A stretch of 64,000 bases of DNA, taken from the NCBI GenBank assembly GCA_902624635.1, contig CACNYD010000001.1, positions 302,766-366,765 on the forward strand, written 5' to 3'. The first letter of the stretch is position 1, and each line of letters starts with the position of its first letter. The translations under genes and the position numbers were made by a program. Positions 1 to 64,000 of the stretch are shown piece by piece. The notes under the pieces are model-generated. The model did no database searches, had not been told where the DNA came from, and saw only the letters and a list, made by a program, of their open reading frames with translations. The DNA is from an uncultured Pelagibacteraceae bacterium (GTDB lineage Bacteria; Pseudomonadota; Alphaproteobacteria; Pelagibacterales; Pelagibacteraceae).

Positions 1-368
1 TTGCATTTTGTTATCTTAAATCTCTAGAGCCAGTAGCTTTTGATATTAAATTATCTTTTAAAATATTATTTATGTGTATTCTTGGGGGCCTTGGGACAAT
101 TAATGGTGCTTTTATAGGCGCTGCATTTATTTTGCTTTTCCCAGTGCTTTTGAACGCTATAGGAAACAATGTATTTCACGGAGCTATTGATGCTACAATT
201 ATTTCATCAATAGAGCAGGTAATCTTTGGTGGTTTAATGATCATATTTATGATTTACGAACCTTTAGGAATGGCTAAACTTTGGGAAAATCTTAAGGTAA
301 GTTTAAAATCTAAACTATCATCATCAGGTACTAAAAGTTTAAAATCTTCAGCACAAAAAAGTGAATAA
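1..368 (+). CDS. Branched-chain amino acid ABC transporter permease (LivM-like), C-terminal part, truncated by window start
   Basis: Frame open from base 3 through 368; GGLGTINGAFIGAAFILLFP resembles LivM-type permease C-termini. Confidence 0.75.
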   Translation, partial: AFCYLKSLEPVAFDIKLSFKILFMCILGGLGTINGAFIGAAFILLFPVLLNAIGNNVFHGAIDATIISSIEQVIFGGLMIIFMIYEPLGMAKLWENLKVSLKSKLSSSGTKSLKSSAQKSE

Positions 369-432
369 GAAGAAATTAATTTTTGCATTAATTGTGGGAA
401 TATTAATAGGCTTGCTTATTGAAAATAATTTT

Positions 433-452
433 ATAATTTCTTAAGAAATTAT
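433..452. terminator. 20-bp perfect palindrome ATAATTTCTTAAGAAATTAT followed by T-run at a convergent gene junction; possible terminator
   Basis: Exact self-complementary sequence between convergent genes. Confidence 0.35.
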
Positions 453-913
453 TTTTGACTTGGATAAGACTTTTTCAAAATAAATTTGTTAATAATTATT
501 GCAAAAATAATAATTATCACTGAACCTGATATTACAGGACTTAATAAGTAATCAAAAGAAACGCTTCCAATAATTACTATTATGGGATTACCTCCTGCAG
601 GTGGATGTGTAACGTTTAATAAGATCATTAACCCAACTCCAAATCCTACCGCTAATGGTATTGTTAAAAAAATTGGTAAAGGAACAAAGTGTAAAAAAAT
701 CAAACCTACAATAGTTGTAATTAAATGACCAAAAAAAACATTTTTTGGTTGGGCAAATGGACTTTCTGGATATCCATATAGCAGAACCATAGACGATCCG
801 AATGAAGCTAATAAGAATATTCCAAATTCAGTTCGATATGTTAAAAAAGTTAAGATCGCAATGGTAATTATTGAAAATAAACCAGCCAAAAAAGATTGTT
901 TTAGATTACCCAT
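449..913 (-). CDS. HPP family membrane protein
   Basis: Multi-TM; ASFGSSMVLLYG and THPPAGGNP motifs typical of HPP family. Confidence 0.85.
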   Translation of the reverse strand: MGNLKQSFLAGLFSIITIAILTFLTYRTEFGIFLLASFGSSMVLLYGYPESPFAQPKNVFFGHLITTIVGLIFLHFVPLPIFLTIPLAVGFGVGLMILLNVTHPPAGGNPIIVIIGSVSFDYLLSPVISGSVIIIIFAIIINKFILKKSYPSQK

Positions 914-916
914 ATC

Positions 917-1315
917 TTAACTTGATACTATCTTTTTTAAGGTTTTGAAAGGTAACAATATACAATCCCTTTTTTTTATATTTTCCTTTTTGATCAACTT
1001 TTTTAAAGAAATCCATTTTTTGTCAGTAATTTTTACATCGTCATTGAAATATAATTCAGCCTTATCACATAAATCGTTAATTTTTTCTTTTTGATTATTA
1101 ATGGAAATTTTCGATAACAAACTGGCTGAAGCTTGGCAGTATACACAAGATTTTCCCTGGTAGCCAAAGTCTAAAATTTTTTCATCTTTTAATATAATCT
1201 CTATTTGCATCTCATCCCCGCATAAAGAATTTTTTAATTTTGAAACATGTGTGCGGTTCTCAATATTTCTATTATTATCGGTGTTTGCAGCAATGTTTAA
1301 TACTTCTAAGTCCAT
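917..1315 (-). CDS. IscU/NifU-like iron-sulfur scaffold protein
   Basis: Three spaced Cys: SLCGDEM, GKSCVYCQAS, KRDCILLPF. Confidence 0.75.
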   Translation of the reverse strand: MDLEVLNIAANTDNNRNIENRTHVSKLKNSLCGDEMQIEIILKDEKILDFGYQGKSCVYCQASASLLSKISINNQKEKINDLCDKAELYFNDDVKITDKKWISLKKLIKKENIKKRDCILLPFKTLKKIVSS

Positions 1316-1458
1316 ATTAATTTTTAATTATATGACAAATAAAAACCAATCAAGAATAGAAATAGGTTGAGCACAACTTTAAATGGAAAAATTAAATTTA
1401 AGGTTAAAGCTATCTCATTTTTGTTGTAGTTATAAATTTTTAGATCTAATCTTCACGA

Positions 1459-2364
1459 ATGCTTGAATTAAAAAATCCAAAAATTGCAGTTCCAGTAGTT
1501 TTGTTTGCAGGAATTTTATGGTCCTTTGGTCCTCTTGTTGTGAGATATATGGATAATCCTAATCAAGTGCCATGGCAGTATATATTTGGAAGAGGATTGA
1601 CAATTTTTATTCTTCTAAATCTTTATCTTTATTTTGAAGAGGGTATTAAATTTTATAAAAATTATTTAAAAATGGGATATTCAGGAATTATTGGTGGAAC
1701 AGGACTAGGAATTGCTATGATAAGTTTCATTTATTCAATTACTAATACTTCAGCTGCAATTACTCTTCTTTGTTTAGCAGCAATGCCATTTTTTACTGCA
1801 CTTCTTGCTTTTTTATTTCTTAAGGAAAAAATTTCATTAAATGTTTGGATCTCTATTTTTATAGCAACTATTGGAATTATAATTATGGCCTTTGGGAGCT
1901 CAGGATCTAATTCTGTGGTCGGTTTTATTTTTGGAATGCTTTCATCGATTGGATTTTCAGTTTTTTCTGTCACTTTAAGATGGAGAACTGAGACTCCAAA
2001 GTTCACAACAGTAGCTTTTTCAGGTTTTTTTTGTTTTATTTTTGCATCTATAATGCTCTTAATTACCAACCAAGTATTTTTTTCATCAAGCTATAATGGA
2101 GCATTATTTTCTCTTCATGGAACATTGGTTTGCTTGGGGCTTATTTTATATTCTATTGGTTCTAAAGCTATACCAGCTGCAGAATTAACATTGTTATCAT
2201 TAACAGAAGTTGTTGGTGGAATTTTTTGGGTTTGGTTACCTATTCTGGGTATAAATGAAGTACCCGACACTTACACTATTATTGGAGGATTTTTTCTATT
2301 TATTTCACTTGTTTATTATAGTTTGGTAATGCGTTGGAATAAAAGATATATAGCTCTAAATTAA
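1459..2364 (+). CDS. EamA/DMT family transporter
   Basis: About 10 TM helices, two EamA-like halves. Confidence 0.85.
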   Translation: MLELKNPKIAVPVVLFAGILWSFGPLVVRYMDNPNQVPWQYIFGRGLTIFILLNLYLYFEEGIKFYKNYLKMGYSGIIGGTGLGIAMISFIYSITNTSAAITLLCLAAMPFFTALLAFLFLKEKISLNVWISIFIATIGIIIMAFGSSGSNSVVGFIFGMLSSIGFSVFSVTLRWRTETPKFTTVAFSGFFCFIFASIMLLITNQVFFSSSYNGALFSLHGTLVCLGLILYSIGSKAIPAAELTLLSLTEVVGGIFWVWLPILGINEVPDTYTIIGGFFLFISLVYYSLVMRWNKRYIALN

Positions 2365-2373
2365 TCTAGAAAC

Positions 2374-3495
2374 ATGAGTAAAGATAAAGTTATAGTTAAT
2401 AGCTGGAATGAATGGGATCCACTAAAACATGTTATCGTTGGAAAAGCAGATGGCTGTTGTATACCTGCGCCAGAACCTGCTTTAGATGCTAAAGTACCTG
2501 AGGACTCAGACATGAAAGGTTCTCATGGGCCGCGAACTAAAGATACAGTTGATAAAGCAAATGAACTATTAAATAATTTTGCATCTATGTTAGAAAAAAG
2601 AGGAATTAAAGTTGATCGACCTGTTCCACTTAATCATAATCAAAAAATTTCTACTCCTGATTGGAAAGTTGACAGCATGTTTGGATGTATGCCAGCTAGA
2701 GATATCATACTTACAGTTGGCAATGAAATGCTTGAAGCAACGATGAGTTATAGATGTAGATGGTTTGAATATTTAAATTACAGACCACTTATAAAAAAAT
2801 ATTTTGAACAAGATAAGAATATGCGTCATGAAACTGCTCCAAAACCTAGATTAACAGATGCTGATTATCGTGAGGATTATTTATCAGATAAGATTGGAAT
2901 TCAAAAGAGGCTCAAATGGACTGAAGATAAATTTTTTGTAACCACAGAGGAAGAGCCTTTATTTGATGCAGCGGATGTTCTTAGATTTGGAAAAGACTTA
3001 ATTGTACAACATGGTTTTACAACAAATTTAAAGGGGATCGATTGGTTAAGAAGACATTTTAAGGATCATAGAGTCCATGCAGTTAATTTTCCTGGAGATC
3101 CTTACCCAATTCATATAGATGCAACTTTTACACCCATCAGAGAGGGGTTAATCATAAATAATCCACAAAGAAGACTTCCAAAGGAACAAAGAAAATTATT
3201 TGAGGATAACGGATGGAAAATAATTGATAGTGCTCAACCAGCACATAATGAGCCACCACCACTTTGTTATTCATCAGTATGGTTATCTATGAATGTTTTA
3301 GTACTTGATCCAAAAACGGTGTGTGTTGAAAAAAGTGAAGTTTACCAAGCTGCACAACTAGATAAATTAGGAATGGAGGTTATTCCTGTTGATTTAAGAG
3401 ATGCTTATGCATTTGGTGGTGGTATTCATTGTTGTACGGCAGACGTTTATAGAGAAGGCGATTTAAAGGATTATTTTCCCAATCAGAAAAATTAA
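2374..3495 (+). CDS. Glycine/arginine amidinotransferase-like protein
   Basis: NSWNEWDPLKHVIVGKADG N-terminus; HIDATFTPI and GGGIHCCT catalytic His/Cys contexts. Confidence 0.85.
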   Translation: MSKDKVIVNSWNEWDPLKHVIVGKADGCCIPAPEPALDAKVPEDSDMKGSHGPRTKDTVDKANELLNNFASMLEKRGIKVDRPVPLNHNQKISTPDWKVDSMFGCMPARDIILTVGNEMLEATMSYRCRWFEYLNYRPLIKKYFEQDKNMRHETAPKPRLTDADYREDYLSDKIGIQKRLKWTEDKFFVTTEEEPLFDAADVLRFGKDLIVQHGFTTNLKGIDWLRRHFKDHRVHAVNFPGDPYPIHIDATFTPIREGLIINNPQRRLPKEQRKLFEDNGWKIIDSAQPAHNEPPPLCYSSVWLSMNVLVLDPKTVCVEKSEVYQAAQLDKLGMEVIPVDLRDAYAFGGGIHCCTADVYREGDLKDYFPNQKN

Positions 3496-4229
3496 TTTTC
3501 TTTTGTTACATCCACTTTAAACTTTTCTAATCCTGAGGAAAGGCTTTTGTCAACAGGGTTTTCTGTTTTTTCAAATGATTTAAGTTTTTCTAATTCTCTT
3601 TGTCTTAATCTTTCTTCTCTTAAATTCTCTCTATGTTCTTTTGCTTTTTGTTCTCTATCAAATTTTTCTTCCCATTCTTTTATTTTGATGTACTCAAGTT
3701 CTTTCTGTTTTTCCTCTTCCTCTTTAATCATTCTTAAAGTTCTCTCTTTTCTTCTTTTTTCCTTAAGTTCGAGGTTTTTTTGCTCTTCTTCTCGAACTTT
3801 TAAATCAATATCCCTTCTATTTTGAGTTTCATCTCTAAGCTTAAGTTCTTTTTCTTTAGCTCTTAATTCCTTACTGATTGATATTAACTCTTCATCTTTT
3901 TTTACTAATCGTGAAGCCTCTAACTTTTGAGACTCTTCTTTGATTTTAATTTCTTTCTCTTTTAATCTTAATTCATCTTCACTAAATTTTAACTTATTAC
4001 TTTCTTTAATAAGTCTTTCCTCCCAAACTTTAAGATCTTTTCTTTCTTTAAGAATTTGATTTTTTTCTTTTAACTTTTCTAATTTGATAGCTTTAATTTT
4101 ATTGAGTTCTTTGTTCTTTTTATAATTTGATAACGCGTTACTTAAGAAAGACTTTGGAGCTAGATTAGAAATTTTAACTAATCCATTGCTCTTTTTTAAA
4201 CTTTTTTGTTTACTTTTTTTTTTAGGCAT
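3492..4229 (-). CDS. Highly charged coiled-coil protein of unknown function
   Basis: Long K/E-rich heptad-like sequence; ORF to 4274, start at 4229 (MPKKKSKQKS) plausible. Confidence 0.6.
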   Translation of the reverse strand: MPKKKSKQKSLKKSNGLVKISNLAPKSFLSNALSNYKKNKELNKIKAIKLEKLKEKNQILKERKDLKVWEERLIKESNKLKFSEDELRLKEKEIKIKEESQKLEASRLVKKDEELISISKELRAKEKELKLRDETQNRRDIDLKVREEEQKNLELKEKRRKERTLRMIKEEEEKQKELEYIKIKEWEEKFDREQKAKEHRENLREERLRQRELEKLKSFEKTENPVDKSLSSGLEKFKVDVTKEN

Positions 4230-4279
4230 TTTTTTTACAAACTTCATTGAAACAAATATTTTGTATACTTTCAATAATT

Positions 4280-4332
4280 CAGTTTTAAACTGTGATGTTA
4301 TGTGCTTATTTTGAGTTTCAACTCACACGTGT
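4280..4332. promoter_or_regulatory. Cluster of three short palindromes upstream of the paralog array
   Basis: CAGTTT-T-AAACTG (4280-4292), TGAGTT-TC-AACTCA (4312-4325), ACACGTGT (4325-4332). Confidence 0.35.
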
Positions 4333-4365
4333 TTTACATTATTCTCTTAACGATTATCATTAATT

Positions 4366-4956
4366 ATGAAAAAATTTATCTTGATAATATTTTTTTTAAT
4401 TTTGAATTTGCAGCTTTCAATTAAGGCTGATGATATTAAAGAATTTGAGATCGAAGGTATTAGTTTGTATCAAAGTGCCTTAAACCATTTTAGTATAAAT
4501 GAGCTTAAGGAAGACAGGGTAGATAACTATAATTCAAATAAATACACAACATCAAATATTTATCATGGACTTGAGATGTATGATTATATCCAAATAAGTT
4601 ACAAAACAAATGATCGTAATTATATAATTCAAGATATATCAGCAGCTAAAAATATAAAATATGAAGAGTGTCTTAGCCAACTTGATAGAGTAGAAAGCGA
4701 TATCTCTTCCACATATGTAAATTCATCTGAGATATCAAACGATGGAAAACTTACTTATGACCATCCTGCTGATAAATCGGGTCAAACGAAAGTAACAGAT
4801 ATAGCATGGTATTTTAGCACTGGGGATGTCATAGTGGCTCAATGTTATAACTGGCAATCAGAGTTTGGAAAAAAAAACAATTTTAAGGATTCATTGACCA
4901 TTGGTATTTCAAATAAAGACATAGATCGATGGTTTTCTAATGAGGCATATAATTGA
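4366..4956 (+). CDS. Secreted protein, paralog 1 of 6
   Basis: Signal peptide then KADDIKEFEIEGISLYQSAL; two conserved Cys (YEECL, VAQCYNW). Confidence 0.8.
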   Translation: MKKFILIIFFLILNLQLSIKADDIKEFEIEGISLYQSALNHFSINELKEDRVDNYNSNKYTTSNIYHGLEMYDYIQISYKTNDRNYIIQDISAAKNIKYEECLSQLDRVESDISSTYVNSSEISNDGKLTYDHPADKSGQTKVTDIAWYFSTGDVIVAQCYNWQSEFGKKNNFKDSLTIGISNKDIDRWFSNEAYN

Positions 4957-4971
4957 TAAAGATCCAGTTTT

Positions 4972-5538
4972 ATGAAAATATTTTTATCAATATTAATTTT
5001 AATCTTTAATATTCAATCCTGGACTAAGGCAGATGACATCAAAACGTTTGAGATAGAGGGCATCACTATTGGAGAGCCTTTATTGAGTCATTTTACAAAG
5101 GCTCAAATTAAAAATAGTAATAAAAATAATTATCCAAAAAGCAATAAATTTGTTGGAGTAGAAATCCGTTTAACAAATCCTGATCAATATGAATTAGTTC
5201 AAATTCATTATGACAGTGAACTTATTATTCACTCTGTAGCTGGAGTTGTGTTTTTGGAAAATATTAAAAACTGTTATTCGAGACAACAGGAAATAAAAAA
5301 TCAATTAAAGAGTTTATTCGAGAATTATGAAATTTTTGAGGATACATTAGTACATAGACAAGACCCAAGTGGAAAAAGTTCTTGGACGGGTGTTGAATTT
5401 TCTCTTAAAACAGGAGATGCTCTAATTCATTGCACTGATTGGTCTAAAGATTTTGAAAGAAATGGCTATAAAGATAGTTTGAGAATTGAAATTTCAACTA
5501 AAAAATTTTCAGATTTTTTACGTTATGAAGCTTATTGA
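4972..5538 (+). CDS. Secreted protein, paralog 2 of 6
   Basis: Signal peptide, KADDIKTFEIEGITIGEPLL; KNCYS and IHCTDWS. Confidence 0.8.
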   Translation: MKIFLSILILIFNIQSWTKADDIKTFEIEGITIGEPLLSHFTKAQIKNSNKNNYPKSNKFVGVEIRLTNPDQYELVQIHYDSELIIHSVAGVVFLENIKNCYSRQQEIKNQLKSLFENYEIFEDTLVHRQDPSGKSSWTGVEFSLKTGDALIHCTDWSKDFERNGYKDSLRIEISTKKFSDFLRYEAY

Positions 5539-5544
5539 TAATTT

Positions 5545-6123
5545 ATGAGAATATTTTTATTATTATTTATTTTAATATTTGGCATTCAATCCTGGACCCA
5601 GGCTGATGATATCAGAGATTTTCAAATAGAAGGTTTTAGTGTAGGAGATAAACTTTCTGAGAAAATGAGTATTAAAGAGATTGATGAAAATATAATTCCT
5701 TATTTTCAAGATCAAAGAAAGTATTATATTGTTGGAAAAACATATGATTTAAATCAATACGATCAAATCGAATTTTATATAAAGTCAAACGATAAAAGTT
5801 ATGAGATAAGAACAATTGGTGCTGGAATTTTTATTAACAACTTAAATGAATGCTTAGAGGAGAAAAAAAAAGTTGTCAAAGATTTGGATAAAGTATTTAC
5901 AAATATTAAAAAAAGATCAGGTAAGAAAAAACATGAAGCAGACCCTAAGGGAAATTCATTGCAATATATTGATCAATATGATTTTAATTATCCAAACCAT
6001 ATAAGAGTTGAATGCACAGATTATTCAGAGGAAATGCTTAATTCAGGTTTAGCTTCAAATTCTTTAAGTGTTGTAATTATGACCAAAGAAATAAATGATT
6101 GGATTTCTAGTGGTTATAAATAA
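5545..6123 (+). CDS. Secreted protein, paralog 3 of 6
   Basis: Signal peptide, QADDIRDFQIEGFSVGDKL; NECLE and VECTDYSEE. Confidence 0.8.
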   Translation: MRIFLLLFILIFGIQSWTQADDIRDFQIEGFSVGDKLSEKMSIKEIDENIIPYFQDQRKYYIVGKTYDLNQYDQIEFYIKSNDKSYEIRTIGAGIFINNLNECLEEKKKVVKDLDKVFTNIKKRSGKKKHEADPKGNSLQYIDQYDFNYPNHIRVECTDYSEEMLNSGLASNSLSVVIMTKEINDWISSGYK

Positions 6124-6142
6124 ATAATATAGACTTAGCATT

Positions 6143-6730
6143 ATGAGAATAATTTTGATAACAGTTGTATTAATTCTTAGCCTTCAATCATTTACCAAGG
6201 CTGATGATATAAGGGATTTTGAGATAGAGGGAATGACTGTAGGAGACAGTTTATTAAAATACATATCACTAAATGATATAAAAATCGCTGAAGAAAACCC
6301 ATCTTATTATAAAGATAATAAATATGTTACTGTATTTATAAAAAAAGAATTGAGCCAATATCAAGATTTGCAGGTTGTGTATAAGCCAAATGATATCGAA
6401 TATATAATACATGAAATTAAAGGAACAGTTGATTTTGAGGATAATATAGAAAAATGTAAAGTTACTAGAGAACAAATTCTAAAATCAGTTGTTAACTTGT
6501 TTCCAAATGCAGAAAACATTCCTGAAGTTAAAGAACATGAATATGATCAAAGCAAACAATCTATAGTTTACTCAACATGGTTATTTCCAAAAAAAGGAGG
6601 ATTTATACATTTAGCATGTACTGACTGGGGTGAGGAAATGTATAAAAAACATTTATGGGTAGATCATCTTGAGGTTGTAATAGGCTCCGAGGAATTTAGA
6701 AGATTTTTAACTTATGAGGCGTATAAATAA
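6143..6730 (+). CDS. Secreted protein, paralog 4 of 6
   Basis: Signal peptide, KADDIRDFEIEGMTVGDSLL; EKCKV and LACTDWGEE. Confidence 0.8.
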   Translation: MRIILITVVLILSLQSFTKADDIRDFEIEGMTVGDSLLKYISLNDIKIAEENPSYYKDNKYVTVFIKKELSQYQDLQVVYKPNDIEYIIHEIKGTVDFEDNIEKCKVTREQILKSVVNLFPNAENIPEVKEHEYDQSKQSIVYSTWLFPKKGGFIHLACTDWGEEMYKKHLWVDHLEVVIGSEEFRRFLTYEAYK

Positions 6731-6736
6731 TTTACA

Positions 6737-7315
6737 ATGAAAATACATTTAATAGCATTTATTTTAATTTTAAGTTTTCAATCTTTGACCAAGGCAGATG
6801 ATATTAGAGACTTTGAGATAGAGGGGATGAGTATTGGTGACAATGCCTTAGAGCATTTTACAAAAGATGAATTAAATAATGCAGAAAAATTTACCTATCC
6901 AAGTAAAAAATTTAGTGAAATTTTCACTCATTCTTCAAATTATGAAATATATGATTCTGTAACAATATCTTTAATGGAAGGAAAGTATAAAATTTATGGT
7001 ATCAGCGGTGTTATAGATTACAGAGAAAAAAGTTTTGAGGATTGTCTTAAAGCAAAAAATGATATTATTGATGAGTTAAAGATTACTTTCAAAAATAGTA
7101 AGATTATAGATAATGGAACTTATCAAACACCTGATTATGCTGGAGATAAAAGCAAACGCTCTCAAGTAGAGCTACTTTTAAACCAAAATGGTGGAGTTGT
7201 TTCTGTAGATTGTGTTGATTGGTCAAAAGAAGCAGAAAAAAAACATGGCTGGGGAGACAATTTAAGCATAACTTTATACTCAAAAGAATATGAAAGATTT
7301 GTTAGATCTTTATAA
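6737..7315 (+). CDS. Secreted protein, paralog 5 of 6
   Basis: Signal peptide, KADDIRDFEIEGMSIGDNAL; EDCLK and VDCVDWSKE. Confidence 0.8.
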   Translation: MKIHLIAFILILSFQSLTKADDIRDFEIEGMSIGDNALEHFTKDELNNAEKFTYPSKKFSEIFTHSSNYEIYDSVTISLMEGKYKIYGISGVIDYREKSFEDCLKAKNDIIDELKITFKNSKIIDNGTYQTPDYAGDKSKRSQVELLLNQNGGVVSVDCVDWSKEAEKKHGWGDNLSITLYSKEYERFVRSL

Positions 7316-7324
7316 TAATGTTAA

Positions 7325-7906
7325 ATGAGAATTTTATTAATAATTTTAATCATAATTTTTAATCTTACTTCTTTTACCAAGGCTGATGATATTAGAGATT
7401 TTGAAATAGAAGGTATAAGTGTTGAGGATAGTTTATTAGACTTTTTTTCGGAGGAAAAAATTATAAATTCTGAAAAAACAATTTATCCTGGAAGCAAAAA
7501 TTTTTATACAATACATATTGTTGTAGATAGCCAAAATTATGATCAAATTTCTATAGGAGTTAAAAATAATGATAAAAATTACACTGTTTATAATATTGCT
7601 GGAGATAAATTTTATGAGCAAAATCCAAAAAATTGTCTGCCCCAAATGGAAAATGTAGTTAATCAATTTGATGAAGATTTTAAGGCAGCGTTTAAAGATG
7701 AATATAAATACACTTACACTTCTTTAGCTAAAGGTAAAAGTTACGCTGAAATTGTAGATTATAATTTTCCAAATAATAGTGCAATTAGAGTATGGTGTAG
7801 CTTTTACACGGAGGAAGTAATTGAAAAATTTGATGTAGTAAATGGGCTTACTGTAAGTATAGGAACAAATAAATGGTTTAATTTTCTTAATACTGAAGCT
7901 TATTAA
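7325..7906 (+). CDS. Secreted protein, paralog 6 of 6
   Basis: Signal peptide, KADDIRDFEIEGISVEDSLL; KNCLP and VWCSFYTEE. Confidence 0.8.
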   Translation: MRILLIILIIIFNLTSFTKADDIRDFEIEGISVEDSLLDFFSEEKIINSEKTIYPGSKNFYTIHIVVDSQNYDQISIGVKNNDKNYTVYNIAGDKFYEQNPKNCLPQMENVVNQFDEDFKAAFKDEYKYTYTSLAKGKSYAEIVDYNFPNNSAIRVWCSFYTEEVIEKFDVVNGLTVSIGTNKWFNFLNTEAY

Positions 7907-7924
7907 TAACCATGCACTACCATT

Positions 7925-9421
7925 TTAAAAGCTTATAATTTTATAAAAAATTTGAGCAGTTAATAAAAAATAAATTACTGCTCCCCAAATTTTTATATTT
8001 TTATTGATCCTCATTACTTTTACTTGATTTTTTGAAATAAATTTACTGAAGGCAATACTTAAGAATACCGGAATACAACAGAATATATATGAAAGCAATA
8101 TAAACCAGTCCATATCTGTTAAATATTCAAGTCTTGGAATATCATCTTGAAAGACAAAATTATAAGCAATCAGTGCTAATAAAGCTATAATTGAAGTATT
8201 TAATCTTGCTTCATATTTTTCAGTAGGTATCCAGAGCACATACCATGCAACACATAGTATCAAAAAAACTGGCAACATTATTTTCCAAACATAATGCTCA
8301 AAATTTCTCTTTATTATAACTTCAATATCTAAAATATTTTCTTCAACAGTTTCAACTTCTTGATTATAAATATTCCACTCATCGCTTTGTAAAACCTTAC
8401 TTTTTACTGAAATACCATCATTAGGAATTTTCCAAGCCTTAAGTTTATTTACTTCAGGTTTTATAAAGTTTTCTAAATTTTTAAATACGCCTGCCTCAGG
8501 AGAGATTAAAGTAAGAGTACCAATATTACTATCATCTTCAAAATTTCGATTTGTATGATTTTTAACTCCAGTTTTTATTCTAATAATAAGTTTTTGAGTA
8601 TCAAAAGGAAATTTTTTAAAATCAAAAGACTGTCTAAAAAAACCAACTCCTTTTTCTGTTCTTAATGTCCTTAATAAATCATCATCAATAGTAATTTGAA
8701 AAACTGGATTTACTAAAACTTCTTTATTTTTAAGACCCTCTCTAACATCTGCATCGTATTTGAATTCTTCAAACTCAACAGTTTCTAATGGCCAGTTATT
8801 TTTATATCTTGCTTCTTGACAAATAGGTATCAATTGGTCTGTAAAAAATTCTGTCCCTTTTAAAGTTTTAAGCAAATCTTTTCTTACATTAGTAAAATTA
8901 GAAATGAATGACATTTCTAAAATTCCAATATTTGTATCAATATTCTGAATACTTAAAATTTTAAAGTCTTCTAATTTAAAATTATTAAATTTATAAGGTT
9001 TCGATGAAATTGAGATGGTTTTACCATTATCGAGTTGATAATTATTATTACCTGAGAAATATGTAAGATTTATTAGATCTTTATCTGAAATTTTAGATAA
9101 ATCTCGATCATTTATTTTAATGATAGCTGTTTTTGATTCCTCAAAATTTTTATTATCAAATAAGGAATATCTTACTATTGGATAATTATCTTTATTCCTT
9201 TTAATAATTACAATTTCTTTATTCCAATAAAAATCAAAATGAATTCCTGCATCATATCTTGTCTCATTATATGCTGTATTTCTTGGGTCGTTTTCTATTA
9301 AGTAATTCATTGTTTCATTGTCACAGATATTTTCTGACGAAAATGAAACTGAGGAAAAAAGAATAACTTTACTAAAGAATATACAAAGTAAAGCATATTT
9401 AATTATATTTTTAATTTTCAC
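7925..9421 (-). CDS. Pentameric ligand-gated ion channel (Cys-loop/GLIC-like) with extra N-terminal region
   Basis: Signal peptide; ECD motif SFDFKKFPFDTQKLII; M1 WKIMLPVFLILCVAW; M2-M3 YEARLNTSIIALLALIAYNFVFQDDIPRLEYLTDMDWFILLSYIF; C-terminal M4. Confidence 0.88.
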   Translation of the reverse strand: MKIKNIIKYALLCIFFSKVILFSSVSFSSENICDNETMNYLIENDPRNTAYNETRYDAGIHFDFYWNKEIVIIKRNKDNYPIVRYSLFDNKNFEESKTAIIKINDRDLSKISDKDLINLTYFSGNNNYQLDNGKTISISSKPYKFNNFKLEDFKILSIQNIDTNIGILEMSFISNFTNVRKDLLKTLKGTEFFTDQLIPICQEARYKNNWPLETVEFEEFKYDADVREGLKNKEVLVNPVFQITIDDDLLRTLRTEKGVGFFRQSFDFKKFPFDTQKLIIRIKTGVKNHTNRNFEDDSNIGTLTLISPEAGVFKNLENFIKPEVNKLKAWKIPNDGISVKSKVLQSDEWNIYNQEVETVEENILDIEVIIKRNFEHYVWKIMLPVFLILCVAWYVLWIPTEKYEARLNTSIIALLALIAYNFVFQDDIPRLEYLTDMDWFILLSYIFCCIPVFLSIAFSKFISKNQVKVMRINKNIKIWGAVIYFLLTAQIFYKIISF

Positions 9422-9468
9422 AAATTTAATTTAATTATTTATAATAAAGATGTAAATTAAAGAATTAA

Positions 9469-9933
9469 ATGGCTAAAATTAGAAAAATTGCTTCGATAGA
9501 AAACGGAATAATGCAAGTTTTGAAGATCTTAGATGAGAATGAAGTTCAAGATACTATAGGGAAAAGTTCATCTTATTTGAGAAAATGTAGTGATCCTTCT
9601 CAACAACAACAAATTGATCATAACGACTCTATTAAGCTCGATATTGCTTGCATTAAAAAAGGGAAGGCGCCCCCCTTGTTTATCGCTCATGAATATATTG
9701 TGATAAATGAGTCTGATAATTTAGATTCTCATAAACAAAATGATATCGATGAAATGTTAGTCAAATCAACAATTCTTCATGGAAAACTTACAGAAGTTGT
9801 AAAATTAGCTGAGGATCCAAAAAGCGATAGAGGTATGGAAATATCAAAATTAGAAAAAAAAGAAATTATGGAAGCTATTAAAAACCTAGAAGATAAGATA
9901 ATGAAAATTAAAATTACTGTAGATCAAAAATAA
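9469..9933 (+). CDS. Hypothetical protein, possibly phage-type regulator-like
   Basis: 154 aa complete ORF, divergent from the channel gene; weak family impression only. Confidence 0.55.
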   Translation: MAKIRKIASIENGIMQVLKILDENEVQDTIGKSSSYLRKCSDPSQQQQIDHNDSIKLDIACIKKGKAPPLFIAHEYIVINESDNLDSHKQNDIDEMLVKSTILHGKLTEVVKLAEDPKSDRGMEISKLEKKEIMEAIKNLEDKIMKIKITVDQK

Positions 9934-9936
9934 ATT

Positions 9937-11223
9937 TTAGAGATTTTCAAGTTTGTCCCACTCACCGTCTTCATTATAATCATATGCAATAACATCAGGT
10001 TTACCATCTTCATCCTCGTCTATTTCCGCCTCATCAGCATTACCATTATTATTTGTATCAAATAATATTACCTCAAAATTTCCATCTTCATTTTTATCAA
10101 TAGCAACTATTTCTATAACGCCATCTTCATCTTTGTCTGCATAAGCCACTTCGTAAATATTATTATTATTATCATCTACAAGCCATGCATCAATTTTACC
10201 ATTACCGTTAATATCCACTTCTCTTGCATCTGATAAATCTATTGAGCCTTTTTCAGAAGTTTTCTTTTTCTTTTTTTTTATCCAGGTATTACCTTTATCT
10301 TTCTTTTTAATGTAATTACTTTTCTTTTTTTTAATCGGTTTTGGTTTTTCATTAATAAAATCAATGACATCATTTACAGCTATTGCAAAATTTAAACCTT
10401 CACCTTCTGCTGTAAAAGTGTTTACTCCAATTAATTGCTTTTCTTTATTAAACAAAGGTCCACCAGAATTTCCAGGATTTATATTTGCATCTGTTTGAAT
10501 AACATTCGCTGAGTGTCTAGACCCTTTATAACTCCAATCATAATTAGGTCTTACCTGATTTACAAATCCAGGAGAAAATGTCCAAAGAAGTCCCTCAGGA
10601 TGGCCCATAGCAAATACGTTTTGTCCAGGTTTGACCTGTGAAAATTTACCATAATTCACTGGCTTAATTTTAAGTGGTAACTTTTCAACCTTCAACATGG
10701 CCAAATCTTTAGTTTTGTTAATCTTTATTACTTGTGCATTATAAGAGTCAACTTTATTTATTAAAAAATTTTCGTCTACCATAGTTTTAGGTTTTAACCA
10801 GACTTTCAAACTATCGTTGTTCTCAATTACATGCCAATTAGTAATTATTTTTAATTCTCCTTTGTCTTTGATTACAAAACCAGAACCCATTCCTCTTAAT
10901 TTTGATTTTTTTAAATTTCCAATGAATACAACACTTTCAATATATTGCTCATAAAGCTCTTCAGCACCTTTATATTTTGGTTTGCTTCTATTTTTATTAT
11001 TTGTCTGTATTTCTGTAGTTTTTTCGATTAAAGCTTCATTAAGATTTTTGACACTACCTAAAAGATTTTCTGCATTCTCAGCATCAACCAGATTTGTATC
11101 ATTTACTTTATAAGATGCTTGGGAAACAATTCTAAAATCATTTATATTTCTTATATCAAAGGCGTAAACATTGTATGAAAAAAAAATAAGAAATAACAAA
11201 TATAAATTTAAAAAAAATTTCAT
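9937..11223 (-). CDS. Secreted trypsin-like serine protease with C-terminal EF-loop-like repeats
   Basis: Signal peptide from start at 11223; triad contexts ITNWHVIEN, TKDLAMLKV, GNSGGPLF; Lys-rich linker; D-x-N-x-D-G repeats. Confidence 0.88.
   Translation of the reverse strand: MKFFLNLYLLFLIFFSYNVYAFDIRNINDFRIVSQASYKVNDTNLVDAENAENLLGSVKNLNEALIEKTTEIQTNNKNRSKPKYKGAEELYEQYIESVVFIGNLKKSKLRGMGSGFVIKDKGELKIITNWHVIENNDSLKVWLKPKTMVDENFLINKVDSYNAQVIKINKTKDLAMLKVEKLPLKIKPVNYGKFSQVKPGQNVFAMGHPEGLLWTFSPGFVNQVRPNYDWSYKGSRHSANVIQTDANINPGNSGGPLFNKEKQLIGVNTFTAEGEGLNFAIAVNDVIDFINEKPKPIKKKKSNYIKKKDKGNTWIKKKKKKTSEKGSIDLSDAREVDINGNGKIDAWLVDDNNNNIYEVAYADKDEDGVIEIVAIDKNEDGNFEVILFDTNNNGNADEAEIDEDEDGKPDVIAYDYNEDGEWDKLENL
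9943..10215 (-). repeat. Seven tandem 13-residue (39-bp) EF-loop-like repeats in the protease C-terminus
   Basis: DINGNGKIDAWLV/DDNNNNIYEVAYA/DKDEDGVIEIVAI/DKNEDGNFEVILF/DTNNNGNADEAEI/DEDEDGKPDVIAY/DYNEDGEWDKLEN. Confidence 0.9.
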
Positions 11224-11225
11224 AT

Positions 11226-12623
11226 CTAAGATTTTGGTATGAATATAAAGTCGCCGTTCCCATGATTCCATTTATTCATGGGTCTGTAAAATGGAGTTTG
11301 TTTGCCACCCAACTCATCACTCACTCTCATATATATGTTATGAAGTCTTATTGGTGAATCTGCGTTTTCTAATTCTCTAATAATAATTTTTGCAAAATTT
11401 GAATTCCCTTTCCCTGGTTCCTCAACAAACTCATCATTTCCTGATGCCATCACTATCGCAGCTCTATTTTTTAATAATTTTTCATAAGTTAAATTTTTAT
11501 TATTAATTTTGTCGGAACCCTTTACAGCAAACCAACAAGAATCCACTAATAATGCTAAATGAGTCGATGGTATTTCTGGGCTAATATCACCTTCAAATGA
11601 TGATGTTAAATCATCTATGTTGAACCAATTTCTTTTATTGTTTTTGGATCCATTTACAGGTATCCAATATCTCTCATTCTCTACTTTTTCACCATGCCCA
11701 GAATAATAAATTAATACATAATCATTATCAGTAACCAAATCTTTTAACTCGTCAATTTTATCAAAAAACTCATCTCTAGTAACATCTATACCTGTAATAA
11801 CTTTTTCAAATTTGTACTTAGATTTTAAAATCTTGGAAAGTTTAATAACGTCATTTTTAGGTGATACTAAATCAGCGTATTTTCCTTTAGTGTGATAATC
11901 TGAATTTCCAATCAATAATGCGTAATATTTACCAAACGGATTAAGTGGAGCTGGTCTAGAAGTTTCATTTATTTCAGCAAAATCCTCATATATCTTATTT
12001 TTCTCAAATAACTTAGCAATTTCTTCTTTTTGCGAATGAACGTCGACAAAATACCTTTCTTTACCATCAGCTGTGTTAACACTGCCGGAACCTGAATTTC
12101 CAGATTGACTGGTTTGTCCTGTAAATTTTATTCCATTAGTACATTCACCAGAAATTTGTGACATTAACATGTTTGCATCTGCAAATTTAACAGTCGAAGC
12201 TACTTTACATGTAGTTTCTCCATCATTTAAATAAGCAAATCCTTTGTTCGTTTCATAATAACCGTTAATGAGTTTTGAATTTATATCAGGTAAAACAAAT
12301 CCATAAATTAACGAAGATCTTGAACCATTATTAGCTTGAAAGTAAATTGCACCATCGGGAAGATCTTTTATATTGGCAATATACTTATCTTTTGATTTTT
12401 TTTTAATCCAAGATTTAACCTCTTTAGTAATTTTTTTTTCTTCTTTTTTATACTTCTTTTTATTTTCTTTAATTTTTTTCTTTATCCATGTTGATGTTTT
12501 TTTATCAGTTAATTTCTCAACTTTTTCATCTTTATCTTTTTTTTTTATCCAAGTATTTTCAGATTGAGCAAAAGTTATTGTTCCAAGAAAAATTACAATA
12601 ATTAGTAATATTTTTTTGATCAT
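11226..12623 (-). CDS. Secreted caspase-like (peptidase C14 / metacaspase-like) protein with N-terminal WIKKK repeats
   Basis: Signal peptide; catalytic His in LIYYSGHGE, Cys in LALLVDSCWF; YALLIGNSDY. Confidence 0.88.
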   Translation of the reverse strand: MIKKILLIIVIFLGTITFAQSENTWIKKKDKDEKVEKLTDKKTSTWIKKKIKENKKKYKKEEKKITKEVKSWIKKKSKDKYIANIKDLPDGAIYFQANNGSRSSLIYGFVLPDINSKLINGYYETNKGFAYLNDGETTCKVASTVKFADANMLMSQISGECTNGIKFTGQTSQSGNSGSGSVNTADGKERYFVDVHSQKEEIAKLFEKNKIYEDFAEINETSRPAPLNPFGKYYALLIGNSDYHTKGKYADLVSPKNDVIKLSKILKSKYKFEKVITGIDVTRDEFFDKIDELKDLVTDNDYVLIYYSGHGEKVENERYWIPVNGSKNNKRNWFNIDDLTSSFEGDISPEIPSTHLALLVDSCWFAVKGSDKINNKNLTYEKLLKNRAAIVMASGNDEFVEEPGKGNSNFAKIIIRELENADSPIRLHNIYMRVSDELGGKQTPFYRPMNKWNHGNGDFIFIPKS

Positions 12624-12667
12624 TGAAAATATAGTACTAAAAAAAAGATTACTTTTAAATCGTAATT

Positions 12668-12868
12668 TTATCTAGGTAAACGGCCACCACTTTCTAAACA
12701 ATCTCTAATAGAATCAAAGCTTAAAAAGTTTTTTGTTTGTTTGTAATACTGGCTTCCTTTTTTATGACAAATTCCAGTATTAGACTTTTTTACGTTTGGA
12801 TCCAATGACTGAAAGTTATCACATGAGGTTAAAAATAACGAAAAAATAATTATGTAAAAAATTTTCAA
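12668..12868 (-). CDS. Small lipoprotein
   Basis: Lipobox-like LTSC; conserved-looking YYKQTKNF...CLESGGRLPR tail. Confidence 0.6.
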   Translation of the reverse strand: MKIFYIIIFSLFLTSCDNFQSLDPNVKKSNTGICHKKGSQYYKQTKNFLSFDSIRDCLESGGRLPR

Positions 12869-13236
12869 AATAATTTTCCTTCATCTTCTAATTGAGGTAA
12901 ATCCTTAAAACTTATCTTTTTCATAATACAAATAATTTTTCCATTTTTATCTTTATATTCATCTGAATTACTGTCTATTTTTTGAGATCCAACTCTTATG
13001 TAATTTTCAGTATAAGCATGAATGATGTGCTTGTATGCAAATTTTTTTGTTCTAACATTATAATTACTCTCCAGATAATCACCGGTTAATCTATAATATC
13101 TATCATCACATTTTAAATATGTATAAGCTTCAGCGCTATGAGCAAAAGTTCCTAGTGTACTTAAAAAGATTAAGCTTGCTAAAAATTTACTATAAGAAAA
13201 AATTAATCTTGAAATAGATGCAAAAATAATTTTCAT
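12865..13236 (-). CDS. Secreted hypothetical protein
   Basis: Start at 13236 (MKIIFASIS) gives signal-peptide-like N-terminus; longer ORF to 13305 would run through a hairpin. Confidence 0.55.
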   Translation of the reverse strand: MKIIFASISRLIFSYSKFLASLIFLSTLGTFAHSAEAYTYLKCDDRYYRLTGDYLESNYNVRTKKFAYKHIIHAYTENYIRVGSQKIDSNSDEYKDKNGKIICIMKKISFKDLPQLEDEGKLF

Positions 13237-13246
13237 AATTGAATTT

Positions 13247-13276
13247 TTTTCTCCCCTATTTTCATAGGGGAGAAAA
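13247..13276. terminator. Perfect 13-bp hairpin (TTTTCTCCCCTAT-TTTC-ATAGGGGAGAAAA)
   Basis: Direct inverted repeat; GAAA loop on the - strand transcript; just after stop of 13283..13495 and just before ATG at 13236. Confidence 0.6.
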
Positions 13277-13282
13277 TTAAGA

Positions 13283-13495
13283 TTAGCCATCCTCCTTACT
13301 AGCATTGATTAAAACAGTTCCAATAAGACCAAATATAATTGGCGAAAATCTAGATGCAGGTCCCATAAATGCGGTAAGATCGATACCCGTCCATGATAAA
13401 ATAAAATCTGCAGCTGCAAATACTAGAAGTAAAGTTCCAAGAACTTGTAATACAGAAAAATTGTCTGTTTTAGTTTTAATATTTACTTTTGTCAT
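13283..13495 (-). CDS. Small membrane protein
   Basis: 70 aa with two hydrophobic segments. Confidence 0.6.
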   Translation of the reverse strand: MTKVNIKTKTDNFSVLQVLGTLLLVFAAADFILSWTGIDLTAFMGPASRFSPIIFGLIGTVLINASKEDG

Positions 13496-13556
13496 TTTTT
13501 TCTCCTTTTGTTGTTATTTGTTATGACACTAATCTAATTGCTTTTTAGAAAAAATC

Positions 13557-13625
13557 TTGTCCAGCTTTAAAAAAATTTTTGGACAATAAATAGATTTGTC
13601 CAAAAAAAATTTTGATCTTGGACAA
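13557..13625. promoter_or_regulatory. Four-copy operator-like array of TTGTCCA(A)/TTGGACAA in a divergent intergenic region
   Basis: Copies at 13557, 13579, 13596, 13618 in alternating orientation; two 30-bp inverted pairs. Confidence 0.65.
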
Positions 13626-13657
13626 GAAATTTTTATTAAAAGATTTAAATATGAGAT

Positions 13658-13924
13658 ATGAAAAAAATATATTTGTTATTATTGTTTATAATGTTGAGTG
13701 CATGTGCATCTTCAAACTGGGTTCATCAAAGCTCTAATAACTCTAATTTGAGTTTTGACAAAGGTGAGTGTAGATCTTTTGCTAATTCAAAGAGTCCAAC
13801 TTATCTTTGTAAAAACCCATTATATTGTGAACCAGATGAGTGGGCGGAAGTTATAACGTCTATTTCTCAAAACAACTCAACATTCGACTACTGCATGTAT
13901 AAGAAAGGATATAAACCAAACTAA
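13658..13924 (+). CDS. Small lipoprotein
   Basis: Lipobox LSAC; 88 aa. Confidence 0.65.
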   Translation: MKKIYLLLLFIMLSACASSNWVHQSSNNSNLSFDKGECRSFANSKSPTYLCKNPLYCEPDEWAEVITSISQNNSTFDYCMYKKGYKPN

Positions 13925-13926
13925 CT

Positions 13927-15426
13927 ATGAAAAAATTATTATTGAAACTTAAAGAATTATATATGAGAATATTTAGAAATAAAAAGAGAGGTCTTGTGTT
14001 TGAATTCCCAAACGTGAAAGTTAAAATTTTAGAAGATAAAGTAAACATCAACAGAAATGCACAAACAGATGGGAAATTGAATATTCCTCCATCAAATTCA
14101 AAACATTTATCAGTTGCTGAAAATGAAGCGGTGGTCGCTGCAGATGAATTTAGAGCTTCACAGGTAAATAAAGCTATTGGTGCTTTAAAAAACTTAGAGG
14201 AACAAATAAGAGACAGTCAGTCAAAACTTGATCAGGATAATTTTCATATTGCGCATTTTAAAAATCAAATAAATGATCAACTCATTAATTCAGATAGTAG
14301 GCTGTCAAATTTAAAAGATATTTTTGAAAAAGAAGATAAACAAGTAAGAAATTTTAAACTAGAAAATCATTTAACAAGAGAACCTAATACCTTAACCTCT
14401 GGTAAAATTTTAATTGGTTTAGCGGTAATAGCTGTATTATTTGTTTTCGAGGTTATAGTAAACTCTAACTTACTTGCTCCTGCAATGACAAGTGGATTAA
14501 AAGAAGGACAATCTATTGCATTTGCTGTAGCTGCGTTGAACGTCTTTGTCTCTTTTGGCGTAGGTTATATTGCACTTAAAAACTTTCATCATTATAAAGT
14601 GATTAGAAAAATAATTTCTAAAGCTAGTTTATTTATATATTTAATTTTTATCTTTTATCTTAACTGGGCTTTAGGAGCATATAGAGCTATTCATGAAAAA
14701 ACGGGTGCAAATATGTTAGATATTTTGCAAGGTAATACTTCTAATATAGATCCATCAAATATTTCAGCTCATTTACCATGGACTGTTGACTTAACTTTTA
14801 ACTCAGTAATATTAGTTTTTCTTGGAATAGGTTTTGCAATTGCATCTTTAATAGATGGCTATTTATATAACGACCGTTATCCTGGCTATGGTGGTATTTC
14901 AAAATTAAGAAATGAAACAAAAATTGAGATTGATAGATTAAGAGAAAGATTATCACCTGAAATTAATAAAAAAGTAAGCAATGAAATTAAAACAACCAAC
15001 GAAAATAAAAATAATATTATTGAAAATATTTTACGAAAAGAATGGACACCAAATATAACATCATTACAAAATATATTTGATGGATACAAAAGATTTATTA
15101 ATGATCTTAATGGAGCACTTACACATACTGTCGGAGAATACAGAAGAGTAAATGAAACATATAGAAATGACCCACCCCCTGAATACTTTTCATCTGAACT
15201 TGGAAAAAAATTAAATGAAAAGCAAGAAGATACAAAAATCGTATTTGCTGGTTATTCTGACTTATATTTAAGCAAAGACCAAATTGAAAAACAAATGGCA
15301 AATTACTTAAATAAAATAGAAAACGAAGCTGATGAATATATAAAAGAGATTAACACATATCATGAACAAGAAGTTAATAAACAGATTGAGATGATAAGAA
15401 ATAAATACAATGTTGCCTTATCATAA
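13927..15426 (+). CDS. Multi-TM protein with coiled-coil segments, unknown function
   Basis: 499 aa; about four TM helices between helical charged regions. Confidence 0.7.
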   Translation: MKKLLLKLKELYMRIFRNKKRGLVFEFPNVKVKILEDKVNINRNAQTDGKLNIPPSNSKHLSVAENEAVVAADEFRASQVNKAIGALKNLEEQIRDSQSKLDQDNFHIAHFKNQINDQLINSDSRLSNLKDIFEKEDKQVRNFKLENHLTREPNTLTSGKILIGLAVIAVLFVFEVIVNSNLLAPAMTSGLKEGQSIAFAVAALNVFVSFGVGYIALKNFHHYKVIRKIISKASLFIYLIFIFYLNWALGAYRAIHEKTGANMLDILQGNTSNIDPSNISAHLPWTVDLTFNSVILVFLGIGFAIASLIDGYLYNDRYPGYGGISKLRNETKIEIDRLRERLSPEINKKVSNEIKTTNENKNNIIENILRKEWTPNITSLQNIFDGYKRFINDLNGALTHTVGEYRRVNETYRNDPPPEYFSSELGKKLNEKQEDTKIVFAGYSDLYLSKDQIEKQMANYLNKIENEADEYIKEINTYHEQEVNKQIEMIRNKYNVALS

Positions 15427-15427
15427 A

Positions 15428-16363
15428 ATGATTAAAAAAATTCTTATAATCCTAATTTCAACAATTTTTATCTCAAACGCTAATGCAAAAGATTTACCAG
15501 AAGGTTATCCTGAATGTTGGCAAGATACAGATAATCCAGTAAATATTAATGTTAGACCATTAAATCAAAATCAAGCTAATATGGGTCAAAGTAAAGATCT
15601 ATTCCTTCCTCAAAACTCAAAGGTTGGTCATAAATTTATCCTAATTGATTTTACTTCGCCTCTTAAAAAAGCTCAAATAGATTGGATACAAAAAAGAGTA
15701 TTTGGAAAACCTTTGGCTAATACTACTCCACCATACTGGAGGGTCTCATACATGAAAATTGATGACACTAAAGTTCAGTCTCAAGAAATTGCTTATTCTC
15801 ATGGCAGAATGAAAACAGGAAAAAAATCAAAGTATAAAGGTGAAAAAACAAATTCAGGTTGTGAGGGAGATAAACAAATTCAAATTGCATATAAGGCTTG
15901 GGCGGATATTAACAAATCTTTTGAGACTAAATTTTTAAAAGATTATGAGTCTGAAGCAAATAGAAGTTTAATATTTGAGTATTTATTCCATATCTTAAGA
16001 GAACCTAGCTCAGATTTTACTTCAGAATATCCTATAAGAGAGCTTGTGATTGTCTCAGATTTAATGCAACACTCTAAAAGATTTTCATTCTACAGTCATT
16101 GTAAAACTGAATTATCGAATGTACCTAACAAATGCAGATCCTTTGAAAATTTGCTAAAGAAAACCAAAGTAAAAAATTATATTGATGATAGAAAGCCAAA
16201 GGCTGAAACTTTAAAAAATTTGAAAGTAACAATTCTTTATATAAATCATGATTATGAAACTCGAGATGGATTATCTAGTTCGCTGGTTGCTCTTTGGGAA
16301 GATTTATTTAAGTATATAGGAGTAACGAACTATGAGATTATTAAACAACTAGATATAGATTAA
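15428..16363 (+). CDS. Exported protein, possibly VWA-like fold
   Basis: Signal peptide from start at 15428; FILIDFTSPL, RELVIVSDLMQHS and LKVTILYINHD strand-like segments. Confidence 0.55.
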   Translation: MIKKILIILISTIFISNANAKDLPEGYPECWQDTDNPVNINVRPLNQNQANMGQSKDLFLPQNSKVGHKFILIDFTSPLKKAQIDWIQKRVFGKPLANTTPPYWRVSYMKIDDTKVQSQEIAYSHGRMKTGKKSKYKGEKTNSGCEGDKQIQIAYKAWADINKSFETKFLKDYESEANRSLIFEYLFHILREPSSDFTSEYPIRELVIVSDLMQHSKRFSFYSHCKTELSNVPNKCRSFENLLKKTKVKNYIDDRKPKAETLKNLKVTILYINHDYETRDGLSSSLVALWEDLFKYIGVTNYEIIKQLDID

Positions 16364-17184
16364 TGTTTTCATCGCCATTATTTATTTATCTTGCAACTAT
16401 AATACCGCCTATTCTTCTTGGAGTAATTATTTGGAAATCTGACAAATTTCCAGAACCAGGAAAATTTCTAGTGACATCTTTTATGTTAGGTGTCTCAATT
16501 TTTTTACCATTAGATTTTTTAATTATTTTTGCAGAAGATCATCTGGCACCTTTTCTTGGATTAAATTTAGACTCAATTGATAATTGGAGAGATGGTGGAG
16601 AATTTCCGTCAGGAGAGTATGCTTTTCTTCACTTTTTTAGAGCAGCATATTTAGAGGAGGGATTAAAATTTGCTTTTTTAATTTTTGTTTGCGTGAGATT
16701 GGATGCTCTAAATGAACCAATTGATGCAATAGTTTACGGCGCTGCTATTGGATTAGGTTACGCTGCAATGGAAAATTTAGGTTATTTGTATCTTGATAAA
16801 GCGTGGTCATTAGAAACGGTTAAAGTACGTTATTATCCTTTAGTTATGCATCTTGGCTTTGGTGTTGTTATGGGTTGGTTATTAAGTCAAAGTTTATTTG
16901 ATGAACCTAGTAAGTTTAAAAGAAGATTTTTGATTGTGCTTTCATTATTAATTCCCGTGATTTATCACGGAACTTATAATTATTATGGAACAGCAGATAT
17001 ATTTCCAATTCTTACTTTAATTTTAATCGCTTCAATTATTTATTGGGCACGAAGAGAGCAATTAAAAAAAATAACTGAAGGAGAAGATAAAGAAGTACCA
17101 CTAACGTCAGATATTACTATTTCTTATGGCTTGTCATTAGTAGTAGTTTCAATTGTAGTAATTTCTGCTATTCTTTATTCATAA
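16363..17184 (+). CDS. PrsW family intramembrane metalloprotease-like protein
   Basis: AYLEEGLKFAFL, AAMENLGYL, VMHLGFGVVMG, VIYHGTYNY motifs within TM helices. Confidence 0.8.
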   Translation: MFSSPLFIYLATIIPPILLGVIIWKSDKFPEPGKFLVTSFMLGVSIFLPLDFLIIFAEDHLAPFLGLNLDSIDNWRDGGEFPSGEYAFLHFFRAAYLEEGLKFAFLIFVCVRLDALNEPIDAIVYGAAIGLGYAAMENLGYLYLDKAWSLETVKVRYYPLVMHLGFGVVMGWLLSQSLFDEPSKFKRRFLIVLSLLIPVIYHGTYNYYGTADIFPILTLILIASIIYWARREQLKKITEGEDKEVPLTSDITISYGLSLVVVSIVVISAILYS

Positions 17185-17232
17185 TAAAAGTAATTAAAAA
17201 TAAATTCAAAGATTAATTTTAGAAGGTAAAAA

Positions 17233-17433
17233 ATGGAAATAATTTTAGTTATATTGGTTTATGGTGGTTTTGGTTATGCATTGTATAAAGTTGCAAAGTC
17301 TAAAAATAGGGAACCATTTATATGGATACTAATTGGCTTAATTCTATCGCCAATTATAGTTTTAATTATTTTAGCTTTAATGCCAACTATTAAAAATAAG
17401 AGAAAAATCAAAAAAAAAAGAGTTAAAAATTAA
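17233..17433 (+). CDS. Small membrane protein
   Basis: 66 aa, two hydrophobic stretches, Lys-rich tail. Confidence 0.5.
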   Translation: MEIILVILVYGGFGYALYKVAKSKNREPFIWILIGLILSPIIVLIILALMPTIKNKRKIKKKRVKN

Positions 17434-17480
17434 ATTTTGTTTTAATTTTATTATCTAAAAAAATAGTTTATTAAACTTAA

Positions 17481-18116
17481 ATGCGTAAATTTAGAAAACT
17501 AGTCCTAGCCTGTGATGGTGAGGGTGCAAGTGGCAAAAGTACTGGAGCTAAACTGATATCTAAGAAATATGGGTTATTGTTAATAAATTCAGGATTAATT
17601 TATAGATATTGTAGTAAGTTAATTATTCAAAATAAGCCAAAAAACGATATTTTATTTTTAAGAAAAAAATTAAAAAAAGTATCCTATAACTATATTACTA
17701 AACAGAAACTTCACTCTGAAGAGATTAGTAAACATGTTGCAATAATCGCTAAAAATAAAAAAATAAGAGAGATAGTTAATTTAATGCAAAGAAAAATTAT
17801 TAGCTCTAATAAAAAAATCTGTGTGGAGGGTAGGGATATAGCAAGTAAAATATTAGCTAAAAAACCCAAGTATAACTTAGCTTTTTATTTTAAGTGTAAT
17901 TTGAATGAAGCAAGTAAAAGAAGGTGGCATGATTTAAAAAAGTCAATTCCATTAAAAGAAATAAAAAAATCTCTAAGAATTCGAACAATGATGGACAAAA
18001 AAAGAAAAAATAGTCCGTTAATAAAAGTAAAAGACGCCATTTTAATAAGGACGGACAAATTAGATAAAAAACAGGTTTTATCTAAAATGTCCGAGCATAT
18101 AGAAAAACTTAATTAA
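17481..18116 (+). CDS. cmk: Cytidylate kinase
   Basis: P-loop GEGASGKST; VEGRDIASKI. Confidence 0.8.
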   Translation: MRKFRKLVLACDGEGASGKSTGAKLISKKYGLLLINSGLIYRYCSKLIIQNKPKNDILFLRKKLKKVSYNYITKQKLHSEEISKHVAIIAKNKKIREIVNLMQRKIISSNKKICVEGRDIASKILAKKPKYNLAFYFKCNLNEASKRRWHDLKKSIPLKEIKKSLRIRTMMDKKRKNSPLIKVKDAILIRTDKLDKKQVLSKMSEHIEKLN

Positions 18117-19402
18117 ATTTGTTTGTTTTCCTCTTTAACTGGTTCCTCAATAGGTTCTGTAGTAGGATTAAGTTCAATTCCAGCTGGTGTAATTGTTTGA
18201 GGCATTGCAACAAATTGTGAGTCTGGATTTTCTACAGTTTCTCTTACTCTCATTCTATAAATTCCAAAAACACCTATTAAAGAATGAAAGAAAAATAAAA
18301 AAATAAAAAATCCATTAGAGCCGACAAGATCCATGAATATTGAGCATAAAAATGGTCCACTCATTGCACCCAGTCCAAAAACAAACTGTAGACCTGCGCC
18401 GGCTGCTACAAATTTTTCTTTTGGAATATAATCGTTTGTATGTGCTAAAATTTGAGAAAACATTGGTAAACTACAAAAAGAAAAAAGGATTAAAAAAACA
18501 TAGAACCAAAATTTACTTGTTGCGAGTCCACCAGGTAGGTACATTTGTCTTGAAACTAAAATTGCAAGAATTGCAAAGAGTGCTGCTCCAAAAGTAGAGA
18601 AGACTATCACTTTTCTTCTATCGTACATGTCTGATATTTTTCCAATAGGAAATTGAGAGACAGCTCCAGAAACCGCTAAAAGAAATGTTACTATGGAAAT
18701 TTCAAATATTGTAAAATTCATAGACGTTGCGTAAACTGCTAATAAAGTAAATAAAGCTGCTTGTATTGTTCCATAAAAAAATGAACTTACCATTCCAAAT
18801 GGAGATGTTTCATAAAGTTCTTGAAGTTTCATCGCTTTAATTCTTTTAAAAGTAGGTGGTTTTTTTTTAGTTAATAAAATAGGAATTAGCGCAATTGAGG
18901 TTATAACTGAAACTAAAATAAAGGGTTGAAAATTAGCTGGGCTACTAAAATTTAAGAGGAACATGCCAACTCCCATAGACCCATACAATATGACCATATA
19001 AATTGATAATATACTTCCTCTATTTTTATTTGTTGATCTATCGTTCAACCAACTTTCAGCTACGGTGTAAATACAAACCATACTTACTCCTGTTAAGACT
19101 CTTAATAAAAACCAAATAAATGGATTTATTAAAATCGAGTGCATTAAGATTACTAATGATGCTAATGATGCAAAAGCAGCAAAAACTCTTATATGTCCCA
19201 CTCTTGAAATTATGTTAGGTATTGTCGCAGCTCCAATAAAATATCCAACAAAGTAACCAGACATCATAAATCCAGTTGCAGTCAAACTAAATTCTTCTTG
19301 AACAGCTCTTACACCGAGTAAAGATCCTTGAAATCCGTAAGCCATCATTATAAAGCCCATACCTAAAAACAATGCCCAAGAATTCTTTAAAACTTTATCC
19401 AT
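18113..19402 (-). CDS. MFS transporter (YcaD-like)
   Basis: 12-TM hydropathy; SWLNDRSTNKNRG motif. Confidence 0.8.
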   Translation of the reverse strand: MDKVLKNSWALFLGMGFIMMAYGFQGSLLGVRAVQEEFSLTATGFMMSGYFVGYFIGAATIPNIISRVGHIRVFAAFASLASLVILMHSILINPFIWFLLRVLTGVSMVCIYTVAESWLNDRSTNKNRGSILSIYMVILYGSMGVGMFLLNFSSPANFQPFILVSVITSIALIPILLTKKKPPTFKRIKAMKLQELYETSPFGMVSSFFYGTIQAALFTLLAVYATSMNFTIFEISIVTFLLAVSGAVSQFPIGKISDMYDRRKVIVFSTFGAALFAILAILVSRQMYLPGGLATSKFWFYVFLILFSFCSLPMFSQILAHTNDYIPKEKFVAAGAGLQFVFGLGAMSGPFLCSIFMDLVGSNGFFIFLFFFHSLIGVFGIYRMRVRETVENPDSQFVAMPQTITPAGIELNPTTEPIEEPVKEENKQI

Positions 19403-19461
19403 AAAAATTGCGCTAATTATCCGCCATCTATAAGTAAATCAAGACTTAATTGTGACTGAGA

Positions 19462-20340
19462 TTAATATTTTTTTAGTTTTAAAAATGAGTGGATAGCAAT
19501 AGTTGCTATAATTACAGCTCCCCCGTACAGTGTCTCAATACTTGGCTGTTCTTTTATAATTAACCAAACCCATATTGGACCAATTATTGTCTCTAGTAAG
19601 AAAAAAAGATTAACCTCTGCAGCTGGGATAAACCTTGGAGCAATAGTTACCAAAACAAATGGTATTGCAACACATAAAATACACATTAAGGGTACTATAA
19701 TAAGGTCTTTCTCTAAAAGAGAAAAACTTTCAATAAAAAATAAAGCAAACATTGCAACAAATAGTTTTCCCACTACAGCGGCTGGAACAAGGTTTTTTGA
19801 TTTGGCAGATCTAATTGTGATAGCACCTACTGCAAGACCAATAGCAGTGATAAAACCTAAAATATCTCCATAAAAGTTACCAAGCTTGAGGGAGTCGAAG
19901 AAAATGTAGATAATGGCAACAAAAGTAACAATTATTGAAACCCATGTTTTTTTATCAGGGGGCTCCTTTAAGACAATAGCCCCAAGTATTGCTGATAGCA
20001 TTGGTGCAGTAGCTATCATTACTAAAGTATTTGCTACATTAGTATTTTGAATGGAGATTACAAAGGTAATATTTGTAACACTAAAAGTAGCTACATAAAT
20101 TAAACCGTGATAACCACTTGTAAAAAGTAATTTAAAAAAGTTTAATTTGTAAATTAGCAGCATTCCAAAAAAAACAGTCGCAAAAGGAATTATTCCTCTA
20201 TAAAAAACGAGTCCCCAAGTATCTATATTTGAAAGTCTGATGAATAAGGAATCTGGTGTAATAAACATTACAGCCACGAATGCAAGTAGTGATCCTTTTT
20301 GTTGATCCGTTAAATCTCTCATGCTTTTAAATCTTTCCAA
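19462..20340 (-). CDS. EamA/DMT family transporter
   Basis: About 10 TM helices. Confidence 0.8.
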   Translation of the reverse strand: MERFKSMRDLTDQQKGSLLAFVAVMFITPDSLFIRLSNIDTWGLVFYRGIIPFATVFFGMLLIYKLNFFKLLFTSGYHGLIYVATFSVTNITFVISIQNTNVANTLVMIATAPMLSAILGAIVLKEPPDKKTWVSIIVTFVAIIYIFFDSLKLGNFYGDILGFITAIGLAVGAITIRSAKSKNLVPAAVVGKLFVAMFALFFIESFSLLEKDLIIVPLMCILCVAIPFVLVTIAPRFIPAAEVNLFFLLETIIGPIWVWLIIKEQPSIETLYGGAVIIATIAIHSFLKLKKY

Positions 20341-21245
20341 AAAGTTTTTGCATGATTAATTTTTGAAATATCATATAAAGTTTTTAATCCGGTTGGAGAT
20401 GTTATATTAATATCCCCATTAAGTTTTTGATCAATGAAATCAATTCCAGCAAAATAAATTTGCTCTTTTTTTAAATCCTTTGCTATTATTTTTGATATTT
20501 TTTTTTCTAATTTTGTTAATTGAGCGTTTTTCGCAATAGCTCCTTTGCTCATGTTACTTAAATAAGATCCTCTTTTAGGTACTCTAGATATTACACCACA
20601 TACTTTACCATTAATTAAAAATACTCTTTTATCTCCTTTACTTATTTTAGATAAATATTTCTGACACATTATATAATTATGTTTTTTTATAAATTTTTTT
20701 ATAAAATCTAAACTGAATTTACTTAGTAAATGAATTTCATTTCCACTAAAACTGTGAATAGGTTTTAAAATTACGTACTTATTTTTCTTAAAAAAACTTT
20801 TAATCTCTTCAATATTTTGTGTAAAAATTGTACTAGGCATAAATTTTTTATATTTAATTGAATAAAGTTTCTCAGAAATATTTCTGATAGAGGTAGGATT
20901 ATTGATAATCTTAACTTTATTTTTAATCTTCTCCAGTATGTACGTTGTAGAGATGTATTCCATATTAAAAGGTGGATCTTGTCTTATTAAAATAAATTTA
21001 CATCTTACAAGATCTAATTTTTGTTTTTTTAAAATTTTATAAAATTTTTTGTTATTATAATTAAACTTAATGAAAAAACCTTTAGCGATAACTTTTGAGC
21101 CTATAACTGATAAATTTTTTGGATCGTAATAAAAAATTTTGTATCTTTTTTTTTGAATTTCATTAGCTAAAAAAATACTTGTATCTGTTTTTGGGTTTAG
21201 TTTTGAGGGGTGATTACCTTGTATAGCAATAATTTTATTTGTCAT
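20319..21245 (-). CDS. gshB: Glutathione synthase
   Basis: ATP-grasp organisation; RQDPPFNMEYISTTYIL; NITSPTGL. Confidence 0.88.
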   Translation of the reverse strand: MTNKIIAIQGNHPSKLNPKTDTSIFLANEIQKKRYKIFYYDPKNLSVIGSKVIAKGFFIKFNYNNKKFYKILKKQKLDLVRCKFILIRQDPPFNMEYISTTYILEKIKNKVKIINNPTSIRNISEKLYSIKYKKFMPSTIFTQNIEEIKSFFKKNKYVILKPIHSFSGNEIHLLSKFSLDFIKKFIKKHNYIMCQKYLSKISKGDKRVFLINGKVCGVISRVPKRGSYLSNMSKGAIAKNAQLTKLEKKISKIIAKDLKKEQIYFAGIDFIDQKLNGDINITSPTGLKTLYDISKINHAKTFWKDLKA

Positions 21246-22530
21246 ATAGGTCTTTTAAATTTTCATTTTTTGAAAATTTACTAATCATATGATCTGCATT
21301 CGTTTTTCTATTATCAATTACTTTTTGCAAGTGATTTAAAAACAAAGTTTCATTTTTTCGACTTTTATTTAGTATATCCCTGTCATCTAATCCTTTTCTC
21401 GAGATCTCTAACAAAATTGATGCCCAATGAAGAAGGTCTTTGTCCATTAATTGAGTATTAAAACCTTTTTGTGGAGCTTCCAAATAAGCATTGATTATCT
21501 TATCTTTGTCCCAGGAAGAAACTAAGTTATGAACTTCATCCAAATTTCCATATAACATTCCGATAAAAAATGCTGGTCCTGCACAAAGACAATCCCAACC
21601 ACATGTATCCATGGACCTTAATTCAATATATTTTTTCAATCTATTTTCAGTAAATATGGTGCTTAAGTGTAAAGAAAGATCATTTTCAGTTGGTAGCCGA
21701 TTTGAGACTTCAGCTATTTTTCCATTCATAAAATCTTTAAAGGTATATTTAGCGCCAGAAAGATAATTTTGTTTATCTAAAATAAATAAAATTGGAAAAT
21801 TCATTACAAAATCTGCATATTTTTCAAAATTTAAATTTTCAAAAAATAATTTTGGAAGTCCTCCACGAGAAGTATTCTGCCATACTTTTGATCTATAAGA
21901 TAAGTAATTGCTCTTTTTTTTTTCAACTATTGATGAATTAGCAAATAAAGCTATTGAGATGGGAACTATTGAATTTACGACTTTAAATTTTTTAATAAAG
22001 TCATCCTCAGACAAATAATCAATATTTAATTGAGTGCCGCAAGTTCTATACATCATATCTAAACTTAATTCTCCACCTAGTGGCATATCCTTGGTCATTA
22101 GTTTATATCTTTGCTTAGGATTATTTGGTATATCATTAAGTTTTGAAATTGGATCAAAACCAGAGCTTACAATATTTATATTAAGTTTTCTTGTTACTTG
22201 TCTAAGCTCAAAGAGATAATCATGTGACTCTGAACATGCTTCGTGAATATTATTAAGTTTTTCACCAGATAACTCAATTTGGTTTCCTGGTTCTAGAGTA
22301 ATATTTTTACCTCCTTTATTTAAACCTATTATGTTATCTTTTTCTTTAATTGGGTTCCAACCAAATTCATTCAAAGCTGAAAACATCTCTTTTATTTTAG
22401 AATAATCAATCCTCTTGTTATTTTTGCTATCAAAAAGAAATTTTTCATGCTCTATCCCAATTTTAAAATTTTTCTTATTCTTTATTCCAGAATTAAAGTA
22501 TTTAATTATATTTTCTTTAGAATTAATCAT
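21235..22530 (-). CDS. gshA: Glutamate-cysteine ligase
   Basis: GIEHEKFLF; GNQIELSG; MMYRTCGTQLNIDY; start at 22530 more plausible than 22551. Confidence 0.88.
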   Translation of the reverse strand: MINSKENIIKYFNSGIKNKKNFKIGIEHEKFLFDSKNNKRIDYSKIKEMFSALNEFGWNPIKEKDNIIGLNKGGKNITLEPGNQIELSGEKLNNIHEACSESHDYLFELRQVTRKLNINIVSSGFDPISKLNDIPNNPKQRYKLMTKDMPLGGELSLDMMYRTCGTQLNIDYLSEDDFIKKFKVVNSIVPISIALFANSSIVEKKKSNYLSYRSKVWQNTSRGGLPKLFFENLNFEKYADFVMNFPILFILDKQNYLSGAKYTFKDFMNGKIAEVSNRLPTENDLSLHLSTIFTENRLKKYIELRSMDTCGWDCLCAGPAFFIGMLYGNLDEVHNLVSSWDKDKIINAYLEAPQKGFNTQLMDKDLLHWASILLEISRKGLDDRDILNKSRKNETLFLNHLQKVIDNRKTNADHMISKFSKNENLKDLYDK

Positions 22531-22554
22531 ATCACGATAACAACTTACCAAACT

Positions 22555-23112
22555 TTATAGTGAAGAATATGGTTTCCTTGAAAAAATTTTTTTTACATAG
22601 GGTTTAAAAAAATCTAAAGGTAAAGACTCATAATTTGGGTCAAAGGAGTTTTGATCGTATTTTTCACAAAAATCTACTGTATCTTTATAATATTTATGAT
22701 TTTTATACTCGTCTCTTTTATTTTTGTTTCCACCTAAATGATGGGCGTAGTAAAACATCTGAAACTCACCATGTTTCTCTACAATCCAATGAGTTTTTTC
22801 TGAAACATAAGGTTTAAGTATGGCAGCAGCATATTCTGAATGGTTCATAGGAGCTAATTCATCTCCAATATCATGCAATAGAGCAGCAACAATCATCTCG
22901 TCACTTTCACCATTTCTATATGCTCTCGTTGCACTCTGAAGTGAGTGTTCTAATCTTGAAATCTGATAACCTTCTAGGGTCTCAGTAAGTCCAGACATGA
23001 ATTTTAAAATCCTATCAGCTGTTTTACTTGCAAAATTTTTTTCGTGCTTATCTAAAAAAAGGTAATCTTCTTTGGTACCTTTTTTCATTTCTGTAAAACT
23101 TACTTTTTTCAT
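22555..23112 (-). CDS. HD-domain protein, PhnZ-like oxygenase fold candidate
   Basis: YQISRLEHSLQSATRAYRNGESDEMIVAALLHDIGDE. Confidence 0.75.
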   Translation of the reverse strand: MKKVSFTEMKKGTKEDYLFLDKHEKNFASKTADRILKFMSGLTETLEGYQISRLEHSLQSATRAYRNGESDEMIVAALLHDIGDELAPMNHSEYAAAILKPYVSEKTHWIVEKHGEFQMFYYAHHLGGNKNKRDEYKNHKYYKDTVDFCEKYDQNSFDPNYESLPLDFFKPYVKKIFSRKPYSSL

Positions 23113-23115
23113 AAA

Positions 23116-24597
23116 TCAATTATTAGATGCAGTGCTTAACAAAGAAAGTTGAGTTATTTTATTATCACCTAATTCATCAACAGGTTTTACAGGATAGTCT
23201 CCAGTAAAATAATGATCAGTCAATTGAGGATAATTTTCATTTCTTTTATCAAATCCAATAGCACGATACATACCTTCGATAGATAAAAATTTTAAAGATT
23301 TGGCACCAATGTATTCACAAATTTCATCATTGTTTTTATTTGCTGCTAACAGCTCTTTTTTTGTAGGGGTATCAACTCCATAAAAATCTGGGTATTTAAT
23401 TTCAGGACATGCAATTCTTACATGAACCTCTTTTGCCCCCGCATCGTAAAGCATTCTAACAATCTTATGAGAAGTTGTTCCTCTAACTAAAGAATCATCA
23501 ACAAGAATAATCTTTTTATTCTCTATAGTAGTTTGGTTAGCGTTGAGTTTTAATTTAACTCCCAAGCTTCTTATTTTTTGACTTGGTTCAATGAAAGTTC
23601 GTCCAACATAATGATTTCTGATTAGTCCATGCTCGTAATTTTTATTTAAATATTGAGCAAATCCCAAAGCAGCAGCATTTCCAGAATCTGGAACCGGAAC
23701 AATAATATCAGCATCTATATCATTCTCTTTTGCCAATTCTTTTCCTAAACTTTTTCTATGTTCGTAGGCAGTTTTTCCATTGAGAATACTGTCTGGCCTT
23801 GCAAAGTAAATGTATTCAAAAACACAAGGTCTAATTTTTTTTACTGGAAAAGGTTTGATACTTTTAAGTTTATCATTTTCAATTAAAACTATTTCGCCAT
23901 TATCAACTTCTCTAATAAATTTTGCACCTATGATGTCTAAAGCACATGTTTCTGATGCAAGAACGTAACTATTTTTTAATTTACCTATCACTAGAGGTCT
24001 TATCCCATAAGGATCTCTCACCCCTACAAGTAAATTTTGAGTAAGCATAACTATTGCATAACCACCTTGAATTTGAAAAATTGCGTCTATTATTTTATCA
24101 ATAGTTTTTAATCTTTTTGATTTTGCAATAAGTTGTACAATTGTTTCAGTGTCAGAAGTTGTATAGAAGATTGCTCCTTCTTCAACAAGCTTATTTCTCA
24201 AATAAATTGAGTTCGTTAAGTTTCCATTGTGAGCAACCCCAATTCCACCAGCATTTGTATCTGCAAAAAATGGCTGAATATTTCTTAATGTATTGTTTCC
24301 AGTTGTACTGTATCGATTATGCCCAATAGCAAAATTACCTTTGAGTTTATCGAGCACTTTTTCTTTGTTGAAGTTATCCCCAACTAATCCAAATCTTTTC
24401 TCGGAATAATATTTTTCCCCATCAAACGTTACTATCCCACAGCCCTCTTGTCCTCGATGTTGAAGTGAGTGCAATCCAAGCGCAGCAAGTGCTGAAGCAT
24501 CTTTTGCATTGCTAATTCCAAATACACCACATTCTTCATTTAGCTTTGGATTATAAATCTTCAATTTTTTCTTTAGAATCTCTATACGTTTTTTCAT
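23116..24597 (-). CDS. purF: Amidophosphoribosyltransferase
   Basis: ECGVFGI N-terminal nucleophile Cys; VLVDDSLVRGTTS PRPP loop. Confidence 0.95.
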   Translation of the reverse strand: MKKRIEILKKKLKIYNPKLNEECGVFGISNAKDASALAALGLHSLQHRGQEGCGIVTFDGEKYYSEKRFGLVGDNFNKEKVLDKLKGNFAIGHNRYSTTGNNTLRNIQPFFADTNAGGIGVAHNGNLTNSIYLRNKLVEEGAIFYTTSDTETIVQLIAKSKRLKTIDKIIDAIFQIQGGYAIVMLTQNLLVGVRDPYGIRPLVIGKLKNSYVLASETCALDIIGAKFIREVDNGEIVLIENDKLKSIKPFPVKKIRPCVFEYIYFARPDSILNGKTAYEHRKSLGKELAKENDIDADIIVPVPDSGNAAALGFAQYLNKNYEHGLIRNHYVGRTFIEPSQKIRSLGVKLKLNANQTTIENKKIILVDDSLVRGTTSHKIVRMLYDAGAKEVHVRIACPEIKYPDFYGVDTPTKKELLAANKNNDEICEYIGAKSLKFLSIEGMYRAIGFDKRNENYPQLTDHYFTGDYPVKPVDELGDNKITQLSLLSTASNN

Positions 24598-25108
24598 TTG
24601 GAAAAACTTTCAATATGTAATTACTACCTTTTTCAAGATATGAAAAGGTGTATGATTTGTCTAAATTTATTGGCCATTTGTCATGATTATACACGATATG
24701 AATTCCTGAAAATATACATATGGAGATAATATAGCCTCGAATAAATCCAAAAAAGAATCCAAATACGGTATCTAAACTTCCAAGACCTGTATATTTGATT
24801 GCACTACTTATTCCCTTATTGACCAATAATACCAAAAAAATAACCACAGTAAAAATTGTTATTCCAAGCCCTACATCAAGCACATATTCGTTATCAATTA
24901 TATCTTTGACGTATGGTTTTAATCTGGGAAATATTATTAATGTTATTATATATGCCAACAACCATTTTGACATTGAAAGAATGCTCAAGACGAAACCTTT
25001 ACTGTAACATTTAATGAGCGAAAGAATAGTAATCAATGCATAGATTAAATCAATTACTGAGATTGAATTTAAAATTTCTCCAAAAAATTCTAGAGTTACT
25101 TCAAACAT
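24551..25108 (-). CDS. cvpA: CvpA family protein
   Basis: Multi-TM, directly upstream of purF. Confidence 0.85.
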   Translation of the reverse strand: MFEVTLEFFGEILNSISVIDLIYALITILSLIKCYSKGFVLSILSMSKWLLAYIITLIIFPRLKPYVKDIIDNEYVLDVGLGITIFTVVIFLVLLVNKGISSAIKYTGLGSLDTVFGFFFGFIRGYIISICIFSGIHIVYNHDKWPINLDKSYTFSYLEKGSNYILKVFPNEKTYRDSKEKIEDL

Positions 25109-25114
25109 AAGATT

Positions 25115-27499
25115 TTATTTTCCAAAGGGCTTAAAAACTAATATTAAAGAAGGAAGTAAAGTTAAAACGGAAATCATAGCAAATAACATTGCTAATCCAG
25201 TAAAAATTCCAAAATAAATTGTAGGAATAAATTTCGACAAAACTAATATAGAGAAACCAAAGATTATTGTTATAGATGTGTTTAGGATTGCAACCCCAAC
25301 TGTAGAGTGACAAGTTTTTAAAGTTTTTTTATAGTCATCAATTTTATCGAACTCTTCTTTAAATCTATAGATATAGTGTATACTGTTATCAACAGCTATA
25401 CCTATTGTTATAGCAGCAATTGTGATAGTCATCATATCTAGAGGTATCTCTAACATACCGATTATTCCTAAAATAAAAAATGCAGCAATAAAGTTTGGGA
25501 CAACACCAATTAAAGATAATTTAATATTCTTAAATAGAACAACAAACATTGCAAAAATACCAATCATAACAAGTCCCAATGTAAGAATTTGAGATTTAAA
25601 TAAGCTTTGTAATAAATTATTAAATAAAATCATCACTCCAGCTAATTTATACCTATCTTCCTTCAATCCGAATTGATTTTTAAGGTCATTATTTATTTTT
25701 TTAATAAGCTCATTTCTTTTGAGATCTTTTTGAGAGTCAATTATTCTTAGACTTATTCGAGCTTCATTATCTTTTATAGAAATATAAGGGTCGATTATTT
25801 CAGTTTTTATATTTTTAGGAATTTTAGTGTATAAAACTCCCATCTCCAAAGTTCCTAGAGGTTTATTATTATTTAGCTGAGTTGCAACATCAACTATTGA
25901 TGAAAATGATAAAACTTTTCCTATTTCAGGGAGACTATCGAGATAATTATGTATTTTGGAGATCGTATCTATCTTATCTTTTGTAAACCAATACTTCTCA
26001 TCATTTTTCTCTTCATCGCCCCAATCCTCGAACTCGTCATCTTCTTTTGATTTTTCATCTTTTTTGTTAGGAAATTTTAAAATTACTTCCAAGGGAGTTG
26101 TTCCACCAAGTTTCTCATCTATTAATTTCATTCCTTTATAAATTTCTGTTTTTTTACTAAAATAATTGATAAAACTATTCTCAACTTCCAGTTTGCTTAT
26201 TCCAATTATACTTAAAATAATTACTATCCCAGTAATAATAAAAACTTGATTTTTAAAATTTATTGAAACTTCTCCTAAAAAATAAGTTATTTTTGAATCG
26301 ACATTATCTTTAATTAGAGTGTTATTATCTTTAACAAAACTTAATAAACTAGGTAGCAATGTAAAAGTAATTATAAATGACGTTATTAATCCAAACGTCA
26401 TCATCAAACCAAAATCTATAACTGGTTTAATTTCACTAAAGATTAATGATAAAAAAGCAATGATAGTTGTTAAAGCGGTATAGAGTATTGGCCAGAACAT
26501 TTTTTTTGTAGTTAAAGAGATTATTTCATGATTATTTTTATTAGGATAAAGCTTTCTTAGTTGTATAAATCTTGTGCTCATATGAATATTCATTGCCATT
26601 GTTAAAATTAACATCAGTGCAATAAAGTTTGAAGAAATTACAGTTACTTTCCAGCCAATGAGACCTAGAAGACCCATCATAATTATAACTGAGAAGAAAC
26701 AACTACTTATAGGTACCACTACCCAAATTAAATTTCTAAAAACAAACCATAGTGTTGCTATAATAAATGCAAGTACACCCAAACCAAAAACAATGATATC
26801 ACTTTTAATAAAAGTCATCATATCATCAGCAATCATTGGTATTCCGCCTAAATAAATTTTTCCTATGTCATCATAACTTTTTATTACTTCTCTAATTTCT
26901 GAGATATTATTATGGTTATCTTTTTTTATTTCATCTTTAAGTATTTGAATTTCCTTATCCGATTTATTTTCAATATCTTTTAATTTTTCACTATCTTTAA
27001 TATTAACAATTATGCCACTTGTCTTTCCATCTTCACTTATGACAAAGTTTCTAAAAACTGGACTTTCTAAAATTTCTTTAAAACCTCTTTCTTTATTAAC
27101 GCCTTCATCTTTTAGTGTTTTGAAATTCATAAGTCTTTCCTGGAGTGGTGCATCAGAGTTATCTAATAGAGGTATATCCAAAAGAGTAATAACACTATGC
27201 ACCCAATCCAAGCTTTGAAGCTTATATTTTAAACTGAGAAGATTGTTAATTGCACTATCAGTTACCATACCATCATTAGGGGTATGAGTTAAAACTAGAA
27301 AATTCTTTGATCCATATCTGGTTGTCACTTCTTTTAAGTACTCTAGATCAGGATCACCTTCGATCAGTAGTGTCTCAGAAGACGCATCAAGCCTAAAATC
27401 TTTTGAGTAATAACCAAAACTAATTAAACTAAATAATAATATAATTAAAATAGACTTTGGATTTTTTAAGATTGTATTTTGGTATAAATGATCAATCAT
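25115..27499 (-). CDS. RND superfamily / MMPL-type transporter
   Basis: Two TM-periplasmic repeats; AITIGIAVDNSIHYIYRFKEE. Confidence 0.85.
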   Translation of the reverse strand: MIDHLYQNTILKNPKSILIILLFSLISFGYYSKDFRLDASSETLLIEGDPDLEYLKEVTTRYGSKNFLVLTHTPNDGMVTDSAINNLLSLKYKLQSLDWVHSVITLLDIPLLDNSDAPLQERLMNFKTLKDEGVNKERGFKEILESPVFRNFVISEDGKTSGIIVNIKDSEKLKDIENKSDKEIQILKDEIKKDNHNNISEIREVIKSYDDIGKIYLGGIPMIADDMMTFIKSDIIVFGLGVLAFIIATLWFVFRNLIWVVVPISSCFFSVIIMMGLLGLIGWKVTVISSNFIALMLILTMAMNIHMSTRFIQLRKLYPNKNNHEIISLTTKKMFWPILYTALTTIIAFLSLIFSEIKPVIDFGLMMTFGLITSFIITFTLLPSLLSFVKDNNTLIKDNVDSKITYFLGEVSINFKNQVFIITGIVIILSIIGISKLEVENSFINYFSKKTEIYKGMKLIDEKLGGTTPLEVILKFPNKKDEKSKEDDEFEDWGDEEKNDEKYWFTKDKIDTISKIHNYLDSLPEIGKVLSFSSIVDVATQLNNNKPLGTLEMGVLYTKIPKNIKTEIIDPYISIKDNEARISLRIIDSQKDLKRNELIKKINNDLKNQFGLKEDRYKLAGVMILFNNLLQSLFKSQILTLGLVMIGIFAMFVVLFKNIKLSLIGVVPNFIAAFFILGIIGMLEIPLDMMTITIAAITIGIAVDNSIHYIYRFKEEFDKIDDYKKTLKTCHSTVGVAILNTSITIIFGFSILVLSKFIPTIYFGIFTGLAMLFAMISVLTLLPSLILVFKPFGK

Positions 27500-27519
27500 T
27501 TATCCATTTATATTGTAAA

Positions 27520-28938
27520 TTAATTATTTTGAGTATCTTTAAATTTTGTAAATCTTTCCTCAAACTCAAGAGTTACTTTACCAATTGGACCGTGTCGTTG
27601 TTTCCCAATGATAATTTCAGCTAAATGTGCAACCTCATTCATCTTTGCCTGCCATTCTGCATGTTCTACAGTTGCTTCTCTTGGCTCTTTCCTTTGTAAA
27701 TAATATCCTTCTCTGTACACAAACATAACTACGTCTGCATCCTGTTCTATTGAGCCAGATTCTCTTAAATCTGATAATTGTGGTTTATGATCATCTCTCT
27801 GCTCAACCTGTCTAGATAATTGAGATAATGCAAGAACTGGCACACCCAGCTCTTTAGCAATAGCTTTAAGGCCTTGTGTAATTTGAGATATTTCTTGAAC
27901 CCTACCATCTTTATTATTAAATGAACCTTTCATTAATTGAATGTAATCAACTACAATTAAATCTAATCCATATAGTCTTTTTATTCTTCGAGCTCTATTA
28001 CTCATGGCAGCAATACTAATTGCTGGAGTCTCATCAATAAATAGTGGAAGCTCTGTAATATTTTTAGATGTTTCTAGAAATTTATCAAATTGCTCATCAG
28101 AAATTCTACCTCTTCTAATATCACTGGAGCTAATTCTTGCTTGTTCAGAAATAATTCTTGTTGATAATTGCTCTGATGACATTTCTAAAGAAAAGAAAGC
28201 CACTGAAGACTTTTTCCCACTTTCTAAAACATTTTGTGCTGCATTAAAAGCAATATTTGTAGCAAGTGAGGTTTTACCCATTGATGGTCTACCAGCAATA
28301 ATTATTAGATCAGATTGATGAAGACCACCTAATTTATCATCTAGATCTCTAAGCCCAGTTGGAACTCCAACAATACCACCTTCATTTTTATATGCAGCAG
28401 AAGCCATTTCTATAGTTTGCTTCATCGCATCATCAAATTTAATTAATGAGGAATTAAAAGTTCCTTTTTCAGCCAAGTCGTAGAGGAGTCTCTCAGAATT
28501 TTCAATTATATTTTGACCATTTGTTTCCAAATCATTTTCTTTAGCATTATCAATCATTTGTTCAGAGATCTTAATAAGTTCGCGCCTTACGAACATGTCA
28601 TAAATAATTTTTGAATATTCTATTGACTGTCTGACTGAAGTAGAAAATTTTGTTATCTTTATTAAATATTCAGGAATGTTTAAATCATCCTTTTCCTTTT
28701 CAAAATAATTTTTTAAAGTTATTGGATTCGCAAGCATACCTTTATAAATCATACTCTCAATTGCGTTAAAAATTTTTTGATGCATAGGATCATAAAAGTT
28801 TACGTTAGATACTATAGTATTTATCTCATCGAAAATTTCATTAGTTACTAAAATTGAGCCAATTACCGCTTGTTCTGCCTCAATATTATTTGGTAACTCT
28901 TTAAAATCATCTTTAACAATACTTAAATTATTTTCCAT
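27520..28938 (-). CDS. dnaB: Replicative DNA helicase
   Basis: IIAGRPSMGKTSLA; LSQLSRQVEQR. Confidence 0.97.
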   Translation of the reverse strand: MENNLSIVKDDFKELPNNIEAEQAVIGSILVTNEIFDEINTIVSNVNFYDPMHQKIFNAIESMIYKGMLANPITLKNYFEKEKDDLNIPEYLIKITKFSTSVRQSIEYSKIIYDMFVRRELIKISEQMIDNAKENDLETNGQNIIENSERLLYDLAEKGTFNSSLIKFDDAMKQTIEMASAAYKNEGGIVGVPTGLRDLDDKLGGLHQSDLIIIAGRPSMGKTSLATNIAFNAAQNVLESGKKSSVAFFSLEMSSEQLSTRIISEQARISSSDIRRGRISDEQFDKFLETSKNITELPLFIDETPAISIAAMSNRARRIKRLYGLDLIVVDYIQLMKGSFNNKDGRVQEISQITQGLKAIAKELGVPVLALSQLSRQVEQRDDHKPQLSDLRESGSIEQDADVVMFVYREGYYLQRKEPREATVEHAEWQAKMNEVAHLAEIIIGKQRHGPIGKVTLEFEERFTKFKDTQNN

Positions 28939-29004
28939 AAATTAAAGTATTAAAAAATATAAAACTTATAAATAAAAAAAAAAGTTGTGGAAGAAATTGT
29001 ATAA

Positions 29005-29463
29005 TTATTGAATTGTTTCTGCAGATTTAACATTAATCATTATTTCAGCATCAACTTCTGAGTGTAAAGAAATTTTTACCTTAAATTTTCCCAACGATTT
29101 TATTTCCTTAATAGGTTGTATCATTGATGGTTTAATCTCAACTTTAGTTTCTTGAAGTATAATTTTGGATATTTCTGTTGGTTTAACTGAACCATATAAT
29201 TCGTTATTTTCAGTATTTAATTTTTTAATTTCAAACTCTTTATTATTAACTTTTTCTTGAATCTTTTTAGCTTCTTGTTTTCTCTCATTATCTTTTTTTG
29301 ATAGATCAAGTTTTATTTTTTCAACTTGTTTAATGTTTTCTTTCGAGGCATAGAGCGCTTTTTTATTTGCTATTAAAAAATTTCTTGCAAAGCCTCTTTT
29401 GACGTCTATTACCTCACCAATAGATCCAATTCTTTTTAGATTTTCTAATAAAATTACTTTCAT
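29005..29463 (-). CDS. rplI: Ribosomal protein bL9
   Basis: MKVILLENLKRIGSIGEVIDVKRGFARNFLI. Confidence 0.97.
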   Translation of the reverse strand: MKVILLENLKRIGSIGEVIDVKRGFARNFLIANKKALYASKENIKQVEKIKLDLSKKDNERKQEAKKIQEKVNNKEFEIKKLNTENNELYGSVKPTEISKIILQETKVEIKPSMIQPIKEIKSLGKFKVKISLHSEVDAEIMINVKSAETIQ

Positions 29464-29468
29464 TATAT

Positions 29469-29741
29469 TTATAATAAGGCTAGATTTCTTGCTCTTTTAA
29501 TAGATAGAGATAATTCTCTTTGTTTTTTTTGAGATACATTTGTTACTCTAGAAGGAAGAATTTTACCATTTTCAGAAACATATTTCTTAAGTAGTTTTAT
29601 ATTTTTATAATCAATCTCAGGTGCACCTTTAACTGATAATGGACAACTCTTCTTAAACTTATATTTATTTGGTTGAAAAATACTTAGCTTTGCAAAGTTG
29701 CTTTGTTTACCTTTTTTATTTCCACTTTGTTTTTTTGGCAT
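29469..29741 (-). CDS. rpsR: Ribosomal protein bS18
   Basis: [35 protein letters not shown]. Confidence 0.96.
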
Positions 29742-29743
29742 AT

Positions 29744-30106
29744 TTAATTTTTTGTTTTATCTTTTTTTTCAGAAATTTCTAAATCCTCTTTTTTTGTAAA
29801 ATAATTATTCTCCAAATCAAATTTTTTCACTCTTACTGTTAAGTTTCTTAATAATTTTTTATCTATAGCCTCATTTTTTTCTAATTGTTCAATCACTTTA
29901 CCATCACCTTTAATTTTAAAGTGAATAAAGCTTCCTTTTCTATTTTTCTTTATTAAATATGATAAATTAAGAAGACCCCAATTTTCAGTTTTTACTATCT
30001 CTCCATCATTTTTCTCTATTATTTTTGAGTATTTCTCTGTGAGTTGCTTCAATTCTGCTGGAGAAGCGTCTTGTCTGGCTATAATTGTGTGTTCGTATAA
30101 ATTCAT
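29744..30106 (-). CDS. rpsF: Ribosomal protein bS6
   Basis: [15 protein letters not shown]; position next to rpsR. Confidence 0.96.
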
Positions 30107-30191
30107 ATAAATCTTTAATAAAAAGTGAGGATATACTATTATAAATTCTCAATTACAACAGTAAAAAAAGCAATAATTAAATAAATTTTAA

Positions 30192-31118
30192 ATGAATTCC
30201 ATAATTTTTCCTGGTCAAGGTTCACAAATAGTTGGCATGGGAAAAGAATTTTTTGACAAACATAATCTTGTTAAAAACTTGTTCACTGAAGCTGATGATA
30301 TATTGGGACTAAATCTTTCAAAAATTATATTGAATGGCCCTAAACAGGAATTAGATTATACAGAAAATACCCAACCAGCAATATTTCTCGTTAGTTATTC
30401 TATATTTAAAGTTATTAAAGAGGAATTTAATATAGATTTAAATAAAGCAAAATATTTTGCTGGACATTCATTGGGAGAGTATTCTGCACTATCATGTGCT
30501 GGGTATTTAGATTTTGATGAAACAATAAAATTATTAAGAGCTAGAGGAAAGGCTATGCAAGATTCCGTTCCAAAAGGGGAAGGTGGCATGTTAGCTGTAT
30601 TAGGATCAAAAATAGAGGATATTGAAGAAATTTTAAATGATAACTCAAGTAGTTTTAAAGCTCAAATTGCAAATGATAATTCAAATGGTCAATTAGTTCT
30701 TAGTGGAAAAATAAAAGATTTAGAATTAATAAATGATTTTTTAAAGATAAAAAAAATAAAGAGTATTAAGCTTCCAGTGAGTGCACCATTTCACTGTAAT
30801 CTAATGAGCAATGCAACTGAAGTAATGAGTAATCAATTAAAAAAAATTGATTTTAAGCATTCAAATAACATAATCTTTTCTAATGTGACTGGAGATGAAG
30901 TATCTGACCCGCGTAATTTAAAAAAATTACTTATTGATCAAATTGAAAAAAGAGTTCGGTGGAGGGAAAGTATAGTTAATATGATAAACAAAGGTGTTGA
31001 TCATTTTGTTGAAATTGGTCCAGGAAAAGTATTATCTGGCCTTGTTAAAAGAATAAATAAAGATGTAAAAATTACTTCTATTAATGATCAATCAGATATA
31101 GAAAACTTAATCATATGA
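30192..31118 (+). CDS. fabD: Malonyl-CoA-ACP transacylase
   Basis: FPGQGSQIVGMG; GHSLGEYSAL. Confidence 0.96.
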   Translation: MNSIIFPGQGSQIVGMGKEFFDKHNLVKNLFTEADDILGLNLSKIILNGPKQELDYTENTQPAIFLVSYSIFKVIKEEFNIDLNKAKYFAGHSLGEYSALSCAGYLDFDETIKLLRARGKAMQDSVPKGEGGMLAVLGSKIEDIEEILNDNSSSFKAQIANDNSNGQLVLSGKIKDLELINDFLKIKKIKSIKLPVSAPFHCNLMSNATEVMSNQLKKIDFKHSNNIIFSNVTGDEVSDPRNLKKLLIDQIEKRVRWRESIVNMINKGVDHFVEIGPGKVLSGLVKRINKDVKITSINDQSDIENLII

Positions 31119-31852
31119 GCGATTTAAATAAAAAAAATATAATTGTAACTGGTGCCACTGGCGGGATAGGAAGTTCAATTGTTAAAAAATTAAGTGAAAA
31201 TGGAGCTAACATAATAGCTTCAGGAACAAAAGTTGATAAATTGGAAGATCTAAAAAAAAAATTTAATAATCTTAAAATATTACCATTTGATATTTCTCAA
31301 AATGACAAGGTTGAAAACTTTATTGAGCAAGCGTCACAAGAACTTGGAGGTAATTTAGATTGTATAATAAATAATGCTGGAGTTACAAATGATAATTTGG
31401 CAATACGGATGACCTTAGATGAGTGGAAAAAAGTTATTGATCTCAATCTCACATCTACTTTTTTAATGTGTAAGTATGCAATTAAGAAAATGTTAAAAAA
31501 TAAAAGAGGCAAAATTGTCAATATTGCTTCAGTCGTGGGCCACACTGGAAATATAGGTCAATCTAACTATACCGCATCAAAAGCGGGTCTTATAGCAATG
31601 TCAAAAAGTTTAGCACTAGAATATGCGAAAAAGAATATTAATATAAATTGCATTTCTCCGGGCTTTATCAAGACGGCAATGACCGATAAGATTGATGAAA
31701 AATTTAAAGAAATTATTGTTTCCAAAATACCTTCAGCTAGATTGGGGGAACCACATGATATTGCTAATGCAGTTCTTTTTTTAGCATCTAGTGATTCAGA
31801 CTATATAAATGGTGAAACATTGCATGTAAATGGAGGCTTGTATATGGCTTGA
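31115..31852 (+). CDS. fabG: 3-oxoacyl-ACP reductase
   Basis: TGATGGIGSSI; YTASKAG. Confidence 0.95.
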   Translation: MSDLNKKNIIVTGATGGIGSSIVKKLSENGANIIASGTKVDKLEDLKKKFNNLKILPFDISQNDKVENFIEQASQELGGNLDCIINNAGVTNDNLAIRMTLDEWKKVIDLNLTSTFLMCKYAIKKMLKNKRGKIVNIASVVGHTGNIGQSNYTASKAGLIAMSKSLALEYAKKNININCISPGFIKTAMTDKIDEKFKEIIVSKIPSARLGEPHDIANAVLFLASSDSDYINGETLHVNGGLYMA

Positions 31853-31904
31853 CAATCTAAGTAATTAAACTAATAACGATTTATAATAAAAAAAAGGGAT
31901 CTAT

Positions 31905-32144
31905 ATGTCAGAAGATATTTCAAGCAAAGTTAAAAAAATAGTTGCAGACCATTTGGGAATAGACGAGTCAAAAGTCACAGAGGAATCGAGTTTTATTGAT
32001 GATTTAGGTGCTGATAGCCTGGACACAGTTGAGTTAGTTATGGCTTTTGAGGAGGAATTTGGTTCAGAAATTTCAGATAGTGAGGCTGAAAAAATTTTAA
32101 CAGTGGGTGATGCAGTTAAATTTATTGAAGGCAAAGCTAACTAG
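31905..32144 (+). CDS. acpP: Acyl carrier protein
   Basis: [10 protein letters not shown] phosphopantetheine site. Confidence 0.97.
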
Positions 32145-32153
32145 AAAATTTAA

Positions 32154-32786
32154 ATGCCCTCGGCAAATGATGGGATAATGGTTATTCTTTCCTCTCCGTC
32201 TGGAGCAGGTAAAACCACCTTAGTTAATTTACTTTCAAATCAAGATAAATTTAAGATTTCAATTTCACACACCACAAGACAGCCTAGAACAGGCGAAATT
32301 CCAAACAAAGATTATTTCTTTGTAAATGATAATCAATTTAAAAGGTTAATAAAGAATCAAGAATTTTTAGAATTTGCAAAGGTATTTGATAATTACTATG
32401 GCACTACTAGGACACCAGTAATAGATAATTTAAATAAAGGTCATAACGTGCTATTTGATATTGATTGGCAAGGAGCTGATCAAATCAAAAATAAAAAGTT
32501 AGATTATAAACTAGTTACCTTTTTTATTTTGCCACCAAGTAAAAAAATCTTACACGATAGACTTTTAAATAGACACAAAAGCGATAAATTAATTGTCAAG
32601 GAGAGAATGAATCAATTTGAAAGAGATGTTTTGCATTGGATAAACTATGATTATGTAGTAATTAATGATGAGCTTAATAAGTGTTATTCTAAAATAAAAG
32701 ATTTGATTAATGCTGAAATTAATAATGGATCAAAAGATTACGATTCTGAATTCATAAGAAACCACGTTGAAAAATTAACCTCTTAG
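32154..32786 (+). CDS. gmk: Guanylate kinase
   Basis: [22 protein letters not shown]. Confidence 0.96.
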
Positions 32787-33563
32787 AAATTCATATTCTT
32801 TTGTTAGCTTAAAGTAAGTGTTTGGTTCTAAATTTTGGGGTCTTAAATTTAAATCGATCCCCAACTTATGTGCTATATCAGTATTATCTTTAAATATTTG
32901 GTTATAAGGTTTTTTTATCATTTTTCTTCTGTGCATAAAAAATATTCTTGTAATTTTTTCTAAATTTCTTGAGGTTATAAAATCAAAAAAATTTTCTTTT
33001 GGTTCGAATAACAAAAGAGAGCTCTCAACTTTAGGTTTTGGTTTAAAACAACTTGGGTTTATATCGCAAACTTTTTTTACTTTTAATCGCCAATTAGTTA
33101 AAACAGTTAGTCTACCATAATTACGAGTATTAAAATTTGCTATAATTCTATTTGCTACTTCTTTTTGAAACATTAGCACAAGATAATTAAACCAAATTTT
33201 CTTTTCATTAAGATTCAAAATCCATTTAATTAAAATTTCTGTTGAAATATTATATGGTAAATTACCAAAAACGGTTAAAATTTGATTATTTAAATCATTT
33301 TCATTTATCTTTAATATGTCCTCATTTATAATTTCAATATTTGAACTAAACTTTTCCCGAAGTATATTTGCTAATTTATTATCTTTCTCAACCACAAAAA
33401 ATTTATTTGGATTTCTCTTTAAAATCTCAGAGGTTAAATTCCCTGTACCTGGTCCTATTTCAAGAATATCTTTATTACTAATTTCAACTATATTTACTAT
33501 TTTTTTAATTACATCTTTATTAATTAGAAAATTCTGCCCTAGGCTTTTTTTGGGTTTTATCAT
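32775..33563 (-). CDS. rsmA: 16S rRNA dimethyladenosine transferase
   Basis: [29 protein letters not shown]. Confidence 0.96.
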
Positions 33564-34492
33564 TTTTTGTCTAGAAAAATTAATGCATTTATTAAACTAA
33601 TTGGGTTTGATTTATTTTTCCCAACCATTTTTTCATTTGGACCATGATCTGGAGTAACTCTTAGAAAAGGTAAACCTAAAGTAATATTTATAGCATCATG
33701 CTCAAAAAGAGTCTTAATTGGGCCTAAAACTTGGTCATGATACATTCCAACTATAACGTCAAATTTTTTTCTATTTTTTTTGAGAAATATCGTATCTGAT
33801 GGAAAAGGTCCTTTAACATTAACCTTTTTTTTTAGGGAGTTAATCACAGGGTATATAATTTTTTCATCTTCGTTGAATTTAAGTATACTTTCACAATGAG
33901 GATTAAGACCTGTGACAGCTATTTTTGGTTTAATTTTAAGAAATTTTTTATAAAAATCATTAATGATTTGAATTTTTTCTCTTAATATTTTTTTTGTGAT
34001 ATGATTTTTTACCAAACTTAAGGGTAAATGAGTTGTTATAGGACAAACTGATAATTTAGGGTTATAAATTAACATCGCAAACTTTTTTTTTTTAAAAGAA
34101 TCAGCAATATATTCGGTCACTCCTAAAAATTTTTTATTTAAAGTTTTGGTTTTATTTATAGGACCGTTAATAATTTTATTTGTTACACCTTTTCTTAATA
34201 AATCAAAAGCTATTTTAAAGCACCTCTTTACATAAAATGCTGGTATCTTATTTGAAATATTTATTAAATAAATTTTCCTATTTAGTAATTTTTTTTTATA
34301 AATTTCATTAAAACTCAATTCTTCTATTTTTCCCTTGAATTTAAATCTTTCAATTTCATGATATAAATTTTTTTTACAACAAATTAAGATTAAGGGACTA
34401 GTAACTTTCTTTAATTTTATTGATTTGAAAAATATTTCAAAAAAAATACTTTTTTGCTCACCTGGAACTATCAAGATGGGTTTAAAATTCAT
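33560..34492 (-). CDS. pdxA: 4-hydroxythreonine-4-phosphate dehydrogenase
   Basis: TGLNPHCE; GMYHDQVLGPIK; TPDHG. Confidence 0.93.
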   Translation of the reverse strand: MNFKPILIVPGEQKSIFFEIFFKSIKLKKVTSPLILICCKKNLYHEIERFKFKGKIEELSFNEIYKKKLLNRKIYLINISNKIPAFYVKRCFKIAFDLLRKGVTNKIINGPINKTKTLNKKFLGVTEYIADSFKKKKFAMLIYNPKLSVCPITTHLPLSLVKNHITKKILREKIQIINDFYKKFLKIKPKIAVTGLNPHCESILKFNEDEKIIYPVINSLKKKVNVKGPFPSDTIFLKKNRKKFDVIVGMYHDQVLGPIKTLFEHDAINITLGLPFLRVTPDHGPNEKMVGKNKSNPISLINALIFLDKK

Positions 34493-35417
34493 TTATTTTA
34501 CTATTCAACTTTATTTTATTATAAAAAATATTTGAAAATTTTTCTAATTGTTTGGCTTTTTCAATTCTAATCATCTTATCTAATTCTTTTTGTTTATCAA
34601 TTTCCAATTGAATTTTTCTTTCATCATTAATTTTAAGGATTAGAAAATTATTACCAATTTTTATTGGATCACCAGAGGTATTTAATTCTATTTTTTCCAA
34701 ATATCTTATTACATCGGTTGACAGATTATTTTTTCTAATCCATCCTATTTTACCCCCAACTTTTGAACTATCTGAGTTACTATATAGTATTGCAGTATTT
34801 TCAAATCCTACATTTTTAATACTATCCTGGATCTCATTTATAAGACTATCCAACGACAAATCATTTTTTTTTGTAAAAACAATTTCAGATAAGTTATATT
34901 CTAATAAAAAATTCTCTTTGCTAGTATTGTCAATTTGTTTCTGTAAACTTTCAATATCAATTTTTAAACTATTTGAATACCTAGCATAAACCAAGCTTTT
35001 CCATTGATTTTCTATTTCAATTTTTTCCTTAATATCGTTAATTGAGATATCTAATTTTTCTAAATGATTTCGAAATTGACTTAAACTTTGAAAACCTAAG
35101 TTTTTAATAATATTGTTCAAAATAAATTCTATCTGAGGATTTTGTAGATCTAATACCTTGTATTTTAAAATTTCATTTTTTTTTATTGTTTCTTTAATTA
35201 AAGATTTTTTAGATATTTCTAAAATTTTTTCTTCATCCATTACTTTTAGTTTTGGATTTAAAACTAAAAGATAATTACGCTCTTTTTCGATATCATACGA
35301 TGTAATTATCTCACTATCTACTTTCATAATTATTTTAAGATTTATTTCGGAGACAGCTAAGTTATTTAATGTAAAAAAAATTAAACAAAAAAAAACAAAT
35401 CTGCTATTTAAAATCAT
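34482..35417 (-). CDS. surA: SurA-like periplasmic peptidyl-prolyl isomerase/chaperone
   Basis: Signal peptide; SurA-N-like and PPIase-like GGKIGWI; lptD-surA-pdxA-rsmA synteny. Confidence 0.8.
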   Translation of the reverse strand: MILNSRFVFFCLIFFTLNNLAVSEINLKIIMKVDSEIITSYDIEKERNYLLVLNPKLKVMDEEKILEISKKSLIKETIKKNEILKYKVLDLQNPQIEFILNNIIKNLGFQSLSQFRNHLEKLDISINDIKEKIEIENQWKSLVYARYSNSLKIDIESLQKQIDNTSKENFLLEYNLSEIVFTKKNDLSLDSLINEIQDSIKNVGFENTAILYSNSDSSKVGGKIGWIRKNNLSTDVIRYLEKIELNTSGDPIKIGNNFLILKINDERKIQLEIDKQKELDKMIRIEKAKQLEKFSNIFYNKIKLNSKINEF

Positions 35418-37774
35418 CTCAAGTTAGGACTATTAAATCCACCAAAGGGTAAAATTGAAATTTTAAAAAATAGATTTTCAGATGGCTGCAAATCTTTATC
35501 AATATAATATTCTTTATTATATTCAATTGCTGCACTTAAACAGTCATTCTTATATTGATAAATTAAATTATAAAATTCTGTAAAACTTTTTTCTTTATTT
35601 TCCCTAGTTTCAAAAATTATACTATTATTTTCATTGAATTTGTAATGGGTTTCATTTTGTATGTATGAGGTTTTTGATTTACTATTATTTTCATTAAGGT
35701 ATTCAAATTTTGAAGTTAAATTATTTAAATAAAATTCAAACCCAAAAAGCTCATAATTTTTATCAATTAAATTATTTTTCAACGAAAAATCATAATTTAA
35801 CTTTAAATTTTCACTTGGCTTATATTCAAATAAGCCAACAAAATCTGAAACCTTATCTCCCAAGTTACTATTACTAGGTAGGTCTTCATTTTCCTCAAAT
35901 CTTAGGTTGTTTGCAAACCCTAAGGTTATTTGCTCATTTAAACTGGATTTATCTATTTTTTTATATTCATATCCATAGGTAATTGAAATTCCTCCCTCGC
36001 TTGTATCGGATATACCCAATCTATTTAGATCATAGATATTATTATAATTTATTGATCTGTCTTTTTTACGAACATCTTTCGTATGAGAGGGGCTCAATCT
36101 TATTGAAAACCTAGGAGTTAGTATTTTATCAAAATTCTTAGTCTCTTTTTTTAATGGAAATGAATAATTGGTTTGTAGAGTTGGTATTAAATTGAAATTA
36201 CTTTTATTTTTGTAATTTTTTGAATTTTTGGCTTCAGAATTAACATTTTTAATTAAAAATTTTTTTTGATTTATTATTCCTTTTTCAAAATAAGTTGGCA
36301 TAGAGCTATACTCAAAATTATTTATTAAAATTTTTTCTGTTATATTTGTATTATAGTTTTTATAATATCCCTCTGAATTAAAAACTAAATTGTCGTTTAA
36401 AATTTTTGAAAAATAAAAATTAGGCACATACTCATATTTATCTGAGTCTGTTTTTGATAAATCCTCATAAACATCTATATTTGTATCGAGAGATTGGAGA
36501 TTGTTATTATAAGAAATACCTATAGAGCTAGATAGGATTGATGTATTATTAATAATAGGGCTTTCAAGTTTATAAGTTTTTAGATATGTATCGTCTGTTA
36601 CATGTTCTAATTGAATATTCAATTCAACATTATCTGAATTTTTATTCACATAGTCTTTGCTAAAATTATAAAATAGATGACCTTTAGAATTCTCATCGCT
36701 GGAGACGAACTGACTTAAATCAATGATATAATCAGAGTTCTTATTTTTTTTCCTAAACTCAGATTGAAGTAAAAATTTATCATCATTAAAAAACCTTGGA
36801 TTTAAAGTCATATCTTTATTTTTAGCAATTGCTAAAAAATAGGGTAAATTTAAAGATAGTCCAGTCGCGCTATTGTCTTGTAATCTTGGAATTAAAAAAC
36901 CAGTTTGCCTTTCAACAGTTGGATCGGGATGAAAAAATTTTGGAAAATAAAAAACACTTTTATCGTATATCTTTAATTTAGCATTTTTATAATTAATCGT
37001 TTTATTTTTTTTATCGTGTCTAATTTCTTCCGCGCTCATCTCCCAAGGTGGACATTTCTCTCTTTTTTTACAAAACGTAAATGTTCCTTTTTCAACAATT
37101 GTGTTGTGATCATCACTGACTAAACTTCTACCTTTTAGACGGGGCTCATTTTGAGAATTTTCTAAAATCTTGAAATCAAGACTGACATCTTTCGCAAGTA
37201 ATTCTTTTCTATTCAAATCTAAAAATCCAAAATCTAACTTAAATAAATTTTTTTCTTTATCAAAAACTTTAAGTTTATCTAATTTTATGATCTTATTTTT
37301 AAGAGAATATTCAAACTCTTTAACTAAATAAATATTACCTAGATTATCTAAAATTTCTGATTCATCTAAACCTATAATTTTTTCATTTTTAATATCATAA
37401 ATAATCTTATCAGAATTAATTATAATGTTGTTTTCTTTGTCCTTGATCTTAATTTTGTTATCAAGAGTCAGTTTTGAATTATTTATCTCATATTTTATTT
37501 GATTTGCATTAATTTCTAAATTGTTTTCTATTTTTGAAATTTTTCCATTTTCAACAATCAATAAAGATTTACTTTTAAAATATTTAATTACTAAGCCCTT
37601 GACTTTTATTCCATCGGTTTTAATTAGTGCTTCTGCGTCATTTGCAATGGTTAATTCTTTTTCATTTAAAATTTCTATATTTGAGGCATTAAACTCAATT
37701 TCTTGTGAAAGTAGAGTTTCCGTAAAAAAAACTTGTAAAAAAATAACAAATATTATTGAAATTTTATTTTTCAT
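35414..37774 (-). CDS. lptD: LPS assembly protein
   Basis: OstA-like N-terminus; FTFCKKREKCPPWEMSAEEIRHD; FHPDPTVERQTGFLIP. Confidence 0.92.
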   Translation of the reverse strand: MKNKISIIFVIFLQVFFTETLLSQEIEFNASNIEILNEKELTIANDAEALIKTDGIKVKGLVIKYFKSKSLLIVENGKISKIENNLEINANQIKYEINNSKLTLDNKIKIKDKENNIIINSDKIIYDIKNEKIIGLDESEILDNLGNIYLVKEFEYSLKNKIIKLDKLKVFDKEKNLFKLDFGFLDLNRKELLAKDVSLDFKILENSQNEPRLKGRSLVSDDHNTIVEKGTFTFCKKREKCPPWEMSAEEIRHDKKNKTINYKNAKLKIYDKSVFYFPKFFHPDPTVERQTGFLIPRLQDNSATGLSLNLPYFLAIAKNKDMTLNPRFFNDDKFLLQSEFRKKNKNSDYIIDLSQFVSSDENSKGHLFYNFSKDYVNKNSDNVELNIQLEHVTDDTYLKTYKLESPIINNTSILSSSIGISYNNNLQSLDTNIDVYEDLSKTDSDKYEYVPNFYFSKILNDNLVFNSEGYYKNYNTNITEKILINNFEYSSMPTYFEKGIINQKKFLIKNVNSEAKNSKNYKNKSNFNLIPTLQTNYSFPLKKETKNFDKILTPRFSIRLSPSHTKDVRKKDRSINYNNIYDLNRLGISDTSEGGISITYGYEYKKIDKSSLNEQITLGFANNLRFEENEDLPSNSNLGDKVSDFVGLFEYKPSENLKLNYDFSLKNNLIDKNYELFGFEFYLNNLTSKFEYLNENNSKSKTSYIQNETHYKFNENNSIIFETRENKEKSFTEFYNLIYQYKNDCLSAAIEYNKEYYIDKDLQPSENLFFKISILPFGGFNSPNLR

Positions 37775-38843
37775 TTATTCTTATTAAACCTATAATTGAA
37801 ATAATACTTAACAAAATTATTGGAAAAAATACTGATAAATAAATTGGAATTTTATTTGTTAATCCAAAAACATTAAAAATATTACTAATAAAATATATAA
37901 TTACTGACAAAGTTATTCCTAAAAGTACATGAAATATATGTGTTTTATCTTTCTTAATATTAAGCATTATTATTGAGGAAATTATTACCATTATACTTAA
38001 GAAAATGGGCAAAGAGACAATCTTTAAAATATGTAGATCTATATCTTGAGATGAATATCCTAATAACCTGTTCTCTTCTTTAAGATTTATTAGTTTAAAT
38101 AAGTTGAATGAATTTAGATCTCTAAATGTGCTATTAATTTTATTGATATTGAAATTACTGTTTAATAACAAATTTTCTTCTAGTTTAATCTGCTTATTAT
38201 TTTTAAATAAAGTAGGTTTTTCTAAAATCCAATTATTTGAGCTTATGTCTACTTTGGCAGAAAAAATATTTTCTATAACATCAAAATTTTTATTAAATTT
38301 TGTTACAAAAACATTCTCTAAATAATTATTTTTTTTTGTAGAACCATTAACAATATAGATTTCATCATTAATTTCATCTTTTATCCATATACCATTTTCA
38401 TTATAGTGTTTGAGATACTTACCATCGTCAGAATATATATTTTTAATATCAAAATAAAGAAATTTGAGTTTAGAAGAAAATGGATAATAAAGAATAACAA
38501 TAAAAAGACCGAATAAGAATGAACACAAAGCTAATAATTTAATTAAATATGAATTATTCAATTTGTTGACTTTTATTAATTCATTTTCTTTATTTTTTAT
38601 AATCTCAATAAAAAAAAGTTGTGATGAGATTAAAATTATGAAAGGAAGAATTTCCATAAGCGTTGTTGGTGCATTAATTAAAGATAAGAAAAAAGGCAAA
38701 TAAAATTTAGAGTTTGTATCACTAAAAAAAGTGATTTCTTCGAAAATAGTTAGAATAAAAATTAAAGAAAAAAAGATCATACAAATAAGTAATACTTTTT
38801 TAAAAAATAATTTTATAAAATATTTATCAAAAGTTCTTATCAT
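37764..38843 (-). CDS. lptG: LPS export permease LptG
   Basis: MIRTFDKYFIKLFFKK start; YjgP/YjgQ-like topology; paired with lptF. Confidence 0.85.
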   Translation of the reverse strand: MIRTFDKYFIKLFFKKVLLICMIFFSLIFILTIFEEITFFSDTNSKFYLPFFLSLINAPTTLMEILPFIILISSQLFFIEIIKNKENELIKVNKLNNSYLIKLLALCSFLFGLFIVILYYPFSSKLKFLYFDIKNIYSDDGKYLKHYNENGIWIKDEINDEIYIVNGSTKKNNYLENVFVTKFNKNFDVIENIFSAKVDISSNNWILEKPTLFKNNKQIKLEENLLLNSNFNINKINSTFRDLNSFNLFKLINLKEENRLLGYSSQDIDLHILKIVSLPIFLSIMVIISSIIMLNIKKDKTHIFHVLLGITLSVIIYFISNIFNVFGLTNKIPIYLSVFFPIILLSIISIIGLIRINEK

Positions 38844-39963
38844 ATTTAATCTTAGATTGTAAAAAATTGAAAATAGTAAAAAATAATAATATTGGTAAAG
38901 ACATAAAAACAATTAAAATTGTTTTGGTTTCACCAACATATCTCATTAAAGTTTCTGATAAAATTAAAACTATAAATATATATAAAAATACTTTAATTGT
39001 CTTAATTGTAAAATTATTTTGTACTTTTGAAAAAGTAAGTAAAAAACAACATACCAAAGTTAATAAAGGTATGTACATGGGTTTAATAAATCGTTTATAA
39101 ATTTCTTGATTTAAGTTTTTAAGTCTCGACTTTTCACAAATAAACATTTTTTCTATGTAAGGCTTATTCTTCATTAAACTTAAAGAACATTGTAAAATTT
39201 TATAAGAAGGCAATTCCTGTATCTTCGCAATCTTAATTGTTTTTGATGTAAAGTTGGATAAATCGTAATCTATCTTATCAAATTCAAAGCTGATTAACCT
39301 GTTATCATTATTAATACTTAGAATTTTTCCATTTAATAATCTAAATAATTTTTCATTTCCATCAACAAGATACCCCTCTTTTGCAAAAATTATTTGATTA
39401 TCACTTTTTTCTAAACTAAATGAGTCTCCTTCTTGAATATAAATATTCTTGAATGAGTTTACTTCAGTTTTTTCACTTATAAAGATTGTTAGTCCAGAGA
39501 CAATATCAATGAATTTTCCTTGTTTAATTAAGTTTGGTAAGAAATCCATGTTAGAGTTCTTTAAAAATGTTCGTGCCTTTAATTGGCTATTTGGTGAAAT
39601 AAAACTTCCCATGACAATTTGTAAAAACATGGCTATAACTGCAAAATTTACAAGGCTAAGAACAAACTTTTTCTTTGTTATTCCATTTGTCCAAAAAATT
39701 AATAGTTCATTATTTTTTTCATATTTTATTAACTCAAAAAATATAGAGATAGTAAAAACAAAAGGAATGATTCTATGAATTATTTTTGGAAAATTGTACA
39801 AATTATAGTAAAAATAGATTTTAAAGTTATGACCATCGTTAATTACAAAGTCTAGGTGGTTTACTGCCTGAATTATCCATACAATTAAACCTATTGTAAA
39901 AGTTATTATTAAGGCTCTTAGAGATATATCTAAAATTAGTTTTCTAAATACTATTTTTTCCAT
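38827..39963 (-). CDS. lptF: LPS export permease LptF
   Basis: YjgP/YjgQ-like; TNGITKKKFVLSLV. Confidence 0.85.
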   Translation of the reverse strand: MEKIVFRKLILDISLRALIITFTIGLIVWIIQAVNHLDFVINDGHNFKIYFYYNLYNFPKIIHRIIPFVFTISIFFELIKYEKNNELLIFWTNGITKKKFVLSLVNFAVIAMFLQIVMGSFISPNSQLKARTFLKNSNMDFLPNLIKQGKFIDIVSGLTIFISEKTEVNSFKNIYIQEGDSFSLEKSDNQIIFAKEGYLVDGNEKLFRLLNGKILSINNDNRLISFEFDKIDYDLSNFTSKTIKIAKIQELPSYKILQCSLSLMKNKPYIEKMFICEKSRLKNLNQEIYKRFIKPMYIPLLTLVCCFLLTFSKVQNNFTIKTIKVFLYIFIVLILSETLMRYVGETKTILIVFMSLPILLFFTIFNFLQSKIKYDKNF

Positions 39964-40023
39964 TGAAATAAAATTATTTTATTCTTATATAGCATTATCT
40001 CTTGTAGATTGAATTTAAAATTT

Positions 40024-41481
40024 ATGACTATTCAAATTAATTATAAAAATAGCGCCTCAAAAAACACGTCTGGTAATCTTATCCTATTTGTTAACGATAA
40101 ATTTGAGATTAAGGGTCTCAAAAATTATATTTCAGAATCTGAGCAATTATACATATCTGATTTATTAAAAACTAATGATTATAAAAAAAAGCTAGCGACC
40201 TTTGAGTTAAGCTCTAAAAGAAAAATAATTTTAATATCAATTAAAAAAAATATAAAAAATTCTTCCATAGAAAATTTAGGAGCTGAACTTTACAACCAAA
40301 TTCAAAAAAATAAGAAGAGTGAGTATATTATTAATTTAGATACTTTAGGTTTAAAAGACCCAAATTTTATCTTACATTTTTTACACGGCTTAAAATTAAA
40401 ATCCTATGAATTTAGTAAATATAAAACGAAGAAAAAAAATAATCTTATAAAAATTACTGTAATTCTAAATAAAACCAAAATTCTCGCAAAAAATCAATTA
40501 AAGTTCAAAGCCCTAGAAGAGGGTACTTTCTATACTAGAGACTTAGTTTCTGAGCCTGGAAATATTTTGCATCCAGATGAATATGCAAGAAGATTAAAAT
40601 CTTTGAAAAAATATGGTTTAAAAATAAATGTTTACGATACAAATAAAATGAAAAAATTAGGTATGAATGCTCTTCTTGGTGTTGGTCAAGGAAGTATTAG
40701 AGGTTCGTACTTAGTTACAATGGAATGGAATGGATTAAAAAATAGATCTAAACCATTAGCATTTGTTGGTAAGGGAGTGTGTTTTGACACTGGAGGTTAT
40801 TCTTTAAAACCTGCAAAATTCATGGAAGATATGACTTATGATATGGCTGGTTCAGCAACTGTAGTGGGTTTACTTATAAGTCTAGCTTTAAGAAAAGCAA
40901 AAGTTAATGCTGTGGGAGTTGTAGGACTTGTTGAAAATATGGTTAGTGGAAATGCCCAAAGACCTGGTGACATTGTCAAATCTTACAGTGGCAAAACTAT
41001 AGAGATATTAAATACTGATGCTGAAGGAAGATTGGTACTTGCTGATGCTTTAACTTTTACTGAAAAAAAATTTAAACCAAGATTTATGATTGATTTAGCA
41101 ACTTTAACAGGTGCTATTATTGTTTCTTTAGGATCAGAATATGCAGGATTATTTTCCAATGATGATAAATTGTCTAAACAATTAATTGACTCAGGTGAAA
41201 AGGTTGAGGAAAAACTATGGAGAATGCCTTTACATAAAAATTATGACAAATTAATAAACTCAAAAAATGCGGATATGCAAAATATAAATTACGTAGGTGG
41301 TGCTGGATCAACAACAGCTGCACAATTTTTAAAGAGATTTATTTTAAATAAAACTCCTTGGGCACACTTAGACATTGCAGGAATGGCATTTTCAAAATAT
41401 GGGGGTGCTTTAAACTCAGGAGGAGCAACGGGTTATGGTGTGAGATTACTAAGTCAGTTAATTGAGGATAATTATGAGTGA
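40024..41481 (+). CDS. pepA: Leucyl aminopeptidase
   Basis: GKGVCFDTGGYSLKP; NTDAEGRLVLADAL; start at 40024 (MTIQINYKN) likely. Confidence 0.94.
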   Translation: MTIQINYKNSASKNTSGNLILFVNDKFEIKGLKNYISESEQLYISDLLKTNDYKKKLATFELSSKRKIILISIKKNIKNSSIENLGAELYNQIQKNKKSEYIINLDTLGLKDPNFILHFLHGLKLKSYEFSKYKTKKKNNLIKITVILNKTKILAKNQLKFKALEEGTFYTRDLVSEPGNILHPDEYARRLKSLKKYGLKINVYDTNKMKKLGMNALLGVGQGSIRGSYLVTMEWNGLKNRSKPLAFVGKGVCFDTGGYSLKPAKFMEDMTYDMAGSATVVGLLISLALRKAKVNAVGVVGLVENMVSGNAQRPGDIVKSYSGKTIEILNTDAEGRLVLADALTFTEKKFKPRFMIDLATLTGAIIVSLGSEYAGLFSNDDKLSKQLIDSGEKVEEKLWRMPLHKNYDKLINSKNADMQNINYVGGAGSTTAAQFLKRFILNKTPWAHLDIAGMAFSKYGGALNSGGATGYGVRLLSQLIEDNYE

Positions 41482-41884
41482 TTTAGAACAAACATTATCA
41501 ATTATTAAGCCAGATGCCGTTGAAAGAAATCTTGAAGCAGAAATTAAAGAAATGTTTAAGAATAAAGGTTTCCAAATTCTTAAAGAAAAAAAAATTCAAA
41601 TTGAAAAGTCTGAGGCTGAGAAATTTTATAAAGTTCATGAAACAAAGCCATTTTATAATGATTTATGTGACTATCTCTCCTCGGGTCCAATAGTTGTTAT
41701 GGTTCTTCAAAAAGAAAATGCAGTAAAAGGAAACAGAGAACTCATGGGAGCTACAAATCCAAAAGATGCAGAGGATGGAACTATCCGAAAAAAATATGGA
41801 ATTTCAATTGATAAAAATTCTGTGCATGGATCTGATAGTGTTGATAATGCTAAAATAGAAATTCAGTTTTTTTTCAACGATTAA
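41474..41884 (+). CDS. ndk: Nucleoside diphosphate kinase
   Basis: EQTLSIIKPDAVERN; SVHGSDSV. Confidence 0.96.
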   Translation: MSDLEQTLSIIKPDAVERNLEAEIKEMFKNKGFQILKEKKIQIEKSEAEKFYKVHETKPFYNDLCDYLSSGPIVVMVLQKENAVKGNRELMGATNPKDAEDGTIRKKYGISIDKNSVHGSDSVDNAKIEIQFFFND

Positions 41885-42455
41885 ATACTTTTAATATAGC
41901 TTTTCTGTAAAGTTTATGTTCTAGAGCAAGCACTTTTTTGCCAAGGGAGTTCTTTGTCTCATTTTTTGATATCTTAACTTTTTTTTGTAAAATAATCTTT
42001 CCAGAGTCTAATTTTGAATTGACAAAATGAACTGTGCACCCTGAATATTTTTCATTATTGTTCAAGACTCTTTGATGAGTATTTAATCCTTTATATTTAG
42101 GAAGCAACGAGGGATGGATATTCAAAATCTTACCTTTAAATTTACCGATAAAATTTTTGGACAAAATTTTCATAAATCCCGCTAAGCATATCATTTTAAT
42201 TTCATACTCTTTTAAAACTGAAAGTATCTGATTTTCAATTTTATTTTTTTTGTTAAAATTAAACACTTTTTTTTTTATCTTGTTTATTTTCCCATGTTTT
42301 AAACCTTTAGCTTTTGAGTTATTAGAGATTATTAGATCTATAGAAATTGGTGATTTTTTTGTTTTAGAAAACTTTATTAAAGACTTTAAATTACTTCCAG
42401 TGCCAGAAATAAAAACAGCAGTTTTAGTTTTTTTACAGCCAATTAACTTTACCAT
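41874..42455 (-). CDS. purN: Phosphoribosylglycinamide formyltransferase
   Basis: FISGTGSNLKSLI; NIHPSLLPKYKG. Confidence 0.93.
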   Translation of the reverse strand: MVKLIGCKKTKTAVFISGTGSNLKSLIKFSKTKKSPISIDLIISNNSKAKGLKHGKINKIKKKVFNFNKKNKIENQILSVLKEYEIKMICLAGFMKILSKNFIGKFKGKILNIHPSLLPKYKGLNTHQRVLNNNEKYSGCTVHFVNSKLDSGKIILQKKVKISKNETKNSLGKKVLALEHKLYRKAILKVFNR

Positions 42456-43461
42456 TGAGAATTACTTTATTTATACTTTTAGAAATTTTACCAATAATAT
42501 AAGGTTTGAATTCTTTTAAAAAAAATTTATTTATTTTTTTTATATTTTTGGGATCAACTATTAAACAAAATCCAACTCCACAATTAAAAGTTTTAAGCAT
42601 TTCTTTATCACTTATTTTATTCTTCTTAAGCCAATTAAAAATTTTAAGAGGTTTAATTTTATTTAAATCTATTTCAGCACATAAGTTATTTGGAATAACT
42701 CTACTAATATTATCAGCTAATCCACCACCAGTAATATTAGCACAACCATTTACTAAATCTTTTCTTACAAGATTTAAGATTTCTCTAACATAGATTTTGG
42801 TTGGCTTTATTAGCTCTTTTTTAAGAAAAGAATTTTTTCTTATATTTATCTTTTTTACTTTCAATAAATGTCTGACCAACGAAAAACCATTTGAATGTAA
42901 GCCACTAGATGGAACAGCTAAGATTAAATTCCCTTTTTTTATTTTATTTTTATTAAGTATTTTTTTTTTATCTGCTATTCCAACTGCGAAACCAGCAATG
43001 TCAAATTTACCTTTCTCATAAGTATCTGGCATTTCAGCAGTCTCACCACCAACTAAACTACATTGTGAAATGTCACATCCCTTAACTATCCCACGAATTA
43101 TTGATTTCATTTTTTTTAAATCAATTTTATTGATTGAAATGTAGTCTAAAAAAAATAAAGGTTTTGCTCCTTGTACAATTAAATCATTAACACTCATGGC
43201 AACCAGGTCTATTCCTATTGTATCGTATTTATTCAATAAGTTTGCGACTTCAATTTTTGTTCCTACACCATCAGTGCAAGCCACTATTTTTGGATTTTTT
43301 ATATCTTTTGGCAAATCTGAGATTGAACCAAAGCCACCAATATTAGCATTCTTTTTATTGCCTCTTTTTTTTGATGAAATATTAGATATGAAACTTATAA
43401 ATTTATCCGCAGCATTGATATTGACGCCACTTTTTTTATAGGTAAAGAGATTTTTATTCAT
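42433..43461 (-). CDS. purM: Phosphoribosylformylglycinamidine cyclo-ligase
   Basis: CTDGVGTKIEVA; GGETAEMPDTY. Confidence 0.95.
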   Translation of the reverse strand: MNKNLFTYKKSGVNINAADKFISFISNISSKKRGNKKNANIGGFGSISDLPKDIKNPKIVACTDGVGTKIEVANLLNKYDTIGIDLVAMSVNDLIVQGAKPLFFLDYISINKIDLKKMKSIIRGIVKGCDISQCSLVGGETAEMPDTYEKGKFDIAGFAVGIADKKKILNKNKIKKGNLILAVPSSGLHSNGFSLVRHLLKVKKINIRKNSFLKKELIKPTKIYVREILNLVRKDLVNGCANITGGGLADNISRVIPNNLCAEIDLNKIKPLKIFNWLKKNKISDKEMLKTFNCGVGFCLIVDPKNIKKINKFFLKEFKPYIIGKISKSINKVILNGKVNWL

Positions 43462-43484
43462 TAATATAGGTTTTAAATTTAAGT

Positions 43485-44546
43485 ATGTATTATTTCAAAC
43501 GTTTATATATTTTTTTTTCTATTCTAGCTTTAATAATATTTTTCTTTTCCACAATAGCTGTTAATGCAAAATCTTTTGAAATCAATGATATTGAAATTTC
43601 TCAGCCATTTGAAATCAATTTTGATAAAAATAAAGTAATTGATTTAGGATTTAAAAATGCTTTTTTTGAATTGATTTATTCTTTAATAAAATCCTCAGAC
43701 TTTGAAAAAATTGATTCTATTAAACTTAATGAGATTAAAAGTATGATTGAGACATTCTCTATAAAAGAAGAAAAATTTATAGACCAGAAATACCACTTAA
43801 ATTTAGGTGTTTCATTTAATAAAAAAAAAATTTTTAGATATTTAGAAAAAAAAAATATTTTTCCATCACGAATTCTTAAAGAGCAATTTTTATTTATCCC
43901 AATAATAATAGATGAAAATGGAAGTAATATTTCAATTTTTTCAAATAATCCAATTTATACTAATTGGAATAAGACTAATAAGAGATATCAATTAATTAAT
44001 TATTTACTTCCCTCAGAGGATCTTGAGGATTTAAACCTTATAAAAGAAAAATTAGATGTTATAGAGACCTATAATTTTAATGATATTACTAAAAAATATT
44101 TCTTAAAGAATTCTATAATTTCACTGATTTTTAGGGGAAATAACGAAGTAAGAATTTTAACAAAAATTTATAATGATAAAAATGAGATAATAAAGAACGA
44201 TACGTTTAAGAATATAAACATAGATAATGAAACAGACCTTAATTTCTTAATCGACAATTTGAAAAATTTATTTGAAGATACTTGGAAAAAATTAAATGAA
44301 ATAAATACTTCAATAAAAGTTCCCATTACAATTAAGATTAAAAATAATGATTTAAAAAAATCAAATAATTTCGAATTTTTTTTAAATGAAATAGATATGG
44401 TAAGTGACTATTCTATACAAAAATTCGATAAAGACTTCATATTTTATGAAGTTTTATTTAATGGAACAGTTCAAAATTTTATTAATATAATGAAAAATAA
44501 AAAATATAATCTAAATACACAAAAAAAAGTTTGGATGATTGAATGA
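43485..44546 (+). CDS. DUF2066-like exported protein
   Basis: Signal/anchor N-terminus; position upstream of hda-like gene. Confidence 0.5.
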   Translation: MYYFKRLYIFFSILALIIFFFSTIAVNAKSFEINDIEISQPFEINFDKNKVIDLGFKNAFFELIYSLIKSSDFEKIDSIKLNEIKSMIETFSIKEEKFIDQKYHLNLGVSFNKKKIFRYLEKKNIFPSRILKEQFLFIPIIIDENGSNISIFSNNPIYTNWNKTNKRYQLINYLLPSEDLEDLNLIKEKLDVIETYNFNDITKKYFLKNSIISLIFRGNNEVRILTKIYNDKNEIIKNDTFKNINIDNETDLNFLIDNLKNLFEDTWKKLNEINTSIKVPITIKIKNNDLKKSNNFEFFLNEIDMVSDYSIQKFDKDFIFYEVLFNGTVQNFINIMKNKKYNLNTQKKVWMIE

Positions 44547-45205
44547 GAGATTTAGATCAAACAATAATCAAATTTGATTATGATAAAAACTTTAAAGATG
44601 AAGATTTTTTTCTTTCTAGAAGTAATAAGCATGTTTTTGACTTTTTGAACAAATGGCCAAAATGGGAGAGAAATTTTGTTAATGTAATAGGAGAAAAGCT
44701 TTCTGGAAAAACACATTTGACGAATATTTTTTTACAAAAAAACAAAGGGATCAAAATTGAGGGTAAATCTCTACAAAATGATGATCTAAAAAAAATTAAG
44801 ATTTATGAAAACATTGTAATAGAAAATTTGTCTTCAGATGTTGATGAAAAATTACTTTACGGCCTTTTTAATTTAATTGAACAAGATAATAAATTTATTA
44901 TTATCACATCTGTAGAACCCATAGTTAATCTCACTTTTGTCTTAAAAGATTTAAGGTCTAGAGCAAAAAACTTTATTTTATTAAATATTGAAAAACCTGA
45001 CGATGAATTAATATTTGCCATTATATTAAAAAATTTATCTGATCGGCAAATTGCTCTGGATGGTAAATTCATTGAGTTTATTATTAAAAGAATCGAGAGA
45101 TCGTATAGTAAAATATATGATTTCATATATAAGATCGATCAACTAAGTTTAAAAAAAAAAAAATCTATTGATTTTAAAATAATAAAAGAAGTTTTAGGAG
45201 AATAA
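44543..45205 (+). CDS. DnaA-like ATPase (Hda-like regulator of replication)
   Basis: Short DnaA domain III-like; GEKLSGKTHL; LRDLRSR-type LKDLRSRAKN. Confidence 0.75.
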   Translation: MRDLDQTIIKFDYDKNFKDEDFFLSRSNKHVFDFLNKWPKWERNFVNVIGEKLSGKTHLTNIFLQKNKGIKIEGKSLQNDDLKKIKIYENIVIENLSSDVDEKLLYGLFNLIEQDNKFIIITSVEPIVNLTFVLKDLRSRAKNFILLNIEKPDDELIFAIILKNLSDRQIALDGKFIEFIIKRIERSYSKIYDFIYKIDQLSLKKKKSIDFKIIKEVLGE

Positions 45206-46990
45206 TTGAACAAATTTAGAACTCATAAATGCAATGAATTAAGAAAAGAAAAAGTTGGAGATGAAGTAATTCTTTCTGGTTGGATAAATAAAAAAAGAGA
45301 CCATGGAAATCTCTTGTTCATAGATTTAAGAGACAATTATGGAATAACACAGTGTATTATAGATAAAGAAAATTCTAATTTTAAAAAGTTAGAAAAAACA
45401 CAATTAGAAACCGTAATAAAAATTAATGGAAAAGTAGTTGAAAGATCAATTGAGTCAATCAATAAAGATATTGAAACTGGAGAAATTGAAGTTGTAATTA
45501 AAAATTTCCAAGTTCTTGGTGAATGTAAAGAACTTCCTTTACCAGTTTTTACAGATCGAGAGTATGCAGAAGATATAAGACTAAAGTATCGTTTTTTAGA
45601 TTTAAGAAGAAAAAAAATTCACGAAAATATTATATTAAGATCAAAAGTAATTTCATTTATAAGAACTGAGATGAATAAGTTTGGATTTTTAGAATTTCAA
45701 ACTCCAATTTTAACATCCTCAAGTCCAGAGGGAGCAAGAGATTTTTTAGTACCTAGTAGGTTAAATCCAGGAAAATTTTATGCATTACCACAAGCACCTC
45801 AACAATTTAAACAATTAGTGATGATCTCTGGTTTTGATAAATATTTTCAAATTGCTCCTTGTTTTAGGGATGAAGATGCTAGGGCCGATAGAAGCCCTGG
45901 AGAGTTTTATCAATTAGATTTAGAAATGTCTTTTGTTGAACAAGAAGATGTATTTACTGTAGTCGAAAAACTATTTGTTAATACTTTCAAAAAATTTTCA
46001 AATAAAAAATTATTATTTAACCAATTTCCAAGAATTTCTTTTAAGGACTCAATCTTAAAGTATGGAACCGATAAACCAGATTTAAGAAATCCACTAATTA
46101 TAAATGATATTACTGAAATTTTTTTAAGAGAAGATGTTTCATTTGAAATATTTAAAAAGCTGGTAAAATCTGGATCTAAAGTAAGATGTATTGTAACAAA
46201 AAATACAAAAGATAAACCTCGAAGTTTTTTTGATAATATTGATAAATGGGCTAAAGATCAAGGTGCTTCTGGACTTGCATATTTTACAATTGAAAAAGAA
46301 AAAGAAATTTCAGCCAAAGGTCCAGTAGGAAAGTTTTTTTCAAAAGATTCTTTGATTGAAATAATGTCAAAAACTGATGCGAAAGTGGGTGATAGTATTT
46401 TTCTTGCTTGTGGTAAACAAGAGGAAGTAGAAAAGATTTCGTCATTAGCTAGAGATAAAATTGGAAAAGATCTAAATCTAATTGATGAAAACGTCTTTGC
46501 ATTCTGTTGGATTGTAGATTATCCAATGTATGAATTAGACAACCAAACAAACAAAATTAAATTTAGTCATAATCCATTTTCGATGCCACAGGGGGACATT
46601 AATAATATTAACTTTGAAAAACCATTAGAAATTCTTGCATATCAATATGACATAGTTTGTAATGGAGTAGAATTATCTTCTGGAGCAATTAGAAATCATA
46701 TTCCGGATTTAATGTATAAACTTTTTGATATTGCAGGTTACTCAAAATCTGATGTCGATCAAAAATTTAGTGGAATGATAAATGCACTAAGTTATGGTGC
46801 GCCCCCTCATGGTGGTATTGCTCCAGGAATTGATAGAATAGTAATGTTACTAGCTGGTGAAAAAAATATTAGAGAGGTTACAATGTTTCCAATGAATCAA
46901 AATGCTCAGGACCTAATGATGAATGCACCATCAAGTGTAAGTGAAAATCAACTTAAAGAATTAAATTTATCCATAAAAAATAAAAAATAA
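45206..46990 (+). CDS. aspS: Aspartyl-tRNA synthetase
   Basis: TTG start; FRDEDARADRSPGEFYQLDLEMSF; GIAPGIDRIVMLL. Confidence 0.96.
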   Translation: MNKFRTHKCNELRKEKVGDEVILSGWINKKRDHGNLLFIDLRDNYGITQCIIDKENSNFKKLEKTQLETVIKINGKVVERSIESINKDIETGEIEVVIKNFQVLGECKELPLPVFTDREYAEDIRLKYRFLDLRRKKIHENIILRSKVISFIRTEMNKFGFLEFQTPILTSSSPEGARDFLVPSRLNPGKFYALPQAPQQFKQLVMISGFDKYFQIAPCFRDEDARADRSPGEFYQLDLEMSFVEQEDVFTVVEKLFVNTFKKFSNKKLLFNQFPRISFKDSILKYGTDKPDLRNPLIINDITEIFLREDVSFEIFKKLVKSGSKVRCIVTKNTKDKPRSFFDNIDKWAKDQGASGLAYFTIEKEKEISAKGPVGKFFSKDSLIEIMSKTDAKVGDSIFLACGKQEEVEKISSLARDKIGKDLNLIDENVFAFCWIVDYPMYELDNQTNKIKFSHNPFSMPQGDINNINFEKPLEILAYQYDIVCNGVELSSGAIRNHIPDLMYKLFDIAGYSKSDVDQKFSGMINALSYGAPPHGGIAPGIDRIVMLLAGEKNIREVTMFPMNQNAQDLMMNAPSSVSENQLKELNLSIKNKK

Positions 46991-47818
46991 TTATTTTTTA
47001 CTTTTTAAACTAATTTTAACATCTGATAAATCAACTAGATTTTTTTTGTAATTGTTTCTTACAAATCCTTTGCTTGTTATATCTTTTACTATTTTAAGTA
47101 ATTGATTTTGTTCATCTGAACTTTTTTCGTCTGCAGATGAATTGTCTAAATTACCAATCGAAGGAGTATGAGCTAAATCTTCTCTGTTAAGATATGAGAT
47201 TGCCAATTCCCTAAATATATAATCTAAGATTGAAGAAGCGCTTAAAATTCTATCATTACCATTTACTTTACCCGAAGGTTCAAATTTAGTTCCTATAAAG
47301 GCGTTTACAAACTCATCTAATGGTACCCCGTATTGAAGTCCAAGCGAAACAGCAATAGCAAAATTATTCATTAAAGCTTTAACTAGCTCACCTTCTTTGC
47401 TTGTATCTATAAAAATTTCACCAATCTTACCATCCTCATATTCACCAGTATGTAAGTAAACTTTATGGTCACCTATAGTTGCTTTTTGAATATATCCTTT
47501 TCTTCGGTCAGGCATACCAAATCTTTTTCCAGATTTATCTGTTTTTGAAAAAGTTTGTGTGACAATTTTTTCAACATTTGTAGTTTTTTCTTCACTGCTT
47601 TTATTTTGAACTAAATCAATCTTTGTATTTTTGTTATTTTCTTTATTGGTTGGATCGAGACTTTTCGTTTTTCTATTATCTAGTTTTACTTCTAAAACTT
47701 CAAATTTCCCATCATCTCTTTTTTCGAGATTCTTAAGTTCAGTCTCATTTATGTCGTCTAAATAGTGGTTTACTTTAAAAGTACAAGTATAATAAGTTTC
47801 TACAATATATTTAGCCAT
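46991..47818 (-). CDS. Stand-alone protein resembling the C-terminal region of B12-dependent ribonucleotide reductase (NrdJ)
   Basis: [38 protein letters not shown]...[35 protein letters not shown]. Confidence 0.75.
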
Positions 47819-47931
47819 ATTTTTATAATCCTTAAATTAAATTTGAATTTTGAATCTTTTAACTTATATACATTTACATATTTTAGTCTAATTTAATTTA
47901 TACAATTAAAAATTGAAATTATAAATTTTAC

Positions 47932-48291
47932 ATGTTGACTTTTTTAAAAAAAATTTTCACTTGGTGGAATCGGGATACATTCGGTACTAGAATCAAAACT
48001 GTTTTGTTTGGCAAATTAATTGGATCAGACGAGTATGGTAATAAATATTATCAAAGTAAAAAAGGAAAAAGATGGGTAATTTATGCTAATGAGATTGATG
48101 CATCTAAAATTCCAGTTGAATGGTATTCTTGGATACATTTTATGCCCAACAAAATTGAGAATATTCATAAATTAGAAAAACATGACTGGCAAAAACCTCA
48201 TCAGCCAAATTTGACTGGCACTGACTCAGCTTATTATCCAAATAAGAACAATAAAGATGCAACTGAAAAAAAATACAAAAGTTGGAAATAA
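47932..48291 (+). CDS. NDUFA12-family NADH:ubiquinone oxidoreductase accessory subunit
   Basis: TWWNRDTFGTRIKT; GSDEYGNKYYQ; WVIYANEIDASKIPVEWYSWIH. Confidence 0.9.
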   Translation: MLTFLKKIFTWWNRDTFGTRIKTVLFGKLIGSDEYGNKYYQSKKGKRWVIYANEIDASKIPVEWYSWIHFMPNKIENIHKLEKHDWQKPHQPNLTGTDSAYYPNKNNKDATEKKYKSWK

Positions 48292-48661
48292 TTTAAACTT
48301 ATATTTATTTATATATTTATTCACTATATTTTTAACATTTAAGATTAGTGCTGAAGCTAATCTTGATGGAAACAATACTGATATAAAGATATTAGATAAG
48401 ATTAGTTCAAAAAATGAACTGATAAAGCTAGCAAATAATAAAGAATTTATTTATAAAGATTTATCGATCAAAAGTATAAAATGCACTGACTCAAAATTTG
48501 ACGATAATCCTGAGGTTAAAGCATATATCCAAGTGCGAGATTTAACAAAAAAGGATAGAAATAATGTTTTTGTTTTTAATGGATGGATGTTTTCATCAAG
48601 TCCTTCTATAGCACCCTTTGATCATCCAGTTTATGACATTTGGCTAATTGGTTGTTATTAA
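48257..48661 (+). CDS. DUF2155 domain protein
   Basis: FNGWMFSSSPSIAPFDHPVYDIWLIGC. Confidence 0.8.
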   Translation: MQLKKNTKVGNNLNLYLFIYLFTIFLTFKISAEANLDGNNTDIKILDKISSKNELIKLANNKEFIYKDLSIKSIKCTDSKFDDNPEVKAYIQVRDLTKKDRNNVFVFNGWMFSSSPSIAPFDHPVYDIWLIGCY

Positions 48662-49995
48662 AGTATTTTATCTTTGTCTAACCAACTCACATTGAAATCA
48701 GATTCAATAAATTTCTTATGATTAAGCAATTTTTTATGTAAAGGAATTGTAGTTGTAATGCCCTCTATTACAAATTCATCTAAAGATCTTTTAATTCTTT
48801 GAATAGCTTCTGATCTGTTCCTACCGTGACAAATTAATTTACAAATCATGCTATCATAATAAGGAGTTACTTTATATCCTTGATAAATTGCACCATCAAC
48901 TCTAGTTCTGAAGCCTGATGGCTGGTGACACATACCAATTAATCCTGGAGATGGTTGGAAATTTTTACTAGCGTCTTCGGCATTTATTCTACATTCTATT
49001 GCATGTCCTCTTGGATTTATATCACTTTGGTTTAAAGCTGTTTCTCCTGAAAATGCTATCCAAATTTGTTCTTTAATAATATCCACACCTGTTACCATTT
49101 CAGTAACTGGATGTTCAACTTGAACTCTTGTATTCATTTCAAGAAAATAAAATTTTCCATTCTCATAAATGAATTCAACAGTTCCAGCACCCATATAGCC
49201 AATTTTTGATACCATATTTACTGTTTTTTCAAAAAGGTCTTTTCTTATCTTATCAGTCAAAACAGGACTTGGCGTTTCTTCGATTAATTTTTGATGTCGT
49301 CTTTGAACAGAACAATCTCTTTCATGAAGATGAACAGTTCTATTTTTTCCAGCTAAAATTTGGACTTCAATATGCCTAGGATTTTGAAAAAACTTTTCTA
49401 TATAAACTTCATCATTACCAAAATATTTTTGAGCTTCTGATTTTGCAGTTGAAAATAATGTTTCAAATTCTTCCTCCTTGTAGACGATTTTCATACCTTT
49501 TCCACCACCACCGCCAGAAGCTTTAATTAAAACAGGAAAACCAATTTTTTTACACAACTCTTTGGCTTCTTTTATATCTTTAACTCCACCTTCTGATCCC
49601 TCAATAACAGGTAAACCATTCTCTTTAGCAATTTTTTTTGCTTGTATCTTGTCTCCCATCATCTCTATCAATTTTGAGGATGCGCCTATGAATTTAATGT
49701 TATTATCTTCAAGTACTTTTGCGAAATTGGCATTTTCCGAGAGAAAACCATAACCTGGATGTACAGCTTCCGAATTTGTGATTTCGATTGCAGATAATAT
49801 GGCCGGGATATTTAAATAACTATTTGCTGGTTGGTGGGAACCTATACATACACTCTCATCCGCCATTCTTACATGCATACTTTCTTTATCCACATCTGAA
49901 TGAACAGCAACTGTTGAAATTCCCCATTCCTTACAAGCTCTTATAATCCTTACTGCAATCTCCCCACGATTGGCTATCAAAATTTTTTTAAACAT
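48658..49995 (-). CDS. accC: Acetyl-CoA carboxylase biotin carboxylase subunit
   Basis: MFKKILIANRGEIAVRI; GGGGKGMK. Confidence 0.97.
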   Translation of the reverse strand: MFKKILIANRGEIAVRIIRACKEWGISTVAVHSDVDKESMHVRMADESVCIGSHQPANSYLNIPAILSAIEITNSEAVHPGYGFLSENANFAKVLEDNNIKFIGASSKLIEMMGDKIQAKKIAKENGLPVIEGSEGGVKDIKEAKELCKKIGFPVLIKASGGGGGKGMKIVYKEEEFETLFSTAKSEAQKYFGNDEVYIEKFFQNPRHIEVQILAGKNRTVHLHERDCSVQRRHQKLIEETPSPVLTDKIRKDLFEKTVNMVSKIGYMGAGTVEFIYENGKFYFLEMNTRVQVEHPVTEMVTGVDIIKEQIWIAFSGETALNQSDINPRGHAIECRINAEDASKNFQPSPGLIGMCHQPSGFRTRVDGAIYQGYKVTPYYDSMICKLICHGRNRSEAIQRIKRSLDEFVIEGITTTIPLHKKLLNHKKFIESDFNVSWLDKDKIL

Positions 49996-50426
49996 TAATC
50001 AAGAACTAATAAATTTTGTCCAAATTCTACAGGTTGGCCGTCATCAACACAGATTTCTTTTACAACTCCATCTGCTGTTGATGGCACATGGTTCATAGTT
50101 TTCATAGCCTCTACAATCATTACTGTATCACCTTTTTTAATCCTTTTTCCAACCTCAACAAATTTTTTCGCACCAGGTTCAGGTGCATGATATGCTGTTC
50201 CTATGATTGGTGATTTCACCTCAATTCCTGTAGTACTTTTCTCAGATAAACTAATGTTTGAATTCTTTATATCAGTTTTTGGGCTTGGAATATTTTGGTT
50301 ATTTATCGAGATATTATTTTTAGAAACTTTAATCTTTGTATCTTTCTCTGTATATTCTAATTCAGTAAGATTAAATTCTTCTAAATAGTCACTGAGTTCT
50401 TTAATAATCTTTTTATTAATTTTCAT
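49995..50426 (-). CDS. accB: Biotin carboxyl carrier protein
   Basis: VEAMKTMNHV biotinylation motif. Confidence 0.96.
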   Translation of the reverse strand: MKINKKIIKELSDYLEEFNLTELEYTEKDTKIKVSKNNISINNQNIPSPKTDIKNSNISLSEKSTTGIEVKSPIIGTAYHAPEPGAKKFVEVGKRIKKGDTVMIVEAMKTMNHVPSTADGVVKEICVDDGQPVEFGQNLLVLD

Positions 50427-50862
50427 TTCGTAAAAGCTTTTGCATTGAAATTATGGCTAAAATATAACCATCAGTACCTAAACCAAAAATACCCCCTGTA
50501 ACTACATCACTTATTAAAGATTTATGTCTAAATTCTTCACGTTTATATATATTTGAAATATGCAACTCAATGATTGGTTTTTTAAAAATACTTAATGCAT
50601 CTCTAATAGCTACCGAAGTGTGTGTAAAGGCTGCAGCATTTATTATTATTCCATCAAAATTTTTTCTTGAGTTTTGTATCAAGCTAACTATTTCACCTTC
50701 AATATTTGATTGAGAAAAATCAGCTATTAAACCCAATTCTTTTGATTTATTTAAACAAATTTCTTTTAATTCTTTAAATGAAGTAGATCCATATTGTGAT
50801 TGTTCTCGCTCACCTAATAGATTAAGATTTGGACCATTAATTATAATTATCTTATTATTCAT
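50416..50862 (-). CDS. aroQ: 3-dehydroquinate dehydratase type II
   Basis: INGPNLNLLGERE; start at 50862. Confidence 0.94.
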   Translation of the reverse strand: MNNKIIIINGPNLNLLGEREQSQYGSTSFKELKEICLNKSKELGLIADFSQSNIEGEIVSLIQNSRKNFDGIIINAAAFTHTSVAIRDALSIFKKPIIELHISNIYKREEFRHKSLISDVVTGGIFGLGTDGYILAIISMQKLLRNEN

Positions 50863-50878
50863 TATACATTTATATACG

Positions 50879-51091
50879 ATGCAAAAAAAAATAAAAATAA
50901 AAATAAATGGTAAATTAAAAAAAATTGACGGAAAAACTAAATTATCTGATTTAGTCAAAAATTTAAAAGTTTCTTTAAAAAACGTGGCCATTGAATTAAA
51001 TAGAGAAATAGTGGATAAAAAAAAATTAAATAAGATAATTTTAAAAGCTAATGATAGAATTGAAATTGTTCATTTTATTGGAGGTGGTTAG
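50879..51091 (+). CDS. thiS: Thiamine biosynthesis sulfur carrier ThiS
   Basis: 70 aa ending [10 protein letters not shown]; upstream of thiG. Confidence 0.92.
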
Positions 51092-51093
51092 AT

Positions 51094-51867
51094 TTGAAAA
51101 AAGATAAACTTATAATTTCAAAAAAAAAATTTAATTCAAGATTAATTGTCGGTACTGGAAAATATAAAAGTATGAATGAATGCGCTAAGGCAATAAAGAT
51201 ATCTGAGGCTGATATTGTAACTGTCGCTGTTAGAAGAGTTAATATTACTGATAAAAAGAAACCTTTATTGATGGATTATATAGATCCAAAAAAAATAACT
51301 TATTTACCGAATACAGCTGGATGCTTTAATTCAGAGGAGGCATTAAGAACTCTCAGACTTGCAAGAGAAATAGGAGGATGGAAATTAGTAAAGCTCGAAG
51401 TTTTGGGGGACAAAAAAAATCTTTTTCCGGAAATGATAGAAACTCTAAAATCAACAGAAATTTTAACAAAAGAAGGTTTTAAGGTTATGGTCTATTGTAA
51501 CGATGATCCTCTAATGGCCAAAAGATTAGAAAATGTTGGGGCAGCAGCTATTATGCCTCTAGCTGCACCAATTGGATCTGGTTTAGGAATTTTGAATAAA
51601 ATTAATATTCAAATAATAAGAAATCAAACAAAATTACCTTTGATAATCGATGCTGGTTTAGGACAAGCATCAGATGCAACGATTGCTATGGAATTAGGTT
51701 GCGATGGTGTCTTAGTTAATACAGCAATTGCAAAAGCAAAAAAACCATTTGAAATGGCAAAAGCATTTAAAAATGCAGTTATTGCTGGCAGACAATCTTT
51801 TTTATCTGGAAGAATTGAAAAAAAAATAATGGGAAGCGCCTCATCGCCAAAAAAAGGAATTATTTAG
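51094..51867 (+). CDS. thiG: Thiazole synthase
   Basis: TTG start; [29 protein letters not shown]. Confidence 0.95.
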
Positions 51868-53632
51868 TTTTTTTATAAAACTTTCTTTTACTATAAGTTT
51901 TTTTTCTTTTTTTTATTTCTATTATTTTTTTATCTTTGGTTAAATCATCTAAATTTTTAAGTTTTTCAAAATATTCTATTAGTTCAATTGTTTTTTTTGA
52001 TTTATTTTTAATATCAATAATATATTCTGGAATAATTAAATTGTTGTCAGAAATTATATCTATTTTCATTTTATTTTTCTTTTCAAAATAATTTAAGTCA
52101 TCAATAAAGTTTTCTTTTAAAAATGCAGAAATTTTATCACACACTCTTAACTCTACAAATTTAGCTTTATTTAAAACGGCTTTTAACTCAACTAATTTTA
52201 ATATTTTTTGAGCAAACGACTCGTCTGTTAATGAAACTTTCCATTTTACAGCACTTTCTCTTAGTCTTTGTCTTGACATCTCTAATAACCCAAAATTACT
52301 GATTCTTCCAATTTGGATCCTTGCTCTATCAGATCTACATTTCTCTTTAAGTCTTCTTTCGACCATTTTTCTATTCCCATAACTCAACATATCAATAAAA
52401 TCGATTATAATTAGTCCTGATAGGTCTCTAATTTTAATCTGTCGCGCAATTTCCTCTGCTGCTTCTAAATTTGTATCTAATGCAGTACTTTCAACATTTT
52501 TTTGTTTAATTGAACTACCTGAGTTGATATCAATCGAAACCAATGCTTCTGTTGGATTTATTACTAAATAACCGCCAGAACTTAATTTTATTTCAGTATC
52601 AAATATTTGATTTAGTTTTTGCTCAATACCTTCTTCAAAAAATAGCGGAGTTTTCCCTCTATATTTTTTAATTTTTTTCACTTGGGAGGGCATAAGCATC
52701 TTCATAAAATTTTGTGCTTTTTTGTATCCTTCGTTGCCTTCTACAATTATACTTTTAGTATTTTCATCATACATATCTCTTAAAGTTCTGTTTATTATTT
52801 CACTTTCTTGATGAATTAATGAAGGTGCGATTGCGTTAATTGCATTATCTTTAATTTGGTTCCAAGATTTGATGAGTGTTTCTAAATCATAATTAATTTC
52901 ATTTTTAGTTTTATTACTTCCTGCAGTTCGCACTATCAGTCCCATCTCTTTAGGAATTTCAATCTCATTTAAGATGGATCTTATTTTTTTTCTGTCTGCT
53001 GGATTGAAAATTTTTCTAGATATGCCACCTCCCTTAGGTGTGTTTGGCATTAAGACAATATATTTTCCTGCGATAGAAATAAAAGTACTAAGCGCAGCCC
53101 CTTTTTGACCTCTTTCATCTTTAATAACCTGAACAAGTATGACTTGATTTGGTTTAATTACCTCTTGAATTTTATATCTTTTAAATTTATTTCTACTTTC
53201 AATTTTTTTTCCTTTGTCATCTAAGTCTTTTTCTTTTTCATCATTCTCTTTCTTTTTAATTTCTATAGGATCATCAACTTCTAGCTTACCTTCAGCTAAA
53301 TTTTCCTCTTCTTTTTCTTCAAACTGTTTTGATAATTCCTCTCTTAATTTTTCTTCTTCTTTTTTAATTTTTTCTAGATCACTTTGTGGTATTTGATAGT
53401 AGTCTGATTGGATATCATTAAAAGACAGGAAACCATGACGCTCTCTTCCAAAGTCAACAAAGGCTGCTTGTAAGGATGGTTCAATTCTACTTACTTTTCC
53501 TAGATAGATATTGTTTTTAATAAGGTTATTTTTTAAACCCTCGTATTCGTAGTCTTCAATTTTATTATTTGATTTAAGAACAACTCTTGTCTCATTTGGA
53601 TGCGAAGCATCAATATATAAATTTTTTTCCAT
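51860..53632 (-). CDS. rne: Ribonuclease E/G
   Basis: S1-like N-terminus; [30 protein letters not shown]. Confidence 0.9.
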
Positions 53633-53734
53633 AATTTTAAGTTTAAGTGTTTCATTTAGTGCTTATTTTTTTATAAATTTTGTTTAATAATAATGCCTTA
53701 TCTTTAACAAATTCCTATATATAATGAAATCAAA

Positions 53735-56074
53735 ATGACAAAGTTGTTCAAAAAAATTTTTGTTCTATTTTTAAGCATTTCCTTATTAACTATAATTATA
53801 GTTTTTAGCATTTTATGGACTTTTTCTAATAAAATCCCAGATTATAAGTTTCTCAAAAATTATAAGCCACCTGTATCAAGCAAAATGTACTCAGGAAATG
53901 GAGATTTAGTCGCTGATTTTTCAAAAGAAAAAAGGATTTTTGTTCCCTATAGTGCAATACCACCAAATGTAATAAATGCATTTTTATCAGCTGAGGATAA
54001 AAACTTTTTTACTCATCCGGGAGTAGATGCCAAAGGTGTTCTTAGAGCTACATTTAATAACATAAAAAACATAATGACTTCAAAAAGACTTGAAGGAGCC
54101 TCAACAATTACTCAACAAGTTGCAAAGAATTTTTTATTAACTAATGAAGTTAGTATAAATCGAAAAATTAAAGAGGCAATTCTAGCCTTTAGAATAGAAA
54201 GAGCCTTAAACAAAGAAAGAATACTAGAATTATATCTTAATCAAATTTACTTAGGCAGCGGGGCTTATGGAGTAGCTGCTGCAAGCTTAGAATATTTTGA
54301 TAAATCAATTAAAGAACTGAATTATGCAGAGGCAGCATTGTTGGCAGCTTTACCAAAAGCCCCAAGCAAATATAATCCATATAATAATGTTGATTTAGCT
54401 AAATTTAGAAGAGATTTAGTTTTAAAAAACTTGTATCAAAACGGATTTTTAAGTCTCGAGAAATATAATGAGCATAAAAATCAAAATATAAAATTAAAAA
54501 AAAAGGAAAAAATTTATTTAGAAGATGCTCAGTATTACATTGAAGATGTTAGAAAAAATATAATAGATAAACTTACTTATGAGAAAGTTTATAAACAAGG
54601 ATATAATATCAATACACCAATTAATTTAGATCTTCAAAAAATTGCAACTGAATCTTTAAGAAATGGTCTTATAGCTTATGATCAAAGAAAAGGGTGGCGT
54701 GGACCGATTACAAACATAAAATATGATAATAGTTGGTATAGAAATATAGATAAAAAATATGAATTAGAAAATTCTATTGATTGGAAAATAGCAATTGTCA
54801 GAGAAATAGGTCAATTTAAAACAAAAATTGAAACTATTGATAAATTAAGTGGTTTAATAAAATATAACGAAATCTCATGGACTAAAAAGGAGTTTAAAGA
54901 TTTATTTAAAGTTGGTGATTTAATTTATGTTAAGAGAGTTAAAGATAACTTTTATAGTTTAAAACAACTTCCAAAAATAAATGGTGGTATAGTTGTAATG
55001 GACCCTTACACAGGACGTGTTCTAGCATTGAGTGGGGGATTTAGTTTTAAATCAAGTGAATTTAATAGAGCCACTCAAGCACTACGACAACCAGGTTCAG
55101 CTTTTAAACCATTTGTATACGCGTTGGCATTAGAAAATAAATATACTCCATCATCTCTAGTGCTTGATGCACCTTTAGTTTTAGATCAAGGCGTTGATTT
55201 AAAAAAATGGAAACCAGAAAATTACGGTAAAAAGTTTTATGGACTCTCTACACTTAGGGTCGGGCTTGAAAAATCAAGAAACTTAATGACCGTAAGAATT
55301 GCTCAAAATTTAGGAGTGGAAAAAGTAGCAAAATTCTCTAAAGAGTTAAAAATATATGATGAACCTGAAGAATTACTTTCAATTTCTCTTGGGTCAGCTG
55401 AAACAACTCTTTTAAACTTAACTTCAGCTTATTCTTCATTTGTTAACGGTGGAAAACTAATTAGTCCAATTATTATAGATAGAATTCAAGACAGTGAAGG
55501 AAATACAATAATCAATAATGAAAATAGAAAGTGTAAGAATTGTGATAAGATTTCATTTACTGGTAAAAATTATCCTCAAATAGAAGATAATTACGATCAA
55601 GTAATGTCTGAACAAACTGCTTATCAAATAACTACAATATTAGAAGGAGTTATTAAAAGAGGAACCGGTAAAAAATTAAAAGATTTACAATTAAACTTGG
55701 CTGGGAAAACAGGAACTACAAATGAAAATACTGATGCATGGTTTGTTGGCTTTACGTCAAACTTAGTTATAGGAGTTTATGTTGGAATGGATAATCCAAA
55801 ACCATTAGGTAAATTTGAAACTGGATCTAAAGCCGCTTTACCCATTTTCAGAGAATTTATTGAAAAATCAGTCAAAAAATCTGATGCAAGGCCTTTTAAA
55901 GTTCCTGAGAAAATGACATTAATGGTTGTTGATCCTCTGACTGGAGAAAAAGCTAAATTTAATTCAAAAAATACAATCATTGAGGCTTACAAAAGTAAAA
56001 ATGTTTTAAATGGAAAAGTATTGTATTCTGATAATAATAGATTAGATACAAACAATATATTAAAGTTTTATTAA
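53735..56074 (+). CDS. mrcA: Penicillin-binding protein 1A
   Basis: Transglycosylase EDKNFFTHPG and GASTITQQVAKN; transpeptidase SAFKPF and GKTGTTNE. Confidence 0.95.
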   Translation: MTKLFKKIFVLFLSISLLTIIIVFSILWTFSNKIPDYKFLKNYKPPVSSKMYSGNGDLVADFSKEKRIFVPYSAIPPNVINAFLSAEDKNFFTHPGVDAKGVLRATFNNIKNIMTSKRLEGASTITQQVAKNFLLTNEVSINRKIKEAILAFRIERALNKERILELYLNQIYLGSGAYGVAAASLEYFDKSIKELNYAEAALLAALPKAPSKYNPYNNVDLAKFRRDLVLKNLYQNGFLSLEKYNEHKNQNIKLKKKEKIYLEDAQYYIEDVRKNIIDKLTYEKVYKQGYNINTPINLDLQKIATESLRNGLIAYDQRKGWRGPITNIKYDNSWYRNIDKKYELENSIDWKIAIVREIGQFKTKIETIDKLSGLIKYNEISWTKKEFKDLFKVGDLIYVKRVKDNFYSLKQLPKINGGIVVMDPYTGRVLALSGGFSFKSSEFNRATQALRQPGSAFKPFVYALALENKYTPSSLVLDAPLVLDQGVDLKKWKPENYGKKFYGLSTLRVGLEKSRNLMTVRIAQNLGVEKVAKFSKELKIYDEPEELLSISLGSAETTLLNLTSAYSSFVNGGKLISPIIIDRIQDSEGNTIINNENRKCKNCDKISFTGKNYPQIEDNYDQVMSEQTAYQITTILEGVIKRGTGKKLKDLQLNLAGKTGTTNENTDAWFVGFTSNLVIGVYVGMDNPKPLGKFETGSKAALPIFREFIEKSVKKSDARPFKVPEKMTLMVVDPLTGEKAKFNSKNTIIEAYKSKNVLNGKVLYSDNNRLDTNNILKFY

Positions 56075-57169
56075 TGGACGATAAATATTTAGACCTTAAA
56101 AAAGAAATCGAAAAAATTAACCAAAGAGTTAAGGAGTATCTTTGAAAAAAATAAGATTTACTCAAAACTGGAACATATAGATAAAAAAATGCTTGGTGCC
56201 AATTTTTGGCAAGATAAAGCAGACTCCCAAAAAACAATTAAAGAAAAAAAACTTTTTGAGGATTTGGTCAATTCATATGAAGATTCAATTAATCAACTTA
56301 AGGATTATGATGACCTTTATTCTTTAGCTACAGATGAGAATAATCTTAATGTAAAAAAAGAAGTCATGGAAAGTATTAAAGAGTTAAGATCAAAAGTTAA
56401 GAAAAATGAAATAAGATGTTTTTTATCAAATGAGGCAGACTCATTTGATTGTTATGTGGAAATTCATGCTGGTGCAGGTGGCACAGAAAGTCAAGATTGG
56501 GCCAATATGTTAAGAAGAATGTACATGAAATGGTCGGATGACAAGAATTATAAATGCAATTTAATAAGTGAGCATAAAGGTGAGGAGGCAGGAATAAAAT
56601 CTTCCACGATAAAAATTGAGGGGAATTATGTGTTTGGGTGGCTTAAAAAAGAGTCTGGAATTCACCGTCTTGTAAGAATATCTCCTTTTGATTCTGGAGC
56701 AAGAAGACATACTAGTTTTGCTAGTATTTGGGTTTATCCAGTTGTCGATGAAAATTTGAATATTGAAATATTAGACAAAGATTTAAGAATTGATACTTAT
56801 CGCTCGAGTGGCGCTGGTGGACAACACGTTAATACTACTGACAGTGCTGTAAGAATAACTCATATTCCATCAAAAATAGTCGTGCAATGTCAAAACGAAA
56901 GGTCGCAACATAAAAATAAAGAAACCTGTATGAATATGCTAAGAGCAAGACTTTATGACTTTGAAATGAAAAAAAAAGATGAAGCAAATCAAAATAATGA
57001 AGCTTCAAAAGCTGACATAGGATGGGGTCATCAAATTAGATCATACGTACTTCAACCCTACAGATTAGTTAAAGACAATAGAACAAACTTTGAAAGCACA
57101 AGCCCAGATAAAGTTTTAGATGGCGACATTGATGCTTTTTTAGAGAAATCTTTGTATCAAATTAAATGA
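56074..57169 (+). CDS. prfB: Peptide chain release factor 2, expressed by programmed +1 frameshift
   Basis: ATG 56074, in-frame TGA 56143-56145 after CTT with upstream AAGGAG; +1 frame continues EKNKIYSKLEHIDKKMLGANFWQDK...; GGQHVN release-factor motif. Confidence 0.95.
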
Positions 57170-59364
57170 AAAAAATAATTTTTAGATTTTTAATATTCAC
57201 ATTATTACTAATCTTTGGTTTCATTACTTATTTGAGCACCATTGGTGTAGAAACAAATGCTTTTAACAGTCAAATATCTAAAGAGGTTAAAAAAATTGAT
57301 AATCAATTAGAGCTAGATTTAGATAAAATAAGCATCATTTTAGATCCTTTTAAATTTAACTTAGTATTAAAAACTGTTGGGGCAAATTTAAAGAATAGAA
57401 ATAAATTAATTAAACTAGAGAGTATAAAGTCTAATATTGACATTAAAACATTCATAAATAAAAAATTTTCGTTATCTGAATTAGATATAACTACTAGGAC
57501 AATCGAAATTAAAAATTTAATTTCATTTATAAGATCAATTAAGGATAGCCCTCAAATTTATATATTAGAAAAATTTGTGAAAAAAGGATATTTGATAGCA
57601 GACATAAATCTTAAATTTGACCAAAAGGGTAATATTAAAGATGATTTTATTATAAAAGGATTTGTAAAAGATGGTGAGGTTAAACCTTTAAAAAAAATAA
57701 ATTTATCAAAAATAAATCTTATTTTTAATCTTCAAAATAATAAATTTGAATTTAAAGATATAAATTTATCATATGATAATAATGTGTTGACCTTTCCAAA
57801 ATTAAATATCAAAAAACAAAAAAATAAATTTTTGGTTTCAGGCAAAAATAATAGTAAAAATTTAGTTTTAGATAATAAAAAGATTAATCAATTATTAAAT
57901 GTCGATTTTTCTAATCTAAAGATTAACTCAGCTGAGTTTGATTTATCAAATACTTTTTCATTCAAAATTGATAATAAATACAAGATAGATGATTTTAAGA
58001 TAGATTCTTTAATTAATCTAAAAAATTCCAAAGTTGTAAGTTCAAAAAATTTAAAAGAGTTTTTTCCAGAATTAAACGAGATAATTGAGTTGTCAGATCA
58101 CCAAATACAAATTGAATATAAAGAAAATTTCCTAAGTATAATCGGTAATGGAAATATTCTAATCCAAAAAGAAAAAGATAATATTAAGTATAATTTTTTT
58201 AAATCAAAAAAAAACTTAAAATTTGATACTTCATTAGAAATCAAAAAAAACCTTTTTCACTTGAATTTTCTAAATTATAAAAAAGATCAAGATGAAAAAT
58301 TAAAAATAATTATTCTTGGAGTTAAAAATCTTTTATCAAATGAAATTAATTTTAAGAATATATCGATAAAAGAAAAAAATAATAAATTTGAAATTCAAAA
58401 CTTATTATTATCGAAGAAATATAAAATTAAATCTTTTAGCGAGGTAGATTTAAATTATTTTGATAATGACTTATTAAAAAATGAGTTATCAATTAAAAAA
58501 AGAGATAAAAATTATTCTTTAGAGTCTAAGAGTTTTAATGCCACTAAAATTATAGATGATTTATTGAAAGATAATAAAAATCCAGAGAGCAAAAAAATTT
58601 TTTCTAAAAATTTTAAACTAAATATCAAGATAGAAGAAGCATTCCTTGATAAAGATCATCTTATAGAAAATTTAGGTGGATATTTAACATTCAAAAATAG
58701 TGAAGTAATTGATGCTAATTTAGTGGGAGATTTTTCCGATAATCAGAGGATTAATTTTACTATTAAATCTACTTCAAATGAGAAAATTACAAATCTTTAT
58801 TCTGATTTAGCTAAGCCTTTTATTAACAGATACAAATTTATAAAAGGTTTTGAGCAAGGCAATTTAGATTTTTATTCTATTAAACAAAATAATGTTTCTA
58901 ATTCAAAATTAATAATAGATAATTTTAAGGTGCAGGAGGTACCAGCTTTAGCAAAATTATTAACATTAGCATCTCTTCAAGGTATTGCTGACTTGTTAAC
59001 TGGTGAGGGAATAAGATTTACAGATTTTGAGATGAAATTCTCAAATAAGAATGATCTAATGGAGATAGAGGAACTATATGCTATTGGTCCTGCTATTTCT
59101 TTATTAGTGGAAGGATACATTGAAAGTGATGACTTGGTTAGTCTTAGAGGAACTATGGTGCCAGCAACAACAATTAATAGAACTATATCCTCAATTCCTG
59201 TCCTAGGAGATATTTTAGTAGGAAAAAAAGTTGGAGAGGGTGTTTTTGGTGTGAGTTTTAAGATTAAAGGTCCACCAAATAAATTAAAAACAACCGTAAA
59301 TCCTGTTAAAACCCTTACACCAAGGTTCATCACAAGAACTCTTGAAAAAATAAAAAAAAATTAA
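57166..59364 (+). CDS. AsmA-like / DUF3971-type envelope protein
   Basis: Single N-terminal TM, long beta-rich repeats; C-terminal LRGTMVPATTINRTISSIPVLGDIL. Confidence 0.75.
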   Translation: MKKIIFRFLIFTLLLIFGFITYLSTIGVETNAFNSQISKEVKKIDNQLELDLDKISIILDPFKFNLVLKTVGANLKNRNKLIKLESIKSNIDIKTFINKKFSLSELDITTRTIEIKNLISFIRSIKDSPQIYILEKFVKKGYLIADINLKFDQKGNIKDDFIIKGFVKDGEVKPLKKINLSKINLIFNLQNNKFEFKDINLSYDNNVLTFPKLNIKKQKNKFLVSGKNNSKNLVLDNKKINQLLNVDFSNLKINSAEFDLSNTFSFKIDNKYKIDDFKIDSLINLKNSKVVSSKNLKEFFPELNEIIELSDHQIQIEYKENFLSIIGNGNILIQKEKDNIKYNFFKSKKNLKFDTSLEIKKNLFHLNFLNYKKDQDEKLKIIILGVKNLLSNEINFKNISIKEKNNKFEIQNLLLSKKYKIKSFSEVDLNYFDNDLLKNELSIKKRDKNYSLESKSFNATKIIDDLLKDNKNPESKKIFSKNFKLNIKIEEAFLDKDHLIENLGGYLTFKNSEVIDANLVGDFSDNQRINFTIKSTSNEKITNLYSDLAKPFINRYKFIKGFEQGNLDFYSIKQNNVSNSKLIIDNFKVQEVPALAKLLTLASLQGIADLLTGEGIRFTDFEMKFSNKNDLMEIEELYAIGPAISLLVEGYIESDDLVSLRGTMVPATTINRTISSIPVLGDILVGKKVGEGVFGVSFKIKGPPNKLKTTVNPVKTLTPRFITRTLEKIKKN

Positions 59365-60590
59365 TCTATTTCAACTTTGATATGTCTTTTTTTACCCAAG
59401 GAAAGTTTAATTGTATTATCTTCAAATAATTTCTCACTAATTATTAGTTTTTCATCATTGATAATTTTATTATTAATTCTAACACCACCACCTTTAATCA
59501 ATCTTCTTATCTCACTTTTAGATTTTTCTAACTTGGAAAGAGTTATTAAATCAACAATACTTAACTTGTCATTCAATTGATTTTTTTTAATTGAAACAGA
59601 AGGTAATGCAGAACCTATTGAATTTTCTGTAAAAGTTTTTTTTGCAGTTTCTTCACTTTTTTTTGCTTCTTGTTCACCATGAAGCATAGAAGTGGCTTGA
59701 TTTGCTAAAACAATTTTTTGTTCATTAATATTTTTTTCTTTAATTTTCTTTATTTCATCAATACTTAAATCTGTGAAAAAGTTCATGAATTTCGATACAT
59801 CTCTATCATCTATATTTCTCCAAAATTGCCAATAATCGTATGGTGACAAAAATTTTTCATCCAACCATATTGCTCCATTTTCAGTTTTTCCCATTTTAGC
59901 ACCTGTCGCTAACGTGATTAAAGGAGTAGTTAATCCATATGTTTGTTGATTAGAATGTCTTTTAATTAAATCTACACCATTAACTATATTACCCCATTGA
60001 TCAGATCCACCGATTTGCAATTCACAATTTTCTTTTTTATTAAGTTCTAAAAAATCGTAAGCTTGTAAAATCATATAATTAAATTCCATGTAACTCAGAG
60101 ATTGTTCTCTATCCAACCTTGTTTTTACACTTTCAAATGTTAACATTTTATTAATTGTAAAATGTTTTCCAATATCTCTCAAAAAAGAAATATAGTTTAA
60201 ATCTTTGAGCCATTCATAATTATTAACAAATATTGGTTTTACATTTTTATTACTTGTATCTAAAAATTTTTTTAAAATTCTTTCAATATTTTTAGAATTT
60301 TTTTCAATTTCATCTTCACTTAAAATTTTTCGTGTTTTATCTTTACCAGATGGGTCTCCAATTCTTGTGGTTCCTCCACCTAACAATACAATTGGTTGGT
60401 GTCCATGTTTTTGAAGCATTCGTAAACACATAATTTGTAGGAGACTGCCAACATGTAAACTTTCAGCTGTACAATCAAAACCAATGTAGGCTTTAATCTT
60501 TTTTTTATCCAATAAAGAAGATAACTCATTTTCATCAGTACATTGATAAAAGTAGCCTCTGTCTTTAAATTCTTTTAAAAATTTATTCAT
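59361..60590 (-). CDS. tyrS: Tyrosyl-tRNA synthetase
   Basis: AYIGFDCTAESLHVGSL; KMGKTENGAIWLD. Confidence 0.95.
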   Translation of the reverse strand: MNKFLKEFKDRGYFYQCTDENELSSLLDKKKIKAYIGFDCTAESLHVGSLLQIMCLRMLQKHGHQPIVLLGGGTTRIGDPSGKDKTRKILSEDEIEKNSKNIERILKKFLDTSNKNVKPIFVNNYEWLKDLNYISFLRDIGKHFTINKMLTFESVKTRLDREQSLSYMEFNYMILQAYDFLELNKKENCELQIGGSDQWGNIVNGVDLIKRHSNQQTYGLTTPLITLATGAKMGKTENGAIWLDEKFLSPYDYWQFWRNIDDRDVSKFMNFFTDLSIDEIKKIKEKNINEQKIVLANQATSMLHGEQEAKKSEETAKKTFTENSIGSALPSVSIKKNQLNDKLSIVDLITLSKLEKSKSEIRRLIKGGGVRINNKIINDEKLIISEKLFEDNTIKLSLGKKRHIKVEID

Positions 60591-60637
60591 AAGCGTATAA
60601 TTCTACAATATACAAATTTTGTTAAAAAAAAATAATA

Positions 60638-61783
60638 ATGAAAAAAAAGATATTCACCTCGATAGGTTTGATGAGCGGTACATCAATGGATGGAGTGGAT
60701 TTGTCTGTTATAAAATCTGATGGTAATGATCAATTTTCCAGTATTTATGATACTTATAAAGAGTTTGATGATGGACTTTACAAGCAATTAATTAGTTTAA
60801 GAGATAAAATTAGCAATTTTACAGACTTAAAAACTCATTCTAAAGAGATCAATGATGTAGAAAAAAAATTTACATTATTCAACAGTCACTTAATAAATGA
60901 AGTGATGGGACAAATTAATGAAGATATTGATTTAATAGGTTTTCATGGCCAAACAGTGTTCCATAATCCAAAAATTCAAATTTCAAAACAGTTAGGAGAT
61001 GGAAGACTTTTATCTAGTTTATTTAAAAAAATTGTAATCAATAATTTTAGACAAAATGATTTAAATCATGGAGGCCAAGGTGCTCCACTTACACCAATAT
61101 TTCATTGTTTGATTTCAAAAATTATCCAAAAAAAATTTAAAATTAAATTACCAATAAACATAATTAATATCGGAGGAATTACAAATATCACTCAAATCAA
61201 AAAAGATATAAATAATTCAATAACCTTTTTTGCTTATGATGTGGGCCCAGGAAACTGTTTGATAGATGATTGGGTAAGAAATAATAAAGATTTAAAATTT
61301 GATAAAGATGGAAATTATGCAAATATTGGAAAAGTTGATGATTTAATTTTAAATCAAGCAATAGATAATTTTGAGTTTAAATCTTATGAAACATCATTGG
61401 ATGTAAAAGATTTCGATACATCATTTGTAAAAGGTTTATCATTTGAGGATGGATGTACGACTTTAACAAAATTTACTGCATATCTAATTGCTGATGGTTT
61501 GAGAAAAATTAATAAAAATAATAATGTAAACCCTAATCAATATATATTTTGTGGAGGTGGAAGAAAAAATAAATCTTTGATGCAATCGATTGAAAATTAT
61601 TTAGTAAACAAGAATATAATTATAAAAGATATCGACGATTATAATTTTGATGGGAATTTTATCGAGTCCCAAGCCTTTGCATATCTGGCTATAAGGTCAT
61701 ATTTAAAATTACCTATTTCATTTCCAAGCACTACAAGATGTAAAAAAGCTATTTCTGGTGGAGATGTTTTGAAAAATTTTTAA
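60638..61783 (+). CDS. anmK: Anhydro-N-acetylmuramic acid kinase
   Basis: GLMSGTSMDGVDLSV; FHGQTVFH; NIGGITNIT. Confidence 0.95.
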   Translation: MKKKIFTSIGLMSGTSMDGVDLSVIKSDGNDQFSSIYDTYKEFDDGLYKQLISLRDKISNFTDLKTHSKEINDVEKKFTLFNSHLINEVMGQINEDIDLIGFHGQTVFHNPKIQISKQLGDGRLLSSLFKKIVINNFRQNDLNHGGQGAPLTPIFHCLISKIIQKKFKIKLPINIINIGGITNITQIKKDINNSITFFAYDVGPGNCLIDDWVRNNKDLKFDKDGNYANIGKVDDLILNQAIDNFEFKSYETSLDVKDFDTSFVKGLSFEDGCTTLTKFTAYLIADGLRKINKNNNVNPNQYIFCGGGRKNKSLMQSIENYLVNKNIIIKDIDDYNFDGNFIESQAFAYLAIRSYLKLPISFPSTTRCKKAISGGDVLKNF

Positions 61784-62436
61784 TAAAGTGCAGTTTCTTT
61801 TTTAATATATTTATTTAAACATTTATTTAATTCAGACTCATTCTTTGTAAAAAAATGATTTGCCTCAGTTATAGTTTCAAATTCTACTTTAATTCCTTTT
61901 TGTGCGCTAAGTTTGTTATCTAAGTCTTTAATAAATTCTATGGGAACTAATTCATCTTTTTTTCCATAAACCATTAAACCAGATGAAGGGCAAGGAGATA
62001 AAAAAGAAAAATCGTAAACATTTGGTTGAGGAGAAATCGCGATGAATCTATTTATTTCTGGTCTTCTCATTAATAGTTGCATAGCAATTAAAGAGCCAAA
62101 AGAGAATCCCGACACCCAACATTGCGAATTGTCAAAATTTTCTCTTTCTAACCAATCTAGTGCTGCTGCAGCGTCTGCCAGTTCTCCTTGTCCATTGTCA
62201 AATTCTCCATCACTTTTACCAACACCTCTAAAGTTTACTCGACAGACAGAAAAATCATTTTCCATAAAAGCATGAAAAGTTTCTACAACAACTTTGTTAT
62301 TCATCGTCCCTCCATATTGAGGATGAGGCTGTAATACTAAAGCGATAGGTGAAGTACTCTTTTTACTTTTAAAATATTTTGCTTCTAGTCTTCCAGCAGG
62401 ACCAGGAATAAATATTTCTAAAATTTTATTATCCAT
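61780..62436 (-). CDS. Alpha/beta hydrolase
   Basis: LVLQPHPQYGGTMNNKVV; NFRGVGKSDGEFD; GFSFGS. Confidence 0.85.
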   Translation of the reverse strand: MDNKILEIFIPGPAGRLEAKYFKSKKSTSPIALVLQPHPQYGGTMNNKVVVETFHAFMENDFSVCRVNFRGVGKSDGEFDNGQGELADAAAALDWLERENFDNSQCWVSGFSFGSLIAMQLLMRRPEINRFIAISPQPNVYDFSFLSPCPSSGLMVYGKKDELVPIEFIKDLDNKLSAQKGIKVEFETITEANHFFTKNESELNKCLNKYIKKETALY

Positions 62437-62522
62437 AATTGATATTGATAATTATTCTCAAAAAAAAATTACGTTTAACACATGTACGTGACAAAATGTT
62501 AGTGTTTTTTTATGTTAGATAC

Positions 62523-62550
62523 TTGACTAATTTAGTCGGGTTTATATATA
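62523..62550 (+). promoter_or_regulatory. Promoter with overlapping Rrf2/IscR-like operator
   Basis: TTGACT-N16-TATATA; GACTAA-T-TTAGTC inverted repeat at 62525-62537. Confidence 0.65.
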
Positions 62551-62571
62551 TCCCTGATAATTAAAGGTTTT

Positions 62572-62997
62572 ATGAAACTAACATCTAAAGGCAGATATGC
62601 GGTAATGGCTTTAGTTGATCTAGCAAGGTTTGACAGTATAAACCCGGTATCACTAAGAGACATATCGCTAAGACAGGGTATCTCACTTGATTACCTAGAA
62701 CAAATTTTTTCTAAACTTAGAAAAAAAGAAATTGTTCAGAGTGTAAGGGGAAATCAGGGAGGGTATGTTTTGAACAAAAAAGCTAAAGAAATTAAACTTA
62801 CGAATATTTTTGATGCAGTTGATGAAAAAGTAAAAACTGTTCAGTGTAAAAAAGAGTCTAAAAAAGGTTGTAATGGCAGATCGACAAAATGTTTAACTCA
62901 CAATTTATGGGATGAACTTGAAAACCATATCAATGATTTTTTTGAGAAAAAAAGTTTAGAAGATCTTGTTAAAGAAAACACTGAAGGAAGAATTTAG
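62572..62997 (+). CDS. Rrf2 family transcriptional regulator (IscR-like)
   Basis: [18 protein letters not shown]; three Cys in [16 protein letters not shown]; upstream of sufB. Confidence 0.9.
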
Positions 62998-62999
62998 AA

Positions 63000-64000
63000 A
63001 TGGATACTAGAGAAAAAGATATAGAAAAGTTAAAAGATTATAAGTACGGTTTTACTACTGATATTGAAAATATAAAAGCTCCAAAAGGCTTGAGCGAAGA
63101 TGTGATCAAGTTCATTTCTAACATCAAAAAAGAACCGCAATGGATGTTAGACTTTAGATTAAAAGCTTATGAGCGATTAAAATCTTTAAAAGAACCAAAT
63201 TGGCAAAAGCCAAAGTATCCTAAAATTGATTATCAAGATTTATACTATTATTCAGCACCAAAAAGTATGAAGGATAAGCCAAAAAGTTTAGACGATCTTG
63301 ACCCTAAACTTTTAGAAACATATAAAAAACTTGGAATTCCTTTACAAGAGCAAGCAAGATTAAATGGAATTGCAGTGGATGCTGTATTTGATTCCGTTTC
63401 AGTTGCAACTACTTTTAAAGGTGAATTAACAAAGCATGGAATAATTTTTTGTTCAATGTCAGAGGCAATTCAAAAACATCCTGATCTTGTTAAAAAATAT
63501 TTAGGTACTGTAATACCAGTTACCGACCATTTCTTTGCCACATTAAACTCCGCTGTATTTACAGATGGATCATTTGTTTATATTCCTAAAGGTGTTAAGT
63601 GCCCTATGGAACTATCGACCTATTTCAGAATAAATGCGTCTCAAACAGGACAATTTGAAAGAACATTGATTATTGCTGATGAAGGTAGTTATGTGAGTTA
63701 CCTTGAGGGATGTACTGCTCCAATGAGAGATGAAAATCAATTACATGCCGCGAATGTAGAATTAATTGCTTTAGATGATGCAGAAATAAAATATTCAACT
63801 GTACAAAATTGGTATCCAGGTGATGAAAATGGTAAAGGAGGAATTTATAATTTTGTAACTAAAAGAGGGTTATGTAAGGGAAAAAATTCTAAGATTTCTT
63901 GGACGCAAGTTGAAACAGGTTCAGCTATAACTTGGAAATATCCAAGCTGTATATTAAAAGGTGATAATTCAATTGGAGAATTTTACTCTATAGCAATTAC
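63000..64000 (+). CDS. sufB: Fe-S cluster assembly protein SufB, truncated by window end
   Basis: Open frame from ATG at 63000 to window end (absent from ORF track); [25 protein letters not shown]. Confidence 0.95.

Follow-up and report, generated by a model that had tools for sequence, protein, structure and literature searches.

Gene content of the locus

The window, meaning the whole stretch of 64,000 nucleotides analysed here, contains a reverse-strand gene for a subunit of a pentameric ligand-gated ion channel (pLGIC) with a predicted N-terminal PDZ domain; its parts and its principal neighbours are listed in Table 1. An earlier sequence-only reading had placed an open reading frame at this position in a SAR11 setting, and both points are confirmed. 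The frame is intact, without an internal stop, and begins with a signal peptide. In L010, a close relative with 64% identity over the best tblastn segment, ATG stands at the position aligned to the GTG start of the window gene. The assembly (79% complete) contains no other pLGIC match. Scans for promoters and terminators around the gene gave scores no better than shuffles.

Table 1. Features of the channel gene and its neighbours (positions in the window)
Feature	Position	Strand	Details
PDZ-pLGIC subunit gene	7925..9421	-	498 aa; GTG start; ORF, profile, PDB and AlphaFold/Foldseek evidence
Signal peptide	9335..9421	-	residues ~1-29, by eye; model helix 3-23
N-terminal PDZ domain	8981..9328	-	residues 32-147, ~116 aa; profiles, model, Foldseek
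Canonical pLGIC ligand-binding beta-sandwich	8306..8980	-	residues ~148-372; AlphaFold and Foldseek
Cys201, ligand-binding domain	8819..8821	-	partner Cys33 (9323-9325); candidate disulfide, tether of N-terminal segment
Pro-loop FPFD	8600..8611	-	residues 271-274; without Cys-loop cysteines
M2 pore helix	8141..8215	-	residues 403-427; HMMER alignment, AlphaFold
c1	9469..9933	+	154 aa; weakly Phage_CP76/CII-like; candidate regulator
HtrA/Deg-type secreted serine protease without PDZ	9937..11271	-	seven D-x-[DN]-x-[DN] calcium-loop-like repeats
Secreted caspase-like (C14) peptidase	11226..12623	-	His-Cys dyad by eye
PrsW family intramembrane protease	16363..17184	+	7 kb from channel

The small gene c1 is divergent from the channel gene, with 47 bp between them. 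The repeats of the HtrA-like protease are spaced at exactly 13 aa and are kept in 16 of the 18 members of its cluster. At the other end of the channel gene, window positions 4366-7906 hold six tandem secreted paralogues of ~190 aa, convergent with the channel; similar arrays are found at L010, L013, L054 and L059. TerB-like genes lie beside pLGICs at L074, L075, L077 and L094; these loci belong to the sister family and, by eye, to another alphaproteobacterial family as well.

The channel core and pore

The window protein is a pLGIC, with a similarity to known members far beyond chance. It matches the profiles Neur_chan_memb (7.2e-6; 8.9e-7 and 28.4 bits, above the cut-off, in the genome-wide search) and NCBIfam LGIC_1 (7.3e-20), and its PDB sequence matches include DeCLIC, ELIC and GLIC (1e-15 to 1e-9). 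The AlphaFold model (pLDDT 79) has the beta-sandwich and four-helix topology expected from the sequence-only reading, with helices at 374-397, 403-427, 436-461 and 466-493. DeCLIC is the best Foldseek match to this model (1.6e-17), and all 50 matches listed are pLGICs. Pro272 of the Pro-loop is invariant among relatives. The "Cys-loop" label given earlier does not apply, as the bounding cysteines are absent; the stretch after residue 201 and ahead of M1 contains no cysteine.

Within M2, the HMMER alignment of the window protein to ELIC is ungapped and reproduces the earlier assignment of Glu to -2', Arg to 0' and Leu to 9'; the remaining pore positions are Asn 2', Ile 6', Ala 13', Phe 16' and Asp 20', followed by a second Asp at 21'. 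Among relatives, -2' is Glu or Asp in 45/46 and 9' is Leu in all 46, while 2' is Thr or Asn, 6' is Val, Ile or Thr, and 13' is Ala. An acidic -2' ring correlates with cation selectivity across the superfamily. The channel is predicted to be cation-selective because of the acidic -2' position, conserved in these 45 relatives, together with the Asp residues at 20' and 21' of the window protein; -2' Glu by itself is no proof of cation selectivity. The selectivity proposed earlier thus stands as a prediction.

The N-terminal domain

An additional region ahead of the ligand-binding domain had also been noticed from the letters. It is present, with a length of ~116 aa (residues ~32-147); the former figure of 150-200 aa was an overestimate. 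The suggestion that it is a domain of no known kind sensing an unknown ligand gives way to a PDZ assignment, based on profiles, a held-out profile and Foldseek. Pfam PDZ does not match the window sequence alone; for this reason the PDZ test used family profiles, the held-out profile and structure.

A profile of 24 N-terminal domains (A2) finds PDZ chains in the PDB: a site-2 protease homologue (2.4e-7), GRIP1 (8.1e-7), PSD-95 (1.4e-5) and protease DO (1.3e-4). Half of its members (12/24) match Pfam PDZ themselves, the best at 1.6e-6, and PDZ domains can be recognised by eye in the relatives L005, L006, L003 and L042 (e.g. IVGRITRQSAIGMVTPGDEIISING). The profile of the window clade alone has five PDB matches at E<=10, all of them PDZ (0.2-1.8). 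When the window clade is left out of the profile, the window domain is found at 3e-7, and 16/16 window-clade domains score above every background gene and shuffle.

The structural model of the domain (pLDDT 86) has, in domain numbering, strands 50-55 and 68-72, helix 82-88, and strands 94-99 and 104-108; this is the PDZ order, with alpha-B between beta-4 and beta-5. All 50 Foldseek matches listed for it are PDZ proteins, including CtpA, DegS, HtrA and PSD-95, with a best E of 3.6e-3 and TM of 0.40-0.50. The window PDZ is divergent or degenerate and has no clear alpha-A. Its carboxylate-loop-like X-phi-G-phi motif reads DAGIHF, and the glycine at this position (Gly59 in the window) is invariant (32/32). 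With high confidence, the architecture is a PDZ domain joined to a pLGIC.

A cysteine pair may link the two parts. Cys33 and Cys201 look like a candidate disulfide that would tether the N-terminal segment. In 40 of 46 relatives there is a cysteine close to the mature N-terminus as well as one in the ligand-binding domain, and four have neither; in the remaining two, the N-terminal cysteine is lost and a new one lies close to the other. These losses are confined to one subclade.

Distribution among Pelagibacterales

The survey across SAR11 that had been proposed with the sequence-only reading finds channel profile matches in 44/398 sampled Pelagibacterales genomes and the PDZ-pLGIC in 28/398 (about 7%). 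In the tree, the window protein groups with SAR11 relatives of like gene order. The subunits without a PDZ (S) fall into a single clade with support 100/99; the PDZ region is kept in every sampled member of the family outside S. Outside Pelagibacterales, L095 (genome G681) has a PDZ-pLGIC gene 1 bp downstream of a c1-like gene. A phage origin for the channel gene was considered and dropped: phage records gave no match, and no occurrence in viral contigs was confirmed. A separate SAR11 group, L084-L091 and L093, has PDZ-less pLGICs of ~415 aa without protease association.

Two of the neighbouring genes track the PDZ-type channel. By counts that ignore relatedness, PrsW occurs in 22/28 genomes with a PDZ-pLGIC against 27/370 without, and c1 in 21/28 against 22/370; among the 398 sampled genomes, neither is enriched with other-clade channels. 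A protease gene (PrsW, the HtrA-like type with calcium-loop-like repeats, or the caspase-like peptidase) lies within 8 kb of 35/38 PDZ-pLGIC loci and 1/9 PDZ-less other-clade loci, again ignoring relatedness; related genomes are non-independent in all these neighbourhood counts. Gene order differs among relatives while the proteases recur. The HtrA type is found again in a second subclade, directly after the PDZ-pLGIC gene and overlapping its 3' end in L069 and L076.

Comparison with known channels

DeCLIC (PDB 6v4a, 9ftg) shares with the window protein the channel core (E 4e-15 by sequence, and the best Foldseek match) and the presence of an additional periplasmic N-terminal module ahead of the ligand-binding domain. 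Its NTD1 and NTD2 are much longer and resemble calcium-binding domains (PMC12664993), whereas the window protein has one PDZ domain. A DeCLIC-type arrangement of two beta lobes was rejected for the window protein, which has 116 aa in a single domain with PDZ topology. GLIC, ELIC and sTeLIC share the Pro-loop ligand-binding domain, the four transmembrane helices and the hydrophobic gate residue at 9' (GLIC also the -2' Glu); unlike the window channel, they have no additional N-terminal domain.

Tasneem et al. (PMC549065) describe other bacterial pLGICs, which carry PBP-I, Cache or MCP-N domains. These also place an N-terminal sensor on a pLGIC core, but their partner domain binds small molecules. 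DegS, HtrA and CtpA, the top Foldseek matches of the domain, have PDZ domains that are periplasmic too; there the PDZ controls a protease, while in the window protein its fusion partner is a channel. Periplasmic protease PDZ domains such as that of DegS recognise exposed C-termini.

Jaiteh et al. 2016 (PMC4795631) had recorded pLGICs in Pelagibacter before, and the presence of such channels there is not new; the new parts are the PDZ fusion and the protease neighbourhood. The term "PDZ" is absent from the texts of PMC549065, PMC4795631 and PMC12664993. No description of a PDZ-fused pLGIC was found in the open-licence papers searched, where absence is no proof of novelty; searches there for PrsW with ligand-gated channels, and for SAR11 or Pelagibacter with them, returned nothing relevant beyond Jaiteh et al.

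Proposed function and alternatives

To our knowledge, most bacterial pLGICs have no natural ligand assigned to them. The PDZ identity, judged from profiles and a predicted fold, points to binding of peptides or protein C-termini, not of a small metabolite; this narrows the ligand class to a testable one, and the recurring proteases suggest a source of such ligands. Taken together, the features suggest a channel responsive to protein fragments or to stress at the cell envelope. A PDZ domain of this kind would be a new sensor type for a superfamily that includes the animal neurotransmitter receptors, and it is found in one of the ocean's most abundant bacterial groups, whose genomes are otherwise streamlined.

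In the mechanism favoured here, each subunit has a signal peptide, a PDZ domain, a Pro-loop ligand-binding domain and four transmembrane helices, and the subunits would assemble into an inner-membrane pentamer with predicted cation selectivity. Its periplasmic side would bear a ring of five PDZ domains. In most relatives the conserved cysteine pair would tether these domains, and the ring would bind periplasmic peptides or the exposed C-termini of proteins. Binding would act through the ligand-binding domain to open or modulate the pore; envelope protein damage or proteolysis would then become an ion signal, as cation flux or depolarisation. The adjacent proteases could be the source of the peptides, could cut the channel itself, or could be controlled by the ions that pass through it. 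As a whole, this protease-linked, peptide-tuned gating is put forward tentatively and is somewhat more open to doubt than to acceptance. The degenerate state of the window PDZ and the 7 kb that separate PrsW from the channel in the window count against it. The fuller version, a PDZ-gated system with a channel that protein C-termini open or close and in which PrsW, HtrA-like and caspase-like proteases couple envelope proteolysis to ion flux, with heteropentamers of PDZ-bearing and PDZ-less subunits in some relatives, is unlikely to hold in all its parts.

PDZ domains can have a purely structural role. It is possible, if doubtful, that the channel is gated by a small molecule or by calcium and that its PDZ serves only in assembly, tethering or gating speed, comparable to the N-terminal domain of DeCLIC. 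That protein, the best structural and sequence match, is calcium-sensitive, and its N-terminal domain modulates gating (PMC12664993, 2025). Calcium-loop-like repeats are present in the neighbouring HtrA-like protease, and S clade channels manage without a PDZ. Retention of the PDZ in all sampled non-S members, with its invariant carboxylate-loop glycine, counts against this reading, as do protease neighbours that track PDZ-type channels and not other-clade ones.

PrsW cleaves an anti-sigma factor in Bacillus. By analogy, the PDZ could be a docking site that recruits adjacent proteases or envelope proteins, and the pLGIC would then be an anchored sensor that signals by being cleaved itself. Recurrence of PrsW, HtrA-like and caspase-like genes beside the channel fits such docking, as does the lack of a PDZ in the neighbouring HtrA-like protease itself; but complex and cleavage site are both hypothetical, the neighbours examined include no recognisable sigma/anti-sigma pair, and conduction is probably used because the pore is conserved. 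Docking is improbable. The channel and its protease neighbours may also reflect shared variable islands and not joint function. The patchy presence of the PDZ-pLGIC among the sampled genomes, and the six tandem genes and other unknowns nearby, are in keeping with this. A loosely assembled island in which the channel is functionally unlinked to the proteases is nevertheless very unlikely, since in several subclades the channel is accompanied by proteases of different kinds, in varying orders and spacings and with gene overlaps, and c1 recurs with the PDZ-pLGIC outside Pelagibacterales.

Loci with more than one channel gene

A Tat-signal flavin amine oxidase gene lies directly upstream of the PDZ-less S gene at 9/9 loci (L058, L065, L066, L072, L078, L080, L082, L020 and L022), usually with a PDZ-pLGIC gene alongside. 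Loci with both subunit types are candidates for a heteromeric bacterial channel, and the oxidase is a hint of an amine ligand. Two PDZ-pLGIC genes per locus are found at L068, L070 and L062, in tandem at the first two; their products could form heteromers.

Follow-up and report, generated by a model that had tools for sequence, protein, structure and literature searches.

The window, the 64,000-nucleotide stretch of DNA analysed here, belongs to a SAR11 genome (Pelagibacteraceae) of 958,604 bases in 20 contigs, which is 79% complete. It contains two neighbouring genes on the minus strand, assigned from open reading frames, domain and structure matches and alignments: one encodes a C14 caspase-family peptidase, similar to MALT1 and the orthocaspases and 465 amino acids long (11226–12623, minus strand), and the other an HtrA/Deg-like S1 serine protease of 428 amino acids (9937–11223, minus strand). 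Both frames were found to be present and co-directional when the open reading frames of the window were checked, with the protease downstream. As a first-pass annotation of this DNA had stated, the genes are separated by 2 nt, the caspase stop codon being at 11226–11228 and the natural ATG of the protease at 11221–11223. The ORF caller gives a longer protease start, at 11271 and inside the caspase gene, which we judged to be the less likely one. Signal peptides can be read by eye at both N-termini, with cuts between FAQS and ENTW and between NVYA and FDIR, and on this reading both proteins are predicted to be exported, again as first annotated.

Domain structure of the two proteins and their neighbours

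The caspase consists, in order, of the signal peptide, a disordered, Lys-rich arm in which WIKKK occurs three times, a β domain and the C14 domain. Pfam identifies Peptidase_C14 at residues 234–446 (E = 1.2e-20; 11286–11924, minus strand), and the domain scores well above the curated cut-off (PF00656, 74.7 bits against 21.4). Within it, the catalytic dyad His310/Cys363 and the acidic residues Asp258 and Asp361 are invariant in an alignment of 19 homologues; from general knowledge of metacaspases, we take the two Asp residues to belong to the specificity pocket. Profile comparison gave matches to MALT1 (1e-14) and to metacaspases (about 2e-5), and the best solved-structure matches of the caspase model are to MALT1. 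The β domain (residues 91–222; 11958–12353, minus strand) is all-β and variable, as seen from the alignment, the predicted structure and a comparison of identities, and has nearly invariant Cys residues at 139 and 161. Because the protein is MALT1/orthocaspase-like and carries the acidic-pocket residues, it could cut Lys tracts. All characterised C14 members except true caspases prefer to cut after Arg/Lys (PMC5756287), and the window caspase should likewise prefer Lys/Arg.

In the serine protease, Pfam identifies Trypsin_2 at residues 113–267 (E = 1.9e-27), and the S1 catalytic region as a whole, delimited by Pfam, alignment and predicted structure, covers residues 96–292 (10348–10938, minus strand). 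Its triad, His131/Asp173/Ser253, is invariant in the protease alignment, so that the active sites named in the first-pass annotation hold for both enzymes. The domain matches HtrA/Deg proteins, including DegS-family structures, and is an HtrA-type catalytic domain with the triad complete. Pfam finds no match to PDZ in the protein; its position is occupied by seven 13-residue repeats of the form DxNxDGxxD/E, calcium-binding-like and in exact register (residues 337–427; 9943–10215, minus strand; alignment, predicted structure and repeat check). Trypsin owes its specificity for Lys/Arg to an Asp at Ser-6 (position 189). The corresponding residue is Asn, Ala, Ser or Pro in 23/23 homologues and never Asp, and a trypsin-like Lys/Arg specificity was rejected on this ground. 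The protease is therefore, being HtrA/Deg-like and lacking this Asp, a poor candidate for cutting Lys tracts. Cutting after Lys/Arg, which the first-pass annotation had expected of both enzymes, accordingly suits a MALT1-like caspase (PMC5756287) but not the serine protease. We note that the genome also encodes a separate HtrA-type homologue, in a 478-residue frame at G000:C1:251636.

Two further genes near the pair are conserved neighbours. The nearer (9469–9933, plus strand) encodes a 154-residue protein that is HTH-like by eye, had no family match in profile searches, and faces the pair in most syntenic relatives. The other (7925–9421, minus strand) encodes a pentameric ligand-gated ion channel related to ELIC, GLIC and DeCLIC, as judged from neighbour comparison and family matches. 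Beyond these, about six small secreted paralogues (DDIRDFEIEGMSIGDSLL type) are arrayed in tandem (about 4366–7906, plus strand), and the two that were tested gave no Pfam match; a gene for a PrsW-family intramembrane metalloprotease (16363–17184, plus strand) is located about 3.7 kb away from that of the caspase. A phage or plasmid origin of the pair was rejected, as no full-length relatives were found and none occurred in viral contigs.

Conservation of the pair and of the [WY]IxKK motif

The first-pass annotation had proposed looking for the pair in other genomes, where its adjacency is indeed conserved. A species-wide genome collection yielded 29 loci encoding relatives of the serine protease; all are from SAR11 but one, a record named only ‘Proteobacteria’. 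The caspase side falls at a contig edge in three (L102, L104 and L106); in 25 of the 26 loci not cut by a contig end, a caspase gene is directly adjacent, the exception being L113, which has the serine protease without an adjacent caspase. The loci show two architectures. In architecture A, which is that of the window, the genes are co-directional with the caspase first and a spacing of −4 to +10 nt, usually followed by the 154-residue gene on the opposite strand and the channel gene. In architecture B (L110, L111, L112 and L114), the pair is convergent and a second caspase gene lies nearby; the caspase has MORN repeats, as shown for L046, and directly upstream of its gene are a gene for an ECF-type sigma factor and an anti-sigma-like gene (anti-sigma match 1e-4). 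At L046 (9277–12657), the sigma, anti-sigma-like and MORN-repeat caspase genes form a row that is convergent to the serine protease.

The channel was considered as an obligate part of the locus and rejected, since G127 and the convergent loci have no close channel and the channel also occurs without the pair. In G019, G042, G161 and G173, the channel and 154-residue genes have matches that lie a few kb from each other on one contig, without any caspase. Many co-directional caspase loci have small genes of the DDIRDFEIEGMSIGDSLL type in their vicinity; none was found at the convergent loci. At L044 (722–4036) the caspase gene is seemingly split around the 154-residue and serine protease genes, in the manner of an inversion; as this locus is at a contig end, an assembly error is possible, and a search for the inverted repeats of a programmed inversion there found weak, AT-rich ones only.

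Across the genus, C14 is present in 13/201 genomes, and 6/6 genomes with a serine protease of the pair type also have a C14 gene (p = 2e-8, uncorrected for kinship). A second type of S1 protease, which carries TPR repeats and was searched for in 181 genomes, has caspase genes close by in G135, G189, G227 and G229. Taking both S1 types together, a caspase is present in 11/12 genomes (Fisher p ~ 2e-15, an approximate value uncorrected for kinship). In 30 other alphaproteobacterial genomes, no S1 gene was found within about 1.5 kb of the caspase loci. Several of the caspases in these genomes look exported, so an exported C14 protein is not in itself new. Large secreted caspases of up to 1249 residues also occur in tandem (L048 8848–10905, L050 and L053), several of them starting MKRLLAYLF.

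The arm of the window caspase contains WIKKK three times: at residues 25–29 (12537–12551), just past the predicted signal-peptide cut, at residues 46–50 (12474–12488), and at residues 72–76 (12396–12410), where most aligned relatives have WITKK. In the protease, motif search and predicted structure place YIKKK at residues 304–308 (10300–10314) and a single WIKKK at residues 314–318 (10270–10284) of the disordered linker; all five are encoded on the minus strand. Sharing of WIKKK by Lys-rich linkers had been pointed out in the first-pass annotation, and the predicted structures of both proteins agree that these regions are disordered, with pLDDT mostly below 50. The DNA pattern of the motif has 4 matches in the window against 0.14 expected, and composition-preserving shuffles reach the observed counts in 0/100,000 cases for the caspase arm and 33/100,000 (0.033%) for the linker. 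The gene pair and the WIKKK motif are thus both confirmed as real.

At least three copies of [WY][IL]xKK are present in 17/17 architecture-A caspases whose N-terminus is complete, and 19/19 aligned architecture-A serine proteases have two or three. The motif is jointly absent from the other architecture: it was not found in four other aligned proteases (three of architecture B, plus L113), nor was W[IVL]xKK seen in architecture-B caspases. In the alignments of both proteins, the aromatic residue (Trp or Tyr) and the Ile vary no more than the Lys residues do, which shows selection for a specific short motif and not merely for a high content of Lys. It cannot be essential to pairing as such, because the convergent architecture keeps the pair without it; and its joint presence or absence makes weak statistics, because the two architectures could represent a single evolutionary change.

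Among the matches examined across the window genome, the caspase–protease pair is the sole case of repeated in-frame use. That WIKKK might be a common motif of secreted proteins in this genome was rejected, since each of the other in-frame matches that were read is a lone copy in an ordinary protein. Tandem matches in the 201 genomes of the genus are the caspases of G000, G058 and G127, a 105-residue membrane protein in G135, and a few in other genomes that look unrelated by eye. Some other caspases have a mature part that begins EWITKK (L048 15408–17390, L057).

Exchange of the caspase body

Compared pair by pair, the serine protease, the channel and the 154-residue protein show correlated identities (rho 0.75–0.79), with which those of the caspase correlate only weakly (0.09–0.32). 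The variation is unevenly distributed within the pair. Median identity is 76% in the caspase arm and 82% in the protease linker, the constant parts, and 36% in the β domain, 55% in p20 and 41% in the C-terminus, the variable parts of the caspase. The clearest example is the comparison of L099 with L100, which have 82–96% DNA identity around and beyond the caspase gene and 47–69% through its body, starting about 200 nt past the start; the drop thus falls inside the gene. The caspase gene of L100 (about 8520–9981) has a frameshift in the arm, at the A-rich run of the first WITKKK motif, for which sequencing error or slippage is possible. The reverse case is given by G058 and L094, whose caspases are 94% identical and whose proteases are 78% identical.

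Trees of the two genes are in strong conflict. The caspase-body data reject an L099+L100 clade (AU p = 5e-81), the protease data reject the caspase pairing L094+L100 (AU p = 1e-5), and a test of L093+L095 was weak (p = 0.02), all these values being optimistic because the clades were chosen after the identities were known; log-likelihood gaps are large, at 181–292, for the two tests on caspase data and for L094+L100. The caspase body has thus been swapped between otherwise syntenic loci, with the tagged N-terminal arm and the protease remaining constant. Such an exchange is a signature of a recognition or conflict system. Both this cassette-like exchange and the wider locus were missed by the first-pass annotation.

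A proposed module and its relation to known systems

A functional coupling of the two proteases is well supported and probable. The best overall explanation, to which we give about an even chance, is a lineage-specific, exported two-protease module of the SAR11 envelope. Given the gene pairing, the shared motif with its joint absence from the other architecture, the cassette exchange and the domain types, all read from the sequences, we infer the physical coupling, direction of cleavage, trigger and end result of such a module as follows. A C14 caspase and a PDZ-less HtrA/Deg-type protease would be made from overlapping or nearly touching genes and exported, and would be brought together or tied through the common [WY]IxKK, with three copies on the constant arm of the caspase and two on the protease linker. 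The β domain and catalytic body of the caspase would act as a variable, exchangeable sensor or initiator, and the serine protease as its constant partner. Upon a trigger in the envelope, the caspase would cut, in a one-way step, at or near its own Lys tracts and those of the protease linker; the cut in the linker would separate the S1 domain from the calcium-binding-like repeats and so alter the place or mode of S1 action. This one-way cut seems the likeliest chemical step, and that the caspase cuts the [WY]IxKK tracts is proposed tentatively.

An almost equal rival as regards the motif, which we consider quite plausible at somewhat below an even chance, is that it serves mainly for docking or as a membrane-surface tag: both enzymes would use the aromatic–Ile–Lys–Lys sequence to attach to one putative periplasmic partner, or to the anionic surface of the membrane, and would act next to one another on other substrates. 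The constancy of Trp/Tyr and Ile goes beyond the needs of a Lys-specific cut, and about four residues separate the start of the first copy from the predicted signal-peptide cut. Moreover, in a different caspase-bearing genome, a gene for a TPR-type S1 protease is adjoined by that of the 105-residue secreted protein (L049 12727–13044, plus strand), made up of four W[IV]xKK/RK repeats with a hydrophobic segment at its C-terminus. However, an aromatic P4 with a hydrophobic P3 can also be selected by a protease.

Exchange of the caspase body between constant flanks, together with the patchy presence of C14 in the genus, would suit a conflict module of the envelope, anti-phage or interbacterial, in which the exchanged body would serve to recognise intruders of varying kinds and the two proteases would harm the envelope or kill the cell. 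Cytoplasmic bacterial systems with caspase or trypsin-like effectors are known (PMC8195603, PMC12799240). Export is unlike these systems, however; no nuclease, gasdermin, NTPase or sensor gene was recognised among the neighbours read, a defence-system library gave generic caspase- and trypsin-domain matches only, and no relatives were found in viral contigs, so we regard this reading as doubtful. We consider rather unlikely the more specific idea of a periplasmic, polymorphic recognition or immune module of free-living, streamlined ocean bacteria, in which exchangeable caspase bodies on a constant [WY]IxKK arm would signal to a constant HtrA-type executioner.

The sigma and anti-sigma-like genes upstream of the MORN-caspase in the convergent architecture, the matches of the S1 domain to DegS-family structures and the PrsW-type gene in the window could together indicate envelope stress regulation, with the pair taking part in DegS-like proteolysis of an anti-sigma factor. 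Yet the window pair and the other co-directional loci showed no neighbouring sigma/anti-sigma pair, the anti-sigma match is weak and the protease has no PDZ domain, which makes this explanation unlikely. The adjacency could in principle be mere inherited synteny of a small genome with no joint function, given that in one family the pair is inherited together with the 154-residue gene and the channel gene; but pairing is kept in two architectures with different flanks and orientations, the second S1 type pairs with caspases too, and the caspase loci of the 30 other alphaproteobacterial genomes have no S1 gene nearby, so this is very unlikely. Least probable of all is the reciprocal zymogen cascade proposed in the first-pass annotation, in which the two proteases would activate one another at their Lys tracts: both proteins do have Lys-rich linkers and the caspase should prefer Lys/Arg (PMC5756287), but cutting of Lys tracts is not expected of an HtrA/Deg-type protease with Asp at Ser-6 in 0/23 homologues, neither linker is positioned like a classical S1 activation peptide, and the conserved aromatic and Ile residues fit docking equally well.

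If the proposed two-protease module is correct, one of the most abundant groups of bacteria would have caspase-type signalling in its envelope, and this in a small-genome lineage in which spare genes are rare; the pair makes testable both the substrates of the caspase and what drives its exchange. To our knowledge, bacterial caspases and trypsin-like proteases of known role act inside the cell, mostly against phages. Literature searches on SAR11 caspases gave no description of the pair, and the first-pass annotation, too, did not know of it as a described system.

Like the MALT1 paracaspase and bacterial orthocaspases of family C14, the window caspase has the caspase fold, the His/Cys dyad and the acidic-pocket Asp; unlike them, it has a signal peptide, a Lys-rich [WY]IxKK arm and a variable β domain, and no death or Ig domain was recognised in it. 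The protease shares with HtrA/Deg proteins (DegP, DegS and plant Deg1) export and an S1 domain of HtrA catalytic type, but in place of PDZ has a disordered, motif-bearing linker and the seven 13-residue DxNxDG repeats. Caspase- and trypsin-like peptidases are effectors in the EACC1 bacterial conflict systems (PMC8195603), and among the NCBIfam caspase domain models the closest is the EACC1-associated NF047832, at 52.5 bits and far under its cut-off of 140; the window pair differs in its predicted export, and no EACC1, EAD or NTPase gene was recognised among the neighbours read. In the antiphage system Canu (CanABC), a MALT1-like bacterial caspase is in an operon with a nuclease that it activates (PMC12799240). 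The window pair resembles Canu in joining a MALT1-like caspase by operon to a second enzyme, activation of the partner being a feature of Canu. It differs in that the partner is a serine protease and not an MBL-fold nuclease, no gene for which is adjacent (the neighbours being the S1 protease, the 154-residue protein, the channel and small proteins), and in that both proteins are predicted to be exported. Set beside these systems, the pair appears to be a two-enzyme envelope module not described before, composed of a fast-exchanging caspase and a stable HtrA-like protease that carry a common Lys-rich tag.
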